A program made the translations under genes and the position numbers. Shown here piece after piece: positions 1 to 53,046 of a DNA stretch of 53,046 bases (the stretch's first letter is position 1; each line of letters begins with the position of its first letter). A model generated the notes under the pieces. That model saw only the letters and a program-made list of their open reading frames with translations. It was not told where the DNA came from and made no database searches. This stretch comes from Spirochaetales bacterium (GTDB lineage: Bacteria; Spirochaetota; Spirochaetia; Treponematales; UBA12059), in contig JAFGJV010000056.1 of the NCBI GenBank assembly GCA_016928955.1, positions 1 to 53,046 of the forward strand, read 5' to 3'.

Positions 1-21
1 GGACCAAGAGAATTCTACACT

Positions 22-56
22 AAAAAAGGCAGGGGTGCCTCGTTGGCCCCCCTGCC
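22..56 (-). terminator. Rho-independent terminator, minus strand
   Basis: Inverted arms at 28-35 and 49-56 (GGCAGGGG / CCCCTGCC) are preceded on the plus strand by six A residues (22-27), which read as a U-tract on the minus strand. No minus-strand gene lies immediately upstream, so the transcript it ends is unknown. Confidence 0.6.
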
Positions 57-270
57 TCCCTTAAGTCGGCTTTTTCAGTGGCCCCGTTTAAACTGGAGCG
101 TTTTTTAATAAGCGGCGAGCAGAATCGAAGGGGGCGAGCGCCTGCGCGCTCCGAGCTAGCGTAGGAGCGCGCAGGAAAAGGCGCCAGGACGGCGCCGACA
201 GCGAGACCCCCGGCCCGGAACGAGACTGCAGGAGGCAGTCGAGTGGAGGGCGATTCCGATCGGCGCCTTG

Positions 271-309
271 AAGAAAACGAGCACGGCAAAAGGTCGTGCT
301 CGTTTTCTT
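271..309. terminator. Perfect 15-bp hairpin, probable bidirectional terminator
   Basis: Arms 271-285 and 295-309 are perfectly complementary with a 9-base loop. The outer part is A-rich on the left and T-rich on the right, so it can act as a terminator on both strands. It lies between an unassigned GC-rich segment and the palindromic repeat at 314. Confidence 0.55.
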
Positions 310-313
310 TTAT

Positions 314-416
314 GGGAACCTCTAAAAACCCCATGGTTATTAGAGGTTCCCTGCGTTTTCGGCCGAAAACGCGAGATTTTCTAAGGCAACCCTCTAAAAA
401 CTGAAGTTTTTAGAGG
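314..416. repeat. Composite palindromic repeat A-B-A, copy 1
   Basis: Three palindromes in a row. Module A (314-351) has perfect 12-bp arms GGGAACCTCTAA / TTAGAGGTTCCC. Module B (353-372) is a perfect 20-bp palindrome centred on CGGCCG. A second A module (391-416) has 12-bp arms CCTCTAAAAACT / AGTTTTTAGAGG. The same order recurs at 21692-21799 and a single A module at 35116-35150, so this is a dispersed intergenic element of REP/BIME type. No coding potential. Confidence 0.8.
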
Positions 417-472
417 CTCCCTTATGCCGATCGGGGCCTAGAGGAACGGTTGGACGTGCGCGCTTATGGAGG

Positions 473-502
473 CCAGTCAAAACTCCGGAGAGTTTTGACT
501 GG
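473..502. repeat. Perfect 13-bp inverted repeat
   Basis: Arms 473-485 and 490-502 (CCAGTCAAAACTC / GAGTTTTGACTGG) around the centre CGGA. The AAAAC / GTTTT element and the CGGA centre resemble the hairpin at 35890-35907, so it may be a third variant of the dispersed palindromes. Confidence 0.6.
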
Positions 503-700
503 GCAACCCTATGGCTTGCATGCGCTGGGCGACCGATCGGCGGCTGGTATGATGAAAGAGTGTGGCAAAACTTGGATGAGGTCGTGGAAGCCTGCGGGGG
601 GCGGCGGGATCGCCGCGCGCGGAGCGGGCGGAAGCCCGCCGCGGGGGGCGCGTCTGGCATGGCCCACCGTGGCGCGGTAGCTGGCGCCCCCCGTACCCCA

Positions 701-727
701 AAAGAAACGCCCCCAGATTTGGGGGCG
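701..727 (-). terminator. htpG terminator
   Basis: Arms 708-715 and 720-727 (CGCCCCCA / TGGGGGCG), loop GATT. Read on the minus strand it ends in TTTCTTTT (708-701). It begins about 20 bases past the htpG stop codon. Confidence 0.8.
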
Positions 728-749
728 CGAGCGCTACCGTGCGGACGCC

Positions 750-2612
750 TTAGCGCGCGATGAGGCGGTTCAGGCGGGCGACGAAGTCGGCGGGATCCTT
801 GACGGCCGCGCCTTCAACCAGCAGGGCCTGGTCGAGAAGCACGAAGGCAAGGTCGGCTATGCGCCCCTCGTCGCTTTCAGATGCCAGGCCGGCCACCAGG
901 GGGTGGTCGCCGTTGATTTCCAGGATGGGCCTGACTTCCGTGTCCGCGCTCCGGCCGAGCGCCTTCATGAACTGGGCCATCTGGATGCTTGGGTCGTGCT
1001 CGTCCACCACGATGCACGAGGGGCTTTCCGACAGGCGCGACGACAGGCGGACGTCCTTTACCTGGTCGCCCAGGGCTTTCTTGACTTTGTCGACGATGGG
1101 CTGGAGGTCCTTGTCTGTCTCTTTGTCTTTTTTATCTGAGATATCCTTCTCGGCGCCGGCGCGGTTGACGGCCTTGAACTCCAGCTCGCCGTAGGTTCCG
1201 GCCATGGGCATGACCAGCTCGTCTATCTCGTCCGTGCACAGAAGGACTTCCTGGCCCTCCTTGCGGTACATCTCCAGGAGGGGCGACTTGCGCAGGCGCT
1301 CCTCGGAGTCGCCGGTAATGAACCAGATGGCCTTCTGGCCGTCCTTCATGCGGCTTTTGTAGTCGGCCAGGCTGGTCCAGCCGTCCACGGCCGTGCTCTT
1401 GAAGCGGATGAGCTCCAGGAGGGCCTCCCGGTTGGCGTAGTCTGAATACAGGCCTTCCTTGAGGGGCCGGTTGAACTGGTCCACGAAGGAGGCGTATTTG
1501 TCCTTGTCGCGCGCGGCCAGGTCCTTGAGCTCCGAGAGGATTTTCTTGACGGACGCCGTGCGTATGGCGTTCATGACGCGGTTCTGCTGGAGGATTTCCC
1601 GGCTGACGTTGAGCGGGAGGTCTTCCGAGTCTATGACGCCGCGGACAAAGCGGAGATACGGCGGGAGGAGTTCCTTGTCGTCGTCGGTGATGAACACGCG
1701 CCGTACGTACAGCTTGACGCCCGGTTTGTAGTCGGCGTAATAGAGGTCAAAGGGCGCCTTGGCCGGCACGTAGAACAGGGTGGTGTATTCCACGGTGCCT
1801 TCCGCGCGCGTGTGCGACCACAGCAGGGGATCGTCGTCGGAGTCGGCTATGTTCTTGTAGAACTCGACGTAGTCCTGGTCCTTGAGCTCGGACTTCTGGC
1901 GGCGCCACAGGGCCTGGGCGCTGTTGATCTGCTCGTCTTTTTTGACCTTCTTTCCGCTCTTTTTGCCCTTGTCGTCGTACTCTTCCTCCTCGTATGCCAG
2001 GTGGATGGGGAAGGCGACGTGGTTGGAGTATTTGCGGATGAGCTCTTCCAGCCGCCAGCGCGACAGGTACTCGCAGCCGTCGTCGTTCATGGACAGGGTC
2101 ACGGTGGTGCCGTGGCCGTCACGGGATGCGGGCTCGACCGAGTACGCGCCCTTGCCGTCGGACACCCACAGCCAGGCCGAGTCCTGGCCGGCTTTGCGGG
2201 TGAGAACGCTCACGGTGTCTGCGACCATGTAGCTGGCGTAGAAGCCCACGCCGAACTGGCCGATCAGGTTTGAGTCCCGGCGCTTGTCGGCGGCCATGGC
2301 GTCAAGGAAGCGCCTGGTGCCGGAGCGGGCTATGGTGCCCAGGTTTTCCACCAGGTCCGACTCGTCCATGCCTATGCCGTTGTCCTCCACGCTGAGCGTG
2401 CCGGAGGCGGCGTCAAAGGTGATGCGGATCAGGGGGTCAAAGGCTATGGCCTTGTACGCGTCGTCCGATGCGGACAGGTAGCGCAGCTTGTCTATGGCGT
2501 CCGACGCGTTGGACACGAGCTCGCGCAGGAAAATTTCGCGGTGCGAATACAGGGAATGGATGATGAGCTGGAGGAGCTGGTTGACCTCGGCCTGGAACTG
2601 GTGCGTTGACAT
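750..2612 (-). CDS. htpG: Chaperone HtpG (bacterial Hsp90)
   Basis: ATP-dependent cytosolic dimeric chaperone of the Hsp90 family. The 620-residue length is normal. The N-terminal GHKL ATPase shows ELVSNASDAIDKLR near residues 31-44, DNGIGM, and GQFGVGFYASYM. The middle domain follows, and the C-terminal dimerisation domain is complete. The ATG at 2612 has GGAG about nine bases upstream. It is the last gene of a minus-strand run (MBL hydrolase, alpha/beta hydrolase, htpG), 76 bases behind the hydrolase and followed by a good terminator. No CIRCE element or sigma-32-like promoter was seen in front of it, so heat control is not evident from sequence. Identity is certain. Confidence 0.97.
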   Translation of the reverse strand: MSTHQFQAEVNQLLQLIIHSLYSHREIFLRELVSNASDAIDKLRYLSASDDAYKAIAFDPLIRITFDAASGTLSVEDNGIGMDESDLVENLGTIARSGTRRFLDAMAADKRRDSNLIGQFGVGFYASYMVADTVSVLTRKAGQDSAWLWVSDGKGAYSVEPASRDGHGTTVTLSMNDDGCEYLSRWRLEELIRKYSNHVAFPIHLAYEEEEYDDKGKKSGKKVKKDEQINSAQALWRRQKSELKDQDYVEFYKNIADSDDDPLLWSHTRAEGTVEYTTLFYVPAKAPFDLYYADYKPGVKLYVRRVFITDDDKELLPPYLRFVRGVIDSEDLPLNVSREILQQNRVMNAIRTASVKKILSELKDLAARDKDKYASFVDQFNRPLKEGLYSDYANREALLELIRFKSTAVDGWTSLADYKSRMKDGQKAIWFITGDSEERLRKSPLLEMYRKEGQEVLLCTDEIDELVMPMAGTYGELEFKAVNRAGAEKDISDKKDKETDKDLQPIVDKVKKALGDQVKDVRLSSRLSESPSCIVVDEHDPSIQMAQFMKALGRSADTEVRPILEINGDHPLVAGLASESDEGRIADLAFVLLDQALLVEGAAVKDPADFVARLNRLIAR

Positions 2613-2688
2613 GGCGTACTCCGGTTGTGCGGGGAATTTTTACGTGTACAAGATAACGACGAGCCGGGGAGCTCGGCAAGGGATCGGC

Positions 2689-3672
2689 TCAGGGAGCGCG
2701 GGCCAGGGCGTCAAGGGACGCGGCGAGCTCGGCGGGGTATTCCGAGTGGGGGCAATGTCCGCAGCGCTCGAACTCAAGGAAGCTGTGGCCGGGCGGAAGG
2801 ATGGCGCGGAACTCGGACGCGTACCTGAACGGAAGGACCTTGTCGGTGTGGCCCCATACCAGGAGCACGGGAAGGTCCAGGCTGCCTGCCGCGTCCTCTA
2901 TGGTGTCATGTTCCAGGGCGCGGAGGGTCACGGCTTTGAGGGCGGCCTTGCCCTCCTTTGTGGCCAGCGACCTGCCGCCGTAGCGGGCGGACGCCTCCGG
3001 AAACTTGTCCTTGTCATAGATGACCCGGGCGCGGTGGGCGCGCAGGTAGCTGGCCTCCGTCAGGAAGGACAATGCCATGCCGATCGCAAAGGGCGAGCGA
3101 GACGCGAGTTTCCCAAAGGCGCCGGTTTCCCCGGGCAGGCCGGCCGGCGCAAGGAGGCACAGGCGGTCTAGGAGCGCGCCGTCAGTGGCAGCGTAGCGGT
3201 AGGCCATGTGGCCGCCCAGGCTGTGGCCGACCAGGGTGACGACGGGTTCCTGGCCGTCCGCGCCGGCCTTGTCCACGGCCGCGGCCAGGCAGGCACGGAT
3301 AACCTGGCCGAACCAGGCGTGGTCGTAGGGCGCGTCGGCCGGTTTGTCGGACGAACCGGTGCCGGGAAGGTCCACGCACCAGGCGCCCGAGTCGGGGTCA
3401 AGGGCGTACAGTTCCCGCGCCACGTCCAGGAATTCGGCTCCGTTGCCCGCCCAGCCGTGGATGAACACGTAGAGGCGGCGCGGATGATCGGCGCCCACGC
3501 GGAAGGCCCTGACAGCCACGCCACCGAGCGTGCAGAGCAGCTCGGGCTCGGTGCCGAGGCCGAGCTCAAGGGCCATGCCGGGCTGGATAGGGGGAGCTGA
3601 TGCGCAGGACAGGGCTGATATGGCCATGGCCGCCACCGCTATGCCGACGGCGAGTGGTCGTAGGCGTGCCAT
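2689..3672 (-). CDS. Alpha/beta-hydrolase lipoprotein
   Basis: Predicted envelope-anchored alpha/beta hydrolase, 327 residues. The N-terminus is a hydrophobic signal ending in ALSC, so Cys23 is the likely lipidated residue (relaxed spirochaete-type lipobox). Catalytic elements are all visible: oxyanion loop HGW at 72-74, nucleophile elbow GHSLGG with Ser151, acid Asp277 in VWGHTDKVLP, and His306 in RCGHCPHSEY. The substrate cannot be predicted; esterase, lipase or haloalkane-dehalogenase-like enzymes share this layout. Its start overlaps the end of the upstream MBL gene by 34 bases, so they are probably co-transcribed. Confidence 0.85.
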   Translation of the reverse strand: MARLRPLAVGIAVAAMAISALSCASAPPIQPGMALELGLGTEPELLCTLGGVAVRAFRVGADHPRRLYVFIHGWAGNGAEFLDVARELYALDPDSGAWCVDLPGTGSSDKPADAPYDHAWFGQVIRACLAAAVDKAGADGQEPVVTLVGHSLGGHMAYRYAATDGALLDRLCLLAPAGLPGETGAFGKLASRSPFAIGMALSFLTEASYLRAHRARVIYDKDKFPEASARYGGRSLATKEGKAALKAVTLRALEHDTIEDAAGSLDLPVLLVWGHTDKVLPFRYASEFRAILPPGHSFLEFERCGHCPHSEYPAELAASLDALARAP

Positions 3673-4499
3673 TGTTCCACCAAGCCGTCAAAGCCGAGTT
3701 CCCTGACGCGCTCCCGGTTGGTCTCCACCGCGTCGCCATAGTGCATGAGGCGCATGCGCGAGCGCACGTCCGTGGGCAGGGTGGCCAGCTCCTCCAAGGA
3801 GGCGTGTACGCCCCCGGTGAAGAATTGGCAGTCGTGGTATATGATCCGTGGCTTCCAGCGCTCGTCCAAGAACGCTATGAGGCTGGGATCAAAGCGGGTG
3901 TCGCTGGTGTAGGCCACCGCGTCGTCTATGACCACGCCGTAACTGGGGGCCGACGAGCGCCAGCTGGGCGCGGAGTCGGGTATGTGCTTGGTGCGGAACA
4001 GGGACAGCTTGATGGAGCCGACGCGGGCTTCGCAGAGCTGGCGGTCCGCCCCCGGCACGGGCTCAGGCTCTATCACGTCCCAGAAGTCCTCAAAGCGGAG
4101 GAGGCGGCCGTCCACGCGCTCGTTGTAGGCGGCCCCGCCGGCCAGGCTCTTGTTCCAGAGAAAGCGGCGGTAGCTGGCTGGGGCGACCATGGTGGACTTC
4201 TGCCTGGCGAAATACCGGTTGAGTAGCATCACCTCCTCAAGGCCGCCAACATGGTCGGCGTGGGAATGGGTGATGAGGTAGTTCCGTATCAGGGTGACCG
4301 AAAGCCCGAGCGTGGCCAGGGCTTCTGGTGCCCGGGTGCCGCAGTCTATCAGCAGGTGGTCGTTTCCTTTGACCACCAAGAGGTTGTTCTGGTAGAATTT
4401 TTTGGTGAAAGCGCTCCCCGCCCCGATGAAGGTAAGCTCCAAGTTTCCGCTGTTGGTCAGTGCCAGCTTGGGCGCGTCCGCCGCCGTCTTTTGCTTCAT
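3639..4499 (-). CDS. Metallo-beta-lactamase-fold hydrolase
   Basis: MBL-fold metal-dependent hydrolase related to RNase Z-type and phosphodiesterase members. Visible ligands are the THSHADHVGG motif, a later His in TKHIPD, and Asp in YTSDTRFD; YHDCQF and a C-terminal HASLEEL follow. There is no signal peptide, so it should be cytosolic. An in-frame TTG at 4577 would lengthen the protein by 26 residues, but a strong promoter (4509-4537) sits inside that extension. I therefore place the start at the ATG at 4499 or nearby (ATG 4508 abuts the -10). The substrate is unknown. It heads the run that continues into the hydrolase and htpG. Confidence 0.8.
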   Translation of the reverse strand: MKQKTAADAPKLALTNSGNLELTFIGAGSAFTKKFYQNNLLVVKGNDHLLIDCGTRAPEALATLGLSVTLIRNYLITHSHADHVGGLEEVMLLNRYFARQKSTMVAPASYRRFLWNKSLAGGAAYNERVDGRLLRFEDFWDVIEPEPVPGADRQLCEARVGSIKLSLFRTKHIPDSAPSWRSSAPSYGVVIDDAVAYTSDTRFDPSLIAFLDERWKPRIIYHDCQFFTGGVHASLEELATLPTDVRSRMRLMHYGDAVETNRERVRELGFDGLVEQWHAYDHSPSA

Positions 4500-4508
4500 G
4501 GTGTGCAT

Positions 4509-4537
4509 ACTATAGCCTGGAAAGGAAAACTTTTCAA
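4509..4537 (-). promoter_or_regulatory. Sigma-70-type promoter for the MBL-hydrolase-htpG run
   Basis: On the minus strand, -35 TTGAAA (4537-4532), 17-base spacer, -10 TATAGT (4514-4509). The ATG at 4499 lies 9 bases past the -10, so the mRNA leader is at most a few bases long. Confidence 0.7.
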
Positions 4538-4677
4538 AACCCGTTGGAGCCCCGGCAAACGGCCAGGGTTTTGTCAAAATAGTTTTCCGCTGAATTTTAC
4601 GCGGGATTATTCAAAAATCACGCCTTGCCGCACCCGGCCGCACAGGGTAAAAGCCTTATAAGGGCTTGCGCAATCCT

Positions 4678-4707
4678 TTGACAGGCCGATAATTAGCGTG
4701 TTATAGT
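4678..4707 (+). promoter_or_regulatory. Strong sigma-70-type promoter for the M23 cluster
   Basis: Consensus -35 TTGACA (4678-4683), 18-base spacer, -10 TATAGT (4702-4707). The start codon is at 4777, giving a leader of about 60 bases that contains a terminator-like hairpin. Confidence 0.75.
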
Positions 4708-4728
4708 GTCTCGATCATGGCGATTTTG

Positions 4729-4753
4729 CCCCCATTCGCTCGGGGGATTTTTT
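4729..4753 (+). terminator. Possible attenuator in the M23 leader
   Basis: A five-pair all-GC stem (4729-4733 / 4742-4746) is followed by A and six T residues, between the promoter at 4678-4707 and the ribosome site at 4766. It looks like a short intrinsic terminator inside a leader. The stem is short, so this is tentative. Confidence 0.35.
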
Positions 4754-4776
4754 AACGCGCCTTCCGGGAGGCTGTT

Positions 4777-5805
4777 TTGTCCACGCTGCGCCGTTACAAA
4801 GAAATTGAGAAAAACTTCGCAAAGCGTTCCTCGCGGGCGCTCGGCGGGGTGTTTTCCGCCGTGGGCGCTTTTTTTGCCAGGCTGGGCAAAGCCGGCCGGC
4901 AGAAGCTTACCATCATGCTGGTTCCGCACACGGAACGGCGCATTTTCAATCTACAGATCAGTTTTTTCGGGCTTGCCCTGGCCCTTGTGGTCCTGGTCGG
5001 CGGCATAGGCGTGCTCGGCTTTGCGGCCGTGGATTATTCCGACGCCCTTGGCCGCCTGGCCGGCAAATCGGACAGCCTTCAGGAAACCCAGCAGCAGCTG
5101 GACGCCATGCGCGACAACACCAATCGCCTGGTCAAGGCTGCCCGCTCCTTCCAGGTGGCCCTGGACGCCACCCTGGCCAAGCTGAGCGGCCGGCCCGCAT
5201 CCAGTTCCGACCAGGCGCGGGAAGGCGACCTTGCCTCGTTCTTTGAGTCCACGGACGCCGTGTCCGGCGGCGTGCGCGAGGCCGGCGAGATAGACCGGGT
5301 GGCGGCCTACCTTGAGCGGAGCGTCGGCCCCGTCAAGGAGCTTGGGGACATCCTGGCCAGCCTTGGGGCAACGCTCAACGAGATACCCAGCATATGGCCC
5401 ATCAAGGGCGGCCACGGCGTGGTTACCATGCATTACGGCCAGAACGAGAACCCCATCTACGGATCCTGGTACATGCACAAGGGCATAGACATTGCCACCT
5501 TCCGCCAGGGCGACCCCATCGTGGCAACGGCAGACGGCAAGGTTGTCACGGTGGCCTACGAGAGCGGCTACGGGAACTACGTGGTCATCGAGCACGCCCA
5601 CGGCTACCTGACGCGCTACGCGCACATGAAGGCGTCCAGGGTGCAGAAGGGGCAGGCGGTGCGCCAGGGCGACGTGATTGGCTACGTGGGCAACACGGGC
5701 CTTTCAACGGGACCGCATCTCCACTACGAGGTCCAGCTGGGCACCGACACCGTCGATCCCTACAAATTCATCAAGAACCGCTCGACGGGCTCGTTGACTC
5801 CCTGA
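4777..5805 (+). CDS. Membrane-anchored M23 peptidase (LytM domain)
   Basis: Cell-wall peptidase of family M23, 342 residues. A basic, Ala-rich cytoplasmic segment (1-55) is followed by one transmembrane helix (about 61-84), a helical region (90-200) and a C-terminal LytM domain. Zinc ligands are His234 and Asp238 in HKGID and His316 in HLHYE (314-318); His283 in YAHM is the fourth conserved residue, so it should be an active peptidoglycan endopeptidase facing the periplasm. The start is TTG, chosen because GGGAGG (4766-4771) sits five bases upstream. It precedes a bactofilin gene by 24 bases; M23 proteins next to bactofilins are a known cell-shape pairing. Confidence 0.9.
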   Translation: MSTLRRYKEIEKNFAKRSSRALGGVFSAVGAFFARLGKAGRQKLTIMLVPHTERRIFNLQISFFGLALALVVLVGGIGVLGFAAVDYSDALGRLAGKSDSLQETQQQLDAMRDNTNRLVKAARSFQVALDATLAKLSGRPASSSDQAREGDLASFFESTDAVSGGVREAGEIDRVAAYLERSVGPVKELGDILASLGATLNEIPSIWPIKGGHGVVTMHYGQNENPIYGSWYMHKGIDIATFRQGDPIVATADGKVVTVAYESGYGNYVVIEHAHGYLTRYAHMKASRVQKGQAVRQGDVIGYVGNTGLSTGPHLHYEVQLGTDTVDPYKFIKNRSTGSLTP

Positions 5806-5829
5806 CGCCCTACCGGGTACCATGACCCC

Positions 5830-6279
5830 ATGTCCGCGCCACGGGACCTTCGCGTAAACACCATCCTCGGGACAGACAGCTCGTTTCAGGGCGACCTTGT
5901 CATAGACGGCTACACCCGCGTCGACGGCGAGGTCCGAGGCAGCATCAGGACCACCGGCGAAGTGGTGATCACATCGAGCGCCCGCTGCGAGGCGTCGGTT
6001 ACGGCCAGGTCCGCCATGATAGGCGGGGTGGTCAAGGGCGACGTGTGCGTCACCGAGCGCCTGACCATACTGGACGGCGGCGTCATCGTGGGCAACGTGT
6101 TCGCCCCCCGGCTGGACGCGGACGCCGACATCATCATCCACGGCGACATCGAGGTGTCCGGCTCCACCGAGGGAGCAGAGGAAGCCATGCTGGCCTTTCT
6201 CAAGCGCCATGACTCGGGCTTACGGCCCATGGGCTTTGACCGGAGGCCGGGCGGCTCGGGGGACCGGTGGCAGCGCTAG
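5830..6279 (+). CDS. Bactofilin
   Basis: 149-residue bactofilin (DUF583/CcmA family), a self-polymerising beta-helical cytoskeletal protein. The core from about residue 12 to 115 shows the short repeating beta turns typical of the family (GDLVIDGY, DGEVRGSI, GGVVKGDV, GGVIVGNV), flanked by a short N-terminus and a charged tail. Such proteins localise peptidoglycan enzymes, which fits the M23 gene directly upstream. The ribosome site is weak; an in-frame ATG nine bases upstream is an alternative start. Its end overlaps the GTG start of the next gene by 13 bases. Confidence 0.9.
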   Translation: MSAPRDLRVNTILGTDSSFQGDLVIDGYTRVDGEVRGSIRTTGEVVITSSARCEASVTARSAMIGGVVKGDVCVTERLTILDGGVIVGNVFAPRLDADADIIIHGDIEVSGSTEGAEEAMLAFLKRHDSGLRPMGFDRRPGGSGDRWQR

Positions 6280-6758
6280 ACGGGGCCAACCCGATCACCG
6301 CCGCGTCCGTGGCGGCCATGTCGGGGAAAAAACCGGAACGCAAAAAGGAAGCGCAGAAAGCCAAGCTGTTCGGGACGGCCTTGCGGGAAGCGGAGCGGGC
6401 TGACAGCACGCCCGCCGCTGAAGGCCAGCCGTTTTCCCACGCCGAGGCCGCCGAGCTCCTGGACGCCGTTACGGTGGCTGGGGAACTGCTCAAGCGGGAC
6501 GCGACCACGGACGCCATCAAGGGCTACAAAAAGGCCGTGCGCGATTTTGTGCATTATGTGGTGGAGCGCGCGTACGATGTGGACGAGCACGTGTCGGGCC
6601 GCAGCGTGCTCAAGCGCAAGAAGTTCACCACGGTTACGGTCATAGACGAGAAGCTGGAGCGCCTTGCCGCGGACGTTCTGTCCGCCCAGCGGGACAAGCT
6701 GGACATACTCAGGCGCCTGGACGAGATACACGGACTCCTGGTCGACCTTTTGCGGTAG
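6267..6758 (+). CDS. YaaR family protein (DUF327)
   Basis: 163-residue protein of the YaaR/DUF327 family, all-helical, of unknown biochemical role. The C-terminal two thirds carries the family core, with DAIKGYKKAVRDFVHYVVE near residues 88-106 and VIDEKLERLA near 126-135. The start is GTG, preceded by a GGGGGA stretch and overlapping the bactofilin end by 13 bases, so translation is probably coupled. In Bacillus subtilis yaaR lies close to yaaT; here the next gene is a YaaT homologue, so the linkage is retained. Confidence 0.8.
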   Translation: MAALDGANPITAASVAAMSGKKPERKKEAQKAKLFGTALREAERADSTPAAEGQPFSHAEAAELLDAVTVAGELLKRDATTDAIKGYKKAVRDFVHYVVERAYDVDEHVSGRSVLKRKKFTTVTVIDEKLERLAADVLSAQRDKLDILRRLDEIHGLLVDLLR

Positions 6759-6782
6759 GCCGGCGGGTCGGAAGGGCTACAC

Positions 6783-7712
6783 ATGGACGAGGATCTGTAC
6801 CGCGAGGTACCCGAGGAGGACCTGTCCCACCTCGAGGACGAGCGCGTCGACATACCTGAACACCGTTCCAACCGGGCGGATCTGCCGGATTCGCTGTACC
6901 GGATCAAGGTAGAGCCGTACAACGAAACCTTCCACGCCACGTTTGAGGGCGAACTCAAGGCGGGCGACAAGGTCATGGCCCCGACCCGCTACGGCCGCGA
7001 GCTGTGCACGGTGCTCGGGCACGTGATGCACCCGATGTACGTACGCCCTGAGGACGTGGTGCACATCGAGCGCCTGGCCAGCGCGGCCGACCTCGAACGG
7101 AGGGCGGCCGACGAGGAGAAGGAACGAAAGGCTTTTGCCATCTGCCAGGAGAAGATCAAGGTACGCAACCTGCCCATGAAGCTGGTGTTTGCCCATTACC
7201 TGCCGGACGATTCAAAGGTCCTGTTCTTTTTCTCGGCCGACTCTCGCGTGGACTTCCGCGACCTGGTCAAGGACCTGGTGGCCGTGTTCAAGATGCGCAT
7301 AGAGCTCCGGCAGATAGGCGTTCGCGACGAGGCCCGGGTGGTCGGCGGTTGCGGCGTGTGCGGGCGCGTGCTGTGCTGCAACGGCGTGAACGACAAGCTG
7401 GTGCCGGTATCCATCAAGATGGCCAAGGACCAGAACCTGTCGCTCAATTCGCTGAAGATATCCGGTCCCTGCGGCCGCCTGCTGTGCTGCCTGGCTTACG
7501 AGTACGGCTTCTACAAGGAAGCAAGGCGTTCCATGCCGTCAGAGGGCGTGCGCATACCCTATGACGGCACCGTGCTCAGGGTGCTTGAGGTCAACGTGCC
7601 GGCGGGCCGGCTCAGGCTGTCCGGAGAGGACGGGCGCTATCTGGAAGTGGGAGCCGAGCGCTTCGAGCAACGCGATGGACGATGGGTGCTCTTGGACGAG
7701 GCGGGCAGCTGA
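6783..7712 (+). CDS. PSP1/YaaT (RicT) family protein
   Basis: 309-residue PSP1-domain protein. The domain occupies roughly residues 120-260. Its cysteine signature is intact: Cys190, 193, 198, 199 in GGCGVCGRVLCC, then Cys230, 235, 236 in CGRLLCC. In Bacillus subtilis the homologue RicT is part of an Fe-S-carrying complex that affects RNase Y and developmental signalling; those partners are not in this window. The first 45 residues are acidic and not conserved. GGAAGGG sits six bases before the ATG. It is the last gene of the M23 - bactofilin - YaaR - YaaT cluster, closed by a bidirectional terminator. Confidence 0.9.
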   Translation: MDEDLYREVPEEDLSHLEDERVDIPEHRSNRADLPDSLYRIKVEPYNETFHATFEGELKAGDKVMAPTRYGRELCTVLGHVMHPMYVRPEDVVHIERLASAADLERRAADEEKERKAFAICQEKIKVRNLPMKLVFAHYLPDDSKVLFFFSADSRVDFRDLVKDLVAVFKMRIELRQIGVRDEARVVGGCGVCGRVLCCNGVNDKLVPVSIKMAKDQNLSLNSLKISGPCGRLLCCLAYEYGFYKEARRSMPSEGVRIPYDGTVLRVLEVNVPAGRLRLSGEDGRYLEVGAERFEQRDGRWVLLDEAGS

Positions 7713-7726
7713 GGCAGGCCCAGGGC

Positions 7727-7760
7727 AAAAAAAAAACCGGCGCGCGGCGCCGGTTTTTTT
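7727..7760. terminator. Bidirectional terminator between YaaT and the PPIase gene
   Basis: Arms 7736-7743 and 7747-7754 (ACCGGCGC / GCGCCGGT), with ten A residues on the left and seven T residues on the right. It serves the two convergent genes. Confidence 0.9.
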
Positions 7761-7761
7761 G

Positions 7762-8787
7762 TCATTCGGTGTAGCCAGTCACTTCCAGCTCGAAAATCAG
7801 GTAGGAATTGGCCGGTATGAGGCCTCCCGCCGCTGACATGGGGCCGTAGCCGTATTCCGGCGGTATGGCCACGCGCCTCTTCTCGCCCTTTTTCATTTCC
7901 AGCAGCACGAGCTCTACGCCCATGATGTTGAACTGCCCGGCGCCCAGCTCGAACTCTATGGGGCCGCCGTGGAAATCCGATTCGTCGAACACCTGGCCGT
8001 TGGGGAGCATGCCCTTGTACGCCAGGTTGACCAGCCAGAAACGCCTGAGGACGGGACCCGAGCCTTCTTCCAGCACTTCCTCCAGGATGCCGTCAGGCCT
8101 CTCCTTGAGGTTTGGCCAGAGGTCCTTGATGGTCGCGATGGCGACTTGGCGTTGTTTGGTCTTGCGCTCGCGGAGAGCCGCCAACGCCGGCTCGTACAGC
8201 CGCTGCCAGTCGGCCTGGGTTGCGCTGAAGGCCTGGGCGGCCGCGCCCACGCGCTCGATGCGCACGGACTCTATGCGGTCGCCTTCTTCCAGGGCTTTCA
8301 CCGCGTTCATGCCGCTTACCACGTGGCCGAACACGCTGTACGAGCCGTCCAGGCTGGACGCTATGTCGTCTGAGGCGCCAAGGGTGATGTAGAACTGGCT
8401 ACCGTTGTAGTCTGGGGCGGCGTTGGCCATGCCCAGGGTGCCGGGCCTGTCATGTGTAAGGTCTGGATGGATCTCGTTGGGGAAGTAGTAGCCCGCGTCG
8501 CCGGTGCCGTCGCCCGCGGGGTCGCCGCCCTGCACGATAAAGTCGGGCATCACGCGGTGGAACGACAGACCGTCGTAGAAGGGAGTGCCCTCTGCGGCGT
8601 CCAGGGTGCCCTCCGCCAGGCCGACAAAGTTGGTCACCGTCAGCGGGGCCTTTTCGTATTCCAGCCAGGCCACTACGGGACCCTTGGTGGTTTCTATACG
8701 AGCGTAGAGGCCGTCGGGAAGGCGCGAGCAGGACAGAGCGATCAGGGCAAGGGCCACCGCTAAGGCGGCCGGGACGATGCGTCGCAT
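7762..8787 (-). CDS. Cyclophilin-FKBP two-domain PPIase lipoprotein
   Basis: Dual peptidyl-prolyl isomerase, 341 residues, probably anchored in the envelope. The start at 8787 is chosen because GGAGG lies five bases upstream and a lipoprotein signal follows (Cys20 in ALSCS); a longer frame to 8880 has no ribosome site. The cyclophilin domain (about 27-180) has FHRVMPDFIVQGGD at 76-89, including the catalytic Arg78, and GMANAAPDYNGSQFY. A helical linker (185-235) leads to an FKBP domain (about 245-341) with GVELVLLEMKKGEKR and IPPEYGYG. Proteins joining both immunophilin families are rare but known from a few microbes, including spirochaetes. It should assist folding of exported proteins. Confidence 0.9.
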   Translation of the reverse strand: MRRIVPAALAVALALIALSCSRLPDGLYARIETTKGPVVAWLEYEKAPLTVTNFVGLAEGTLDAAEGTPFYDGLSFHRVMPDFIVQGGDPAGDGTGDAGYYFPNEIHPDLTHDRPGTLGMANAAPDYNGSQFYITLGASDDIASSLDGSYSVFGHVVSGMNAVKALEEGDRIESVRIERVGAAAQAFSATQADWQRLYEPALAALRERKTKQRQVAIATIKDLWPNLKERPDGILEEVLEEGSGPVLRRFWLVNLAYKGMLPNGQVFDESDFHGGPIEFELGAGQFNIMGVELVLLEMKKGEKRRVAIPPEYGYGPMSAAGGLIPANSYLIFELEVTGYTE

Positions 8788-8858
8788 ACGTTCCTCCGGG
8801 AACAGGGAATCGGTCGGTGCCGGCCTGCGGCAAGGGCGCCTGGCCAGACAGCGAACGT

Positions 8859-8888
8859 AGGCTAGCACGGAAGGGCTCATGCCGGCAA
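8859..8888 (-). promoter_or_regulatory. Candidate promoter for the PPIase gene
   Basis: Minus strand -35 TTGCCG (8888-8883), 18-base spacer, -10 TAGCCT (8864-8859), about 70 bases before the ATG at 8787. The -10 is weak. Confidence 0.35.
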
Positions 8889-8975
8889 GGATGGACTACT
8901 CCGGCCGCCCGTACCCGGTGCGTATGGCGCCCGTTGCCCAAGGCGGGCTATACTGTCCGCGCAAGGGAGGGCGGT

Positions 8976-9467
8976 ATGGCTGAAAGTGGCTACAGGCGGC
9001 CGAGCTGGGACGAGTATTTTATGGAAGTGTGCGAGGCCATAGCCAAGCGGGCCACCTGCGACCGCGGCAGGTCGGGCTGCGTGATAGCCCGCGACCACCA
9101 GATCCTGGCCACCGGTTACGTGGGCGCGCCTGCGGGCCTGCCCCATTGCGACGACGTGGGCCACCAGATCAAGCAGCTGACCCACGAGGACGGCACGGTG
9201 ACCAGGCACTGCGTCCGTACGGTCCACGCCGAGCAGAACGCCATCTGCCAGGCTGCCCGGCGGGGCATAGCCATAGAGGGGGCGACGCTGTACTGCCGGA
9301 TGACGCCCTGCCGCACCTGCGCCATGATGATCATCAACTGCGGCATCGTGCGCGTGGTGTGCCAGCGTAAATACCACGACGGCGCCGAGAGCGAGGCCAT
9401 GTTCGACAAGGTGGGCATATCCGTGGAATACGTCGAGAACGCCATGGAGACCTACGACAACCAGTAA
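8976..9467 (+). CDS. dCMP deaminase family protein (ComEB-like)
   Basis: Zinc-dependent deoxycytidylate deaminase of 163 residues, converting dCMP to dUMP for thymidylate synthesis. Zinc ligands are His84 (with catalytic Glu86) in VHAEQNAI and Cys112/Cys115 in MTPCRTC. The GYVGAPAG segment (47-54) matches the substrate loop of this family. The start at 8976 has GGGAGG five bases upstream; a longer frame to 8817 overlaps the divergent PPIase gene's leader and is rejected. It is followed after 45 bases by the YmdB-like gene. Confidence 0.88.
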   Translation: MAESGYRRPSWDEYFMEVCEAIAKRATCDRGRSGCVIARDHQILATGYVGAPAGLPHCDDVGHQIKQLTHEDGTVTRHCVRTVHAEQNAICQAARRGIAIEGATLYCRMTPCRTCAMMIINCGIVRVVCQRKYHDGAESEAMFDKVGISVEYVENAMETYDNQ

Positions 9468-9512
9468 GGGGCCGCTTGAAACGCACTGCCTCTTCCGGCT
9501 ACCCTCCAGTCC

Positions 9513-10334
9513 GTGTCCATCAGAATACTGTACCTGGGCGAGATCGTCGGCAAGGCCGGCGTCTTTGCCGTCAAGAAACAACTGCCCGGACTCAGGGAAC
9601 GCTACCGTCCCGACCTGGTCGTGGCCAGCGGCAACGGCGTGACCGGTGGATCGGGCATAGGCAAGGCGCATTCGGTATACCTGCGCAAGCTCGGCATAGA
9701 CGTGGTGACCACCGGCGAGGGTGCCTTTTACAAAAAAGACATCGTGGAAGCCTTTCCCGCCGAGCCCTGGATGCTCAGGCCGGCCAACCATCCGTCCGGA
9801 GTGCCCGGACGGGGCTTTAGGGTGTACAAGGCGGGCAAGGGAAGGGTGGCGGTGGTGCAGCTCCTGGGGCAGGCGGGTTTCAACCGCGTGCACCTGGACA
9901 ACCCCTTTGTGGTCCTGGACGAGGTCATCCAGCGCCTGCGAGGAGAATGCGACGCCGTGGTGGTGGAATTCCGGGCTCCCACCACCGCCGAGAAACAGTC
10001 AATGTTCCACCACGCCAACGGTAAGGTAGCCGCCGTCATAGGGTCGTACGCGCGGACGCTCACCGCGGACGGCGCGGTAAGCACCCTGGGCACGGCGTAC
10101 ATAACCGACGCGGGCATGACCGGCGCCTCGGATTCCGTGCGCGGCTTTGACCCCGAGCCGGTTATACGGGAATATCTGACGGGCATACCGTCCTGGGACC
10201 GGGAGGGCGGATCGCGCCCAGAGGTCCAGGGTTGCCTGATCGATATAGAAGAAAACGGCAAGGCCACGGGTTTGGAAACGCTGAGAATCCCCTGCAAGGA
10301 GTTGTTCCATGACGGAACGGGCCATAGTGCTTAA
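9513..10334 (+). CDS. YmdB-family protein with all metal ligands replaced
   Basis: 273-residue member of the YmdB (TIGR00282) metallophosphoesterase family by overall similarity: GEIVGKAG at the N-terminus, RPANHPSGVPG (89-99), LDNPF, and TAYITDAGMTGASDSV (194-209). In active YmdB the metals are held by an Asp, a Glu-Asn pair, an Asn-His pair, a His in FHAE, and two His in THTH. Here these positions read Glu10, Asn41-Gly42, Glu69-Gly70, Arg154 and Tyr179/Arg181, so every ligand is changed. I infer a catalytically dead homologue that may bind nucleotide or protein. The start is GTG with no clear Shine-Dalgarno. Its last 26 bases overlap the RseC-like gene. Confidence 0.8.
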   Translation: MSIRILYLGEIVGKAGVFAVKKQLPGLRERYRPDLVVASGNGVTGGSGIGKAHSVYLRKLGIDVVTTGEGAFYKKDIVEAFPAEPWMLRPANHPSGVPGRGFRVYKAGKGRVAVVQLLGQAGFNRVHLDNPFVVLDEVIQRLRGECDAVVVEFRAPTTAEKQSMFHHANGKVAAVIGSYARTLTADGAVSTLGTAYITDAGMTGASDSVRGFDPEPVIREYLTGIPSWDREGGSRPEVQGCLIDIEENGKATGLETLRIPCKELFHDGTGHSA

Positions 10335-10704
10335 GGTGGAAGGCCGCACGGCCGTGGTGGGCATACAGGCCAGTGAGGGCTGCGCGCATTGCAGCCACGG
10401 CGGGGACTGCTCTCTGGCGGGAGCGCGCATAGACGCCGACCTGCCAGAAGGTTTTGAGGGCAAGCCGGGCGACGAGGTGACGCTCGTGCTGCCGTCCGGC
10501 GTGCGCGCGGCGGGTTTGCTCTGGCTACTCGTCGTGCCGCTGGCCCTGTTCGCCGCCGGATACGCCGCGGGCGACGCGTGGGCCGGGTCGGAAGCGGCGG
10601 CGGCCGGGCTGGGACTGGCCGGCTTGGCCCTTGGCCTTGGGGCGGCCGCCCTGGCCGTGAGGCGTGGCAAGGCGGCCAGCCGCCCGAGGGTGTTGCCGCT
10701 CTGA
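10309..10704 (+). CDS. RseC/SoxR-reducing-system-like membrane protein
   Basis: 131-residue protein of the RseC (SoxR-reducing) family. Residues 1-60 form the soluble N-terminal domain with cysteines Cys25, Cys28 and Cys34 in CAHCSHGGDC, the family signature. Two transmembrane helices follow (about 67-89 and 97-117) and a short basic tail. Homologues usually sit with rnf electron-transport genes; none is visible here, so the role is open. AAGGAG lies seven bases before the ATG, inside the YmdB-like gene, so the two are coupled. Confidence 0.8.
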   Translation: MTERAIVLKVEGRTAVVGIQASEGCAHCSHGGDCSLAGARIDADLPEGFEGKPGDEVTLVLPSGVRAAGLLWLLVVPLALFAAGYAAGDAWAGSEAAAAGLGLAGLALGLGAAALAVRRGKAASRPRVLPL

Positions 10705-10735
10705 GCGACGCTGGTGGCGCGGCTGCTCGGCCGGG

Positions 10736-11284
10736 TTACAGGAGTACGGACTCCCTGAGGCGGGCCGCTGCCTCGTCGCCCATGAGCACGGCCGCCAGCG
10801 CCTCGGCGAATTCGCCCGCGCAGCCGGCCGCCCGGGCGCTGACCAGCCTGCCGTCGATTATCACCCTGTCCTGTTGGAACCGCCCTTCCGGAGCAAGGCG
10901 CTCAAGCCCCGGGTAGCAGGTGAAGCGCCGGCCTCCCAGAAGGCCGCAAGCCTGGCCCAGGACCACGGCCGGAGCGGCGCATATGGCCCCGATAACGGCT
11001 CCGCCGGCGGCGTGCCGTTGTATGAAGGCTACCACGTCGGCGTCTGCGGCCAGGGCCTCGGCTCCCTTACTGCCGCCGGGCACAACCACGCAGTCAAAGG
11101 TTTCGTCGTCTATGTCGTCGAACGCCGCGTCGGCGCCCAGCGCTATGCCGCGGCTGCCCAGGATGTCGCGGCCCGTGGTTCCGGCGCTCACAACCTCCAC
11201 GCCGGCCCGCCGCAGGTAGTCGATGGGCGTAACGGCCTCGACTTCCTCGCAGCCGTTGGCCAGAAGCACGCAGGCACGTTTCAT
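10736..11284 (-). CDS. DJ-1/PfpI family protein
   Basis: 182-residue DJ-1/PfpI-superfamily protein. The conserved cysteine at the nucleophile elbow is Cys102 in GAICAAP, and the partner Glu is Glu16 in the GCEEVEAV segment, matching the DJ-1 layout. The family includes protein/nucleotide deglycases (a debated activity), glyoxalases and stress chaperones; the sequence alone does not choose among them. The start at 11284 has AAGGAGG five bases upstream; a longer frame to 11497 runs through the opposite gene and its promoter and is rejected. It converges on the RseC-like gene with a 31-base gap and no evident terminator. Confidence 0.9.
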   Translation of the reverse strand: MKRACVLLANGCEEVEAVTPIDYLRRAGVEVVSAGTTGRDILGSRGIALGADAAFDDIDDETFDCVVVPGGSKGAEALAADADVVAFIQRHAAGGAVIGAICAAPAVVLGQACGLLGGRRFTCYPGLERLAPEGRFQQDRVIIDGRLVSARAAGCAGEFAEALAAVLMGDEAAARLRESVLL

Positions 11285-11329
11285 GCTTACCTCCTTGACG
11301 GATCTGCCGGAAGGCGTCGCTCGATTTTC

Positions 11330-11358
11330 TGGACAAATCCATCTGGTGGGAGTATACT
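11330..11358 (+). promoter_or_regulatory. Promoter for the small membrane protein at 11400
   Basis: -35 TGGACA (11330-11335), 17-base spacer, -10 TATACT (11353-11358). AAAGGAG stands nine bases before the ATG at 11400. Confidence 0.75.
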
Positions 11359-11399
11359 GCGCTCCGAGCCAGCTTGAAATGGTAAAGGAGCTTCCACTT

Positions 11400-11681
11400 A
11401 TGGATACGAAGAATGGACTGGTAGTCTTTATCCTGTTCGTGGTTCTGTTCGCGTTCGCGTTCGTATTTTCAGACGCGGCCCTTGCCCAGGAAAACACGTT
11501 CTACGGCATCCTGGCCCTGGTCGGTTTCCTGGTGTGTCTCTTTGGCGCTTTGTTCAACGGCGTCATGGGGCAGAAAGCCGGCGACGCGCTGGCCGTGTGG
11601 TTCTTCGTGTACGCCGTGGTGGTGGGCGTCGTGCTGGTATGGTTCCTGACCAGAGTCGGCACGTCCTTCGGCTGGTGGTAA
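11400..11681 (+). CDS. Small membrane protein of unknown function
   Basis: 93-residue protein with three predicted transmembrane helices (about 6-27, 36-58 and 65-86) and short polar loops; it ends in RVGTSFGWW. I do not recognise the family. The start at 11400 is supported by AAAGGAG nine bases upstream and a near-consensus promoter at 11330-11358. A longer frame from 11223 would read through that promoter and overlap the divergent DJ-1 gene's start, and is rejected. It is a single-gene transcript closed by a strong bidirectional terminator. Confidence 0.8.
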   Translation: MDTKNGLVVFILFVVLFAFAFVFSDAALAQENTFYGILALVGFLVCLFGALFNGVMGQKAGDALAVWFFVYAVVVGVVLVWFLTRVGTSFGWW

Positions 11682-11703
11682 ACCGGCCCTAGGCACCTAG
11701 AGC

Positions 11704-11738
11704 AAAAAAACGGCGGCCTGCTAGGGGCCGCCGTTTTT
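11704..11738. terminator. Bidirectional terminator between the small membrane gene and tkt
   Basis: Arms 11711-11718 and 11726-11733 (CGGCGGCC / GGCCGCCG), with seven A residues on the left and five T residues on the right. It serves both convergent genes. Confidence 0.9.
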
Positions 11739-11766
11739 ATTTCCGGATGCTCAGCCGCCCGGCCTG

Positions 11767-13716
11767 TCAGAGCTTGGCGGCCAGGGCTTCCGCCGTGAGG
11801 CCTAGATGCGCGGCCACCTGGGCGCCGGGACCCGATTCGCCAAAGCGCTCTATGCCCAGGAAATCGTCGGCAAGGGCGTCCCAGCCCATGGAGCGGCCGG
11901 CCTCGCACGCCACGACGCGGCTTCCGGGCGGCACGATGGTGTGGCGCAGGGCGGCGGGCTGGGACAGGAACAGCTCCCTGTCGAGCACGGACACCACGCG
12001 CACGCTCTTGCCCACGGCCAGCTTGGCCGCTTCCATGGCCAGGGCCACCTCCGAGCCGCTTGCCACGATGGTGGTGTCCGGCTCGTCCTTGGTAGACGCG
12101 ATGACGTAGGCACCCGCGCGCACCGTGTCCCGCCATACGGGATCGGCCTTGGGCAGGACAGGCAGGTTTTGCCGCGACAAGGCTATGACCGTTGGCCCGT
12201 CCGTCCGCGCCAGGGCCATGGCCCAGGCCTCGTTGGTCTCCTCCGCGTCGGCCGGCCTGAGCACGGCCAGGTTGGGTATGGCGCGCAGGGCCGCCAGGTG
12301 TTCTATGGGCTGGTGGGTCGGGCCGTCCTCGCCCACAAAGACCGAGTCGTGGGTGAGCACGTAGATGACCGGAAGGCCCATCAAGGCCGACAGCCTGAGC
12401 GATCCCCTGAGGTAGTCCGCGAACACCAGGAAGGTGGCGCAGAAGGGCCTGAAGCCGTGGAGGGCCAGGCCGTTTGAAACGGCCGCCATGGCGTGCTCGC
12501 GTATGCCGAAATGGATCATGCGGCCGGCGCGGTTTGAACGCGCATAGGGCAACCCGGGCAGCTGCGTCGAGTTGGGGCCGGTGAGGTCGGCGGAGCCGCC
12601 GACCAGCTGGGGCCAGGCTACGGCCGCGGCGGCCAGGGCCTTGCCGGAGGCGGCACGGGTGGCCACGCTGGCTCCCTGGTCCCAGGCCGGCCAGGACGTT
12701 TCGGCCAGGGCCCTGCCGGCCAGCATGGCGTCCAGTTCAGCAGCCAGGGCAGGCTCGGCCGAGCGCCACGCCGCGTAACGCTCCAGCCAGGCGGCGCGTT
12801 CGTCGGCCAGCTCCTTCCGCCTGCCGGCAAAGAAGTCAAGGGCCGCCGGGTCCACATGGAACTGGGACTCAGGATCAACGCCGAGCGCTTCCTTGGCCTT
12901 GGCTATCTCATCCGGGCCAAGCGGGGCGCCGTGTACCTTGTGGGATCCGGCCAGCGTCGGCGCGCCCTTGCCAATGACGCTCCTGAGGGCTATCAGGCTG
13001 GGCCTGGACTGGTCCCGTTTTGCGTCGGCGACCAGGGCGCGGATACCGGCCGCGTCGTACATGTCCCCTTTGAGGACCTGCCAGCCGGCAGCGGCAAAGC
13101 GGGCTCCCACGTCCTCCGTGAAGGACAGCTCGGTGCCGCCGTCTATGGTGATGCGGTTGTCGTCGTAGAACACGATCAGCTTGCCCAGGCCCAGGTGGCC
13201 GGCCAGGGAGGCGGCTTCCATGGCCACGCCTTCCTGCATGCAGCCGTCCCCGGCAAGCACCCAGGTGTAATGGTCGACGATAGTCTGGCCTGGCTTGTTA
13301 AAGCGGGCAGCCATCATGGTCTCGGCTATGGCCATGCCCACGGCCGTGGCCAGGCCCTGGCCCAGGGGGCCGGTCGTGGTTTCTATGCCGGGGGCCATGC
13401 CGTATTCCGGATGGCCGGCCGTCTTGGAACCCACTTGGCGGAACTTCTTGATGTCGTCCAGCGTGATGCCGTAGCCGGCCAGGTGGAGCAGGGAATACAG
13501 GAACATTGACCCGTGGCCGGCGGACAGGACAAAACGGTCGCGGTCAAGCCAGGCGGGGTCGGCGGGGTCGTGCCTGAGGAATTCCCCGTACAGGAGAGCG
13601 CCCAGTTCGGCGCAGCCAAGGGGCAGGCCGGGATGGCCGGAGTTGGCTTTCTGGATGGCGTCCATAGACAGACATCGGACGGTGGTGGCTATGGCGCTCA
13701 GGGCTGCCTGGTTCAT
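11767..13716 (-). CDS. tkt: Transketolase
   Basis: Thiamine-diphosphate transketolase of the non-oxidative pentose phosphate pathway, 649 residues, full length. The cofactor motif is GDGCMQEG (156-163) to DDN (185-187). The catalytic Glu407 is in FGIREHAM, and the substrate-binding stretch [13 protein letters not shown] follows. The start at 13716 has AAAGGAG five bases upstream; a frame extending to 13767 lacks a ribosome site. A possible minus-strand -10 TATAGT lies at 13807-13802, but the -35 is poor. No pentose-pathway gene is adjacent. Confidence 0.96.
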
Positions 13717-13865
13717 GGGAACTCCTTTTAGAGTGGGTGCGGGCGGGCGCCCGGGACCGCCACACAACGGTGCCCGCGCGTACCTTCGTCGCCTGAAACT
13801 TACTATAATGGGCGGCAGTGGCGCAAGAAGAGCGGGGCCCGCCTGTTTTTTAGGTTCCGCCCGGC

Positions 13866-13871
13866 TATACT
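13866..13871 (+). promoter_or_regulatory. -10 element placing the prsW start codon at the transcript end
   Basis: TATACT at 13866-13871 is followed by six bases and then the ATG at 13878. No Shine-Dalgarno exists, so a leaderless mRNA is predicted. The -35 region is poor. Confidence 0.55.
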
Positions 13872-13877
13872 ACGCGC

Positions 13878-14555
13878 ATGACGGATTTCCTTGTGCTCTT
13901 CGTTGGTGCGGCCCTGCCTGCCCTGGTCCTGGTGCTGTGGTTCAGGGCCCTGGACCGCAAGCGCCCCGAGCCCCTGGGCAGGGTGGGCTGGAGCGTCCTC
14001 CTTGGGTTTGTGGCGGCGGCTCCCGCGGCGTTTCTGGGGATTTTGGCATCCCTGCCGGCCGCGTATATGCCCGGCCCCTTGGCCCTGGTATGGCTGGCCT
14101 TTGTCACGGCCGCCCTGGTGGAAGAGGGCGTCAAATACCTCTTCTTGAGGATCCAGCTCAAGAGGAATCCCCATTTTGACGAAGTGATGGACGGAATTGT
14201 ATACGCGGCCAGCGTGAGCCTGGGCTTTGCCTTTGCGGAAAATCTCCTGTACGGGCTGGACGACCGGGGCGCCCTGGTCATCAGGGCGTTTACCGCCGTG
14301 CCCATGCATGCAGCGGCCACGGGCATCATGGGATACTGGCTGGGCCGCGCGAAACGGGAACCCGAGGCGGCTTCCGCCCATGCGCGCCGCGGCTTCCTCT
14401 GCGCCGTGCTTGTCCACGGCCTGTACGACCTTTTCCTGTTCGCCGGCGGGGCGGCCGCGCTCCTGTCCATGGCTGTGCTGGTGTGGGCTGTCTACCGCGT
14501 CGTGGCGCTGGCCAGGGACGCAAGGGCCCAGGACGAAGCCCGAGCCGCCGTTTAG
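13878..14555 (+). CDS. PrsW-family intramembrane metalloprotease
   Basis: 225-residue multi-pass membrane protein of the PrsW/CAAX-like glutamic/metal protease group, with about seven hydrophobic segments. Conserved elements are EEGVK (Glu-Glu pair, residues 78-82), FAENLLYGLDD, PMHAAATG and a final HGLYD. In Bacillus PrsW cleaves the anti-sigma factor RsiW; no anti-sigma gene is near here, so the substrate is unknown. The ATG at 13878 has no ribosome site but lies six bases behind a TATACT box, suggesting a leaderless transcript. It is followed by a separately promoted cyclase gene. Confidence 0.85.
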   Translation: MTDFLVLFVGAALPALVLVLWFRALDRKRPEPLGRVGWSVLLGFVAAAPAAFLGILASLPAAYMPGPLALVWLAFVTAALVEEGVKYLFLRIQLKRNPHFDEVMDGIVYAASVSLGFAFAENLLYGLDDRGALVIRAFTAVPMHAAATGIMGYWLGRAKREPEAASAHARRGFLCAVLVHGLYDLFLFAGGAAALLSMAVLVWAVYRVVALARDARAQDEARAAV

Positions 14556-14557
14556 CT

Positions 14558-14586
14558 TTGCCAAGCTCACCGCGACGCGATACAAT
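14558..14586 (+). promoter_or_regulatory. Promoter for the adenylate cyclase gene
   Basis: -35 TTGCCA (14558-14563, starting just past the prsW stop), 17-base spacer, -10 TACAAT (14581-14586). The leader to the ATG at 14655 is about 60 bases. Confidence 0.65.
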
Positions 14587-14654
14587 AGGCACGGCTTTGA
14601 GGCTGGCGGGCTCTGCCGCGCTTGAGCCCGTGGCCTTTGAGGAGAGAAAGTACC

Positions 14655-16004
14655 ATGCATGAAATTCTACTGGCTGACAGGGTCAAGGGCGAGAGGGAAA
14701 TAGCGGTTTTCCGGCTGGTTTTGCTGGTGGTGTCCGCGCTGATGGTCCTCCTGATGGTTGCCTCAGGCGACGGCTTTACCCTGTCCGACAATTTCAACCT
14801 GGTGGCCTGCGGCGTGGCCACGCTGTACACCATCGGGCTCCTTGTGGTCATCAACCGGTTTGGCTACCGGCGAGTATACGGCTGGCTGTCGTCCACGGTG
14901 GACGTGCTCCTGGTGGCCGGCATGACCTACCTGTCGCGCTACGCCGCCGAGTCGTCCGTGGCAAGCCTGGTGAGCACCAGCTCCTTTGCCGTGTACTTTC
15001 CCATCATCCTGTTCTCCGTGCGCAGGCACGATCCGGCCAACACCCTGTTCACCGGGATCTTCTCGGCGCTGACCTGGGGAGCCATGGTCGCCGTCATGGC
15101 CGTGGAGGACTCGTTCTGGGTGAGCATGCGCTCGGATACGGGGCTGGTCATGAGGAACGACCTGTTCAACGAGGCCCTGAAAGGCGCCCTGCTGGCGCTG
15201 ACTGGCGTCATAGGCTGGGGAGCGTCGCGCCGTTTTGACCGGCTGTTCGAGGAGACGCTCAAGGCAACGGAGGAGCGCTCCCACATACGCAACATGTTCG
15301 GCCGCTATGTGTCAGAAGAACTGGTGGACAAGATCCTGTCCCGCAAGGTGTCGTTCCTGGGCGAGCGGCGGGAAGCCACGGTCATGTTCATAGACATACA
15401 GAATTTCACGTCGCTGGCTGAGCGCTCCGATCCACGCACCCTCATAGCCATACTCAACAACTTCTTCAACCTGTCCATCAACGTGATAGCCGCCCACGGG
15501 GGTTTCATAGACAAGTTCATAGGCGACGCGATCATGGTGGTGTTCGGGGCGCCTGAGAAGCGCGAACACCACGCGGAGGCCGCCATAGAATGCGCCAAGG
15601 AGCTGTCCCGCGCCCTGTCCAGCATGAACGCCTGGGTACACTCCCTTGGCGTGGACTGGGAGTTCGGCTACGGCATAGGCATCAACTCGGGCGAGGTGGT
15701 GGTAGGCAACGTGGGCACCGAGCGTCGCATGGAATACACGGCCTTGGGCGACACGGTCAACGTGGCCAGCCGCCTTGAGCACCTGACCAGGACCCTTGGC
15801 CACCCCATCGTGCTGGGCGAGTCCTGCGTGTCGGCCTGCGGCGACTGCAAGCTGGCTGGCCCCTTCCGCGCCCGGCTCAAGGGCAAGTCAGAGCCCGTCA
15901 TCGTGTACGCCATACCCTCGGTGGAGCTGGAAGGCGCCCCCGGAGAGCCTATCGTCGTCCAGGACAGCCTGCTGGCCCTGGCCGAGGACGAATCGTCGAT
16001 ATAG
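14655..16004 (+). CDS. Membrane-bound class III adenylate cyclase
   Basis: 449-residue class III cyclase making cAMP. The N-terminal half has about six transmembrane segments (roughly 18-36, 48-67, 80-96, 108-122, 132-150, 175-190), a short linker (197-228) and a catalytic domain from about 238. Metal ligands are Asp247 (FIDIQNF) and Asp291. Lys287 (FIDKFIGD) and Asp366 (ALGDTVN) indicate adenine specificity, and Asn369 and Arg373 are the transition-state residues. The start at 14655 has a GGAGA-type site about ten bases upstream. The next gene begins eight bases after its stop. No cAMP receptor gene is in the window. Confidence 0.9.
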   Translation: MHEILLADRVKGEREIAVFRLVLLVVSALMVLLMVASGDGFTLSDNFNLVACGVATLYTIGLLVVINRFGYRRVYGWLSSTVDVLLVAGMTYLSRYAAESSVASLVSTSSFAVYFPIILFSVRRHDPANTLFTGIFSALTWGAMVAVMAVEDSFWVSMRSDTGLVMRNDLFNEALKGALLALTGVIGWGASRRFDRLFEETLKATEERSHIRNMFGRYVSEELVDKILSRKVSFLGERREATVMFIDIQNFTSLAERSDPRTLIAILNNFFNLSINVIAAHGGFIDKFIGDAIMVVFGAPEKREHHAEAAIECAKELSRALSSMNAWVHSLGVDWEFGYGIGINSGEVVVGNVGTERRMEYTALGDTVNVASRLEHLTRTLGHPIVLGESCVSACGDCKLAGPFRARLKGKSEPVIVYAIPSVELEGAPGEPIVVQDSLLALAEDESSI

Positions 16005-16012
16005 GGGGCTGC

Positions 16013-17584
16013 ATGAGGGCGACGATTCGGAACAGCGGAATGCCCGTGCCTCCCGGTGTGGAACCAGGGTCGGCGCGCCTTGCGGAATTCTTCGAGCACT
16101 TTGCGGAAATGCCCCACCGCGGTTCGGGCACTCCCAACGAGCCCCGGGCCGCCCGGCTCCTGTCCAGGTGGATAGCCGGACACAGCTCGGCCTTGGTGGA
16201 CATACTGCCCTTTGCGGTGGACCTGTCGTCCGGGGCGTGGAGCATAGCCATTCACGGCACCCTGCTCTGCCTGGGCGTGGGCGTGCTGTGGGCGGCCGGG
16301 TTGGGTTCGGCGGCCGTGCACGGCCTGGGTCCCGGAGCGGCCAGGCTGGGCTGGCTTGGGACCCTGCCCTGGCCATACATGCTCGCCGCCCTGCTGTGGA
16401 CCCTGGCCATTCTGGGTTCCCGGTGGCTGATGGACTGCAAGGGCTGGAACATCGTGTCGTTTTTTGTGCCCAACGCCGACTCGTGCTCGGTGGTGGCAAC
16501 GGACGTGCCCCGGCCGCCCATGGATCCCGGCTACGCGCGCCAGGCCGAGGCCGAGCGCTGGCGCCGGCGCTTCCAAGAAGCCAAAAACGCCGGCGTGACC
16601 AGGCTTCGCGTGGGTATGACCCACTACGATTCGGCCAGGCAGCTTCCGGCAGGAAAAACGCCCAAATTCCTCCTGGCGGCCTTGAAGGGCGGCCTTGGCA
16701 AGCTCCCCACGCTGTGGCTCACGATCCTTGCCCTTGCCCTTGGCGTGCCCCTGGCTCTGGCTGCGTTCGGCCTGACCCAGGCCGCGTATGCCGGATGGCA
16801 GGGTATCGTACTGTCGCTGGTGCTCACCCTGGCTGCGGTATGCGGCCTGGTCATTGTGGCCATGGAGGCCCTGATGGCCGGACGCTCGTCCAGCCTGCCT
16901 TTTGTGCAGGGCATCAACGACAACCTGTCTGGCTCAGCCGTGCTCATGGAAACCCTGATAGCGCGGTGTCCGCCCGCGGGGGACCAGGACAACCCGACCA
17001 GGCGCTTCATGGCGATTTTCACCGGTTCGGAGGAAAACGGGCTCAAGGGGGCCGCCCATGCGGCCAGGGACATCCTGGTGCCGGCCATGGACGTATTCGG
17101 GCCAGACAACGTCGAGCTTGTGAACCTGGACACCGTGTCCGGCGGCAGGCTGTGCGTCTTGCCGCGGGAAGTGAATTTCAGCGGGCGGACGGTGGGCAGG
17201 ATCAGCGGATTCGGCACGGATTTCCATGCCTGGGCCACGGGTCCCGTGTTGCCCGTATCCGAGGCAGAAGCAGCCCTGAATCCGGAGCAACGGGCGCTCT
17301 GCCTTTTGAATCATGGCTCCGGGTACGGACTGGTTCTGGACTACGCCGACGAGCCCATACCGTCATGCACCGACCTGAGCGGCGTATGGGCCGCCCTCCC
17401 AGCCAGGTACCGTAAGGAGCTCCGCGCCTTTTCCATAGTGTCCCGAAGCTTTGATGGCGACCCCCTCAGGCGGCCGCGGGACTACCACCAGCTGTCCGAC
17501 ACCACGGAAACCTTGTTTATGGAACAGGAGCCCGGGAATTTCGGCACCGTGGCCGCCCTTGCGCTGACGCTTGCCAAATTCTAA
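16013..17584 (+). CDS. M28-family peptidase with an embedded membrane segment
   Basis: 523-residue M28-like zinc aminopeptidase. Two helices (about 76-100 and 120-138) precede the catalytic region. The ligands can be assigned as His204 and Asp206 in THYDS, Asp303 in NDNLSGS, Glu340/Glu341 in GSEENG, Asp373 in LVNLDTV and His492 in DYHQLSDTTE. In ordinary M28 enzymes the H-x-D and DN motifs lie close together; here they are separated by about 95 residues containing two or three hydrophobic helices (about 231-253, 262-284). The alternative is that SVVATDV (159-165) is a degraded H-x-D site. Eight bases separate it from the cyclase stop, with GGGGG before the ATG, so it is co-transcribed. Confidence 0.75.
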   Translation: MRATIRNSGMPVPPGVEPGSARLAEFFEHFAEMPHRGSGTPNEPRAARLLSRWIAGHSSALVDILPFAVDLSSGAWSIAIHGTLLCLGVGVLWAAGLGSAAVHGLGPGAARLGWLGTLPWPYMLAALLWTLAILGSRWLMDCKGWNIVSFFVPNADSCSVVATDVPRPPMDPGYARQAEAERWRRRFQEAKNAGVTRLRVGMTHYDSARQLPAGKTPKFLLAALKGGLGKLPTLWLTILALALGVPLALAAFGLTQAAYAGWQGIVLSLVLTLAAVCGLVIVAMEALMAGRSSSLPFVQGINDNLSGSAVLMETLIARCPPAGDQDNPTRRFMAIFTGSEENGLKGAAHAARDILVPAMDVFGPDNVELVNLDTVSGGRLCVLPREVNFSGRTVGRISGFGTDFHAWATGPVLPVSEAEAALNPEQRALCLLNHGSGYGLVLDYADEPIPSCTDLSGVWAALPARYRKELRAFSIVSRSFDGDPLRRPRDYHQLSDTTETLFMEQEPGNFGTVAALALTLAKF

Positions 17585-17696
17585 GGGGCGGGACGTTCCG
17601 CGTACACGGTGGTTCCGGTCGGGAGAACTTACACGTGGAGCCTTTCGGCGGCCGGTTTGGGAAGGTTTTCAGGCAAGGTATGCCAGAAAAAAGAAG

Positions 17697-17724
17697 TTGA
17701 CAACTGGCGTGTTTTCGTCATAAT
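17697..17724 (+). promoter_or_regulatory. Promoter for the PEBP-like gene
   Basis: Consensus -35 TTGACA (17697-17702), 16-base spacer, -10 CATAAT (17719-17724). GGAGG precedes the ATG at 17767 by four bases. Nothing else is seen in 17585-17696. Confidence 0.65.
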
Positions 17725-17766
17725 GCAACCATTCGCGGACCACATGGTCCGTAGCGAGGAGGCACT

Positions 17767-18282
17767 ATGAAGCTGACCAGTCCTTTCTTCGCCGACGGGG
17801 CTATCCTGCCCTTCGAGTGCGCGTATGAAGGCTCGAATCGCTCCCCGCTCCTGTCTTGGGACGACGCGCCGCTCGGCACGGGCGCCTTTGCCCTGACCTG
17901 CCTGGACACTGACGCTCCGTTCGGCAAACCCTGGGTGCATTGGCTGTGCTGGAACATACCGCTGTGGCAGACCAGGCTCATGCCCGGATGCCCTCCCTAC
18001 GAGCGGCTTCCGGACGGGACCGAGCAGGGCTTGAACGGCTTTCTGGAGTACGGCTGGGGCGGGCCCTGTCCGCCGTCCGGTCTGCACCGCTATGACTTCA
18101 CGCTGTACGCCCTGGATGGTCCCCTATCCCCGCAGGGGCGTACGCTTGAAGCGCTGAGCGCCGCGCTCGAAGGCCATACACTCGCGGCGGCCGGCATATC
18201 GGCGTATTACGGACCGGATCACGCCCTGGCGTCCTACGAGGCGCTTGGGCGGGAGGGCAGGCTGGCGTCCTTCTCGGGCTGA
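17767..18282 (+). CDS. YbhB/YbcL-type PEBP-like protein
   Basis: 171-residue phosphatidylethanolamine-binding-protein/Raf-kinase-inhibitor-like protein. The family fold is shown by SPLLSWDDAPLGT, the ligand-pocket DTDAPFG (residues 48-54), HWLCWNIP (60-67), and GPCPPSGLHRYDFTLYALD in the second half. There is no signal peptide. Bacterial members have no firmly known biochemical role. It has its own promoter. It converges on the ABC-F gene with only 14 bases between stops and no obvious terminator. Confidence 0.9.
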   Translation: MKLTSPFFADGAILPFECAYEGSNRSPLLSWDDAPLGTGAFALTCLDTDAPFGKPWVHWLCWNIPLWQTRLMPGCPPYERLPDGTEQGLNGFLEYGWGGPCPPSGLHRYDFTLYALDGPLSPQGRTLEALSAALEGHTLAAAGISAYYGPDHALASYEALGREGRLASFSG

Positions 18283-18296
18283 GAGGCACCCGGGCG

Positions 18297-20219
18297 TCAG
18301 AGGTCAGCCAGGGCGCTCGCCACCTCTTCCCATTCGGCTGACAGGGCGGACAGGCGGGCCTCCGTCTGGGCAAGCTGGGCGCTCAGTTCCTTCATGCGAG
18401 CGCCGTCGGCGTAATTGCCGGGCAGGGCCATGGCGTCCATGGCGGCTTTTTTGCCGTCTTCCAGGGCTGCCATTTCGGCCAGGAGTTCGTCCTCGCGTTT
18501 GGCAAGCCGGTTCCTCTCGGCCTTGCGTTTTTTCTCCAGCGCGCGGTCGTCCCTTGTCGCTTCAGGCTGACCGGTCCTGGCTGGGCTGGTGGCCGCCAGG
18601 TCACCGTCCGCGGCCTTTTTGGCCAGATAGTACGTGTAGTCGCCCACAAACAGCCGTGGGGTCGACCCGCAGGACAGCTCCAGCACGCGGTCCGCAAGGC
18701 CCTCGATGAAGAAGCGGTCGTGCGACACGAACAGCACCGTGCCGGGAAAGCGCTTGAGAGCGTCCAACAGCACATCCTTTGAATCCAGGTCCAGGTGGTT
18801 GGTCGGCTCGTCCAGGATCAAAAGGTTGGCCGGATGCAGGAGCATCTTGAGCAAGGCCAGCCGCGAGCGCTCGCCGCCTGACAGCACGCGCACCGGCTTG
18901 TGCACGTCGTCGCCGCGGAACAGGAAGGCGCCGAGCAGGTTCCGTATGCTCGGGAGCAAGGCCGTGGGGCACGCGGACTCGGCCTCCTCCTCCACGGTCA
19001 GCTTGTCGTCCAGCTCGTCTGCCACGTCCTGTGAAAAATACCCCACGGTGATGCCGGTGCCCAAGCGGAGCGTTCCTTCGTACCCAGAGTCTCGGCCGGC
19101 CAGCACGCGCATGAGCGTGGATTTGCCCGCGCCGTTTTTGCCCACAAAGGCCATCTTGGCGCCGGACTCCACGGTCAGCGACAGCTCATCCACCACCGTC
19201 CGCTGGCCGTAGGCCCGAGACAGGTTTTCCAGGGTCAGGGCGACGCGGCCGCAGTGAGGGGGCGGCGGAAAGGAAAAATGGACGCGTTTCATGCCCTCGG
19301 GTATGACGATGGGCTCGATCTTGTCCAGCTGCTTGACGCGGCTCTGCACCTGGGCAGCCTTGGTTGCCTGGTAGCGGAAGCGGCGTATGAAGTCCTCAAG
19401 ATGGGCTATTTCTTCCTGCTGGGCCTGCCAGGCCTTGAACAGGGTGTCCAGTTCCTGGCGACGCTGGCGCTCGTAGGCCGAGTATGAGCCCGGGTAGCGC
19501 GACAGCCTGCCGTTCCACAGCTCGTAGGTTTCCCGGGTTACGGCGTCAAGGAACGAGCGGTCGTGCGACACGACCAGGAAGCCGCCCTTGTACGCTATCA
19601 GGAAGCGCTCCAGCCAGTCGCGGGCTTCCAGGTCCAGATAGTTGGTCGGCTCGTCCAGGAGCATGATGTCCGGATTTTCCAGGATCACCTTGGCCAGGGC
19701 AACGCGCATCTGCCAGCCGCCGGACAGTTCGCCCACGGGCCTGTCCAGGGCGTCGGGCTCAAAGCCAAGTCCCGTGAGCACTTCCCGTATCCTGTCGGCG
19801 CGTCGGTAGTAGCCGGAGTCCGTGATGGCCTCGTCCAGGGCGTGGAAGCTGTCCAGGAGGGCTGACAGGCGGGAGTCGCCTTCCGATACCGTCTCCAGTT
19901 CCGTGCCCGTCCGGTCTCGATCGGCTATCAGGACCTCAACCGCCTGGTATGCCTTCTCGGCCTCCTCGAACACGGTGCAGCCCGAATACGCCTCCCCGGA
20001 CTGGGGCAGGTACGACACCCGGGTACCGCGCTGTATGGCGCGCTCGCCGGAGTCGGGCGGGAGCATTCCCGCGATGATGCGCATGAGGGTGGTTTTGCCC
20101 GCGCCGTTCGGCCCGGCCAACGCGGCCTTGGTGCTGGACGACATGTACAGGGCGGCGTCAGAGAGTATGTCCCGGGCGCCAAAGGCCAGGCCGACCCCGG
20201 TGAATTGGACAAAAGCCAT
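18297..20219 (-). CDS. ABC-F family ATPase (Uup/YdiF-like)
   Basis: 640-residue ABC-F protein with two ATPase domains in tandem and no membrane segments. Domain 1 has Walker A GPNGAGKTT (36-44), signature LSGGWQ and Walker B LLDEPTNYLD. Domain 2 has GKNGAGKST, LSGGERSR and LLILDEPTNHLD. The inter-domain linker carries the basic RRFRYQATKAAQVQSR segment, and a charged coiled coil forms the last 100 residues. Family members act on the ribosome E site, relieving stalling or giving antibiotic resistance. The start lies four bases after the stop of the upstream lipoprotein gene and lacks a strong ribosome site, so coupling is likely. Confidence 0.93.
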   Translation of the reverse strand: MAFVQFTGVGLAFGARDILSDAALYMSSSTKAALAGPNGAGKTTLMRIIAGMLPPDSGERAIQRGTRVSYLPQSGEAYSGCTVFEEAEKAYQAVEVLIADRDRTGTELETVSEGDSRLSALLDSFHALDEAITDSGYYRRADRIREVLTGLGFEPDALDRPVGELSGGWQMRVALAKVILENPDIMLLDEPTNYLDLEARDWLERFLIAYKGGFLVVSHDRSFLDAVTRETYELWNGRLSRYPGSYSAYERQRRQELDTLFKAWQAQQEEIAHLEDFIRRFRYQATKAAQVQSRVKQLDKIEPIVIPEGMKRVHFSFPPPPHCGRVALTLENLSRAYGQRTVVDELSLTVESGAKMAFVGKNGAGKSTLMRVLAGRDSGYEGTLRLGTGITVGYFSQDVADELDDKLTVEEEAESACPTALLPSIRNLLGAFLFRGDDVHKPVRVLSGGERSRLALLKMLLHPANLLILDEPTNHLDLDSKDVLLDALKRFPGTVLFVSHDRFFIEGLADRVLELSCGSTPRLFVGDYTYYLAKKAADGDLAATSPARTGQPEATRDDRALEKKRKAERNRLAKREDELLAEMAALEDGKKAAMDAMALPGNYADGARMKELSAQLAQTEARLSALSAEWEEVASALADL

Positions 20220-20223
20220 GCGC

Positions 20224-21570
20224 TTAGCGGTAGCGCGTAAAGCTGAGGGGGACGACCAGGCTGTCCGACGGCACGACCACCGATCCGGTCAGGGAACCCT
20301 CTGGCAGGTAGGCCAGCTCCAGGGACTCAGGCGTGGCGTTGTACAAGAAAGACAGGGATGGCCGGGACCCGCCGTCAAAATGGATGGTGAAGGCGCCCTG
20401 CCACTGGCTTTGCAGGGCCGGGTCCAGGTGCAGGTCCATGTCGATGTAGCCCATGTCGCCCGAGTCGGCCGGGATGATGTCCGGGGACAGGGCGTCGTGC
20501 CCCGCCCATGTGATCCTGGCCGAGCGCGTGATGACCAAGGATCCGTACTCCTGGCTTTCGAACAGCTCGCCGTCGGCCACCAGCGCCGACAGGAGGCCCT
20601 GGCGCCTGCGTTCCTCGGCCGCTATCACCTCCAAGGGGTCGTTCCGCTGTGGCACAAACACAAAGGAAACAGGTTTGCCGTTGTTGGCGGCTACAAGCTC
20701 GGGTTTCAGGTGTTCCGCCGGCGGCGTGAAAACGAGCTGGCCGGCCGTTGCCATCGATATGGTCGCTCCGGTCGAGCCAAGGGAGAAGACGCCCTTGCCC
20801 TCGGACACCAGGCGGTCGTAGTTGTAGCTCTTGGAGAAGTCCGGCCGCTCCACTCGTATCTGGTTTCGCAGGGGATCTGTGAACACCCCGAAGCGCGGTT
20901 TGTAGAGGTCCAGGTCGATGACGCCCGACTCCTCCATGGCGGCAAAGTAATCCGGGCGCCAGGTGCGCTCAAAGATGTCGTCTTCCCGGGCGTCGCGCTC
21001 CGCGGGAGCGGCAGTTGATGGGCGCAGGTCGGCGGCTGCGTCCCACACGGACAACTGGTTGGAAAAAACATAGCCGCGGGTGCCGTCGTCGGCCATGGCC
21101 AGGTACCATTCGCCCTTCAGGGTCCGGCCGCCGGTGGTGACCGGTTCGCCCTCCACCGACTGGAGCAGCTTGATGGTCTCGTTGGAGCGCAGGCGGTAGG
21201 TCTGGGCCGCCCGGTTGTTCGGTTCGTCCCTGAGTATGAGGCCGTCCCTGGACACCACGGCAAAAAGCGGCGCCATGGGCGCGAACTCGGCGGCGCGGTC
21301 CTGGGCGGCGCCTTTGCTTCCGGCCAGGTCCATGCGCCACAGTTCCAGCTCCTCCTTGGCCTTTGAACCGGGCACGCCAACGGCGTAGGTTTGCGTTATA
21401 TTGGACTTGAAGTACACGGGCACCGCCTGGCCGTAGCCCAGGGCCGAGCCCTCCGGTGGCCAGAGCACCACGCCCCAGCCAAGGGTGCGGGAGCAGGACG
21501 CGGCCAGGAGCAGCAACACGGACGCCGCGAGCGCGGCTGGCTTGAAATGGACGCGGGTGGCGGTCTTCAT
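20224..21570 (-). CDS. Lipoprotein with SH3-like domain, function unknown
   Basis: 448-residue predicted lipoprotein; the signal ends in AASCS with Cys27 as the likely lipidated residue. Residues about 100-175 look like a bacterial SH3 domain (DGLILRDEPNNRA, GEWYLAMADDGTRGYVFSN). The remaining 270 residues are beta-rich and not recognised. SH3-type modules in envelope proteins often contact peptidoglycan, which is only an inference here. The start at 21570 is chosen from the signal peptide and a promoter whose -10 lies six bases upstream; the longer frame to 21675 would include that promoter. The ABC-F gene follows after four bases. Confidence 0.75.
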   Translation of the reverse strand: MKTATRVHFKPAALAASVLLLLAASCSRTLGWGVVLWPPEGSALGYGQAVPVYFKSNITQTYAVGVPGSKAKEELELWRMDLAGSKGAAQDRAAEFAPMAPLFAVVSRDGLILRDEPNNRAAQTYRLRSNETIKLLQSVEGEPVTTGGRTLKGEWYLAMADDGTRGYVFSNQLSVWDAAADLRPSTAAPAERDAREDDIFERTWRPDYFAAMEESGVIDLDLYKPRFGVFTDPLRNQIRVERPDFSKSYNYDRLVSEGKGVFSLGSTGATISMATAGQLVFTPPAEHLKPELVAANNGKPVSFVFVPQRNDPLEVIAAEERRRQGLLSALVADGELFESQEYGSLVITRSARITWAGHDALSPDIIPADSGDMGYIDMDLHLDPALQSQWQGAFTIHFDGGSRPSLSFLYNATPESLELAYLPEGSLTGSVVVPSDSLVVPLSFTRYR

Positions 21571-21576
21571 GGTGTA

Positions 21577-21605
21577 GTTATACCCAAGCTTGGGCGTTTT
21601 GTCAT
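21577..21605 (-). promoter_or_regulatory. Promoter of the 21570 lipoprotein gene, leaderless geometry
   Basis: Minus strand -35 ATGACA (21605-21600), 17-base spacer, -10 TATAAC (21582-21577), six bases, ATG at 21570. No ribosome site is present. Confidence 0.65.
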
Positions 21606-21691
21606 CCGCGCGCGTGGCTGGCATCTTGCCTTGCCCGGCACGATGGGAGCATGATGTCCCTTTGACGCGCGTCATGCGTTGGGTTTTAATA

Positions 21692-21799
21692 GGGGACCTT
21701 TAAAAACGTCAGTTTTTAGAGGTCTTCCTTGGAAACCCTTGTGTTTTCGGCCGAAAACACAAGGGAACCTTAAAAACCATGGGGTTTTTAGAGGTTCCC
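21692..21799. repeat. Composite palindromic repeat A-B-A, copy 2
   Basis: Same order as at 314-416. Module A lies at 21692-21728 (arms CTTTAAAAAC / GTTTTTAGAG), module B at 21736-21765 is a perfect 30-bp palindrome centred on CGGCCG, and a second A module runs 21763-21799, ending in TTTTTAGAGGTTCCC. Confidence 0.8.
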
Positions 21800-21945
21800 A
21801 AAAGAGGTTCCGTCAGGATGTTGGAAAGCCCGACGCTTTCCAACGGACTGATGGAACGTGGTTGCGTGCCTGCCAAAAACGACATGGTTGTGCAGGGCCG
21901 CTGAATATTTCGCGCGGCGGCAACGGGCCGCGCGCCGGAGGTTTT

Positions 21946-23478
21946 GTGTCCGCCAACACCCAGGCCATCATCGAGATAGGCTCAACGGGCATCCGGCTCC
22001 TTGTGGCCACAACGAACCCGGACGGTTCGTTCGAGCCCCTGGACGGCGCCGGCAAGCCCGTCCAGCTCGGGCGGGACGTGTTCACGTCCGGTTCCATCAG
22101 CCGGGAATCCACGCAGGAGTGCATAGCCGTGCTCCGCGGCTTCCGCGAGCTCATCAAGGCCTACGGGGTGGCCCCGGAAGACGCCCGCGTGGTGGGCACG
22201 AGCGCCGTGCGCGAGGCGGAGAACCGCGACGCCTTTGTGGACCGGGTGGCCCTGCGCACGGGCTTTACCGTGGACATCGTAGAGGATATCGAAGAGAACC
22301 ACTACATGTACCTGGCCGTCCAGCATGCCCTGGGCGACGACGCGAAATTTTTCTCACGGGGCAACTCGCTGATCATCGAGGTTGGCGGCGGCTCCACCGA
22401 GCTCATGCTGCTCAGGCGCGGCCGCATTGTGGCCGCGCACTCCCTCAGGCTGGGCACCGTCCGCGCCGACGAGCGCACGCGCCTGGCCGTGGGCTCCACC
22501 GGCTTCCTGACCCGCTACCTGGAGGACAACGTCCGCACCACCTGCGACGCCCTTGAGGACGACCTGTCCCTGGCCGGCGTGCGTTCCTTCATCGTCATCG
22601 GGAGCGACGCCCGCTTTGCCGCCGGATTGGCAGGCATGGAAGGGCGCTCGGAATACCGGCTGATCCCCAAAGCCGCCTTCCTGGACCTGGTGGACCGCCT
22701 CAAGGGCATGAGCGCGGAATCCATAGTGGCCGAGTACCACCTGCCGTACACGGAAGCCGAGGCCCTGCTGCCCGGCCTCCTCATAACCAGCCTGTTCCTG
22801 GAGAGGACCAGCGCGGAGGAGATCGTCGTACCCAGCGTGTCCATACGGGAAGGCATCCTTATAGCCATGGCCGGAGGCAAGCGGGCCGAGATAGAGGACG
22901 AGATGAAGCGCCAGGTGCTGGCCTCGGCCCTGAACCTCGGCCGGCGCTACCGCTTTGACGAGGCTCACGCCCTGCACGTGGCGGCCCTGTCGCTCTTTCT
23001 CTTTGACGGCCTTTCTGGCCTGCACGGCATGGGCGCCAGGGAGCGGCTGTTTCTGGAAACGGCGGGCATACTCCACGACATAGGCACCTTCATCCGCGTC
23101 AGCGGCCACCACCGCCATTCGGAGTACATAGTACAGAACTCTGAAATCTTCGGTCTCCAGCGCGACGAGCTGGCCATCATAGCAAACCTGGTGCGCTACC
23201 ACCGCAAGGCCGGCCCCGACCATTCACATCCCGGCTACATGGGGCTGCCCCGGGAAGACCGGGCCGCCGTGCTCAAGCTGGCCGCCATCCTGCGCGTGGC
23301 GGACTGCCTGGACCGAGGGCACGCCCAGCGCGTCAACCTGACGGGACTGGAGATCAAGGAGGACGCCCTGGCGCTGCGGACGGAAGGCCAGGCCGACCTG
23401 GCTTTGGAGCGCCTGTCCCTGGCGGACAAGGGAGAGTTGTTTGAGGACGTGTTCGGCCTCAAGGTGTCCGTCCTATGA
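21946..23478 (+). CDS. Exopolyphosphatase / GppA phosphatase with HD domain
   Basis: 510-residue Ppx/GppA enzyme, hydrolysing polyphosphate or pppGpp. The ASKHA-type N-terminal half has phosphate motif 1 EIGSTGIRLLV (10-20), catalytic Glu in EDIEEN (113-118) and motif 2 IIEVGGGSTEL (143-153). The C-terminal half is an HD-type domain with His376-Asp377 in ILHDIG and HHRHS at 387-391. Start: GTG at 21946 with GGAGG five bases upstream; the upstream extension of the frame is only repeat sequence. The stop overlaps the ppk start by four bases, so degradation and synthesis of polyphosphate are coupled in translation. Confidence 0.9.
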   Translation: MSANTQAIIEIGSTGIRLLVATTNPDGSFEPLDGAGKPVQLGRDVFTSGSISRESTQECIAVLRGFRELIKAYGVAPEDARVVGTSAVREAENRDAFVDRVALRTGFTVDIVEDIEENHYMYLAVQHALGDDAKFFSRGNSLIIEVGGGSTELMLLRRGRIVAAHSLRLGTVRADERTRLAVGSTGFLTRYLEDNVRTTCDALEDDLSLAGVRSFIVIGSDARFAAGLAGMEGRSEYRLIPKAAFLDLVDRLKGMSAESIVAEYHLPYTEAEALLPGLLITSLFLERTSAEEIVVPSVSIREGILIAMAGGKRAEIEDEMKRQVLASALNLGRRYRFDEAHALHVAALSLFLFDGLSGLHGMGARERLFLETAGILHDIGTFIRVSGHHRHSEYIVQNSEIFGLQRDELAIIANLVRYHRKAGPDHSHPGYMGLPREDRAAVLKLAAILRVADCLDRGHAQRVNLTGLEIKEDALALRTEGQADLALERLSLADKGELFEDVFGLKVSVL

Positions 23479-25592
23479 GCTCACGACCAGCCCCCGGATG
23501 TTACGTATCGCGCGAGCTGTCGTGGCTGGATTTCAACATGCGCGTGCTGGAGGAGGGGCTGGACCGCTCGGCGCCCCTCCTTGAGCGCCTGCGCTTTCTC
23601 TGTATCGTGGCCAGCAACTTTGACGAATTTTTCATGGTCAGGGTGGCCGCCCTCAAGGCCAGGCTGCGTTCCGGAGACCTGGAGCCTGATTTGGCCGGCA
23701 AGGGGCCTGAGGAACTGCTGTCGGCCATCACCCGCAGGACCAGGGAAATCGTGGGAAAGCAGTACGCCTGCCTGTCGCACGAGCTCGTGCCTGCCCTGGC
23801 TGGAGCGGGGCTCAGGATAGTCAGGCCCGAGCAGTACGGCCCCCTGGAAGAGCTGTGGCTGGAGGGGTATTTCTCAGAACAGGTGGAGCCGGCCCTCACG
23901 CCGCTGGGGGTGCCGATAGAAGGCGACTCGTTCCCGTCCACGGGCAACATGAGGATCCACGCGGCGTTTCTCCTCTGCCCGCCCGAGGGGCCTCGGCGCC
24001 TGGCCATTGTCCAGGTGCCGGCTAATCTGAGCCGCTTTGTCATGCTGCCGCCCACGGAGACCAAGGACGTGCGCTACGCCCTCCTGGACGACCTGGTGCT
24101 GGCCTTCGGCCACAGGCTGTTCCCCGGCCAGACCGTGGTGGAACGGACTTTGTTCAAGGTGACCAGGGACGCCGACATAGGCGTGGACGAGGACCGCGAC
24201 GACGATTTTGTGGCGGCCATGGAGGAGATCCTGGTCAACCGGCAGAACTCGTGGCCGGTCCGCCTGACCATCAGCGAGGATTCGGAGCTGGTGGGAGCCA
24301 TGGTGGCAAAGGCTCTAGGCTTGGGCGACGACGACGTGTACGTGCTCGCCGGGCCCGTGGACCTCAAAGGCTTCATGGAGCTGGTCGAGCTCAAGGGCTT
24401 TGAGCGCCTGCGCTACGTGCAGAGGAGCGGCGCCGTTGTGTGGTCCCCCGCCGACGAGGCGACCATCTGGGACGATATCAGGCGCAAGGACATACTGCTC
24501 CACGTGCCCTACGAATCCTTCAGCCCGCTGGTCAGCTTTGTGGACGCGGCCAGCAGGGACCCGAACGTCCTGGCCATCAAGATGACCCTGTACCGCGTGT
24601 CCGGGGATTCGCCCGTGGTCAAGGCCCTGACGAGGGCCGCTCGGGCAGGCAAGCAGGTCAGCGTGGTTGTCGAGCTCAAGGCCCGCTTTGACGAGGAGCG
24701 GAACATAGCGTGGGCGTCGCGGCTGGAGCAGGCTGGCGCCATAGTGGTGTACGGGGTTGCCAGGCTCAAGGTGCACGCCAAGGCCCTCCTGGTCATACGC
24801 CGGGAAGAGGACGGCTCGGTCCGACGCTATGTCCACCTGTCAACGGGCAACTACAACGAGAAAACCGCGCGGCTGTACGCCGACCTGTCCCTGTTCAGCG
24901 CCGACCAGGCCCTGGCGTCCGACCTGGGCATGTTTTTCAACATGCTGACCGGCCTGTCAGCGCCCGTGGAACTCAAGACCCTGGGCATGGCGCCCTTTGA
25001 CCTCAAGCGTCGCCTGCTTTCCATGATAGAGCGCGAGACGGGCCGTAGCACGCCGGAGTCGCCGGGCATGATAGCGGCCAAGGTCAACTCCCTGTGCGAC
25101 AAGGACATGATAGACGCCCTCTACCGCGCGTCCGCCGCCGGCGTGCGCGTGCTCCTCAACGTGCGGGGCGTGTGCCAGTTGTTGCCGGGAGTGAAGGGTC
25201 TATCGGAAAACATACGCGTGGTGTCCATACTCGGCCGCTACCTGGAGCACGCCCGGATAGCCTATTTTCGGAACGGCGGCGCCGAGGAGCTGTACCTGTC
25301 CAGCGCAGACTGGATGCCGCGCAACCTTGAACGCAGGGTTGAGCTCCTGTTCCCCGTGGCATCTGGGGATGCCCGGGAGCGCGTGTACGACATACTGATG
25401 TCCTATTTCATGGACAACCAGGCCGCGCGGGTCCTCGGGCCGTCCGGCCACTGGAAACGCGTGAAGCCCGCCGAGGGCGAGGAGCCCTTCAGCGCCCAGA
25501 ACTATTTTCAGACCGTGCTGGACGGGCGCGCCAGGAACCGCGACGAGGGACGGCCAGAGGAAGCGCTTCAGGTACGGCGGCGCCTTCCCTGA
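23475..25592 (+). CDS. ppk1: Polyphosphate kinase 1
   Basis: 705-residue PPK1 that transfers the ATP gamma-phosphate to inorganic polyphosphate, reversibly. The order of domains is normal: N-terminal SRELSWLDFN (12-21), head domain, and two phospholipase-D-like C-domains. His434 in RLKVHAKALL is the autophosphorylated residue; YVHLSTGNYNEKTARLYAD (452-470) is the nucleotide-site signature and LEHARI is the second conserved site. The ATG overlaps the upstream phosphatase stop (ATGA). It converges on malQ with 10 bases between stops. Confidence 0.97.
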   Translation: MSSRPAPGCYVSRELSWLDFNMRVLEEGLDRSAPLLERLRFLCIVASNFDEFFMVRVAALKARLRSGDLEPDLAGKGPEELLSAITRRTREIVGKQYACLSHELVPALAGAGLRIVRPEQYGPLEELWLEGYFSEQVEPALTPLGVPIEGDSFPSTGNMRIHAAFLLCPPEGPRRLAIVQVPANLSRFVMLPPTETKDVRYALLDDLVLAFGHRLFPGQTVVERTLFKVTRDADIGVDEDRDDDFVAAMEEILVNRQNSWPVRLTISEDSELVGAMVAKALGLGDDDVYVLAGPVDLKGFMELVELKGFERLRYVQRSGAVVWSPADEATIWDDIRRKDILLHVPYESFSPLVSFVDAASRDPNVLAIKMTLYRVSGDSPVVKALTRAARAGKQVSVVVELKARFDEERNIAWASRLEQAGAIVVYGVARLKVHAKALLVIRREEDGSVRRYVHLSTGNYNEKTARLYADLSLFSADQALASDLGMFFNMLTGLSAPVELKTLGMAPFDLKRRLLSMIERETGRSTPESPGMIAAKVNSLCDKDMIDALYRASAAGVRVLLNVRGVCQLLPGVKGLSENIRVVSILGRYLEHARIAYFRNGGAEELYLSSADWMPRNLERRVELLFPVASGDARERVYDILMSYFMDNQAARVLGPSGHWKRVKPAEGEEPFSAQNYFQTVLDGRARNRDEGRPEEALQVRRRLP

Positions 25593-25602
25593 GCGGGGAG
25601 CG

Positions 25603-27144
25603 TCAGGCCAGGCGGCCGTACAGGCCGGACAGGTCGCGCAGCTCCTGTGCCAGCGCGGCCGTCAGCTGGCCCGTCAGCAGGCGCCATTCCCAGTTGCCGC
25701 CCAGGGTGCTGGGCGTGTTCATCCGCGCCGACTTGCCCAGGCCGAGCAGGTCCTGGACGGGGAAGACCGAAAAATCGGCCACGCTTTTCATGGCCTCGCG
25801 CATGAGGGCGCGCACGCGGTCGGCGGGGCTGTACCCGAGGTACAGGTCGACGGCAGACAGCTCGGCAGGGGTGGCGCTTTCAAGCCAGCCGGCCATGGTG
25901 TCGTTGTCGTGGGTGCCGGTGTACACCACGGACGCGGTGTTGTAGTTGTGCGGCAGGAAAGGATTGGCGGGATTCAGGCCCGATTCGCGAGCGTCAAAAG
26001 CGAACTGCAGTATCCGCATGCCCGGAAGGCCGAACTCGTCGCGCAGGGCGCGAACCTCGTCGGTAATGAACCCCAGGTCCTCGGCTATGATCGGAAGGCC
26101 GCCGCCCAGCCGTTCCCTGAGAGCTGCCAGGAGAGCCTTGCCCGGCGCCGGTCTCCACGTGCCCTCTCTGGCTGTCTTCTTGCCGGCAGGCACGGCCCAA
26201 TACGCGTCCAGGCCGCGGAAGTGGTCGATACGGACGATGTCGTAGAGCCGTAAGGCCGCTTCCACCCTGGACAGCCACCAGGAAAAACCGTCCGCGGCGT
26301 GCCTGTCCCAGGCGTACAGAGGATTGCCCCACAGCTGGCCGTCGGCGGAAAAATAGTCTGGCGGCACACCGGCCACCTCGTTGGGTCTGCCGCTGGAATC
26401 CAGGTCGAACAGCTCTGGCCGCGACCACGCGTCGGCTGAGTCCATGGCCACAAAGATGGGCAGGTCCCCGATTATCTGTATGTTTCGCGCGGCCGCCTTG
26501 GCCTTGAGAGCGTCCCATTGACGGTAGAACAAAAACTGGGCCGCCTTGCGGACCTGGAGGTCGCCTGACCGTTCGGAACGCCGGCGCTCGAGAGTGGCCT
26601 CGTCCCTGCCTGCGTAGGCTGGCGGCCAGTACGCGTTCCACGACGAGTCGCGGATACCCTCGGCCGATGCCCTGGCGTCGTATTCTTCCTTGATGTCCAT
26701 GAAGAGAACGAAGTCGTCCAGCCAGAACGAGTGCTCCCGCGTAAAGGACGTGAACGCCGCGCGGTCTGCCGTGCCCGCGCCGGCCACAAAACGCTCGGCG
26801 GCGCTCCTGACGAGCCGCTTGCGCCGGGGAATGAGGGAGCCGTAATCCACCGCGCCTGTCTGGGGTACGCGCTCGGCGGCCAGCTCGGCAGCCGATATCA
26901 GTCCGTCGGACAAGAGGAATTCCGGCGATATGAGCAGCTCATTGCCGGCGAAGGACGAGAACGGCGCGTATGGCGAGTCTCCATAGCCTGTCGGGCCAAG
27001 GGGAAGAACCTGCCACACGCCTTGTCCGGCATCGGCCATCCAGTCCAGAAAACGTTCCGCCTCCGGACCGAGGTCGCCTATGCCAAAGTCTCCGGGGAAG
27101 GAGCTGGGGTGTATGAGTATGCCGCTGCATCGTCTGGCGTTCAT
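25603..27144 (-). CDS. malQ: 4-alpha-glucanotransferase (amylomaltase)
   Basis: 513-residue GH77 enzyme that transfers alpha-1,4-glucan segments between malto-oligosaccharides, freeing glucose. Family landmarks are HPSSFPGDFGIGDLG near the start, the nucleophile Asp in RIDHFRGLDAYW, the acid/base Glu in IIAEDLGFIT, and the third carboxylate in THDNDT. The start at 27144 is preferred because GGAG sits seven bases upstream; a GTG four codons earlier would use those same bases. Its promoter has a palindrome in the spacer, so a repressor may control it. No other maltose gene is near. Confidence 0.96.
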   Translation of the reverse strand: MNARRCSGILIHPSSFPGDFGIGDLGPEAERFLDWMADAGQGVWQVLPLGPTGYGDSPYAPFSSFAGNELLISPEFLLSDGLISAAELAAERVPQTGAVDYGSLIPRRKRLVRSAAERFVAGAGTADRAAFTSFTREHSFWLDDFVLFMDIKEEYDARASAEGIRDSSWNAYWPPAYAGRDEATLERRRSERSGDLQVRKAAQFLFYRQWDALKAKAAARNIQIIGDLPIFVAMDSADAWSRPELFDLDSSGRPNEVAGVPPDYFSADGQLWGNPLYAWDRHAADGFSWWLSRVEAALRLYDIVRIDHFRGLDAYWAVPAGKKTAREGTWRPAPGKALLAALRERLGGGLPIIAEDLGFITDEVRALRDEFGLPGMRILQFAFDARESGLNPANPFLPHNYNTASVVYTGTHDNDTMAGWLESATPAELSAVDLYLGYSPADRVRALMREAMKSVADFSVFPVQDLLGLGKSARMNTPSTLGGNWEWRLLTGQLTAALAQELRDLSGLYGRLA

Positions 27145-27212
27145 GGTCGACTCCACTTAGGGCCCGGCTGGCGCATTGCTCGGAAGACGGTGGCCAACTC
27201 AGGCTAGCTATA

Positions 27213-27241
27213 TGTATAAAACCGGTTTAGCAATTTGTCAA
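27213..27241 (-). promoter_or_regulatory. malQ promoter with palindrome in the spacer
   Basis: Minus strand -35 TTGACA (27241-27236), 17-base spacer, -10 TATACA (27218-27213). The spacer contains the perfect palindrome AAACCGGTTT (27219-27228). A palindrome with a central CG inside a sugar-gene promoter resembles LacI/GalR-type operators. Confidence 0.7.
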
Positions 27242-27380
27242 AGGGGTGGGGAAGAATTTCTTGTTCTACGCGCATCCGGCGGCGCAAAGTGCCGTGGACT
27301 GGGCTACAATTCGCCGCCTGAGCGTATTCGAGCATTCAACGGGCCACATTTGCCTTCCATTGGCGCAATCATGACTTGCG

Positions 27381-27409
27381 TTGGCATGGCATCGGTGTTA
27401 GCATATATG
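27381..27409 (+). promoter_or_regulatory. Promoter for the 5'-nucleotidase gene
   Basis: -35 TTGGCA (27381-27386), 17-base spacer, -10 TATATG (27404-27409). An alternative overlapping pair is TTGCGT-N17-TAGCAT. Confidence 0.55.
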
Positions 27410-27420
27410 TCCCACGCGAG

Positions 27421-27437
27421 AACGCACAACGTGCGTT
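27421..27437 (+). promoter_or_regulatory. Inverted repeat just downstream of the nucleotidase promoter
   Basis: Perfect 7-bp arms AACGCAC / GTGCGTT separated by AAC, about 11 bases after the -10. The position is right for a repressor site; it could also be a 5' stabilising hairpin. Confidence 0.4.
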
Positions 27438-27477
27438 TCACGCATATCAGAACCACAAATCCGTTCAAGGAGGACGT

Positions 27478-29031
27478 ATGAAACGTTTTGCACTCGCGCT
27501 TGCCGTCGTAGCCGCATTGTTCGCGGCGGCCTGCGTGAGCACGCCCAAGGCTCCGGCCTCGGCCGAGCTGGTCGTGCTGCATTTTAACGATTACCATGGC
27601 CAGCTGGCCGCGGACGCTAATGGCCAGGGTGGCATAGCCGCCATGGCTGGCTACGTGGCGTCTGTCCGCAAGGCCAACAAGAATGTGTTGCTCCTGAACG
27701 CCGGAGACATCAACACCGGCTCCATGGTGTCCGACAAGAACAACGCCCTGCCCGACATCGAGATATTCAACCAGATGAGCGTGGACGTCATGACCGTGGG
27801 CAACCACGAGTTCGACAAGGCGCCCGAGGTGATGGCCGCCCAGATAGCGGCGTCGGACTTCCCCTGGATTTCCGCCAACATCCGTAAGGGCGGCGCTCCG
27901 GCCTTCCTCCACTATGTGGTCAAGACCGTGGGCGGCCTCAAGGTCGGAATTTTCGGTCTCACCACGTCTGACACCCCCGTCAAGGCGCACCCGCTCAAGG
28001 TCGCCGAGTACGATTTCACCGACGAGATCGAAGCCGCGCGCGAGACCGTGCGCATCCTCCGCGAGCTCGAGCAGGTCAACGTGGTCATAGGCCTTTTCCA
28101 TACCGGTCTGGGTGAAGGTTCTGGCCCCACGCCCTCCGACAAGATCGCCGCGGCCGTGCCCGGCATCGACCTGATCGTGGACGGCCACAGCCACACCGAC
28201 ATGGCGGAGCCCGTCATGTCCGGCGGCACCCCCATCGTGATGGCCGCGTACAACGCCCGCAAGGTGGGCAAGGCCGTCATAGCCTTTGCCGACGGTAAGG
28301 CCAGCCTCAAGTCCTGGGAAGCCGTCCCCATGAACCTCAAGGACAAGGATGGCAAGCTCATAGGCGCCGCCGTTACCCCTGACGCCGGCACCGAGGCCCT
28401 TGTCAAAAAGTACGCCGACGAGATCAAGGCCGCGTACGCCGTGCAGGTGGCCACCACCAGTGCCGCGTTCGACATCGGCGACCGCCTGGTCCGCAAGCAG
28501 GAAACCCCGCTTGGCAACCTGGTGGCCGATTCCATGATCTGGAAAGTACGCGCCATGGGCATCAAGGCCGACTTTGCCGTGACCAACGGCGGCGGCATCC
28601 GCAAGAGTATCCCTGCCGGCGTTGTCACCAGGATGAACGCCTATGAGGTTCTGCCCTTCGGAAACACCCTGGCCTACTTCGAGATGACCGGCGCCAAGGT
28701 CATGGAGCTGTTTGCCAACGTTGGCAAGATCAGCCCGGGCAACGGCGGCTGGGCCAACATGTCGTCCGACGTCCGCTACACGGTGGACCTGAGCGACAAA
28801 GCGGTTAAAGACCTGACCATAGGCGGCAAGCCCGTGGACATGAACAAGACCTACATTGTCGTGACCAACGACTTCCTGGCTGTCGGCGGCGACGGTGTCT
28901 ACCCGGTGTTCGGCGCGCTGAAGTTCAAGGATACCTTCCTTGACATGCTGGAAGGCTTCATCGAGTACATGAAGCAGCTGCCCCAGCCCCTGACCCCGGC
29001 CACCGATGGCCGCGCCAAGCTGGTTCCCTGA
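27478..29031 (+). CDS. 5'-nucleotidase / UshA-family lipoprotein
   Basis: 517-residue two-domain metallophosphatase of the 5'-nucleotidase family, removing phosphate from extracellular nucleotides or nucleotide sugars. The signal peptide ends AAACV, giving lipidated Cys19. Metal ligands are Asp38 and His40 (FNDYHG), Asp77 (AGDINTG), Asn109-His110 (VGNHEFD), His208 and His237/His239 (DGHSHT). The C-terminal substrate domain has TNGGGIRKSIPAG and LPFGNTLAYFEMTG. AAGGAGG stands four bases before the ATG. Two terminators follow. The nucleosides it releases could feed the deoD operon further right. Confidence 0.92.
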   Translation: MKRFALALAVVAALFAAACVSTPKAPASAELVVLHFNDYHGQLAADANGQGGIAAMAGYVASVRKANKNVLLLNAGDINTGSMVSDKNNALPDIEIFNQMSVDVMTVGNHEFDKAPEVMAAQIAASDFPWISANIRKGGAPAFLHYVVKTVGGLKVGIFGLTTSDTPVKAHPLKVAEYDFTDEIEAARETVRILRELEQVNVVIGLFHTGLGEGSGPTPSDKIAAAVPGIDLIVDGHSHTDMAEPVMSGGTPIVMAAYNARKVGKAVIAFADGKASLKSWEAVPMNLKDKDGKLIGAAVTPDAGTEALVKKYADEIKAAYAVQVATTSAAFDIGDRLVRKQETPLGNLVADSMIWKVRAMGIKADFAVTNGGGIRKSIPAGVVTRMNAYEVLPFGNTLAYFEMTGAKVMELFANVGKISPGNGGWANMSSDVRYTVDLSDKAVKDLTIGGKPVDMNKTYIVVTNDFLAVGGDGVYPVFGALKFKDTFLDMLEGFIEYMKQLPQPLTPATDGRAKLVP

Positions 29032-29037
29032 GTTGTA

Positions 29038-29069
29038 AGCCGGCGGCTCATGGCCGTCGGCTGTTTTTC
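29038..29069 (+). terminator. First terminator after the 5'-nucleotidase
   Basis: Arms 29038-29046 and 29054-29062 (AGCCGGCGG / CCGTCGGCT, one mismatch) followed by GTTTTTCT. Confidence 0.75.
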
Positions 29070-29089
29070 TGCCATGCTAGGCCAGATCG

Positions 29090-29124
29090 CGACCCGGACC
29101 GCAGCGCGGTTCGGGTCGTTTTTT
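29090..29124 (+). terminator. Second terminator after the 5'-nucleotidase
   Basis: A long stem with outer arms 29090-29096 and 29112-29118 (CGACCCG / CGGGTCG), extended inward by CCGC / GCGG, followed by six T residues. The T-tract overlaps the end of cobS on the other strand. Confidence 0.8.
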
Positions 29125-29896
29125 ATACCGCCAGGGCAGCGGCAAGGAGAAGGACGCTCAGCTCGCCAAGCTCAACGGCGGCTCCCAGGGCGTCGCCGGA
29201 CACGCTGCCGAAGGTCTTTCTGTACCACAGGGCGGGCGGAAGGGCTCCGAGCAGGGCGGCGGCCGCTCCCAGGGGTATGGCAAGGGCCGCGCCAAGCGCC
29301 CCGTAGGCAAGACCGGCCAGCAGGGCGGCGGGAGCGGCCGCGCTTACAAAGCCCGCTACCCCCGCGGCCGGCTTGGCCTCCGATAGGATGGAACCAAGCC
29401 CGGATCCATCGGACGGCGGGGCCAGCCAGGCGGCTATCAGGGCCGACAGTCGGCCGGCGGCCGGAGCCAGGGCCAAGCAGGCCCAGGCCAGGGCTCCAGA
29501 GCCGAGCACCGTGGCAAGGGCGGCTATCCTGGCGGATAGGGTAAGGACGGCGGCGAATACCCCGAACGAGCCCAGCCGTGGATCCTTCAGGGCCTCACGC
29601 CTCCGTTCCGCGTCGCCCGTAACGCCAAGGGCGTCGGCCGTGTCGGCCAAGCCGTCAAAATGGAACAGGTTGAAGGCCAGATACTGGACCGTCACGGCGC
29701 TTATGGCCGACAAAACGCCCGGCCCAAAAAGGGCAAGCCCCACTGCCGCCCCGGCCATGGCCGCTATCGAGGCCGGAATGCCCACCAGGGGGAGCATCCA
29801 CCCAACGGACGAGTAATCAGGAGCCGTTTCCAGCCTGACCGGCACGCGGGACATGAGTGAAAAAACGCTTGCCGCCCGGTGGAGCAGGGGTTTCAT
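29123..29896 (-). CDS. cobS: Adenosylcobinamide-GDP ribazoletransferase
   Basis: 257-residue cobalamin (5'-phosphate) synthase. It joins adenosylcobinamide-GDP to the lower-ligand alpha-ribazole in the last steps of cobamide assembly, at the inner membrane. Six or more hydrophobic helices are visible, and the family motif FHFDGLADTADAL (78-90) carries the conserved acidic residues. The start codon overlaps the stop of the upstream CbiR-like gene by four bases. It is the last gene of the cobU - CbiR-like - cobS operon. No cobT, cobC or cbiB is present in the window. Confidence 0.93.
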   Translation of the reverse strand: MKPLLHRAASVFSLMSRVPVRLETAPDYSSVGWMLPLVGIPASIAAMAGAAVGLALFGPGVLSAISAVTVQYLAFNLFHFDGLADTADALGVTGDAERRREALKDPRLGSFGVFAAVLTLSARIAALATVLGSGALAWACLALAPAAGRLSALIAAWLAPPSDGSGLGSILSEAKPAAGVAGFVSAAAPAALLAGLAYGALGAALAIPLGAAAALLGALPPALWYRKTFGSVSGDALGAAVELGELSVLLLAAALAV

Positions 29897-30606
29897 GGGT
29901 GGCTTCCTTTCTCCGGGGACGAGTCGAGACCGCGCATCAGGTTCAGGCAGGGTTCCAACTCATGCCACGAGAACAGCTCAAGCTCTATCACGCCGGGAAA
30001 ACCTTTCAGGAAATCCGCAAGGCCGGCTAGCCAGGGCTCGTCGGGGCCAAAGGGTACGTGGTCGTTGCGGCCGTTCCAGCCATGGGCGTGGATTTCTGCC
30101 ACCCTGTCCGCGCGGGAAAGGGTCCAGACCGCCGGATCCCGACCCTCCATGGCCAGGTGGCCAAGATCCGCGCAGAGCGGGGGCGGTCCGTATGCCGACT
30201 CGGCAAGGGCCGCGTCGGCGGGCTCGAAATCCGCCAGGCGCGTGTTTTCCAGAAAAAATCGGCGCTGGCCAAACGTGGCACGCCATTCATCCAGAAGCCG
30301 CGTGAACGCCGGGATGCCCGACCGGTCCCGCGGCGGGTGCACCACAAAGGATTCCGCCAGGCCATCCAGGCGTTCCACCAGCGAACGCTGGCCAGGCAGC
30401 AGGGGATCGGGGAGATGGGCCGTGAACGAGAACTGTCTGCGGGCATCCGTGAGCTCGGGCAGCTCGCGGGCGAACAAGGCCTCCACATCGTCGTCGTACA
30501 TGAAAAAGAGGAGTTCAACCTGGCGTTGGTCGGTGTTCGCTTCCAGCCAGCGCAGGTTCTCGGCGTAGGTGCCGGGTATCACGTAAGACGGTACGGACAG
30601 CCTCAT
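29893..30606 (-). CDS. Predicted cobamide-remodelling phosphodiesterase (CbiR-like)
   Basis: 237-residue protein with the look of a TIM-barrel of the AP-endonuclease-2/xylose-isomerase-like superfamily: FTAHLPDP, RRFFLENTR, CADLGHLAMEG, EIHAHGWNGRNDHVPFG. His, Glu and Asp residues at the strand ends fit a metal site. CbiR, described from Akkermansia, belongs to this superfamily and removes the lower ligand of pre-made cobamides to yield cobinamide phosphate. Lying between cobU and cobS, such an activity would let the cell trim foreign cobamides and rebuild them. The name rests on fold and context, not on alignment; another sugar-phosphate isomerase-like enzyme remains possible. The start is ATG at 30606, directly behind the cobU stop. 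Confidence 0.6.
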   Translation of the reverse strand: MRLSVPSYVIPGTYAENLRWLEANTDQRQVELLFFMYDDDVEALFARELPELTDARRQFSFTAHLPDPLLPGQRSLVERLDGLAESFVVHPPRDRSGIPAFTRLLDEWRATFGQRRFFLENTRLADFEPADAALAESAYGPPPLCADLGHLAMEGRDPAVWTLSRADRVAEIHAHGWNGRNDHVPFGPDEPWLAGLADFLKGFPGVIELELFSWHELEPCLNLMRGLDSSPEKGSHP

Positions 30607-31092
30607 TTACTTGACCCTGAGCGGAATGCCGGCGACCATGAGCTCCACGGCGTCCGCGGCGGCGGCCAGGCGGGCATTGGCCAGGCCAAGGGCCACGCCG
30701 TAGCGGCGGGACAGAGGATCGGCGGGTATGACGCCCATGCCAATCTCGTTGGTCACCAGCACGGCGTCCTCGGGCATGGCGGCTATGAAGCGGTCCAGGA
30801 TGGCTTCCCAGTCCTGCTCTCGTTCCTGGAAAAACAGGTTGTTGAGCCACATGGGCACGCAGTCCAGCACCATCCGTGGCCCGATGGCGCGGTCTATGTC
30901 GATGGGTTCCTCGCGGGTGACGAATTCCGGACCGCGCTCGGCCTTGTGCCTGGCTATGCGGTCGCGCATTTCGTCGTCAAACGGCAGGGCGGTGGCTACA
31001 AAGAGGCGGGAGCCATCCGGAAAAGCCCTGGCCAGCTCCAGGGCCCGTGTGCTTTTGCCGGATTTGACACCGCCCGTAATTAGGGTACGCAT
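30607..31092 (-). CDS. cobU: Adenosylcobinamide kinase / guanylyltransferase
   Basis: 161-residue bifunctional CobU (CobP). It phosphorylates adenosylcobinamide and transfers GMP from GTP to form AdoCbi-GDP, the CobS substrate. The P-loop is GGVKSGKS (7-14). The segment FVATALPFDDEMRDRI and the following RHKAERG contain the conserved His that carries GMP. The C-terminal VTNEIGMGVIP is typical. The start at 31092 is chosen from family length and from a promoter whose -10 ends six bases before the ATG. A longer frame to 31206 overlaps the divergent DinB gene. It is the first gene of the operon. Confidence 0.93.
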   Translation of the reverse strand: MRTLITGGVKSGKSTRALELARAFPDGSRLFVATALPFDDEMRDRIARHKAERGPEFVTREEPIDIDRAIGPRMVLDCVPMWLNNLFFQEREQDWEAILDRFIAAMPEDAVLVTNEIGMGVIPADPLSRRYGVALGLANARLAAAADAVELMVAGIPLRVK

Positions 31093-31098
31093 GGCCTG

Positions 31099-31127
31099 AC
31101 CATAGCCGGGGCCGACCTGTCCGTCAA
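31099..31127 (-). promoter_or_regulatory. cobU operon promoter, leaderless geometry
   Basis: Minus strand -35 TTGACG (31127-31122), 17-base spacer, -10 TATGGT (31104-31099), six bases, ATG at 31092. No ribosome site is present. No cobalamin riboswitch can be fitted into this gap. Confidence 0.65.
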
Positions 31128-31156
31128 GCAAAACCGTCTTGGCGACCCTTATGCTC

Positions 31157-31185
31157 TTGCGCCCGCGGCCAGAGGCCGCTAGCAT
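31157..31185 (+). promoter_or_regulatory. Promoter of the DinB-fold gene, leaderless geometry
   Basis: -35 TTGCGC (31157-31162), 17-base spacer, -10 TAGCAT (31180-31185), seven bases, ATG at 31193. No Shine-Dalgarno is present. Confidence 0.5.
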
Positions 31186-31192
31186 TGACCGC

Positions 31193-31684
31193 ATGCGTAC
31201 CGACATACGTCTTCTTCTGGACTACGCGGACGACGAATTCGATGGCGCGTCGTTCAACGGGCCTTCCTTGATGAAGACCCTGGACGGCCTGTCCGCAGAG
31301 GCGGCCGCGGACAGGAACACCTTTGAGGGCTACAGCGCCTGGGACGTGGCCCTTCACTGCCTGTTCTACAAGTATTTTATCGCCAGGGAATTCGGCAAGG
31401 CCGGCCCGCTCGAGCCCTATCCGTACGAAGAGGGCAATTTCGCGGAGCGCGGGCCGACCGACGAGGGGAGCTGGGCGGCCCTGAGGGCGTACATGCGCAA
31501 GGCCCACGCCGTATGCCGCGACGCGATAGCGCGCGCCACCGACGACGAGTTGGCGGAGCTGGTGCCGTCATGGAAGGTGTCCAGGGGCAAGGCCGCGGCG
31601 TGGCTGGCCGGGCACGACACGTACCACACGGCCCAGATCCGGAGCATGGGCGTACCCGGCATCAGGGAACCTTGGAAACGGTGA
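31193..31684 (+). CDS. DinB-fold protein
   Basis: 163-residue four-helix-bundle protein of the DinB/YfiT-like superfamily, a group of thiol-dependent or metal-dependent transferases. The metal-type histidines are visible in WDVALHCLFYKY and in the C-terminal GHDTYHTAQIR. Cofactor and substrate cannot be told from the sequence. The start at 31193 is preferred over the frame start at 31139, since the extension would overlap the divergent cobU promoter. It has no ribosome site and lies seven bases behind a -10 box. A small GC-rich inverted-repeat region follows. Confidence 0.75.
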   Translation: MRTDIRLLLDYADDEFDGASFNGPSLMKTLDGLSAEAAADRNTFEGYSAWDVALHCLFYKYFIAREFGKAGPLEPYPYEEGNFAERGPTDEGSWAALRAYMRKAHAVCRDAIARATDDELAELVPSWKVSRGKAAAWLAGHDTYHTAQIRSMGVPGIREPWKR

Positions 31685-31732
31685 GCCCAGGCCTTCCGCT
31701 GAAATACCCGGCGGCCCGTTAGCCGCCTACCA

Positions 31733-31751
31733 GCAAAGCCGCTTGCTTTGC
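31733..31751. repeat. GCAAAGC inverted repeat, family C copy 1
   Basis: Arms GCAAAGC (31733-31739) and GCTTTGC (31745-31751), centre CGCTT, flanked by CAG on both sides. The same core occurs at 51873-51907. It lies at the convergent end of the DinB and GAF-kinase genes and may act as a terminator. Confidence 0.5.
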
Positions 31752-31761
31752 CAGCGGCCCG

Positions 31762-33519
31762 TCAGCCGCCCGGGGCTTCCCTGATCTTGAGCACCAGCGA
31801 CGATCGTCCTCGGTCGTCCGTCTCCTGCCTGAGCGCCGAGCCGTGGAGCTCGATCAGCCGGCGGGCAAGGGGCAGGCTGATGGCGCTTGGCTTGCCGCCG
31901 TCCTTCCCGCCGGAATCCAGGACGCCGTACTCGGCCATGGCGCGGTCTATGTCATCCAGCTCTATGCCGCGTCCTTCCATGGCGATCCTGATCTCCACGC
32001 CGTCTTGGGCGGGCGACGCCGATACCACGGGCGCTGCCGTTTCGGACCGTGCCTGGGCGGCGGCCAGGAGGGATGCCAGCGCCTTGCGCAGGCGCGCCCT
32101 GTCTGCCGCTATGGGCCTGAGCCCCTGGGGCACGTTGAGCACGGCCGAGCTCCCGGCTTCGGCCGCCGCCTCGGCGAGCAGGGTCGGTACGTCGGTGGCC
32201 TCTATGACCAGTTCCAGCTTTCCAGCCTCTATCCGGGCCATGTCCAGCACCTGGTCCACCAGGGTGGCCAGTTGCCTGCCTGCGCCCTCCACCCTGCGCA
32301 ACATGGATTGCTGGGCATCGGAGAGGGACCCGTGGAGGCCCTCCGCAAGGAGCATGCTGTAATTGAGTACCGCGTTGACGGGTGCGTTCAGCTCGTGGGA
32401 CATGGCGGCCAGGAATCGTGATTTGACGCGGGACGCCTCCTCGGCCTCCAGTCGGGCGGCCATGGCCCTGCCGTACAGGCGGGCATTATGCACGGCTATG
32501 GCGGCGAAACTGGCCAGGGCCTCGCAGAAACTGAGGTCGGCCGGCAGAAAGCCCGTTTCGTCGGTTCCCCGCCATACCGCTAGGACGCCCAGCACGGAAT
32601 TCCTGAACGACAGCGGGGTTGCCAGAAGCTTTTCCTGAACCCGGTCCTCGGGCGTGCCGTGCAGGTGGATGCCCCGCGAGTCGTTGTACGTGTCGTTGAC
32701 GATCTCGCCGACGCCGCTTTGCGCCACGGTGCCTACGATGCCCTCGCCCAGGCGCACGGTGTCCGCCTGGACTTCCGCGGCGGATATGCCTTTGACGGCC
32801 ACGGCGCTCAGGGTTCCCGTGGACTGATCCATGATATACACGGCGCTGGTGTCGCGGGTGAGCAGCTCCCAGGCACGTTCGGCTATCACCGACAGGACGG
32901 AGCTGTATTCAAGTGATGACGTCAGCTCCCTGGATATTTCCAGGAGCACCCGATTTTCCATAGCCCTGCGCGCAGCCTCGTTGGCCGTGCGGGCACCGGC
33001 CAGGGCGCCTGCCGCCGTGGCCGCTATGGACTCCAGCATGGAAACGTCTTCCGGCGTGAAGAAGCCCTCGGTCTCAAGGTTCTGCACGGACAGAACGCCG
33101 AACGCCTCGCCGTTCCACAGCAGGGGGACGCCCAGCCAGGATTTCGGGCTCTTTTTGTCCACCCGTATGGAGCCCAGCCGGTTCAACGTGTTTTCCGTGT
33201 CGTTCTGAATCAGCAGGGGCGACTTGCGGTCCATGACGACGCTGGTCAGGCCGGCGCCGTAGCGATAGGGCGGCAACTCGGTCCTGATCCCGTCGCTCAT
33301 GAGGAAGGGCGTTTCCCACTGCGTGCGGTCTTCGCTGGCTATGGCGATGTACACGGTCTCCGTGCGGAAAATCTCGGCCAGGATCTCGCCGATGCGGGAG
33401 CACAGGGAGCCGATGTCTATCTCAGAGGACACCGCCAGGGCTATCCTGTTCAGGATTTCCAGGCGTTTGTCGGCCGGGTTCTGCGTGTTGTTGCCGTCAC
33501 CCTGCTTGCCGGCAGGCAT
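31762..33519 (-). CDS. GAF-GAF histidine kinase with degraded ATPase domain
   Basis: 585-residue cytosolic sensor. Two GAF domains (about 20-175 and 190-345) are followed by a HisKA dimerisation domain with the H-box AAMSHELNAPVNAVL (His375). The ATPase domain that follows is abnormal. The N-box position reads LRKALASLLAAAQARS (478-492) without the essential Asn, and the DxGxG box reads MEGRGIELDD (514-523) without the Asp. I infer it cannot bind ATP normally and may be phosphorylated by another kinase or act as a scaffold. GAAAGGG precedes the ATG. No response regulator is adjacent. Confidence 0.85.
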   Translation of the reverse strand: MPAGKQGDGNNTQNPADKRLEILNRIALAVSSEIDIGSLCSRIGEILAEIFRTETVYIAIASEDRTQWETPFLMSDGIRTELPPYRYGAGLTSVVMDRKSPLLIQNDTENTLNRLGSIRVDKKSPKSWLGVPLLWNGEAFGVLSVQNLETEGFFTPEDVSMLESIAATAAGALAGARTANEAARRAMENRVLLEISRELTSSLEYSSVLSVIAERAWELLTRDTSAVYIMDQSTGTLSAVAVKGISAAEVQADTVRLGEGIVGTVAQSGVGEIVNDTYNDSRGIHLHGTPEDRVQEKLLATPLSFRNSVLGVLAVWRGTDETGFLPADLSFCEALASFAAIAVHNARLYGRAMAARLEAEEASRVKSRFLAAMSHELNAPVNAVLNYSMLLAEGLHGSLSDAQQSMLRRVEGAGRQLATLVDQVLDMARIEAGKLELVIEATDVPTLLAEAAAEAGSSAVLNVPQGLRPIAADRARLRKALASLLAAAQARSETAAPVVSASPAQDGVEIRIAMEGRGIELDDIDRAMAEYGVLDSGGKDGGKPSAISLPLARRLIELHGSALRQETDDRGRSSLVLKIREAPGG

Positions 33520-33589
33520 GTAGCGCCCTTTCCGGGGCCGTTACGCAGCACGATGCCGCCGTGCGGACACGGGCCGGCCCCCGACAACC

Positions 33590-33618
33590 AGTGTAGGCTG
33601 ACGGGAGCTCCTCTGCAA
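33590..33618 (-). promoter_or_regulatory. Promoter for the GAF kinase gene
   Basis: Minus strand -35 TTGCAG (33618-33613), 17-base spacer, -10 TACACT (33595-33590). The leader to the ATG at 33519 is about 65 bases. Confidence 0.6.
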
Positions 33619-33669
33619 GGCGGGCCATGCCCGTTGGCTGCGTGACCCGGTGGCTGTCCGGATGCGCCC

Positions 33670-34356
33670 TCAGGTCACCCTTTCCCTGGCGCGCTCATAG
33701 GCCGTGCCGCCGTTGGCTGACGGCGCACCGGCAGGCTCGGCCACGCTGAATATGGACCGGACGCCTTCCCACACCCTGCGCATGCTGGCCGAGGGATCGA
33801 TCATGTCGTTGCCCCGGGACCATTCTGTCAGGAGGAGGGCGACCGCCCCTATCAGACTCACGGCCAGGGTATCCACGTCCATGTCTGCCGGAATCTGGCC
33901 AATATCCTGGGCCTCCCTGAGGCAATCTATGACCCGTTCTCGGGAGGCGGCCCGGATGTCTTCCAGCCTTTGCCTGAGGGCGGCGTATTGCCTGAAGATG
34001 GGATCTGCGTGTATGACCAGGTACCCGAATTCCACGGAGTCTTGCAGCACGTCCACCAGGTCCTCGTAGGCGGCGTGCAGGCGCTCAAGGCCGGGCGTGT
34101 CGCAGTCCAGAAAACGCACTTCCAGGCGGCGGAAAAAAAATTCCACCACGGTGAACAGCGCCTCGAACAAACCATCAACACCGGCAAAGTGCCTGAAAAT
34201 GGCCGGTTCGGTCACTCCAGCCCTGGCTGCTATGTTTTTCAGTGTTGCCGAACGGGGGCCTTCCTCGCGCATAACCAGGGCGGCTGCTCGGAGGAGCGAC
34301 GTTTTGGCCTTGGAAAAAGGCCAGTCATGGCCAAAAGGCGATATTTCCACGTTCAT
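33670..34356 (-). CDS. TetR-family transcriptional regulator
   Basis: 228-residue TetR-type repressor. The N-terminal helix-turn-helix lies in the segment TLKNIAARAGVTEPAIFRHF, as typical for the family. The C-terminal ligand domain is helical and not classifiable. The start at 34356 is chosen because it begins just before the DNA-binding domain and lies six bases behind a -10-like box; the frame to 34416 adds 20 unusual residues translated from the AT-rich control region. It is divergent from msrB, with a 15-base palindrome between them (34401-34415), so regulation of msrB and itself is plausible. Confidence 0.88.
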   Translation of the reverse strand: MNVEISPFGHDWPFSKAKTSLLRAAALVMREEGPRSATLKNIAARAGVTEPAIFRHFAGVDGLFEALFTVVEFFFRRLEVRFLDCDTPGLERLHAAYEDLVDVLQDSVEFGYLVIHADPIFRQYAALRQRLEDIRAASRERVIDCLREAQDIGQIPADMDVDTLAVSLIGAVALLLTEWSRGNDMIDPSASMRRVWEGVRSIFSVAEPAGAPSANGGTAYERARERVT

Positions 34357-34362
34357 AAAACG

Positions 34363-34391
34363 ATGGTATTCCCGAAACCGATTTTTGTGAA
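34363..34391 (-). promoter_or_regulatory. tetR promoter, leaderless geometry
   Basis: Minus strand -35 TTCACA (34391-34386), 17-base spacer, -10 TACCAT (34368-34363), six bases, ATG at 34356. No ribosome site is present. Confidence 0.5.
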
Positions 34392-34400
34392 GATAAAAAA

Positions 34401-34415
34401 TGAACAAATTGGTCA
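34401..34415. promoter_or_regulatory. Candidate TetR operator between tetR and msrB
   Basis: TGAACAAATTGGTCA, a 15-base palindrome with one mismatched pair, in an AT-rich stretch. It lies ten bases upstream of the tetR -35 and about 67 bases before the msrB start. Confidence 0.4.
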
Positions 34416-34481
34416 TAAATACGGGTGACGCTTGTTAGTATATTTTCCTCACAAAGGGACCCTATCCTGGAGGTACATGCC

Positions 34482-35051
34482 ATGCGAACGCCACGTGGAG
34501 CGGTGTTGATCCCCGTGCTTGCGGGGACGATCCTGTCAGTTTCCTGCGCGGCCGGCGCCGAACCGGCCACCTATTCAGGAGGTGCGTATATGAGCAAGGC
34601 CGAAGCGGCTGACGTTTGTTTTGTTGAACCCACGGAGGAACTCAGAGCCCGCCTGAGTCCCGAACAGTGGGCCGTGCTGGTGGACGCTGCCACCGAACCG
34701 CCGTTCCGCAATCCGTACTGGAACAACCACGAACCCGGTGTATATGTCGACGCGATAGACGGCACGCCCCTCTTTTCCAGCCAGGCAAAATTCGACTCGG
34801 GCACGGGCTGGCCCAGTTTCTGGACGCCCATAGAACCGGACAGGCTTCTGCTGATTGAGGACCTGTCCCTGGGCATGAGGCGCGTCGAGGTGCGGGCCAA
34901 GGCGTCCGGCGGCCATCTGGGGCACGTGTTCGACGACGGGCCGCAGCCTACCGGCCTCCGCTACTGCATCAATTCCGCCGCCCTGCGGTTCATTCCGGCG
35001 GCCGAGCTTGTGGCGGCCGGATACGCCGAACTGGCCGCGTCGTTCCAATAG
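34482..35051 (+). CDS. msrB: Lipoprotein peptide-methionine (R)-S-oxide reductase MsrB
   Basis: 189-residue MsrB that reduces the R-sulfoxide of methionine. A signal peptide ends in SVSC (Cys22), predicting an envelope lipoprotein. The catalytic core has KFDSGTGWPSFW (103-114), GGHLGHVFDDGP (143-154) and catalytic Cys162 in RYCINSAALRF. The paired CxxC zinc sites are absent (VDAIDG where zinc forms have cysteines). GGAGG lies eight bases before the ATG at 34482. A second, better site, AGGAGGT, lies six bases before an in-frame ATG at 34590 (Met37), past the signal peptide. That would produce a cytosolic isoform. Confidence 0.92.
   Translation: MRTPRGAVLIPVLAGTILSVSCAAGAEPATYSGGAYMSKAEAADVCFVEPTEELRARLSPEQWAVLVDAATEPPFRNPYWNNHEPGVYVDAIDGTPLFSSQAKFDSGTGWPSFWTPIEPDRLLLIEDLSLGMRRVEVRAKASGGHLGHVFDDGPQPTGLRYCINSAALRFIPAAELVAAGYAELAASFQ
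34576..34592 (+). promoter_or_regulatory. Internal ribosome site and ATG inside msrB
   Basis: AGGAGGT followed by six bases and an in-frame ATG at 34590. The spacing is ideal and the match to the Shine-Dalgarno sequence is stronger than at the annotated start. Confidence 0.55.
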
Positions 35052-35058
35052 CGGGCGC

Positions 35059-35086
35059 AAAAAAACGCCCGGGCTGTGCCGGGCGT
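35059..35086 (-). terminator. Terminator, minus strand
   Basis: Arms 35065-35072 and 35079-35086 (ACGCCCGG / CCGGGCGT) with a seven-A run on the left (35059-35065), read as U7 on the minus strand. It closes the barrel gene that ends at 35150. Confidence 0.75.
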
Positions 35087-35115
35087 TGATGGCGCGGATG
35101 GATGCGCGGTCTACA

Positions 35116-35150
35116 GGGGGCCTCTAAAACATCAGTTTTTAGAGGTTCCC
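35116..35150. repeat. Palindromic repeat, single A module
   Basis: One copy of the CCTCTAAAAC / GTTTTTAGAGG palindrome, ending in GGTTCCC. Its last base is the first base of the complement of the neighbouring gene's stop codon. Confidence 0.75.
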
Positions 35151-35791
35151 TACAGCTTGAACAATACGGACACGCCGGCGTCCAAGCGCAGGGGTATGAT
35201 GCCCGCGTCGTACCCGGCGTTTTTGGCCGACCTCACGGCGTCGCTTTCAGCCTCCGTAAGGAAGCGTAACCCGAGCATGAGCCTGCCGCGTATGACGGCT
35301 TTCGGGCTCAGCTTGAGGTCTGCCCCCGCTCCGAGCTTGGCCCAGAACAGGTGCTGTTTCTCCAGTTCGTTGCCGTCCTGGTCCTTGTTCACGACGTTGA
35401 GCGCAGCCAGGATGCCGCCTGCCGGGAACCAGGTGAGGCCTTTCTTGCTTATGGGGTATTTGAACAGGCCTTCAAGGGTCAGATAGAGGATATCGTCGCT
35501 TATTTCCTGGGTATCCTCCGTGGTTGTAAGGCTCCCCAAAAAATCGGTAGTGGTTTTTCTGGTAAAATCCCCGACGGGGAACATGAGGCATAGGCGGCCT
35601 TCCAGGAATTTGCCGTCTATCACGCCGCCCACTGTCAGGTAGTTCATCGTGAGCACCGTCTTGACATGGCCAGCGTACATCTCGTTGCTGATGGTCCAGG
35701 TGGGCGATATCTCCACCGAGGGGCCCAGGTTTTGGGCATGGGCAGTTACCGCGAGGGCAAGCAGGATTGCCGCCAAAGCTACGCGTTTCAT
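35150..35791 (-). CDS. Predicted small outer-membrane barrel protein
   Basis: 213-residue exported protein of unknown function. A cleavable signal peptide (cut after AHA, about residue 18) is followed by alternating hydrophobic-polar strands: EISPTWTIS, KTVLTMNYLTVGGVI, RLCLMFPVGDF, LYLTLEGLFKYP, FWAKLGAGADLKL, RGRLMLGLRF. The chain ends in GVSVLFKL. This fits an eight- to ten-strand barrel or lipocalin-like fold. AAGGAG lies five bases before the ATG. Its stop touches the palindromic repeat at 35116-35150. Confidence 0.7.
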   Translation of the reverse strand: MKRVALAAILLALAVTAHAQNLGPSVEISPTWTISNEMYAGHVKTVLTMNYLTVGGVIDGKFLEGRLCLMFPVGDFTRKTTTDFLGSLTTTEDTQEISDDILYLTLEGLFKYPISKKGLTWFPAGGILAALNVVNKDQDGNELEKQHLFWAKLGAGADLKLSPKAVIRGRLMLGLRFLTEAESDAVRSAKNAGYDAGIIPLRLDAGVSVLFKL

Positions 35792-36213
35792 GGGGACTCC
35801 TTGCTACGGGCCCTCCGGGGGATGCCATTGCGGAGGGCGGGGACGCCAAACATCAGGGTGTTCAGAGCCCCTCTGGTAAAAATTTCACGCGTTTTCCGGA
35901 GAAAACGTCTGGAGTTTCCGGATGCCTTAAAAGGAATCCGTTCCGCACAGTTGCTATGCCATACGAGCCAATTTCGAAACTCGTCCGGCTTTTGAAAGAG
36001 CCTCATAGTATAAAGGCAGGGGCTCCAGGTCAAGTAGCTGAACGAACATTCACTCAAACGCTACTAGGACCTACCGGCCGGGCTGATCTCGGAGGTCCTG
36101 TGCGTGGCCGCCGTTCCGCGCTCCCGTCATTGACAAAGCCTTTGGGTGGCAGTATTCTGCCAGAGGCGTTTCAAAAAAACTACCGTATATTTTGTCTTTA
36201 GAAACGGAGCCCG
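35792..36213. other. Intergenic region upstream of the IclR gene
   Basis: About 420 bases with no gene I can support. It contains a small palindrome CGTTTTC-CGGA-GAAAACG (35890-35907, similar to repeat module B), an AGGACCT / AGGTCCT pair (36066-36072 and 36093-36099), and the IclR promoter (36130-36158). Open frames on both strands cross it without ribosome sites. Base composition from 35990 to 36060 is more AT-rich than the genes around it. Confidence 0.5.
36130..36158 (+). promoter_or_regulatory. Promoter for the IclR-family gene
   Basis: Consensus -35 TTGACA (36130-36135), 17-base spacer, -10 TATTCT (36153-36158), giving a leader of about 50 bases to the ATG at 36214. GGAG precedes the ATG by four bases. 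Confidence 0.65.
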
Positions 36214-37041
36214 ATGAGCGAATCAGCCTTAAAAGCCTTTGACCTCCTCTTTCATCTGTCCCGGTCAGGCAGTTCTTCCCTGGCAAAACTGTCCAGGGAC
36301 ACAGGCTGGGACAAGGCCACGGCCTTACGGTATCTCACCGCCATGGAAAAACGCGGCGTTGTTGAACGGAGGGACGGGGACTGGACCCTGGGCCTGGCCC
36401 TGGTCGAGCTGGCCAGCAGGGTGCCCGTAACCGAGAACGTGGCCAACCGCGCCAAGCCGATACTTGAGGAACTGGCCAAGGGCACGGGCGAGACGGCGAA
36501 CCTGTCGTCCTTTGCGGGCGCCGACGTGATGTACGTGGCCAAGGCCGACGGCGGCAGGGCCCTCCGCCTGCGCTCAAGCCCGGGCGACCGCCTGCCCCTG
36601 TACTGCACGGCCGCTGGCAAATGCATCCTGTCCAGGCTTCCCGTGGCCATGCGCACCCAGTACATAGCCGAGGCCAAGCTGGCGCCCATCACGCCAAAAA
36701 CCATCACCGATCCCGTGCACCTGACGGATGAGATAGAGCTCACCATAAAGCGCGGCTGGGCCATAGACGACGAGGAGCTGGAATCCGGGCTTCTCTGCTA
36801 TGGCATGCCCCTGGATCTGCCCCGCTACGGCTTTTCTGGCGCAGTCAGCGTGTCCGGGCCGTCTGGGCGCATGCGCCAGGCCCAGGAAGAAATCCTGGCG
36901 GCCCTGCGCTGGGCCATAGATGCCCTGGTGAGCGAGCTGGGCGGCGGCCATGACGACGAGCCGACCCCGATTTTTGGCCCGGGTCGCGGAGGCTTCAAGA
37001 GCAGCGACTGGCACCGGCCGGGTTCGGAGACCTACGAATAG
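36214..37041 (+). CDS. IclR-family transcriptional regulator
   Basis: 275-residue regulator. The N-terminal winged helix (about 3-62) shows SSSLAKLSRDTGWDKATALRYL and EKRGVVER. The effector-binding domain follows with LPLYCTAAGKCILS (131-144), the family's signature, and ESGLLCYGMPL. The last 30 residues are polar and not conserved. Family members control carbon-source operons in response to small organic acids; no catabolic operon is adjacent, so the target is unknown. It has its own promoter and terminator. Confidence 0.92.
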   Translation: MSESALKAFDLLFHLSRSGSSSLAKLSRDTGWDKATALRYLTAMEKRGVVERRDGDWTLGLALVELASRVPVTENVANRAKPILEELAKGTGETANLSSFAGADVMYVAKADGGRALRLRSSPGDRLPLYCTAAGKCILSRLPVAMRTQYIAEAKLAPITPKTITDPVHLTDEIELTIKRGWAIDDEELESGLLCYGMPLDLPRYGFSGAVSVSGPSGRMRQAQEEILAALRWAIDALVSELGGGHDDEPTPIFGPGRGGFKSSDWHRPGSETYE

Positions 37042-37142
37042 GCAACCCGGACCGCGCTCCGGCCTGAGCTAGTCGGGCCGGAGCCCATGGAATTGTTCTG
37101 GATCGGCCGGTCCCCTGGCCGTTGGTATCCGGAAAAAGGAGG

Positions 37143-37168
37143 CGGGCGGCCTCCGCACAGGCCGCCCG
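37143..37168. repeat. GC-rich hairpin after the IclR gene
   Basis: Perfect 10-bp arms CGGGCGGCCT / AGGCCGCCCG with a six-base loop, directly before the terminator at 37171. There is no T-tract of its own. Confidence 0.5.
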
Positions 37169-37170
37169 TG

Positions 37171-37207
37171 AAAGCCGCCCCAACGGGCGGCTTTCGTATT
37201 TTTTTTT
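37171..37207 (+). terminator. Terminator after the IclR gene
   Basis: Arms 37171-37180 and 37185-37194 (AAAGCCGCCC / GGGCGGCTTT), loop CAAC, followed by a run of nine T residues (37199-37207). Confidence 0.85.
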
Positions 37208-37216
37208 GGACCGGTT

Positions 37217-37627
37217 TCAGAAGACGGTTTCAGGCTCCCGGATGCTCACGGTTTCGGACGTTTCCGCGTCCTGGCCGGCCGCCTGACCATCCTTGGCGAA
37301 CACCGGCTTGAACTCCACGTGTTCGGCCACGATTTTGATCTTGGCCTGGTTTTTGCCCGAGTTGTCCGTCCAGCGGTCCTGCTTCAGGCGGCCCACGACC
37401 CTGACGCCCCGGCCTTTCTTGAGGACTTCCCCGCAGGTCTGGGCCAACTTGGACCAGGTTTCTATGTCGAAAAAGGACACTTCCTTTTCCGTCTGGTCGT
37501 TGCTACGGAAGAAGCGGTTGGACGCCAGGGAGAACGAGCACACTTGGTGTCCCCCCGGCGTGGATTTGGTGATGGGATCCCTCACCAGGTTGCCTTCGAT
37601 AATGATGGAATTCAGGTTATTCAACAT
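37217..37627 (-). CDS. ssb: Single-stranded DNA-binding protein
   Basis: 136-residue SSB with a complete OB-fold (about 4-112): INSIIIEGNLVRDP-type start, FSLASNRFF, VSFFDIETWSKLA, GRGVRVVGRLKQDRW. It binds single-stranded DNA during replication and repair. The C-terminal tail is short and ends in REPETVF, without the usual run of aspartates and the DIPF-type tip that recruits partner proteins. GAGGAGG lies five bases before the ATG. A perfect CCGATA / TATCGG inverted repeat (37656-37674) lies in its leader. It stands alone, away from rpsF/rpsR, so it may not be the only ssb in the genome. Confidence 0.93.
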   Translation of the reverse strand: MLNNLNSIIIEGNLVRDPITKSTPGGHQVCSFSLASNRFFRSNDQTEKEVSFFDIETWSKLAQTCGEVLKKGRGVRVVGRLKQDRWTDNSGKNQAKIKIVAEHVEFKPVFAKDGQAAGQDAETSETVSIREPETVF

Positions 37628-37655
37628 GGTTTCCTCCTCGGGCCGCTTACTCGGT

Positions 37656-37674
37656 CCGATAGTGCGCGTATCGG
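37656..37674 (-). promoter_or_regulatory. Inverted repeat upstream of ssb
   Basis: Perfect 6-bp arms CCGATA / TATCGG separated by seven bases, 29 bases before the ssb ATG. Possible regulator site; no clear promoter was found around it. Confidence 0.3.
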
Positions 37675-37800
37675 CAGTTTCTTCATGATGTCCGCTGCCC
37701 TATGCTGAGCGCTGTGACGCTCCCGGCCGGCGAGCGTCGACCCGGTATACGCCAAAGGAACGGACGGTGCTTGCGTTTGGGGGAATATCGGGCGGCATTC

Positions 37801-37830
37801 TTGACCGGACGGGCCCGCTGGACCTACAGT
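37801..37830 (+). promoter_or_regulatory. Promoter for the GntR-family gene
   Basis: -35 TTGACC (37801-37806), 18-base spacer, -10 TACAGT (37825-37830), 31 bases before the ATG at 37862. Confidence 0.55.
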
Positions 37831-37861
37831 TTGTCCTGGACATACCAGTGGAGCAAGACGC

Positions 37862-38608
37862 ATGACACATGACGATATCGAACCCCTGCGCGCGCGGTCG
37901 CTGAAAGACGAGTTCATCGAGCGCTTTGAGGCCTTGATCCTGTCCGGCCGCTTTACCCCCGGCCAGCGGGTGCCTTCAGAACGGGAGCTGGGAACCCTGT
38001 TCGGCGTGTCCAGGCCGGTGGTGCACGAGGGACTCCGCGCCCTGGAGGGCAGGGGCCTGGTGACCATAGAGAGCCGGCGCGGCGTGCGCGTCAACGACTA
38101 CCGCCGCGAAGGCTCCATAGAGATGCTTTTGTCCATACTCAACTACACCAGCGGCAGGCTGTCGCCCGAACTGATGAACGGGATTCTGGAAATGCGCCTG
38201 CTCTTTGAGGCTGAAACCGCCCGGCTGGCGGCCACGCGGAGGACAAAGGAGCACCTGAGCGCCCTGCGGGATGTATTGCGCCGGGAACAGGCCATGGTGC
38301 GCCCGAGCGTCGCCGACGTGTCCCTGGTTGACTACGACTTCCACCTGGCGGTGGCCATAGCCAGCGGCAACCAGATATACCCGCTCCTGCTCAACAGCTT
38401 CAAGCGCATCTACCGGACCATACTGGAGCAGTTCTACACGGATCCGGCCGTCATACGGCCCGTGTTCGAGTACCATGCTGCCCTGGTGGGCGAAATAGCG
38501 GCCGGCCGTGAGGACGGCGCCCGCGACGCGATGCTGGACATCCTGCGCTTTGGGGAGAGCAACCTGAGGCGCATTATGGGCGACCAGCGGGCGGAACTAC
38601 GGGACTAG
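37862..38608 (+). CDS. GntR/FadR-family transcriptional regulator
   Basis: 248-residue FadR-subfamily regulator. The winged helix (about 12-80) has [20 protein letters not shown] and [20 protein letters not shown]. The helical FCD ligand domain follows, with metal-site residues in [15 protein letters not shown] and [11 protein letters not shown]. These proteins respond to organic acids or sugar acids. GGAG lies eight bases before the ATG. Its stop codon overlaps the convergent deoD stop through a shared CTAG. Confidence 0.9.
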
Positions 38609-39312
38609 GCGCCGACCACCGTGTCCAGGGCCAATTCGGCCATGGCGCGGAAGCTGGTTTCGCGTTCGGCGGGGCTGGTCGCCTCTCCGCTCACGATGCT
38701 GTCGCTCACGGTCAGGACGGCAAGGGCCTGGGCCCCGAATTTTGCGGCAAGGGTGTACAGCTCAGCCGCCTCCATCTCGATGGCCAGGACGCCAAAGCGC
38801 GCCCACAGCTTCCACTGTTCCGGATCCTCGGCGTAGAACGAGTCGCTGGACACGATGGAGCCTACCCTGGGCGCCAGGCCGCGTTCCCTGCCCAGGGCGT
38901 TGGCGCGCTCAAGGAGGCCGAACGAGGCCGCGGGCGCGTAGTCCATGCCGCGGAAACGCACGCGGTTCACGTTTGAGTCGGTGCACGCGCTGATGGCCAG
39001 CACCACGTCGCGCACCTTGAGGTCGGCCCGTATGGAGCCGCAGGTGCCCACGCGTATCAGGCGCTTGGCGCCGTAGTCTCGCAGAAGCTCGTTCACGTAT
39101 ATGGAATGCGACGGCATGCCCATGCCGGTGCCCATGACCGACACGCGCGTGCCCTTGTATGTGCCCGTGTAGCCGAACATGTTGCGCACGCGGTTAAAGA
39201 GCTCGGCGCCTTCCAGGTAGGTTTCCGCAATGAACTTGGCGCGGAGGGGGTCGCCCGGCAGGAGGACGGACTCGGCTATGGCGCCGGGGGCGGCTTCTAT
39301 ATGGACGCTCAT
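38605..39312 (-). CDS. deoD: Purine nucleoside phosphorylase DeoD
   Basis: 235-residue hexameric-type purine nucleoside phosphorylase, splitting purine (deoxy)ribonucleosides with phosphate. Close to the Escherichia coli form: [16 protein letters not shown] (about 20-35), [38 protein letters not shown], and the catalytic Asp in [11 protein letters not shown]. The start at 39312 has GAAGGAG five bases upstream; the longer frame lacks one and overlaps the upstream gene. It is the last gene of a run with a small membrane protein and a HAD 5'-nucleotidase. Confidence 0.95.
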
Positions 39313-39322
39313 GAAAGCTCCT

Positions 39323-39838
39323 TCAGGACTCGACGTAGGGCAGGCCGCACAGCTCGGCAATGGCCTTGCCGCGCTCGGCCAGGGCCTCTTTGCGGGCTGC
39401 CGGCAGCACGGACAGGGTAAGGTTCCTGCCGTCGGCAAGGACCAGGCCCAGGGCAGAGCGGCCCTTGCCCGTGCCGGCCAGGGCGCGATACTGGGGGTCG
39501 TCCGAGCTCAGCTGGGACGCGTCGCCCAAGAGCTCCACCGATGTCAGCTCGGACAGGTCCAGGGCCCAGCTGCGATGGAAGAAAATGAAGCCGGACCGCC
39601 TGCGGATTTCCCGCTTGCGCATGTCAAAGGACCAGCGGTCCTCCTGGAGCACGGCCAAGCCTATCACCAGGGCGAACATGAAGCTGAGCCAGGAAAATCC
39701 TTCCATGGCCCTGACGAGCACGACCAGGAGCACGGCGCCCAGGACCAGGTACAGAAGGCGTATCAGGCGGGGCTGGACCAGTTCCAGGCGTTCTGCGTCT
39801 GGCCTGAGCATCTGGGGCGGGAACGAAAACAGGGGCAT
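39323..39838 (-). CDS. Membrane protein of unknown function
   Basis: 171-residue protein with two adjacent transmembrane helices (about 27-45 and 51-68), followed by a soluble domain of about 100 residues that resembles the PH-like domains of small bacterial membrane proteins ([23 protein letters not shown] is too long to quote in full; the key part is [14 protein letters not shown]). I do not recognise a named family. AAGGAGG stands four bases before the ATG at 39838. The deoD start follows its stop by ten bases and uses its last codons as a ribosome site. Confidence 0.7.
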
Positions 39839-39872
39839 GGTACCTCCTTGGAAAATACGCGCGGGCTTTGGA

Positions 39873-40520
39873 TCAGGCCGAAGCCAGTATGGCCGGCAGT
39901 TCGGCAAGGGACGCTATGGTGGTCAGGCCGGAATCCCCGTGGCGGCCGTCCAGGTCCACAAGCACGCCTGCTCCGCCGCGGGCCACAAAGCCGCGCACGT
40001 AGCTCGGCACGTCGTCCGCAAAAAGGATATCGGCCGGCCGTGCGCCGGTGTCGCTTGCCACGGCCTTAAGCACCCGGTCCACGGCTTCCGCATGGGGTTT
40101 GCCGCGCAGCTTGTTCCATTTTATGTCAAAGACGCGGCGGAAGCGGTCGGCCACGCCCAGGTGGGCAAGCACGCGGTCCGCGTGTTCCACGGGGGCGTTG
40201 GTGAACACGTATTTGGGCAGGTCGATGCTGTCAAGCAGGGGGCCGAGTTCCGGATCCGGCGCAAGCGCGGCTTCCTCGCCGTCCGGGTGGACGGCGGCAA
40301 AGTAGTCGTCCGTGTCCGTAAAGCCGTACTCGGTCATCAGCCACTCCAGGGTGGTGCCGTACAGGGGCATGCGTACCTTGCGCATGGCCCAGGCCTCTTC
40401 CACGGTCAGGCCGGTCACGCGGGATGCGTAACTGGTCATGCGGCGGATGATGTCAGCTTCCATGGTTGCGCTGGCGGGATAGAGGGTGTTGTCAAGGTCA
40501 AGGATCAGGACGCGGATCAT
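39873..40520 (-). CDS. HAD-family pyrimidine 5'-nucleotidase-like phosphatase
   Basis: 215-residue HAD hydrolase with motif 1 DLDNTLY (8-14), a helical cap, motif 2 FTNAP, the motif 3 Lys in KWNKLRGKPH, and motif 4 FADDVPSY. The pattern DLDNTLYP with a cap of this size is typical of SDT1/pyrimidine 5'-nucleotidase-like members, which dephosphorylate nucleoside monophosphates. Its place ahead of deoD supports a role in nucleotide salvage. The ATG at 40520 has no ribosome site but lies six bases behind TACAAA, with AGGACA 17 bases further up. Confidence 0.82.
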   Translation of the reverse strand: MIRVLILDLDNTLYPASATMEADIIRRMTSYASRVTGLTVEEAWAMRKVRMPLYGTTLEWLMTEYGFTDTDDYFAAVHPDGEEAALAPDPELGPLLDSIDLPKYVFTNAPVEHADRVLAHLGVADRFRRVFDIKWNKLRGKPHAEAVDRVLKAVASDTGARPADILFADDVPSYVRGFVARGGAGVLVDLDGRHGDSGLTTIASLAELPAILASA

Positions 40521-40526
40521 GGGTTG

Positions 40527-40555
40527 TTTGTACCATAAAGCCGCGGATTTGTCCT
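40527..40555 (-). promoter_or_regulatory. Candidate promoter of the HAD-deoD operon, leaderless geometry
   Basis: Minus strand -35 AGGACA (40555-40550), 17-base spacer, -10 TACAAA (40532-40527), six bases, ATG at 40520. Both hexamers are moderate matches. Confidence 0.4.
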
Positions 40556-40600
40556 AGCGGGACGGCGACAAAGCGCCGGGGCCGCCGCTCGGCGCATTCG

Positions 40601-42991
40601 CTAGCGCTGGTCGGGCGCCCCGGGGCCAAAGAGTCCTGTGTAGTACTGGGCGCACGAGCGGAACTCTTCCGAGCGTTCCTTAAGGGCCGAGAGCGACGAC
40701 TGGGCCGCGGCCATGTCGCTGTCCCTGCCGGCCTCCTCCACCGTCTTGGCCGCGTCGCCCAATGCCTTGGCCGTGAGGTTCCAGGCGGCGCCCTTGATGG
40801 AGTGCGCCGTTTCCCGAACCGTTTTGGCGTCAGACGCGGCCACGGCCGCCTCTATGTCCAGGAGCTGGCCCTGGAGCTTGGCCGTGAAGCGTCCCAGAAG
40901 GTCCACCACGGTGTCGCGTTTGCCCAGGAAGGTGTCCACCAGGCCCGCAAAGTCGAACACGCCGGAGTCCCACAGGTGGCGCTCGGACACCGGGGCGGCG
41001 CTCTGCTCCGGCTCGCGGGATGAGCTGACTTTATTGCCCCAGAAGCCGAGCATGGTTTCCAGGTCCTTGCGTTTGAACGGCTTTACCAGGACGTCGTTCA
41101 TGCCCACGGCTATGCACTTGTCGCGCTCGCCCTTCACCGCGCTGGCCGTCACGGCGATGATGGGTTGGGTGCAACCGCGTTCCCTGAGGGCGCGGGCGGC
41201 CTGATAGCCGTCCATGTTGGGCATGAATATGTCCATGAGCACCAGGTCGTAGGTGCCGCGCCCGTACATGTCCAGGGCCTCGGCACCGTCGTTGGCCACC
41301 GTGACCGTGCAGCCGGCCTTTTCAAGGAGGGTGCGGAACAGCTCCTGGTTGACCACATGGTCCTCGGCTATGAGTACCGAGAGGCCAAAGTCCGGTTCCT
41401 CCGGCGGGCGCGGGGCTTCCTGGCCGTCGCCGGCTGGCGGCAGGTCAACGTCGTCGCTCAGGGCCAATTTGAGTACCTGGAAGAGCTCGTCCGGGTCCAG
41501 GGGCTTGGCCGCGTAGCCGTTGAACCACTGGAGCAGCTTCATCTTGGCCTCTGGGCCTATGGCTCCCTCGGGGGCAAGGAGCACCAGGCGCGTGGCGTTG
41601 ATCAGGCGGTCGGCGGTGATTTCCGCCGCCAGGCGCCACCCGTCCATGCCGGGCATATTCTGGTCTATCAGGCACACGGCATAGGGCTTGCCCGCCTCGG
41701 CCGCCCGCCTCAGGGCCAGCAGAGCGTCATCGCCGGAGCGCGCCCCGTCGGCCAGGAGGCCGTAGGACGCGGCCATGCGCACGCCGTGTTCCAGGGCCAG
41801 GGCGTGGTCGTCCACCACCAGCACGCGCGCCGGGGCGTGCAGGTCGCGTCCGTGCGGCGGCAGGCTGTATTCGGCCTGGATCAGCGGGATCTCGAAGGCA
41901 AACACGGAGCCCCGCGGCGCGTTGGGCTCGTACCATATCGAGCCGCCCATCACTTCCACCAGGTAGCGCGATATGGCCAGTCCCAGTCCCGTGCCGCCTT
42001 GGGTCACCAGGTACGAGCCGCCCTGGGTGAACGGCGTGAACAGCCTTGGGCGGACGGCCTCGGCCACGCCGTCGCCAGAGTCCAGCACGGCTATGGCCAG
42101 CGTGGGCCTCTGGCCGTCGCCACGCTTGCGGGCGCGCACCACGATCTCGCCCTCGCGCGTGAACTTGACGGCGTTCTTGAACAGGTTGACGACGATTTGC
42201 CTGAGGCGGCCGGGGTCGCCGCGCACAACCCTTGGCAGGCTGTCGTCCGTGTCCAGGATGACTTCCAGGCCCTTCTTGTGCGCGTCCAGGATGATGAGCT
42301 CCACCGACTGCCGCAGGAGGTCGCGGAAATCGAAGTCCGCGGTCTCCAGGTCCAGCTTGCCCGCCTCGATCTTGGAGAAGTCCAGGATGTCGTTGATGAG
42401 GCCCAGGAGCACGTCCGCGGAGAAGCGGACCGTGCGGATGTAGTCCATCTGTTCCTTGTCCAGGCCCGTGTCGGTAAGGAGCTCCGTCATGCCCAGGATG
42501 GTCTGTATGGGCGTTCGTATCTCGTGGCTCATGTTGGCCAGGAACTGGCTTTTGGTCAGGGTGGCCTTCTCCGCCTCCTCCTTGGCCGACACCAGGTCGT
42601 GCTCCCTGATCTTCTGGTCGGTCACGTCCTGGAAGGAGCACCATATCCAGCGTTCCGTGCGGTCCTGGTTTTCCGTGCGTAGGGGCGACAAGGTGGTGCG
42701 CAGCCACAGCCGTCTGCCCGACATGCCGCGCACCCCGCTCTCCACGGTGGCCGCTCCCATGCGCCCGAGGAGTATCTCGGTCACGTAGTACGAGTACTGG
42801 AAGGAATCGCGCTCCTCCAGCCAGTCGAAGAGCGGCACGGGCAGCTTGTCCGGCACAAAGCCGGCCAGCTCCAGGAACAGCTCCTCAAAGGCCTCGTTCC
42901 ACACGGCGGGTATGCCCTGCTCGTTGAGCACGATGATGGGCTGCCTGGCCTGCTCGAAGGCCGCTTTGTATATCCGCTCGGGCAGGGGCAT
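40601..42991 (-). CDS. Hybrid sensor kinase PAS-HisKA-HATPase-REC-REC-HPt
   Basis: 796-residue cytosolic hybrid kinase with no membrane segment. A PAS domain (about 8-130) leads to a HisKA with SHEIRTP (His155) and an intact ATPase domain (Asn273 in FKNAVKF, DSGDG at 304-308, GTGLGL at 333-338). REC 1 (about 388-512) has Asp443 and Lys496. REC 2 (about 537-650) has Asp587 in LMDIFMPNMDG and Lys637. The HPt domain (about 680-785) has His730 in AHSIKGAAW. A full phosphorelay can therefore run within the one protein. Its ATG overlaps the stop of the upstream regulator by one base, so the two are a translationally coupled pair. Confidence 0.93.
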   Translation of the reverse strand: MPLPERIYKAAFEQARQPIIVLNEQGIPAVWNEAFEELFLELAGFVPDKLPVPLFDWLEERDSFQYSYYVTEILLGRMGAATVESGVRGMSGRRLWLRTTLSPLRTENQDRTERWIWCSFQDVTDQKIREHDLVSAKEEAEKATLTKSQFLANMSHEIRTPIQTILGMTELLTDTGLDKEQMDYIRTVRFSADVLLGLINDILDFSKIEAGKLDLETADFDFRDLLRQSVELIILDAHKKGLEVILDTDDSLPRVVRGDPGRLRQIVVNLFKNAVKFTREGEIVVRARKRGDGQRPTLAIAVLDSGDGVAEAVRPRLFTPFTQGGSYLVTQGGTGLGLAISRYLVEVMGGSIWYEPNAPRGSVFAFEIPLIQAEYSLPPHGRDLHAPARVLVVDDHALALEHGVRMAASYGLLADGARSGDDALLALRRAAEAGKPYAVCLIDQNMPGMDGWRLAAEITADRLINATRLVLLAPEGAIGPEAKMKLLQWFNGYAAKPLDPDELFQVLKLALSDDVDLPPAGDGQEAPRPPEEPDFGLSVLIAEDHVVNQELFRTLLEKAGCTVTVANDGAEALDMYGRGTYDLVLMDIFMPNMDGYQAARALRERGCTQPIIAVTASAVKGERDKCIAVGMNDVLVKPFKRKDLETMLGFWGNKVSSSREPEQSAAPVSERHLWDSGVFDFAGLVDTFLGKRDTVVDLLGRFTAKLQGQLLDIEAAVAASDAKTVRETAHSIKGAAWNLTAKALGDAAKTVEEAGRDSDMAAAQSSLSALKERSEEFRSCAQYYTGLFGPGAPDQR

Positions 42992-44271
42992 CAGAAGTTG
43001 GCCTTGAGGATTTCCAGGGTCTTGCGGAGTATCTGCTCCGGCTTCAGCGGCTTGATCAGGTAGCTCTTGACGCCGGCCTGGAAGGCGCGCACCACGGCCT
43101 CGCGCTGGGTGACGGCTGACAGCACGATGATGGGCATGTCCAGGTCCTGGGCGTGCAGTTCCTTGAGCACGCCAAAGCCGTCCACCTCGGGCATGCGCAG
43201 GTCCAGGAACACCAGGTCAAACACGCGGCCGCTCACGGCGTCAAGGAAGTCCCGCCCGTCGCGGAAGGTGGTCACCCTGGCGTTGATGGTGGAGAAGGTG
43301 GTCTTGAGAAGTTCCTGGATGACGAAATCGTCGTCAACCACCGCTATCTCAAGGTCTGCGCCCAGGCGCCTGGCCGCGTCTTCGGTGAGCTCGGCGGGGC
43401 GTTTTTCCACGTCAAAGCGCATGGTCACCGCCTCGGCCCCGGCCTGCTCGCGCTGGGGCGTGAGTATGCGGTCGGATATGATGGCTGCCTTGTCCTCCGG
43501 GGCGTCTGCAGCCAGCGCGGCGTCGGCAACCAGGCCATCCAGGGCGTACTCAAGGCTGGATACCACCTCCAGCTCGGAAAATTCGGGCCTGCCGGACACG
43601 AACTCCTTAACAAAAGCCGACCTGGTGAGGATTTTTATGTTCCGGTGCTTGGCCCCTGGCGACGCTATGATGGTGTTGAGGAGGAATTCCAGGTTGGGGC
43701 CGTCCACAAAGGACAGCTCCATGTCGGACAGCATGATCATGATGCGGGGCTTCTGTATGCCGTACAGGTCCAGAAGCTCGCGTATCTTGAAGCGCAAGAG
43801 GTCTATCTTCTCGCGGTTGATGCCGCGCGCCACTTCGATGAACAGGATGTTGTCGTTGACGTGGGCTTCCACGATGCAAGGGGTGGCGTCCATGTCTATA
43901 CGCACGCCCAGGATGTCGCCCAGGATCTGGTAGAAGGCGTCCATCTTGATGGGTTTCATGAACACCTTGCGGATGTTGAAGCGCACCAGCTCAAGGAGCC
44001 TGTTTTTGTCTATTTTCTGCGCCGTCAGGATGACCGACACGGGGGCCGTGTTGGGGTTGCGGGATTTTTCCTCCAGGACCTCCACGCATGACTTGCGGGA
44101 CAGGTGGTAGTCCATGACCACGGCGTCAGGGGGCTCGTTGCGCATTTTTGCTATGCCGTCCAGGCCATTGATGGCCGTTTCCACGCCTATGCCAGCCTGC
44201 GTGAGCCTGGATTTCAGGTAGTCCCTGAACAGGTCCGATTCGTCGATCAGGAGAACGCTTTTCCTGGGCAT
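42991..44271 (-). CDS. REC - STAS-like - REC response regulator
   Basis: 426-residue regulator with a receiver at each end. REC 1 (about 4-125) has Asp54 in VVMDYHLS and Lys106. REC 2 (about 307-425) has the acid pair in VVDDDF, Asp357 in FLDLRMPEVDG and Lys407 in LIKPLKP. The middle (about 131-246) reads as a STAS-like domain: IEVARGINREKIDLL, PRIMIMLSDMELSFVDGPNLE, HRNIKILTRS. There is no DNA-binding or enzymatic output domain, so output is probably by protein contact. GGAGG precedes the ATG. It is the first gene of an operon with the hybrid kinase. Confidence 0.85.
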   Translation of the reverse strand: MPRKSVLLIDESDLFRDYLKSRLTQAGIGVETAINGLDGIAKMRNEPPDAVVMDYHLSRKSCVEVLEEKSRNPNTAPVSVILTAQKIDKNRLLELVRFNIRKVFMKPIKMDAFYQILGDILGVRIDMDATPCIVEAHVNDNILFIEVARGINREKIDLLRFKIRELLDLYGIQKPRIMIMLSDMELSFVDGPNLEFLLNTIIASPGAKHRNIKILTRSAFVKEFVSGRPEFSELEVVSSLEYALDGLVADAALAADAPEDKAAIISDRILTPQREQAGAEAVTMRFDVEKRPAELTEDAARRLGADLEIAVVDDDFVIQELLKTTFSTINARVTTFRDGRDFLDAVSGRVFDLVFLDLRMPEVDGFGVLKELHAQDLDMPIIVLSAVTQREAVVRAFQAGVKSYLIKPLKPEQILRKTLEILKANF

Positions 44272-44316
44272 GGTTCCTCCGCGCTGGCTTTTTGGGGCCG
44301 GACGCTACTGTCCACA

Positions 44317-44345
44317 AGTATAGTTGAGGGTTCAGGGCGCGGCAA
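44317..44345 (-). promoter_or_regulatory. Promoter of the two-component operon
   Basis: Minus strand -35 TTGCCG (44345-44340), 17-base spacer, -10 TATACT (44322-44317), about 46 bases before the ATG at 44271. Confidence 0.7.
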
Positions 44346-44558
44346 TGCCAGAGCCGATGGTCGGCGAAATGCCCCTCGCGCCAAGAGTATCAAAAATAAT
44401 TCGAAAAACCACATATATGACGGATAAAAATGTCGAAACATGTTATATTACAGTTGACTATCGGTGTCCTGGTGACACACACCGTGCTTTTCTCGGCAAT
44501 ATGGCCGATAGTAGATAGGGGGTGGAGTCTGTCCGCTCGTATCGTCTGGGGGGTATCC

Positions 44559-47500
44559 ATGCGCTCGAAATTTTTCGTCGTCTTTGCCATCATACTGGCG
44601 GCTGTCCTGCCTCTGGCCGGACAGGAAACTGGAGCGGACACAGGCTCCGGGTCTGGAGACGAGGCGGGCACTGAAGCCCCCCTGCCCGAGGAACAGCCGG
44701 CGGAACAGCCGACGCAGGGCGGCGGCTCGGGAGACGGCTGGGCAACGGCCGAAGGCCTGGACAACTGGCGCTACGACTACGATATATCGGGCTTCAAGCC
44801 GGGCACCTACAATATCCTGGTGCGGGCCACGGACTCCGCGGGCAACGTGTCCTTTGGCGGCCCGTTCAACATCGTCGTGGACCCGGAATCAGACTACCCC
44901 GTGGTGGGCATAGCCAATCCCCTGCCGTTCATGCGCGCCGGCGCCGACCTCAACGTGGTGGGCACCTGCGTTGACGACGACAGCGTGGACTACGTGGAAG
45001 TGCGGGTGGACGACGGCGAGTGGGTACGCGCGGAGGGCTCCGACTACTGGTCGTACTACCTCAAGACCAAGGACTTGGCGGACGGCCTCCACCTGCTGAA
45101 AGCGCGTGGCGTGGACTCGTTCGGCGTGGCCGGCAACGAGGTACAGGTTCCCTTCCACCTGGACAGGACCAAGCCCCTCCACGAGGTGGCCGAGCCGGCC
45201 TTTGGCACCCTAGTGTCGGGCAAGCTGTCGCTGTCGGGCACCGTGTACGACGCCAACGGGCTGTCGTCCGTGGCCTGGTCCCAGGACGGAAGCGCCTGGC
45301 TCCCGCTCAAGTACTCGCTGGACAAGAAAACCAACACGGCCGGCTTCAGCGTGGCCATTGATACCAGGAAACTGGAGGACGGTCCCCAGGTGCTCTGGCT
45401 CAGGAGCACGGACGGCGTGGGCTCTGAAGGCGTGGCCGTCTTCCTGTATTTTGTCGACAATACCCAGCCCGAGCTGGCCGTGCTGTCTCCGGCGCCGGAG
45501 TCGGCGGTCAACGGCCGCTACACCATCACCGGCCGCGTGTACGACACGGTGGGCGTCAAGTCGCTGGAGTGGACCTACGGCAAGGAAAGCGGCCAGGTCG
45601 AGCTCCTGCCGGGCAACCCCTATTTTTCCGTGTCCTTCCAGGCCCCTCCGCAGGCGGGCAAGGCCACCGTTCTCTTCAGCACCACCGACATAACCGGCAA
45701 CGTGACCGAGGCTAACGTGAGCTACCAGGTGGACCCGCGGACCGATCTCCCCCGCGTAACTCTGGGGCGGCCGGGGCCGGGCAGCCAGGCCTTTGAGCTC
45801 CTGGAAGTGTCGGGCGGAGCCAGGGACGACGACGGAGTGGCGTCAGTCGAGTGGCGCGTTGACAACGGCCAGGCCGCGTCCATAACCACGGACGGAGCCT
45901 TTTCCTTCTCCGTGGGCGGCCTTGAGGCCGGCGCCCATACCCTGTACGTGCGCGCCCTGGACGTGAACGGCCTGGCCGGCCAGTGGCTTGAGCTGCCGTT
46001 CAGCTACACTGCCGGGCCGCCGCTTGTAAACATCACCGGCGCGTCCGACTCGGGCGGCCAGCGCTCCTTTGCCCCCGGCCTGGTTTTGTCCACCATGGAC
46101 GGCAAGGCCGTGCTGTCCGGCACCGTCACGGCCATGAACGCCCTGACCGAACTCACCTGGTCCGTCAACGGTTCGGAGCCGCAGAAGCTGGCCCCGGGCA
46201 AAACCCCCGGCAGCTTTGACTTCAGCCTGAACCTGCCTGCAAGCCTGCCCTACGGCGTGCTGAACCTGACCATCAGCGCCAAGGACGCCGCCGGCCAGGA
46301 GGGGCTGTTCAAGGCTCCTCTGTACGCGGTGAATTACAGCCGCCCGCGCGCCGGCCCCCTTATAGACCTTGCCGGCGCCGGTGATTCGGGCACCATTGCC
46401 ATATCCGCCGACGCGCCGTTATGGGGAGCCTTTGTGGCCCCCTATCCGGACGAGGCCCTGGCCGGCGTTGAATTGGTGCCGGCCAGCGCGCTGGTAGCCG
46501 CGTCGTTTGAAGGCTCCCTGATCAAGGTGAGCCAGCTGGCCCAAGGGGCGACCCCTCCCACCACGGTGGTTGCGCTTACCACGCGGGGGCACCGCTTTGA
46601 GGCCGGTCCCTTTGTCTTCCTGACCGACGCCGAGCCGCCCCAGGTGAAGATAGCCGAGCCGGCCTTTGGGTCCTGGCACAAGTCCGGTTTTACCGTCAAG
46701 GCACAGGCCGCGGATGGCGACGCCGTTGCGGCGGTGGAGTACAGCGTGAACGGAGCGGCCTGGCAGCCCATGTCGGCCGCCGGAGGCGCGTACTCGGCTC
46801 CCGTGGACATCGCTGGCCTGTCCGGGCCCGTTCACCTGGCCGTGCGCGCCGTGGACAAGGCGGGCAACCAGGGACAGGCGGCCACCGCCGTCATGGTGGA
46901 CACAGAGGCTCCCGCGCCCCAGCTGATCCTGCCCCTGCCCGGCGACGCGTCCATAGGCCAGCGCCTGTACGCTTTCCGGCCCGGCGAGTCCGCCCAGTCC
47001 ACGGCCTCCGTGGAAGTGGGCCGGGGGGCCGTGTTCGAGACCCTGCCATACGCCCCGCTTGTCATGTTCAGCGCCGACGCGTCCGGCGGGCCCCTGCTCA
47101 TACGCGTGACCGACAAGGCCGGCAACATAGCGGAACTCAAGCCCGCCGAGGCCCTGGCCGCCGAGCGGGTAGGGAGCGCGCCAGCGGCCCTTGATGAACT
47201 GAAAAGCGGCGGGCCCGGAGCAGGCTCCGGCGCGTCAGCAAGCTGGACAGGCGCGGATGGCACGGGCCAGCTGGCCTGGACCGCCCCCTTTGTGGACGCG
47301 GCCGATCCGGCCTTGTTCCCGGATGCGGCCCCGCTCCGCCTGTCCGGCGCGGCGAGCCTCGGCGCCGTGTTCACCGGCGTGTCGCCCGATCCAAAAAAAC
47401 CCGTGGCCTTCTGGGGCTTTGACCCCGCGGCCCTGACCCAAGCCCTGGCCTTGAAGGCGTCCAAGACGCCCGGCGCCTGGGACGCGTCCATCAAGCTGCC

Positions 47501-50500
47501 CGTCCAGGCTGACGGACGAGCCAGCGTGTGGGTCAGCGTGCAGGATGCGGACGGGACCCAGCGCTATACCAAGATCGATTTTGACAACGACAATACAGCC
47601 CCTGATATCCAGGTGCTTGCTCCTTCGGGATCCCAGCCTGGCGCCTTTACCCTGGTGGTCAGGGCCAAGGACGCCAGGGGCATAGCGTCGCTCAGCTGGG
47701 AGGCCGGCGGCCAGAAAGGCCAGTTTGACCTTATTCCGGGCACGGGAGACGGAGCCGCAGACTTCAGCTTCCCGGCCAAGGGCGCTTCCTTGAACGTGGT
47801 GGTGCGGGCCGTGGACGGCTCGGGGCTTTCCGCCCAAACCACGGCCACCGTGGCCTACGACGCGGCGGCCGACACCCCGGCCTGCCAGTTCCTTGGTCCC
47901 CTGGACGGCGTGGACCGCGCGTCGGACGGGCCCATCCTGGCCTACGCCAAGGACGACGACGGCGTGGCCTCCGTGTCCCTGTCCGTGGACGGCGTGGCTA
48001 GCGGCGCCGAGGGCCCCGGGCCCGTGTTCCTGGTGGACCCCGGCGCCCTGCCCTCAGGCCGCCGTTCCCTGAGCCTGGTGGCCGTGGACACAGGCGGCGT
48101 GCCGTCAGTCAAGGCGGCCGCCGGCTTTACCAAACTGGGACCCGGCCCTGTAGCGTCGTTCAAGACGCTCCAGTCGGGCAAGGCAGAAGCCGTGCCCTAC
48201 CAGCCAGGTTTGGCGTACGCGATAGACGGTGCCGCCACGCTCGCGGTATCGGTGGCAGCGCCCAACGGCCTTGCGTCCGCCGAATACAGCGTGAACGGCG
48301 CCGAGTGGGCCAAGCTGGCGGTACCGGCCAAACCGGACGCCGACGGAGCCTGGCCGCTGTCCATACCGCTGGCCGGAACCCTGCCTTTTGACCGCGTGCT
48401 GGTGTCGCTCAGATTGACTGACGCCACCGGCTCCCAGGGTAGCGCCTCCGCCGTGATATACCGCGTGGCCCCGCCGCCGGTCGCCGAGGTTTTGGACAAA
48501 GAAGGCGTGTACCTGAGCGACAGGCGCCTGGGCGACGACGGCTCGGTGCTCCTTGCGCCCGGGGAAAGCCTGGGCGCCCTGTGGAACGGCCGGCCCATAG
48601 ACACGGTCAGCCTGGTACCCGCCGTGCCCTTTGTGGAAGTCGGCCACGACGCTGGCTCAATTACCGTGACGGCCACTGGCGAGGGCCTGGCCCAGCCTGC
48701 CGTCATCAGGGTGCGCACCGTGGACGGCGATACCTTCAATTCCATACCCCTGAGCTTCCGGTCGGACGCGGCCGGGCCTGAATTGTCGCTCAAAGGGCTT
48801 GCCGCCCAGGCCTGGGTAGGCTCGTCCATAACCCTGGCCGGCACCGCGGCGGACCCCAACGGCGTGGCGTCTGTGGAATGGTCCCTGGACGCCGGCCTGA
48901 CCTGGACGGCCCTGCCCACGCCCGCGGGCGCCCTGGCCGCCACGCGGGAGTTTTCCCAGACCGTGGGCCTGGACGCCCCCGACGGCGCGATCGAGCTCCT
49001 TGTCCGCGCCTCGGACGGCGCTGGCAGGCAGACCTTTGCGTCGCTTCCCTTATGGAAGGACACGGCCGCGCCCGTGGCGGCCCTTGCTGCGCCCGGAGCG
49101 GGCCACCTAGTCAACGGAACGGTGTTGCTGTCAGGCGTGGCCCAGGACTCAGGCGACCTCATAAGCGTTGAGTACGCTCCCGACGGCTCGTCCTGGCAGC
49201 CGGTGACGGCGCAGGCCCTGGGCTCCGGCCCGGCCTGGCCGGACGGCAAGGGAGCCGAAACGCCCGAGCACACGGGCCGCTGGAGCTTTGAGCTCCTTGT
49301 GGACCTGGCCACCCTCCAGGCCGACCCCTCCGCCCTGGCCTTCCGCCTGCGCGACAAGTCGGGCAACGAGACCGTATACAAGCCCCTGGCCGGCGACGAG
49401 CCGGCCTTTGCCGTGGACATAGAGGCTGACAAGCCGCGCGCCCAGGTGCAGGTCCCCGCTGAGAACGACGTGATGCGTTCCGACTTCGTGGTGTCAGGCA
49501 TGGCCTTTGACGACGACGGCGTGGCCGAGATCCACTGGCGAGTGGACGGCGGCGAGTGGACCCGCGTGGACGGCGCCAACGCCTTCTCCGTGCCCTTCAA
49601 GCTGGCCGACACGGCAGACAACGAGCACCTGTTCGAGGCATACGCCGTGGACCTCAACGGCGTCCGGGGCGACACGGCCGAGCGGCGCTTCCGCGTCAGC
49701 CGCGAGGAGCCCGTGGGCAGGCTCACCGGCCCTGACGTGTCAGTGACCAACCGGGGCGTCATCGTCCTTACCGGGGACGCATCCGACGCGAACGACATCA
49801 AGGACGTGTGGGTGTCCTTTGACAACGGCAACACATACAACCGAGCCACGGGCACCACGGCCTGGACCTACACCCTGGACACCCGCGTCCTCCAGGACGG
49901 CGTGCACAGCGTGTACCTCAAGCTGGTTGACGGCTACGACACCCCGGGCTTTGCCGCCGGCCTTATATCCGTGGACAACACCGCCCCCGCGCTGGAGCTG
50001 ACCGGCCCCGCGGACGGCGAGGAATTCACCGGAAGCATGCTTTTGGGCGGGCGCTCGTCAGACGCCGTGCTGGTCAAGTCGATTGTGGCCGAACTCACGC
50101 CCATAGGGGCGCAGGCCGCCGTCAGGACCCTCCCGGTGACCGTGGCCGACGTGTTCAGCCTGGCCGTTGACCTTTCAGGCCTGGCCCCAGGCTGGTACAA
50201 CATCAAGGTGAGCGCCGCCGACGGGGCGGACAACCGCAGCTACCAGTCGCGCAACATAGTCGTCCGCGAGAGCAAGAAGGCGGAGCTGGCCGAGCTCATC
50301 TTCCCGGCCCACGGCGAGCGCCTCTCCGGCCGCTTTACCCTGGACGGCCGCGTGGTGGCGGAAACCCTGCCGGACAGCGCCGAGGTGTTCCTTGGCGGCG
50401 CCAGCTTTGGCACGGTGGAGCTGAACGACGAAGGCTACTTCTCCCTGCGCGTTGAGCCGGGCCAGGTGACGGACGGCGAGCTTGTGTTCACGGTACGGGC

Positions 50501-51608
50501 CACGGGCTCAGGCGGGGCGGCGCTCGCGTCCGAACCGCGCACCGTGATATACCAGCGGGAAGGCCCCTGGGCGGACATAGACTCCCTGGATACCGGCGAC
50601 TTTGTGACCGGGCGGCCCTTCCTGACCGGAGCGGCGGGATGGGACACCGCGCCCGCGGACAAGGAAGACAAGGAAGCATGGGCCGCGTACCAGAAACTCC
50701 TCAAGGAGAGGAAACCCGTCAAGGTGGAGATCAGCCGGGACAACGGCCGCAGTTTCCAGGAAGCCAAAGGCTCGGATGAGTTCCGCTACCGCCTGGAAAC
50801 CCAGGAGTATCCCAACGGCGAGCTCAGGCTGATCGTACGCGTCACCTACGCCAACGGCCAGACGGCCGTGCGCAAGCGCATCGTCACCCTGGACACCAAG
50901 CCGGCCCAGGTGGCCATAGTCAAGCCCGGCGAGAACGGGCGCTTCAACGGCAGCATAGCGATAGAAGGCACGGCCTACGACGAGAACGGCCTTCAGTCCG
51001 TGGACGTGATCGTCCGCTCGGGCGACAAGGCGTCCTACGAGGTGCCGGGCTTTATCCAGGGCTCATACCTGGACATGCATCTTCTGGGCGCCACGCGCTG
51101 GGAAGCCGGTCTTGGCCTGTCGTTCTTTGACGACAACGTGCGGCTCCAGGCCAACTTTGGCCAGGGCTTTGACGCACAGCCCAGCTGGGACAACCTTCTG
51201 GGCTTTGCGGACGCGAGCACACCGGCTTCAGAGCTGTCGCGCTTTACGGGCTTTGTGCTCGGGTTCAAGCTCCTGGCCAACCTTGCGTACATACCCTTTG
51301 GCTACTACTTTGGACCGGACTGGGACTTCTTCTCCATGTCGTTTGCCATGGGAGCCACGTTCACGTACTTCTCCCAGTCCAGCGACCTGAGCCTTTTGTT
51401 CACGCCGCCCGACGGCAAGTACATGGTCCTGTCCGGCGTGGTGGTCCAGTGGGAGTTCGCCAAGTTCACCCTGCCCGGCACCTTCCCCAAATCCCTGGGG
51501 CTGTACCTGGAGGGCGGGCTGGTGTTCATACCCTCGGAGGCGTCGCTCAGCCTGGCCGAGTTCATGCGCGCCACCGTGGCCCTGGGCTTACGCATAGGCC
51601 TGTTCTAA
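44559..51608 (+). CDS. Giant Ig-repeat protein with C-terminal outer-membrane barrel
   Basis: 2349-residue secreted protein. A signal peptide (1-20, ending PLAG) is followed by an acidic Gly/Glu/Pro-rich linker (21-60). About 15 or more bacterial Ig-like modules follow, each marked by a variant of D-x-x-G-V-x-S-V-E-W-x-V-D-G, for example DDDGVASVEWRVD, DPNGVASVEWSLD, DDDGVAEIHWRVD. The last 182 residues (from about 2168) change abruptly to a membrane-strand pattern and end in ALGLRIGLF with terminal Phe, as outer-membrane barrels do. I infer a barrel-anchored Ig stalk, outside or in the periplasm. GGGGGG lies five bases before the ATG; a frame back to 44430 is rejected. A terminator follows. 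Confidence 0.85.
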   Translation: MRSKFFVVFAIILAAVLPLAGQETGADTGSGSGDEAGTEAPLPEEQPAEQPTQGGGSGDGWATAEGLDNWRYDYDISGFKPGTYNILVRATDSAGNVSFGGPFNIVVDPESDYPVVGIANPLPFMRAGADLNVVGTCVDDDSVDYVEVRVDDGEWVRAEGSDYWSYYLKTKDLADGLHLLKARGVDSFGVAGNEVQVPFHLDRTKPLHEVAEPAFGTLVSGKLSLSGTVYDANGLSSVAWSQDGSAWLPLKYSLDKKTNTAGFSVAIDTRKLEDGPQVLWLRSTDGVGSEGVAVFLYFVDNTQPELAVLSPAPESAVNGRYTITGRVYDTVGVKSLEWTYGKESGQVELLPGNPYFSVSFQAPPQAGKATVLFSTTDITGNVTEANVSYQVDPRTDLPRVTLGRPGPGSQAFELLEVSGGARDDDGVASVEWRVDNGQAASITTDGAFSFSVGGLEAGAHTLYVRALDVNGLAGQWLELPFSYTAGPPLVNITGASDSGGQRSFAPGLVLSTMDGKAVLSGTVTAMNALTELTWSVNGSEPQKLAPGKTPGSFDFSLNLPASLPYGVLNLTISAKDAAGQEGLFKAPLYAVNYSRPRAGPLIDLAGAGDSGTIAISADAPLWGAFVAPYPDEALAGVELVPASALVAASFEGSLIKVSQLAQGATPPTTVVALTTRGHRFEAGPFVFLTDAEPPQVKIAEPAFGSWHKSGFTVKAQAADGDAVAAVEYSVNGAAWQPMSAAGGAYSAPVDIAGLSGPVHLAVRAVDKAGNQGQAATAVMVDTEAPAPQLILPLPGDASIGQRLYAFRPGESAQSTASVEVGRGAVFETLPYAPLVMFSADASGGPLLIRVTDKAGNIAELKPAEALAAERVGSAPAALDELKSGGPGAGSGASASWTGADGTGQLAWTAPFVDAADPALFPDAAPLRLSGAASLGAVFTGVSPDPKKPVAFWGFDPAALTQALALKASKTPGAWDASIKLPVQADGRASVWVSVQDADGTQRYTKIDFDNDNTAPDIQVLAPSGSQPGAFTLVVRAKDARGIASLSWEAGGQKGQFDLIPGTGDGAADFSFPAKGASLNVVVRAVDGSGLSAQTTATVAYDAAADTPACQFLGPLDGVDRASDGPILAYAKDDDGVASVSLSVDGVASGAEGPGPVFLVDPGALPSGRRSLSLVAVDTGGVPSVKAAAGFTKLGPGPVASFKTLQSGKAEAVPYQPGLAYAIDGAATLAVSVAAPNGLASAEYSVNGAEWAKLAVPAKPDADGAWPLSIPLAGTLPFDRVLVSLRLTDATGSQGSASAVIYRVAPPPVAEVLDKEGVYLSDRRLGDDGSVLLAPGESLGALWNGRPIDTVSLVPAVPFVEVGHDAGSITVTATGEGLAQPAVIRVRTVDGDTFNSIPLSFRSDAAGPELSLKGLAAQAWVGSSITLAGTAADPNGVASVEWSLDAGLTWTALPTPAGALAATREFSQTVGLDAPDGAIELLVRASDGAGRQTFASLPLWKDTAAPVAALAAPGAGHLVNGTVLLSGVAQDSGDLISVEYAPDGSSWQPVTAQALGSGPAWPDGKGAETPEHTGRWSFELLVDLATLQADPSALAFRLRDKSGNETVYKPLAGDEPAFAVDIEADKPRAQVQVPAENDVMRSDFVVSGMAFDDDGVAEIHWRVDGGEWTRVDGANAFSVPFKLADTADNEHLFEAYAVDLNGVRGDTAERRFRVSREEPVGRLTGPDVSVTNRGVIVLTGDASDANDIKDVWVSFDNGNTYNRATGTTAWTYTLDTRVLQDGVHSVYLKLVDGYDTPGFAAGLISVDNTAPALELTGPADGEEFTGSMLLGGRSSDAVLVKSIVAELTPIGAQAAVRTLPVTVADVFSLAVDLSGLAPGWYNIKVSAADGADNRSYQSRNIVVRESKKAELAELIFPAHGERLSGRFTLDGRVVAETLPDSAEVFLGGASFGTVELNDEGYFSLRVEPGQVTDGELVFTVRATGSGGAALASEPRTVIYQREGPWADIDSLDTGDFVTGRPFLTGAAGWDTAPADKEDKEAWAAYQKLLKERKPVKVEISRDNGRSFQEAKGSDEFRYRLETQEYPNGELRLIVRVTYANGQTAVRKRIVTLDTKPAQVAIVKPGENGRFNGSIAIEGTAYDENGLQSVDVIVRSGDKASYEVPGFIQGSYLDMHLLGATRWEAGLGLSFFDDNVRLQANFGQGFDAQPSWDNLLGFADASTPASELSRFTGFVLGFKLLANLAYIPFGYYFGPDWDFFSMSFAMGATFTYFSQSSDLSLLFTPPDGKYMVLSGVVVQWEFAKFTLPGTFPKSLGLYLEGGLVFIPSEASLSLAEFMRATVALGLRIGLF

Positions 51609-51662
51609 CGCACACGCTGTTTTATGGGCGACGCTTGTGAGCCAGGCGCCAGCGCATAGCGC

Positions 51663-51697
51663 ACGGGGCTTCCCTGAACGGGGAGCCCCGTTTTTTT
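51663..51697 (+). terminator. Terminator of the giant Ig-repeat gene
   Basis: Arms 51663-51670 and 51684-51691 (ACGGGGCT / AGCCCCGT), extended by CCC / GGG inside, followed by seven T residues. Confidence 0.88.
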
Positions 51698-51733
51698 GTT
51701 GCGCGTGCTAACTATATTGCTTCTATCCTGGTT

Positions 51734-51774
51734 ATCCTGTCCTTATTCGTCCTCAAGAATAATGTGGACAGGAT
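51734..51774. repeat. Large imperfect hairpin
   Basis: Outer arms ATCCTGTCC (51734-51742) and GGACAGGAT (51766-51774), continued inside by TTATT / AATAA with a three-base bulge. Function unknown; possible terminator or dispersed repeat. Confidence 0.5.
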
Positions 51775-51872
51775 GTACAGGTTGTTGACGAGCCCCGGAT
51801 TCGGATTGTCAAACGCTACACTGTTCTGGTTTTTACGTAGGATACCGCAAAGTGGATGCGAGTAAAAATGAA

Positions 51873-51907
51873 GGCTGCTGGCAAAGCAAGCAGCTTTGTC
51901 AGCAGCC
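51873..51907. repeat. GCAAAGC inverted repeat, family C copy 2
   Basis: 15-base arms GGCTGCTGGCAAAGC and GCTTTGTCAGCAGCC with one mismatch, loop AAGCA. It shares its core with 31733-31751. It lies just beyond the stop of the InlB-repeat gene. Confidence 0.55.
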
Positions 51908-51932
51908 CATTAAGAGACGCTAGCCCGCCGGC

Positions 51933-53046
51933 TTATCCCCAGATAGCGTACAAGGTGACGTTGGCCCCGCCGAGCGGCAAGGGGTCGCCCGGATTGTAGT
52001 CGGTGCCCAGTCCGTCCGCCTGGGTGTTCCATCTAAGGAAGCTGAAGCCGGTCTTGGTCAGGGTGCCCTCCGTCAGGGCTGCGGTGGTGGCCGTACCCAG
52101 GTAGAGGTTGGAGTCCACGGGCGCCGTGCCTCCGTCATTGGTGTTGCCGTCGTAGGTGACGGTGTAGGTGGCTGCGGCCGTCCATTGGGCGTACAGGGTA
52201 AGGGCGGCAGCCGGCATGCTGAAGCCAAAGCCGGCGTAATACCAGGTGCCGGAGCCGTCGGTCGCCGTGTTCCAGCCCACAAAGGAATTGCCCGTGAGCG
52301 TAAGGGTGCCCTGGTCGAGCACGGTCACGCCCGAGCCGTAGTCGTAGGGGCTGGACGGATCGGTGGGAACGACGCCGCCGTCTGAGCTGTTGCCGTCATA
52401 GGACAGGGCGTAGCTGTTGACGGTCCACTGGGCGTACAGGTCCGTATTGGCGTTGATGGTGAAGGTGGCGCCGCCGGCGTAGGCCGTTCCTGAGCCGTTG
52501 GCCGCCGTGTTCCAGCCGGCAAAACTGTAGCCGGTCAGGCTGAGCGACCCCTGATTCATGACTGTCACCGTGGAGCCGCTTGCGTAGGGGCTGGATGGAT
52601 CCACGGGAGCGGTGCCGCCGTCTGAACCGTTGCCGTAGTAGGTGACGGTGTAGGTAGGTGTGGCAACCCACTGGGCAAAGAGGGTAACGGCAGAGTCCGG
52701 CATGGCAAAAGTGGCTGCCGGCGCGTAGGCCGTGCCCGAGCCGTCAAAAGCGGTGTTCCAGCCATTGAACGTATACCCGGTGCGCGTCATGGTGCCCGCG
52801 TCAAGCACGGTGACCGTGGCGCCGTAATCGTAGGGGCTGGAAGGATCGGTGGGAACGACGCCGCCATCTGAGCTATTGCCGTCGTAGGTCAGGGTGTAGC
52901 TGTTGATGGTCCACTGTGCAAAGAGGGTAACGGCAGCGTCCGGCATGGCAAAGGTGGCTGCGGGCGCGTAGGCCGTGCCCGAGCCGTTGGCCGCCGTATT
53001 CCAGCCACTGAACGTATACCCGGTGCGCGTCATGGTGCCCGCGTCA
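51933..53046 (-). CDS. InlB-repeat (Flg_new) surface protein, C-terminal part
   Basis: Partial gene: the frame stays open through the right edge, so the N-terminus and signal are outside. The visible 371 residues are about five tandem InlB B-repeats (Listeria-Bacteroides repeat). Each holds a GYTFSGWNTAANGSGTAYA-type and a VTLFAQW-type segment, with linkers such as YDGNSSDGG and PSSPYDYG. The period is 81 residues (243 bases) for the rightmost units. The C-terminus stops directly after a last repeat (VTLYAIWG) with no anchor motif. Such repeats form elongated extracellular stalks, so an adhesin-like role is inferred. It converges on the giant Ig-repeat gene. Confidence 0.85.
   Translation of the reverse strand, partial: DAGTMTRTGYTFSGWNTAANGSGTAYAPAATFAMPDAAVTLFAQWTINSYTLTYDGNSSDGGVVPTDPSSPYDYGATVTVLDAGTMTRTGYTFNGWNTAFDGSGTAYAPAATFAMPDSAVTLFAQWVATPTYTVTYYGNGSDGGTAPVDPSSPYASGSTVTVMNQGSLSLTGYSFAGWNTAANGSGTAYAGGATFTINANTDLYAQWTVNSYALSYDGNSSDGGVVPTDPSSPYDYGSGVTVLDQGTLTLTGNSFVGWNTATDGSGTWYYAGFGFSMPAAALTLYAQWTAAATYTVTYDGNTNDGGTAPVDSNLYLGTATTAALTEGTLTKTGFSFLRWNTQADGLGTDYNPGDPLPLGGANVTLYAIWG
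51940..53046 (-). repeat. Coding tandem repeat array of the InlB-type protein
   Basis: Near-identical stretches recur at a 243-base period, for example GTATACCCGGTGCGCGTCAT at 52771-52790 and again at 53014-53033. The two rightmost units are the most alike; identity falls toward the 3' end of the gene. Confidence 0.8.

Follow-up and report, generated by a model that had tools for sequence, protein, structure and literature searches.

The window, by which we mean the whole 53,046-nucleotide stretch of spirochaete DNA analysed in this study, encodes an altered paralogue of YmdB, here called YmdB2, in which all the positions that hold the two metals and carry out catalysis in YmdB are changed. 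YmdB2 almost certainly belongs to a distinct subfamily that is under selection. The three features expected of a pseudoenzyme were found together, namely the loss of catalytic residues, purifying selection and, within the same cell, a paralogue that looks active. We therefore consider it reasonably probable that YmdB2 is a YmdB pseudoenzyme that works without catalysis, in which case its most likely partner would be the active YmdB. No description of an inactive YmdB subfamily, or of a pseudoenzyme in the YmdB family, was found in the open-access papers searched; against that literature this putative pseudoenzyme branch appears to be new, and the function of YmdB2 has apparently never been studied before.

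The altered YmdB and its genomic surroundings

The ymdB2 gene (9513..10334, forward strand) starts with GTG and encodes a protein of 273 aa in an uninterrupted frame. The Pfam family PF13277 (YmdB) spans the whole protein (247 bits against a gathering score of 27; E 1.9e-73), and the motifs RPANHPSG, LDNPF and TAYITDAGMTG, from which the sequence-only reading had concluded that the YmdB fold was kept, are all present. The AlphaFold model (pLDDT 87.8, pTM 0.86) had its best structural match in B. subtilis YmdB 4b2o (Z 36.6 over 254 residues, rmsd 3.5, 32% identity), and the nearest solved structures were four known YmdB-type proteins (Z 33.6-36.6).

The metal site of YmdB is formed by Asp8, Glu39, Asn40, Asn67, His150, His175 and His177, and His68 is catalytic (PMC10406935). 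Alignment with the sequences of the solved YmdB proteins demonstrated that seven of these seven ligands are replaced in YmdB2 (D8>E10, E39>N41, N40>G42, N67>E69, H150>R154, H175>Y179 and H177>R181), and the catalytic histidine has given way to glycine (H68>G70). Two-metal phosphodiesterase activity is thus very probably absent from the window protein. The sequence-only reading had held that every catalytic position is changed, and its residue list was exact for all eight positions of the window protein; across the wider clade, however, H150 and H175 are mostly kept, and the full set of changes is confined to the window's family. Two further markers of inactivity were dropped. The TIGR00282 model gave 190.6 bits for YmdB2 and 225 bits for the intact paralogue of the same genome, so the NCBIfam trusted cut-off of 254 does not discriminate here, since the intact protein falls below it as well. 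Asp71 of the catalytic dyad is not conserved in the intact spirochaete copies either.

Upstream of ymdB2 lies a gene for a ComEB-type deoxycytidylate deaminase (8817..9467, forward strand), which is found repeatedly at this place in the window's family and in family f4. Between ricT and comEB, a gene in the opposite orientation (7762-8880, reverse strand) encodes a 372-aa fusion of a cyclophilin and an FKBP domain, both peptidyl-prolyl isomerases, and it occupies the same place in relatives. Just upstream, a tight cluster (5830-7712, forward strand) encodes a bactofilin, a DUF327 (YaaR-like) protein and RicT/YaaT. RicT is a partner of RNase Y in B. subtilis, and hence a gene for an RNase Y helper lies about 1.8 kb from ymdB2 in the window, as it does in many relatives. 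Elsewhere in the window, a protein of 2392 aa that contains many bacterial Ig-like domains (44430-51608, forward strand) is probably a large surface protein, and tandem repeats of about 245 bp occur within an InlB-like/List_Bact repeat protein at the contig edge (52246-53046).

Distribution, ancestry and co-retention of the two copies

Matches were found in 50 of 59 relatives and in 334 of the 395 genomes sampled from the class, mostly as two copies each, which ruled out an oddity of a single genome. The named records among the best matches were nearly all labelled as spirochaetes (Treponema, Gracilinema, Rectinema, Marispirochaeta and many MAGs), with a few unclassified MAGs, and no relatives were found in viral contigs. 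The sequence set comprised 128 distinct altered and 32 intact proteins (28 from loci and 4 from the PDB). In a tree built by a quick method after the eight diagnostic columns had been taken out, the altered copies formed one group (SH-aLRT 99), which covers Spirochaetia, Borrelia among them, and a sister class. Families f47, f60 and f73 of another class in the phylum make up the deepest branch of this group, and the ymdB duplication is therefore probably older than Spirochaetia.

Of the 128 members of the altered clade, 125 have Glu at position 8, 127 have Arg or Lys at 177, 124 have Glu or Asp at 67 and 117 have Gly or Ser at 40, and His68 is retained by a single member. His150 is retained in 108 of 128 members and His175 in 76. 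Ligand-capable residues at all four of positions 39, 67, 150 and 175 remain in 73 members, which could still bind one metal. It follows from these counts that the ancestor had lost one metal site and the catalytic histidine; the second site stayed possible at that stage and was then lost repeatedly in several lineages. At positions 150 and 175, ten members of the window's family have R-Y, and other lineages have H-G, S-G or Y-Y. Total loss (R-Y-R) is a trait of the window's family and half loss a trait of the whole clade. The sequence-only reading had named a related clade with the same substitutions as what would support a new subfamily; a conserved subfamily does exist, but it shares only part of the changes seen in the window.

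The clade also has conserved residues of its own away from the metal ligands (K21, T44, G50, H53, K59 and A159; R202 in 92% of members, the window protein being an exception with M202), which suggests that YmdB2 kept a job of its own. Moreover, Ka/Ks between close altered pairs, estimated by the Nei-Gojobori method, was 0.03-0.16, with values of 0.07-0.12 among the R-Y-R relatives of the window protein and 0.14 in Borrelia. Such low values indicate that the protein is in use, in agreement with the earlier statement that the gene looks selected rather than decaying.

Borrelia keeps an altered YmdB despite a genome of about 1 Mb. In Borrelia-type genomes, the copy is very divergent (ENFENDGR) and lies between lspA and murA (at 1498-2316 in one such chromosome, L170). 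Judged from the gene order lspA-?-murA, the tags would be BB_0470/BB_0471, and a literature search on these returned nothing useful.

The sequence-only reading had raised the question of a second, active YmdB elsewhere in the genome, and an intact copy is indeed present on contig C41 (7525-8307). It keeps all eight residues and lies directly downstream of RNase Y, which is the arrangement seen in Bacillus. In a hand count of Spirochaetia genomes that are at least 90% complete, most had both copies, about a dozen had one and about 55 had none. Among the Treponemataceae genomes listed, 10 had both copies, at least 20 had neither and none had exactly one. RNase Y was kept in all Treponemataceae genomes tested; its presence in Treponema without ymdB ruled out joint loss with RNase Y as the cause of the missing genes. 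The RNase Y tree separated the joint loss in G032 (L239; a genome of T. pallidum size, 1,139,633 bp) from the loss in the other Treponema group. At least two Treponema lineages thus apparently lost both YmdB copies jointly but kept RNase Y.

Exceptions to co-loss were observed. One genome (G089) retains the altered copy alone, its RNase Y locus being devoid of ymdB, and two (G048 and G094) have only the intact copy. Two further genomes appear to hold the altered copy alone (G116 and G403), but they probably reflect assembly gaps, because RNase Y is missing from both and part of the intact copy is present in G116 where a contig breaks off. Brachyspira and other classes have the intact copy alone. 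The co-loss pattern is a correlation drawn from two or three events; co-retention is nevertheless the main reason why we prefer, tentatively, to regard YmdB2 as a regulatory partner of the active YmdB.

The RseC neighbour

Directly downstream of ymdB2 lies a gene (10309..10704, forward strand) for a 131-aa membrane protein of the RseC/MucC family. Its product matches PF04246 (RseC_MucC) with 65 bits (gathering score 24.4; E 6.5e-18) and, as read from its sequence, has the two hydrophobic stretches expected of two transmembrane helices and a Cx2Cx5C motif (C25, C28 and C34), the motif being defined as in PMC11729352. The neighbour, first described as an RseC-like membrane cysteine protein, is accordingly a true RseC. 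A genome-wide search returned this gene as the only match, and the same genome carries a full rnfCDGEAB operon on contig C9. In E. coli, the same three cysteines of RseC can hold an Fe-S cluster that is sensitive to oxygen, and the protein needs at least two of these cysteines to function (PMC11729352). In C. ljungdahlii, RseC is a regulator or accessory of RNF (PMC9124969).

The open frame of ymdB2 and its 26-bp overlap with rseC (10309..10334), both noted from the sequence alone, were confirmed. The likely ribosome-binding site of rseC, AAGGAG (10296..10301, forward strand), lies inside ymdB2, 7 nt before the rseC ATG; the Cys-Lys-Glu codons of the YmdB2 tail (TGC AAG GAG) would thus serve also as the rseC ribosome site. 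A C[K/E]E motif occurs in the tails of 34 of 90 YmdB2 proteins with RseC downstream and of 0 of 38 without it.

Across the altered clade, the next gene downstream, on the same strand, is rseC in 90 of the 126 loci that could be assessed, compared with 0 of 27 intact loci (Fisher test 6e-13, a value that is overstated because the sequences compared are related). Among 88 pairs with a resolvable start, the two genes overlap in 80, and an SD-like sequence precedes rseC in 80. Translation of ymdB2 and rseC is in all likelihood coupled, and the operon link is real and old within Spirochaetia. Across 70 genomes, RseC and RnfC were both present in 49, both absent in 13 and discordant in 8, and strong RnfC was found in 49 of the 51 genomes with RseC. 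In five genomes (G065, G084, G104, G070 and G095), rseC sits beside rnfC instead. Borrelia and families f11 and f19 keep YmdB2 and lack RseC and strong RnfC, and one Treponema genome (G035) has RseC and RNF and lacks YmdB2. The pairing pointed out by the sequence-only reading is therefore conserved but not obligatory, as RseC follows RNF and Borrelia does without both.

Proposed mechanism, alternatives and relation to known proteins

The following scheme would account for these observations. An ancient duplication of spirochaete ymdB would have left the original beside RNase Y, and the copy would have lost its two-metal centre. As the residues show, the first metal site (D8>E, H177>R/K) was lost throughout the clade, as was the catalytic H68, and several lineages, that of the window among them, later lost the second site too. 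A salt bridge between the near-invariant Glu10 and Arg/Lys181 may fill the place of the lost metal and keep the pocket folded, and in the window protein Arg154 may also be among the residues that replace metals. YmdB2 might then assemble with the active YmdB, or compete for or hold its ligand. In most lineages, it would be translated together with RseC, the iron-sulphur protein that assists the RNF redox pump, and its amount would in this way be tied to RNF. The parts of this scheme differ in strength. That YmdB2 acts on or with the active YmdB is a tentative proposal, direct contact with RseC is unlikely, and more doubtful still is a redox-linked switch by which YmdB2, produced in parallel with RseC, would govern the active YmdB from the RNase Y locus. 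If such a switch existed, it would link the redox state of the membrane to phosphodiester signalling or RNA turnover.

Among the alternatives, YmdB2 could bind a ligand or RNA independently and have no link to the function of YmdB or RseC, its place in the operon being a mere convenience. The clade-specific conservation of H53, K59 and R202 and the persistence of the gene in Borrelia without RseC are what one would expect of such a binder, but co-loss with the intact copy and retention of the rseC overlap over the whole class are not, and we give this explanation about one chance in five. An enzyme with one metal and a new reaction, whose metal the window's family would have lost too or replaced with arginines, is slightly less probable. 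The 73 of 128 members that keep ligand-capable residues at positions 39, 67, 150 and 175 fit this idea, and there is a precedent in the lasso-peptide epimerase MslH, which has a YmdB-like fold and binds a single Ca(II) through the counterparts of E39, N67, H150 and H175 (PMC10406935). However, MslH retains the equivalent of the catalytic His68, which the altered clade has lost in all but one member, and H150 and H175 were lost several times independently (R-Y, H-G, S-G and Y-Y) while selection was not relaxed, which could not have happened if the metal were essential.

A little less probable again is an accessory factor of RseC or RNF, in which case YmdB2 would join RseC from the cytosol and serve in the assembly or regulation of the redox pump. 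The rseC overlap conserved in most of the 90 of 126 loci, the way RseC tracks RnfC across the 70 genomes and the full RNF operon of the window genome, whose single RseC is the neighbour of ymdB2, all argue for it; the Treponema genome with RseC and RNF alone, the five genomes with rseC beside rnfC, and families f11 and f19 argue against it, and YmdB2 cannot be a factor for RNF or RseC only, because Borrelia retains it without either. A decaying pseudogene or a sequencing or assembly artefact, which might be suspected because the window copy has lost every catalytic residue, was refuted by frames that are open throughout, by Ka/Ks of 0.03-0.16 and by occurrence in hundreds of genomes.

A YmdB pseudoenzyme would have several consequences. 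B. subtilis YmdB controls the choice between motility and biofilm fates, and its natural substrate is unknown (PMC6123443); the change from a cyclic-nucleotide phosphodiesterase to a binding protein proposed by the sequence-only reading is a hypothesis. YmdB2 would be a phylum-level version of this protein that may bind without cutting and is kept even in the reduced genomes of Borrelia, and it offers a ready tool to trap the YmdB substrate or to find YmdB partners. Its locus provides a genetic handle on RseC/RNF regulation in spirochaetes. Caution is also advised, as spirochaete genes annotated as YmdB metallophosphoesterases may be inactive.

With respect to known systems, the window RseC has in common with those of E. 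coli and C. ljungdahlii the N-terminal Cx2Cx5C motif, two hydrophobic helices and an RNF-linked presence. Whereas known RseC/MucC genes occur with rnfC or with rpoE-rseAB, rseC of spirochaetes usually overlaps the gene of a YmdB paralogue. YmdB2 of the window shares its fold and whole-length homology with the YmdB/TIGR00282 enzymes (B. subtilis 4B2O, DR1281 1T70, TTHA0625 2CV9 and MPN349 1T71), and it retains their structural glycines and RPAN/NPF motifs. Unlike them, it has all eight metal and catalytic positions changed, does not adjoin RNase Y and has conserved motifs of its own (GxGxxHxxYLRKLG, LLGQxGFxRxH and usually DAGRTG). It resembles MslH in having a YmdB-like fold, a lost second metal and a changed function (PMC10406935), but MslH still has the counterparts of His68 and Asp8 and carries additional domains, whereas YmdB2 has lost both residues and has no added domain. 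Finally, as in pseudophosphatases and pseudoenzymes generally, a probably inactive paralogue is maintained under selection beside an active one.
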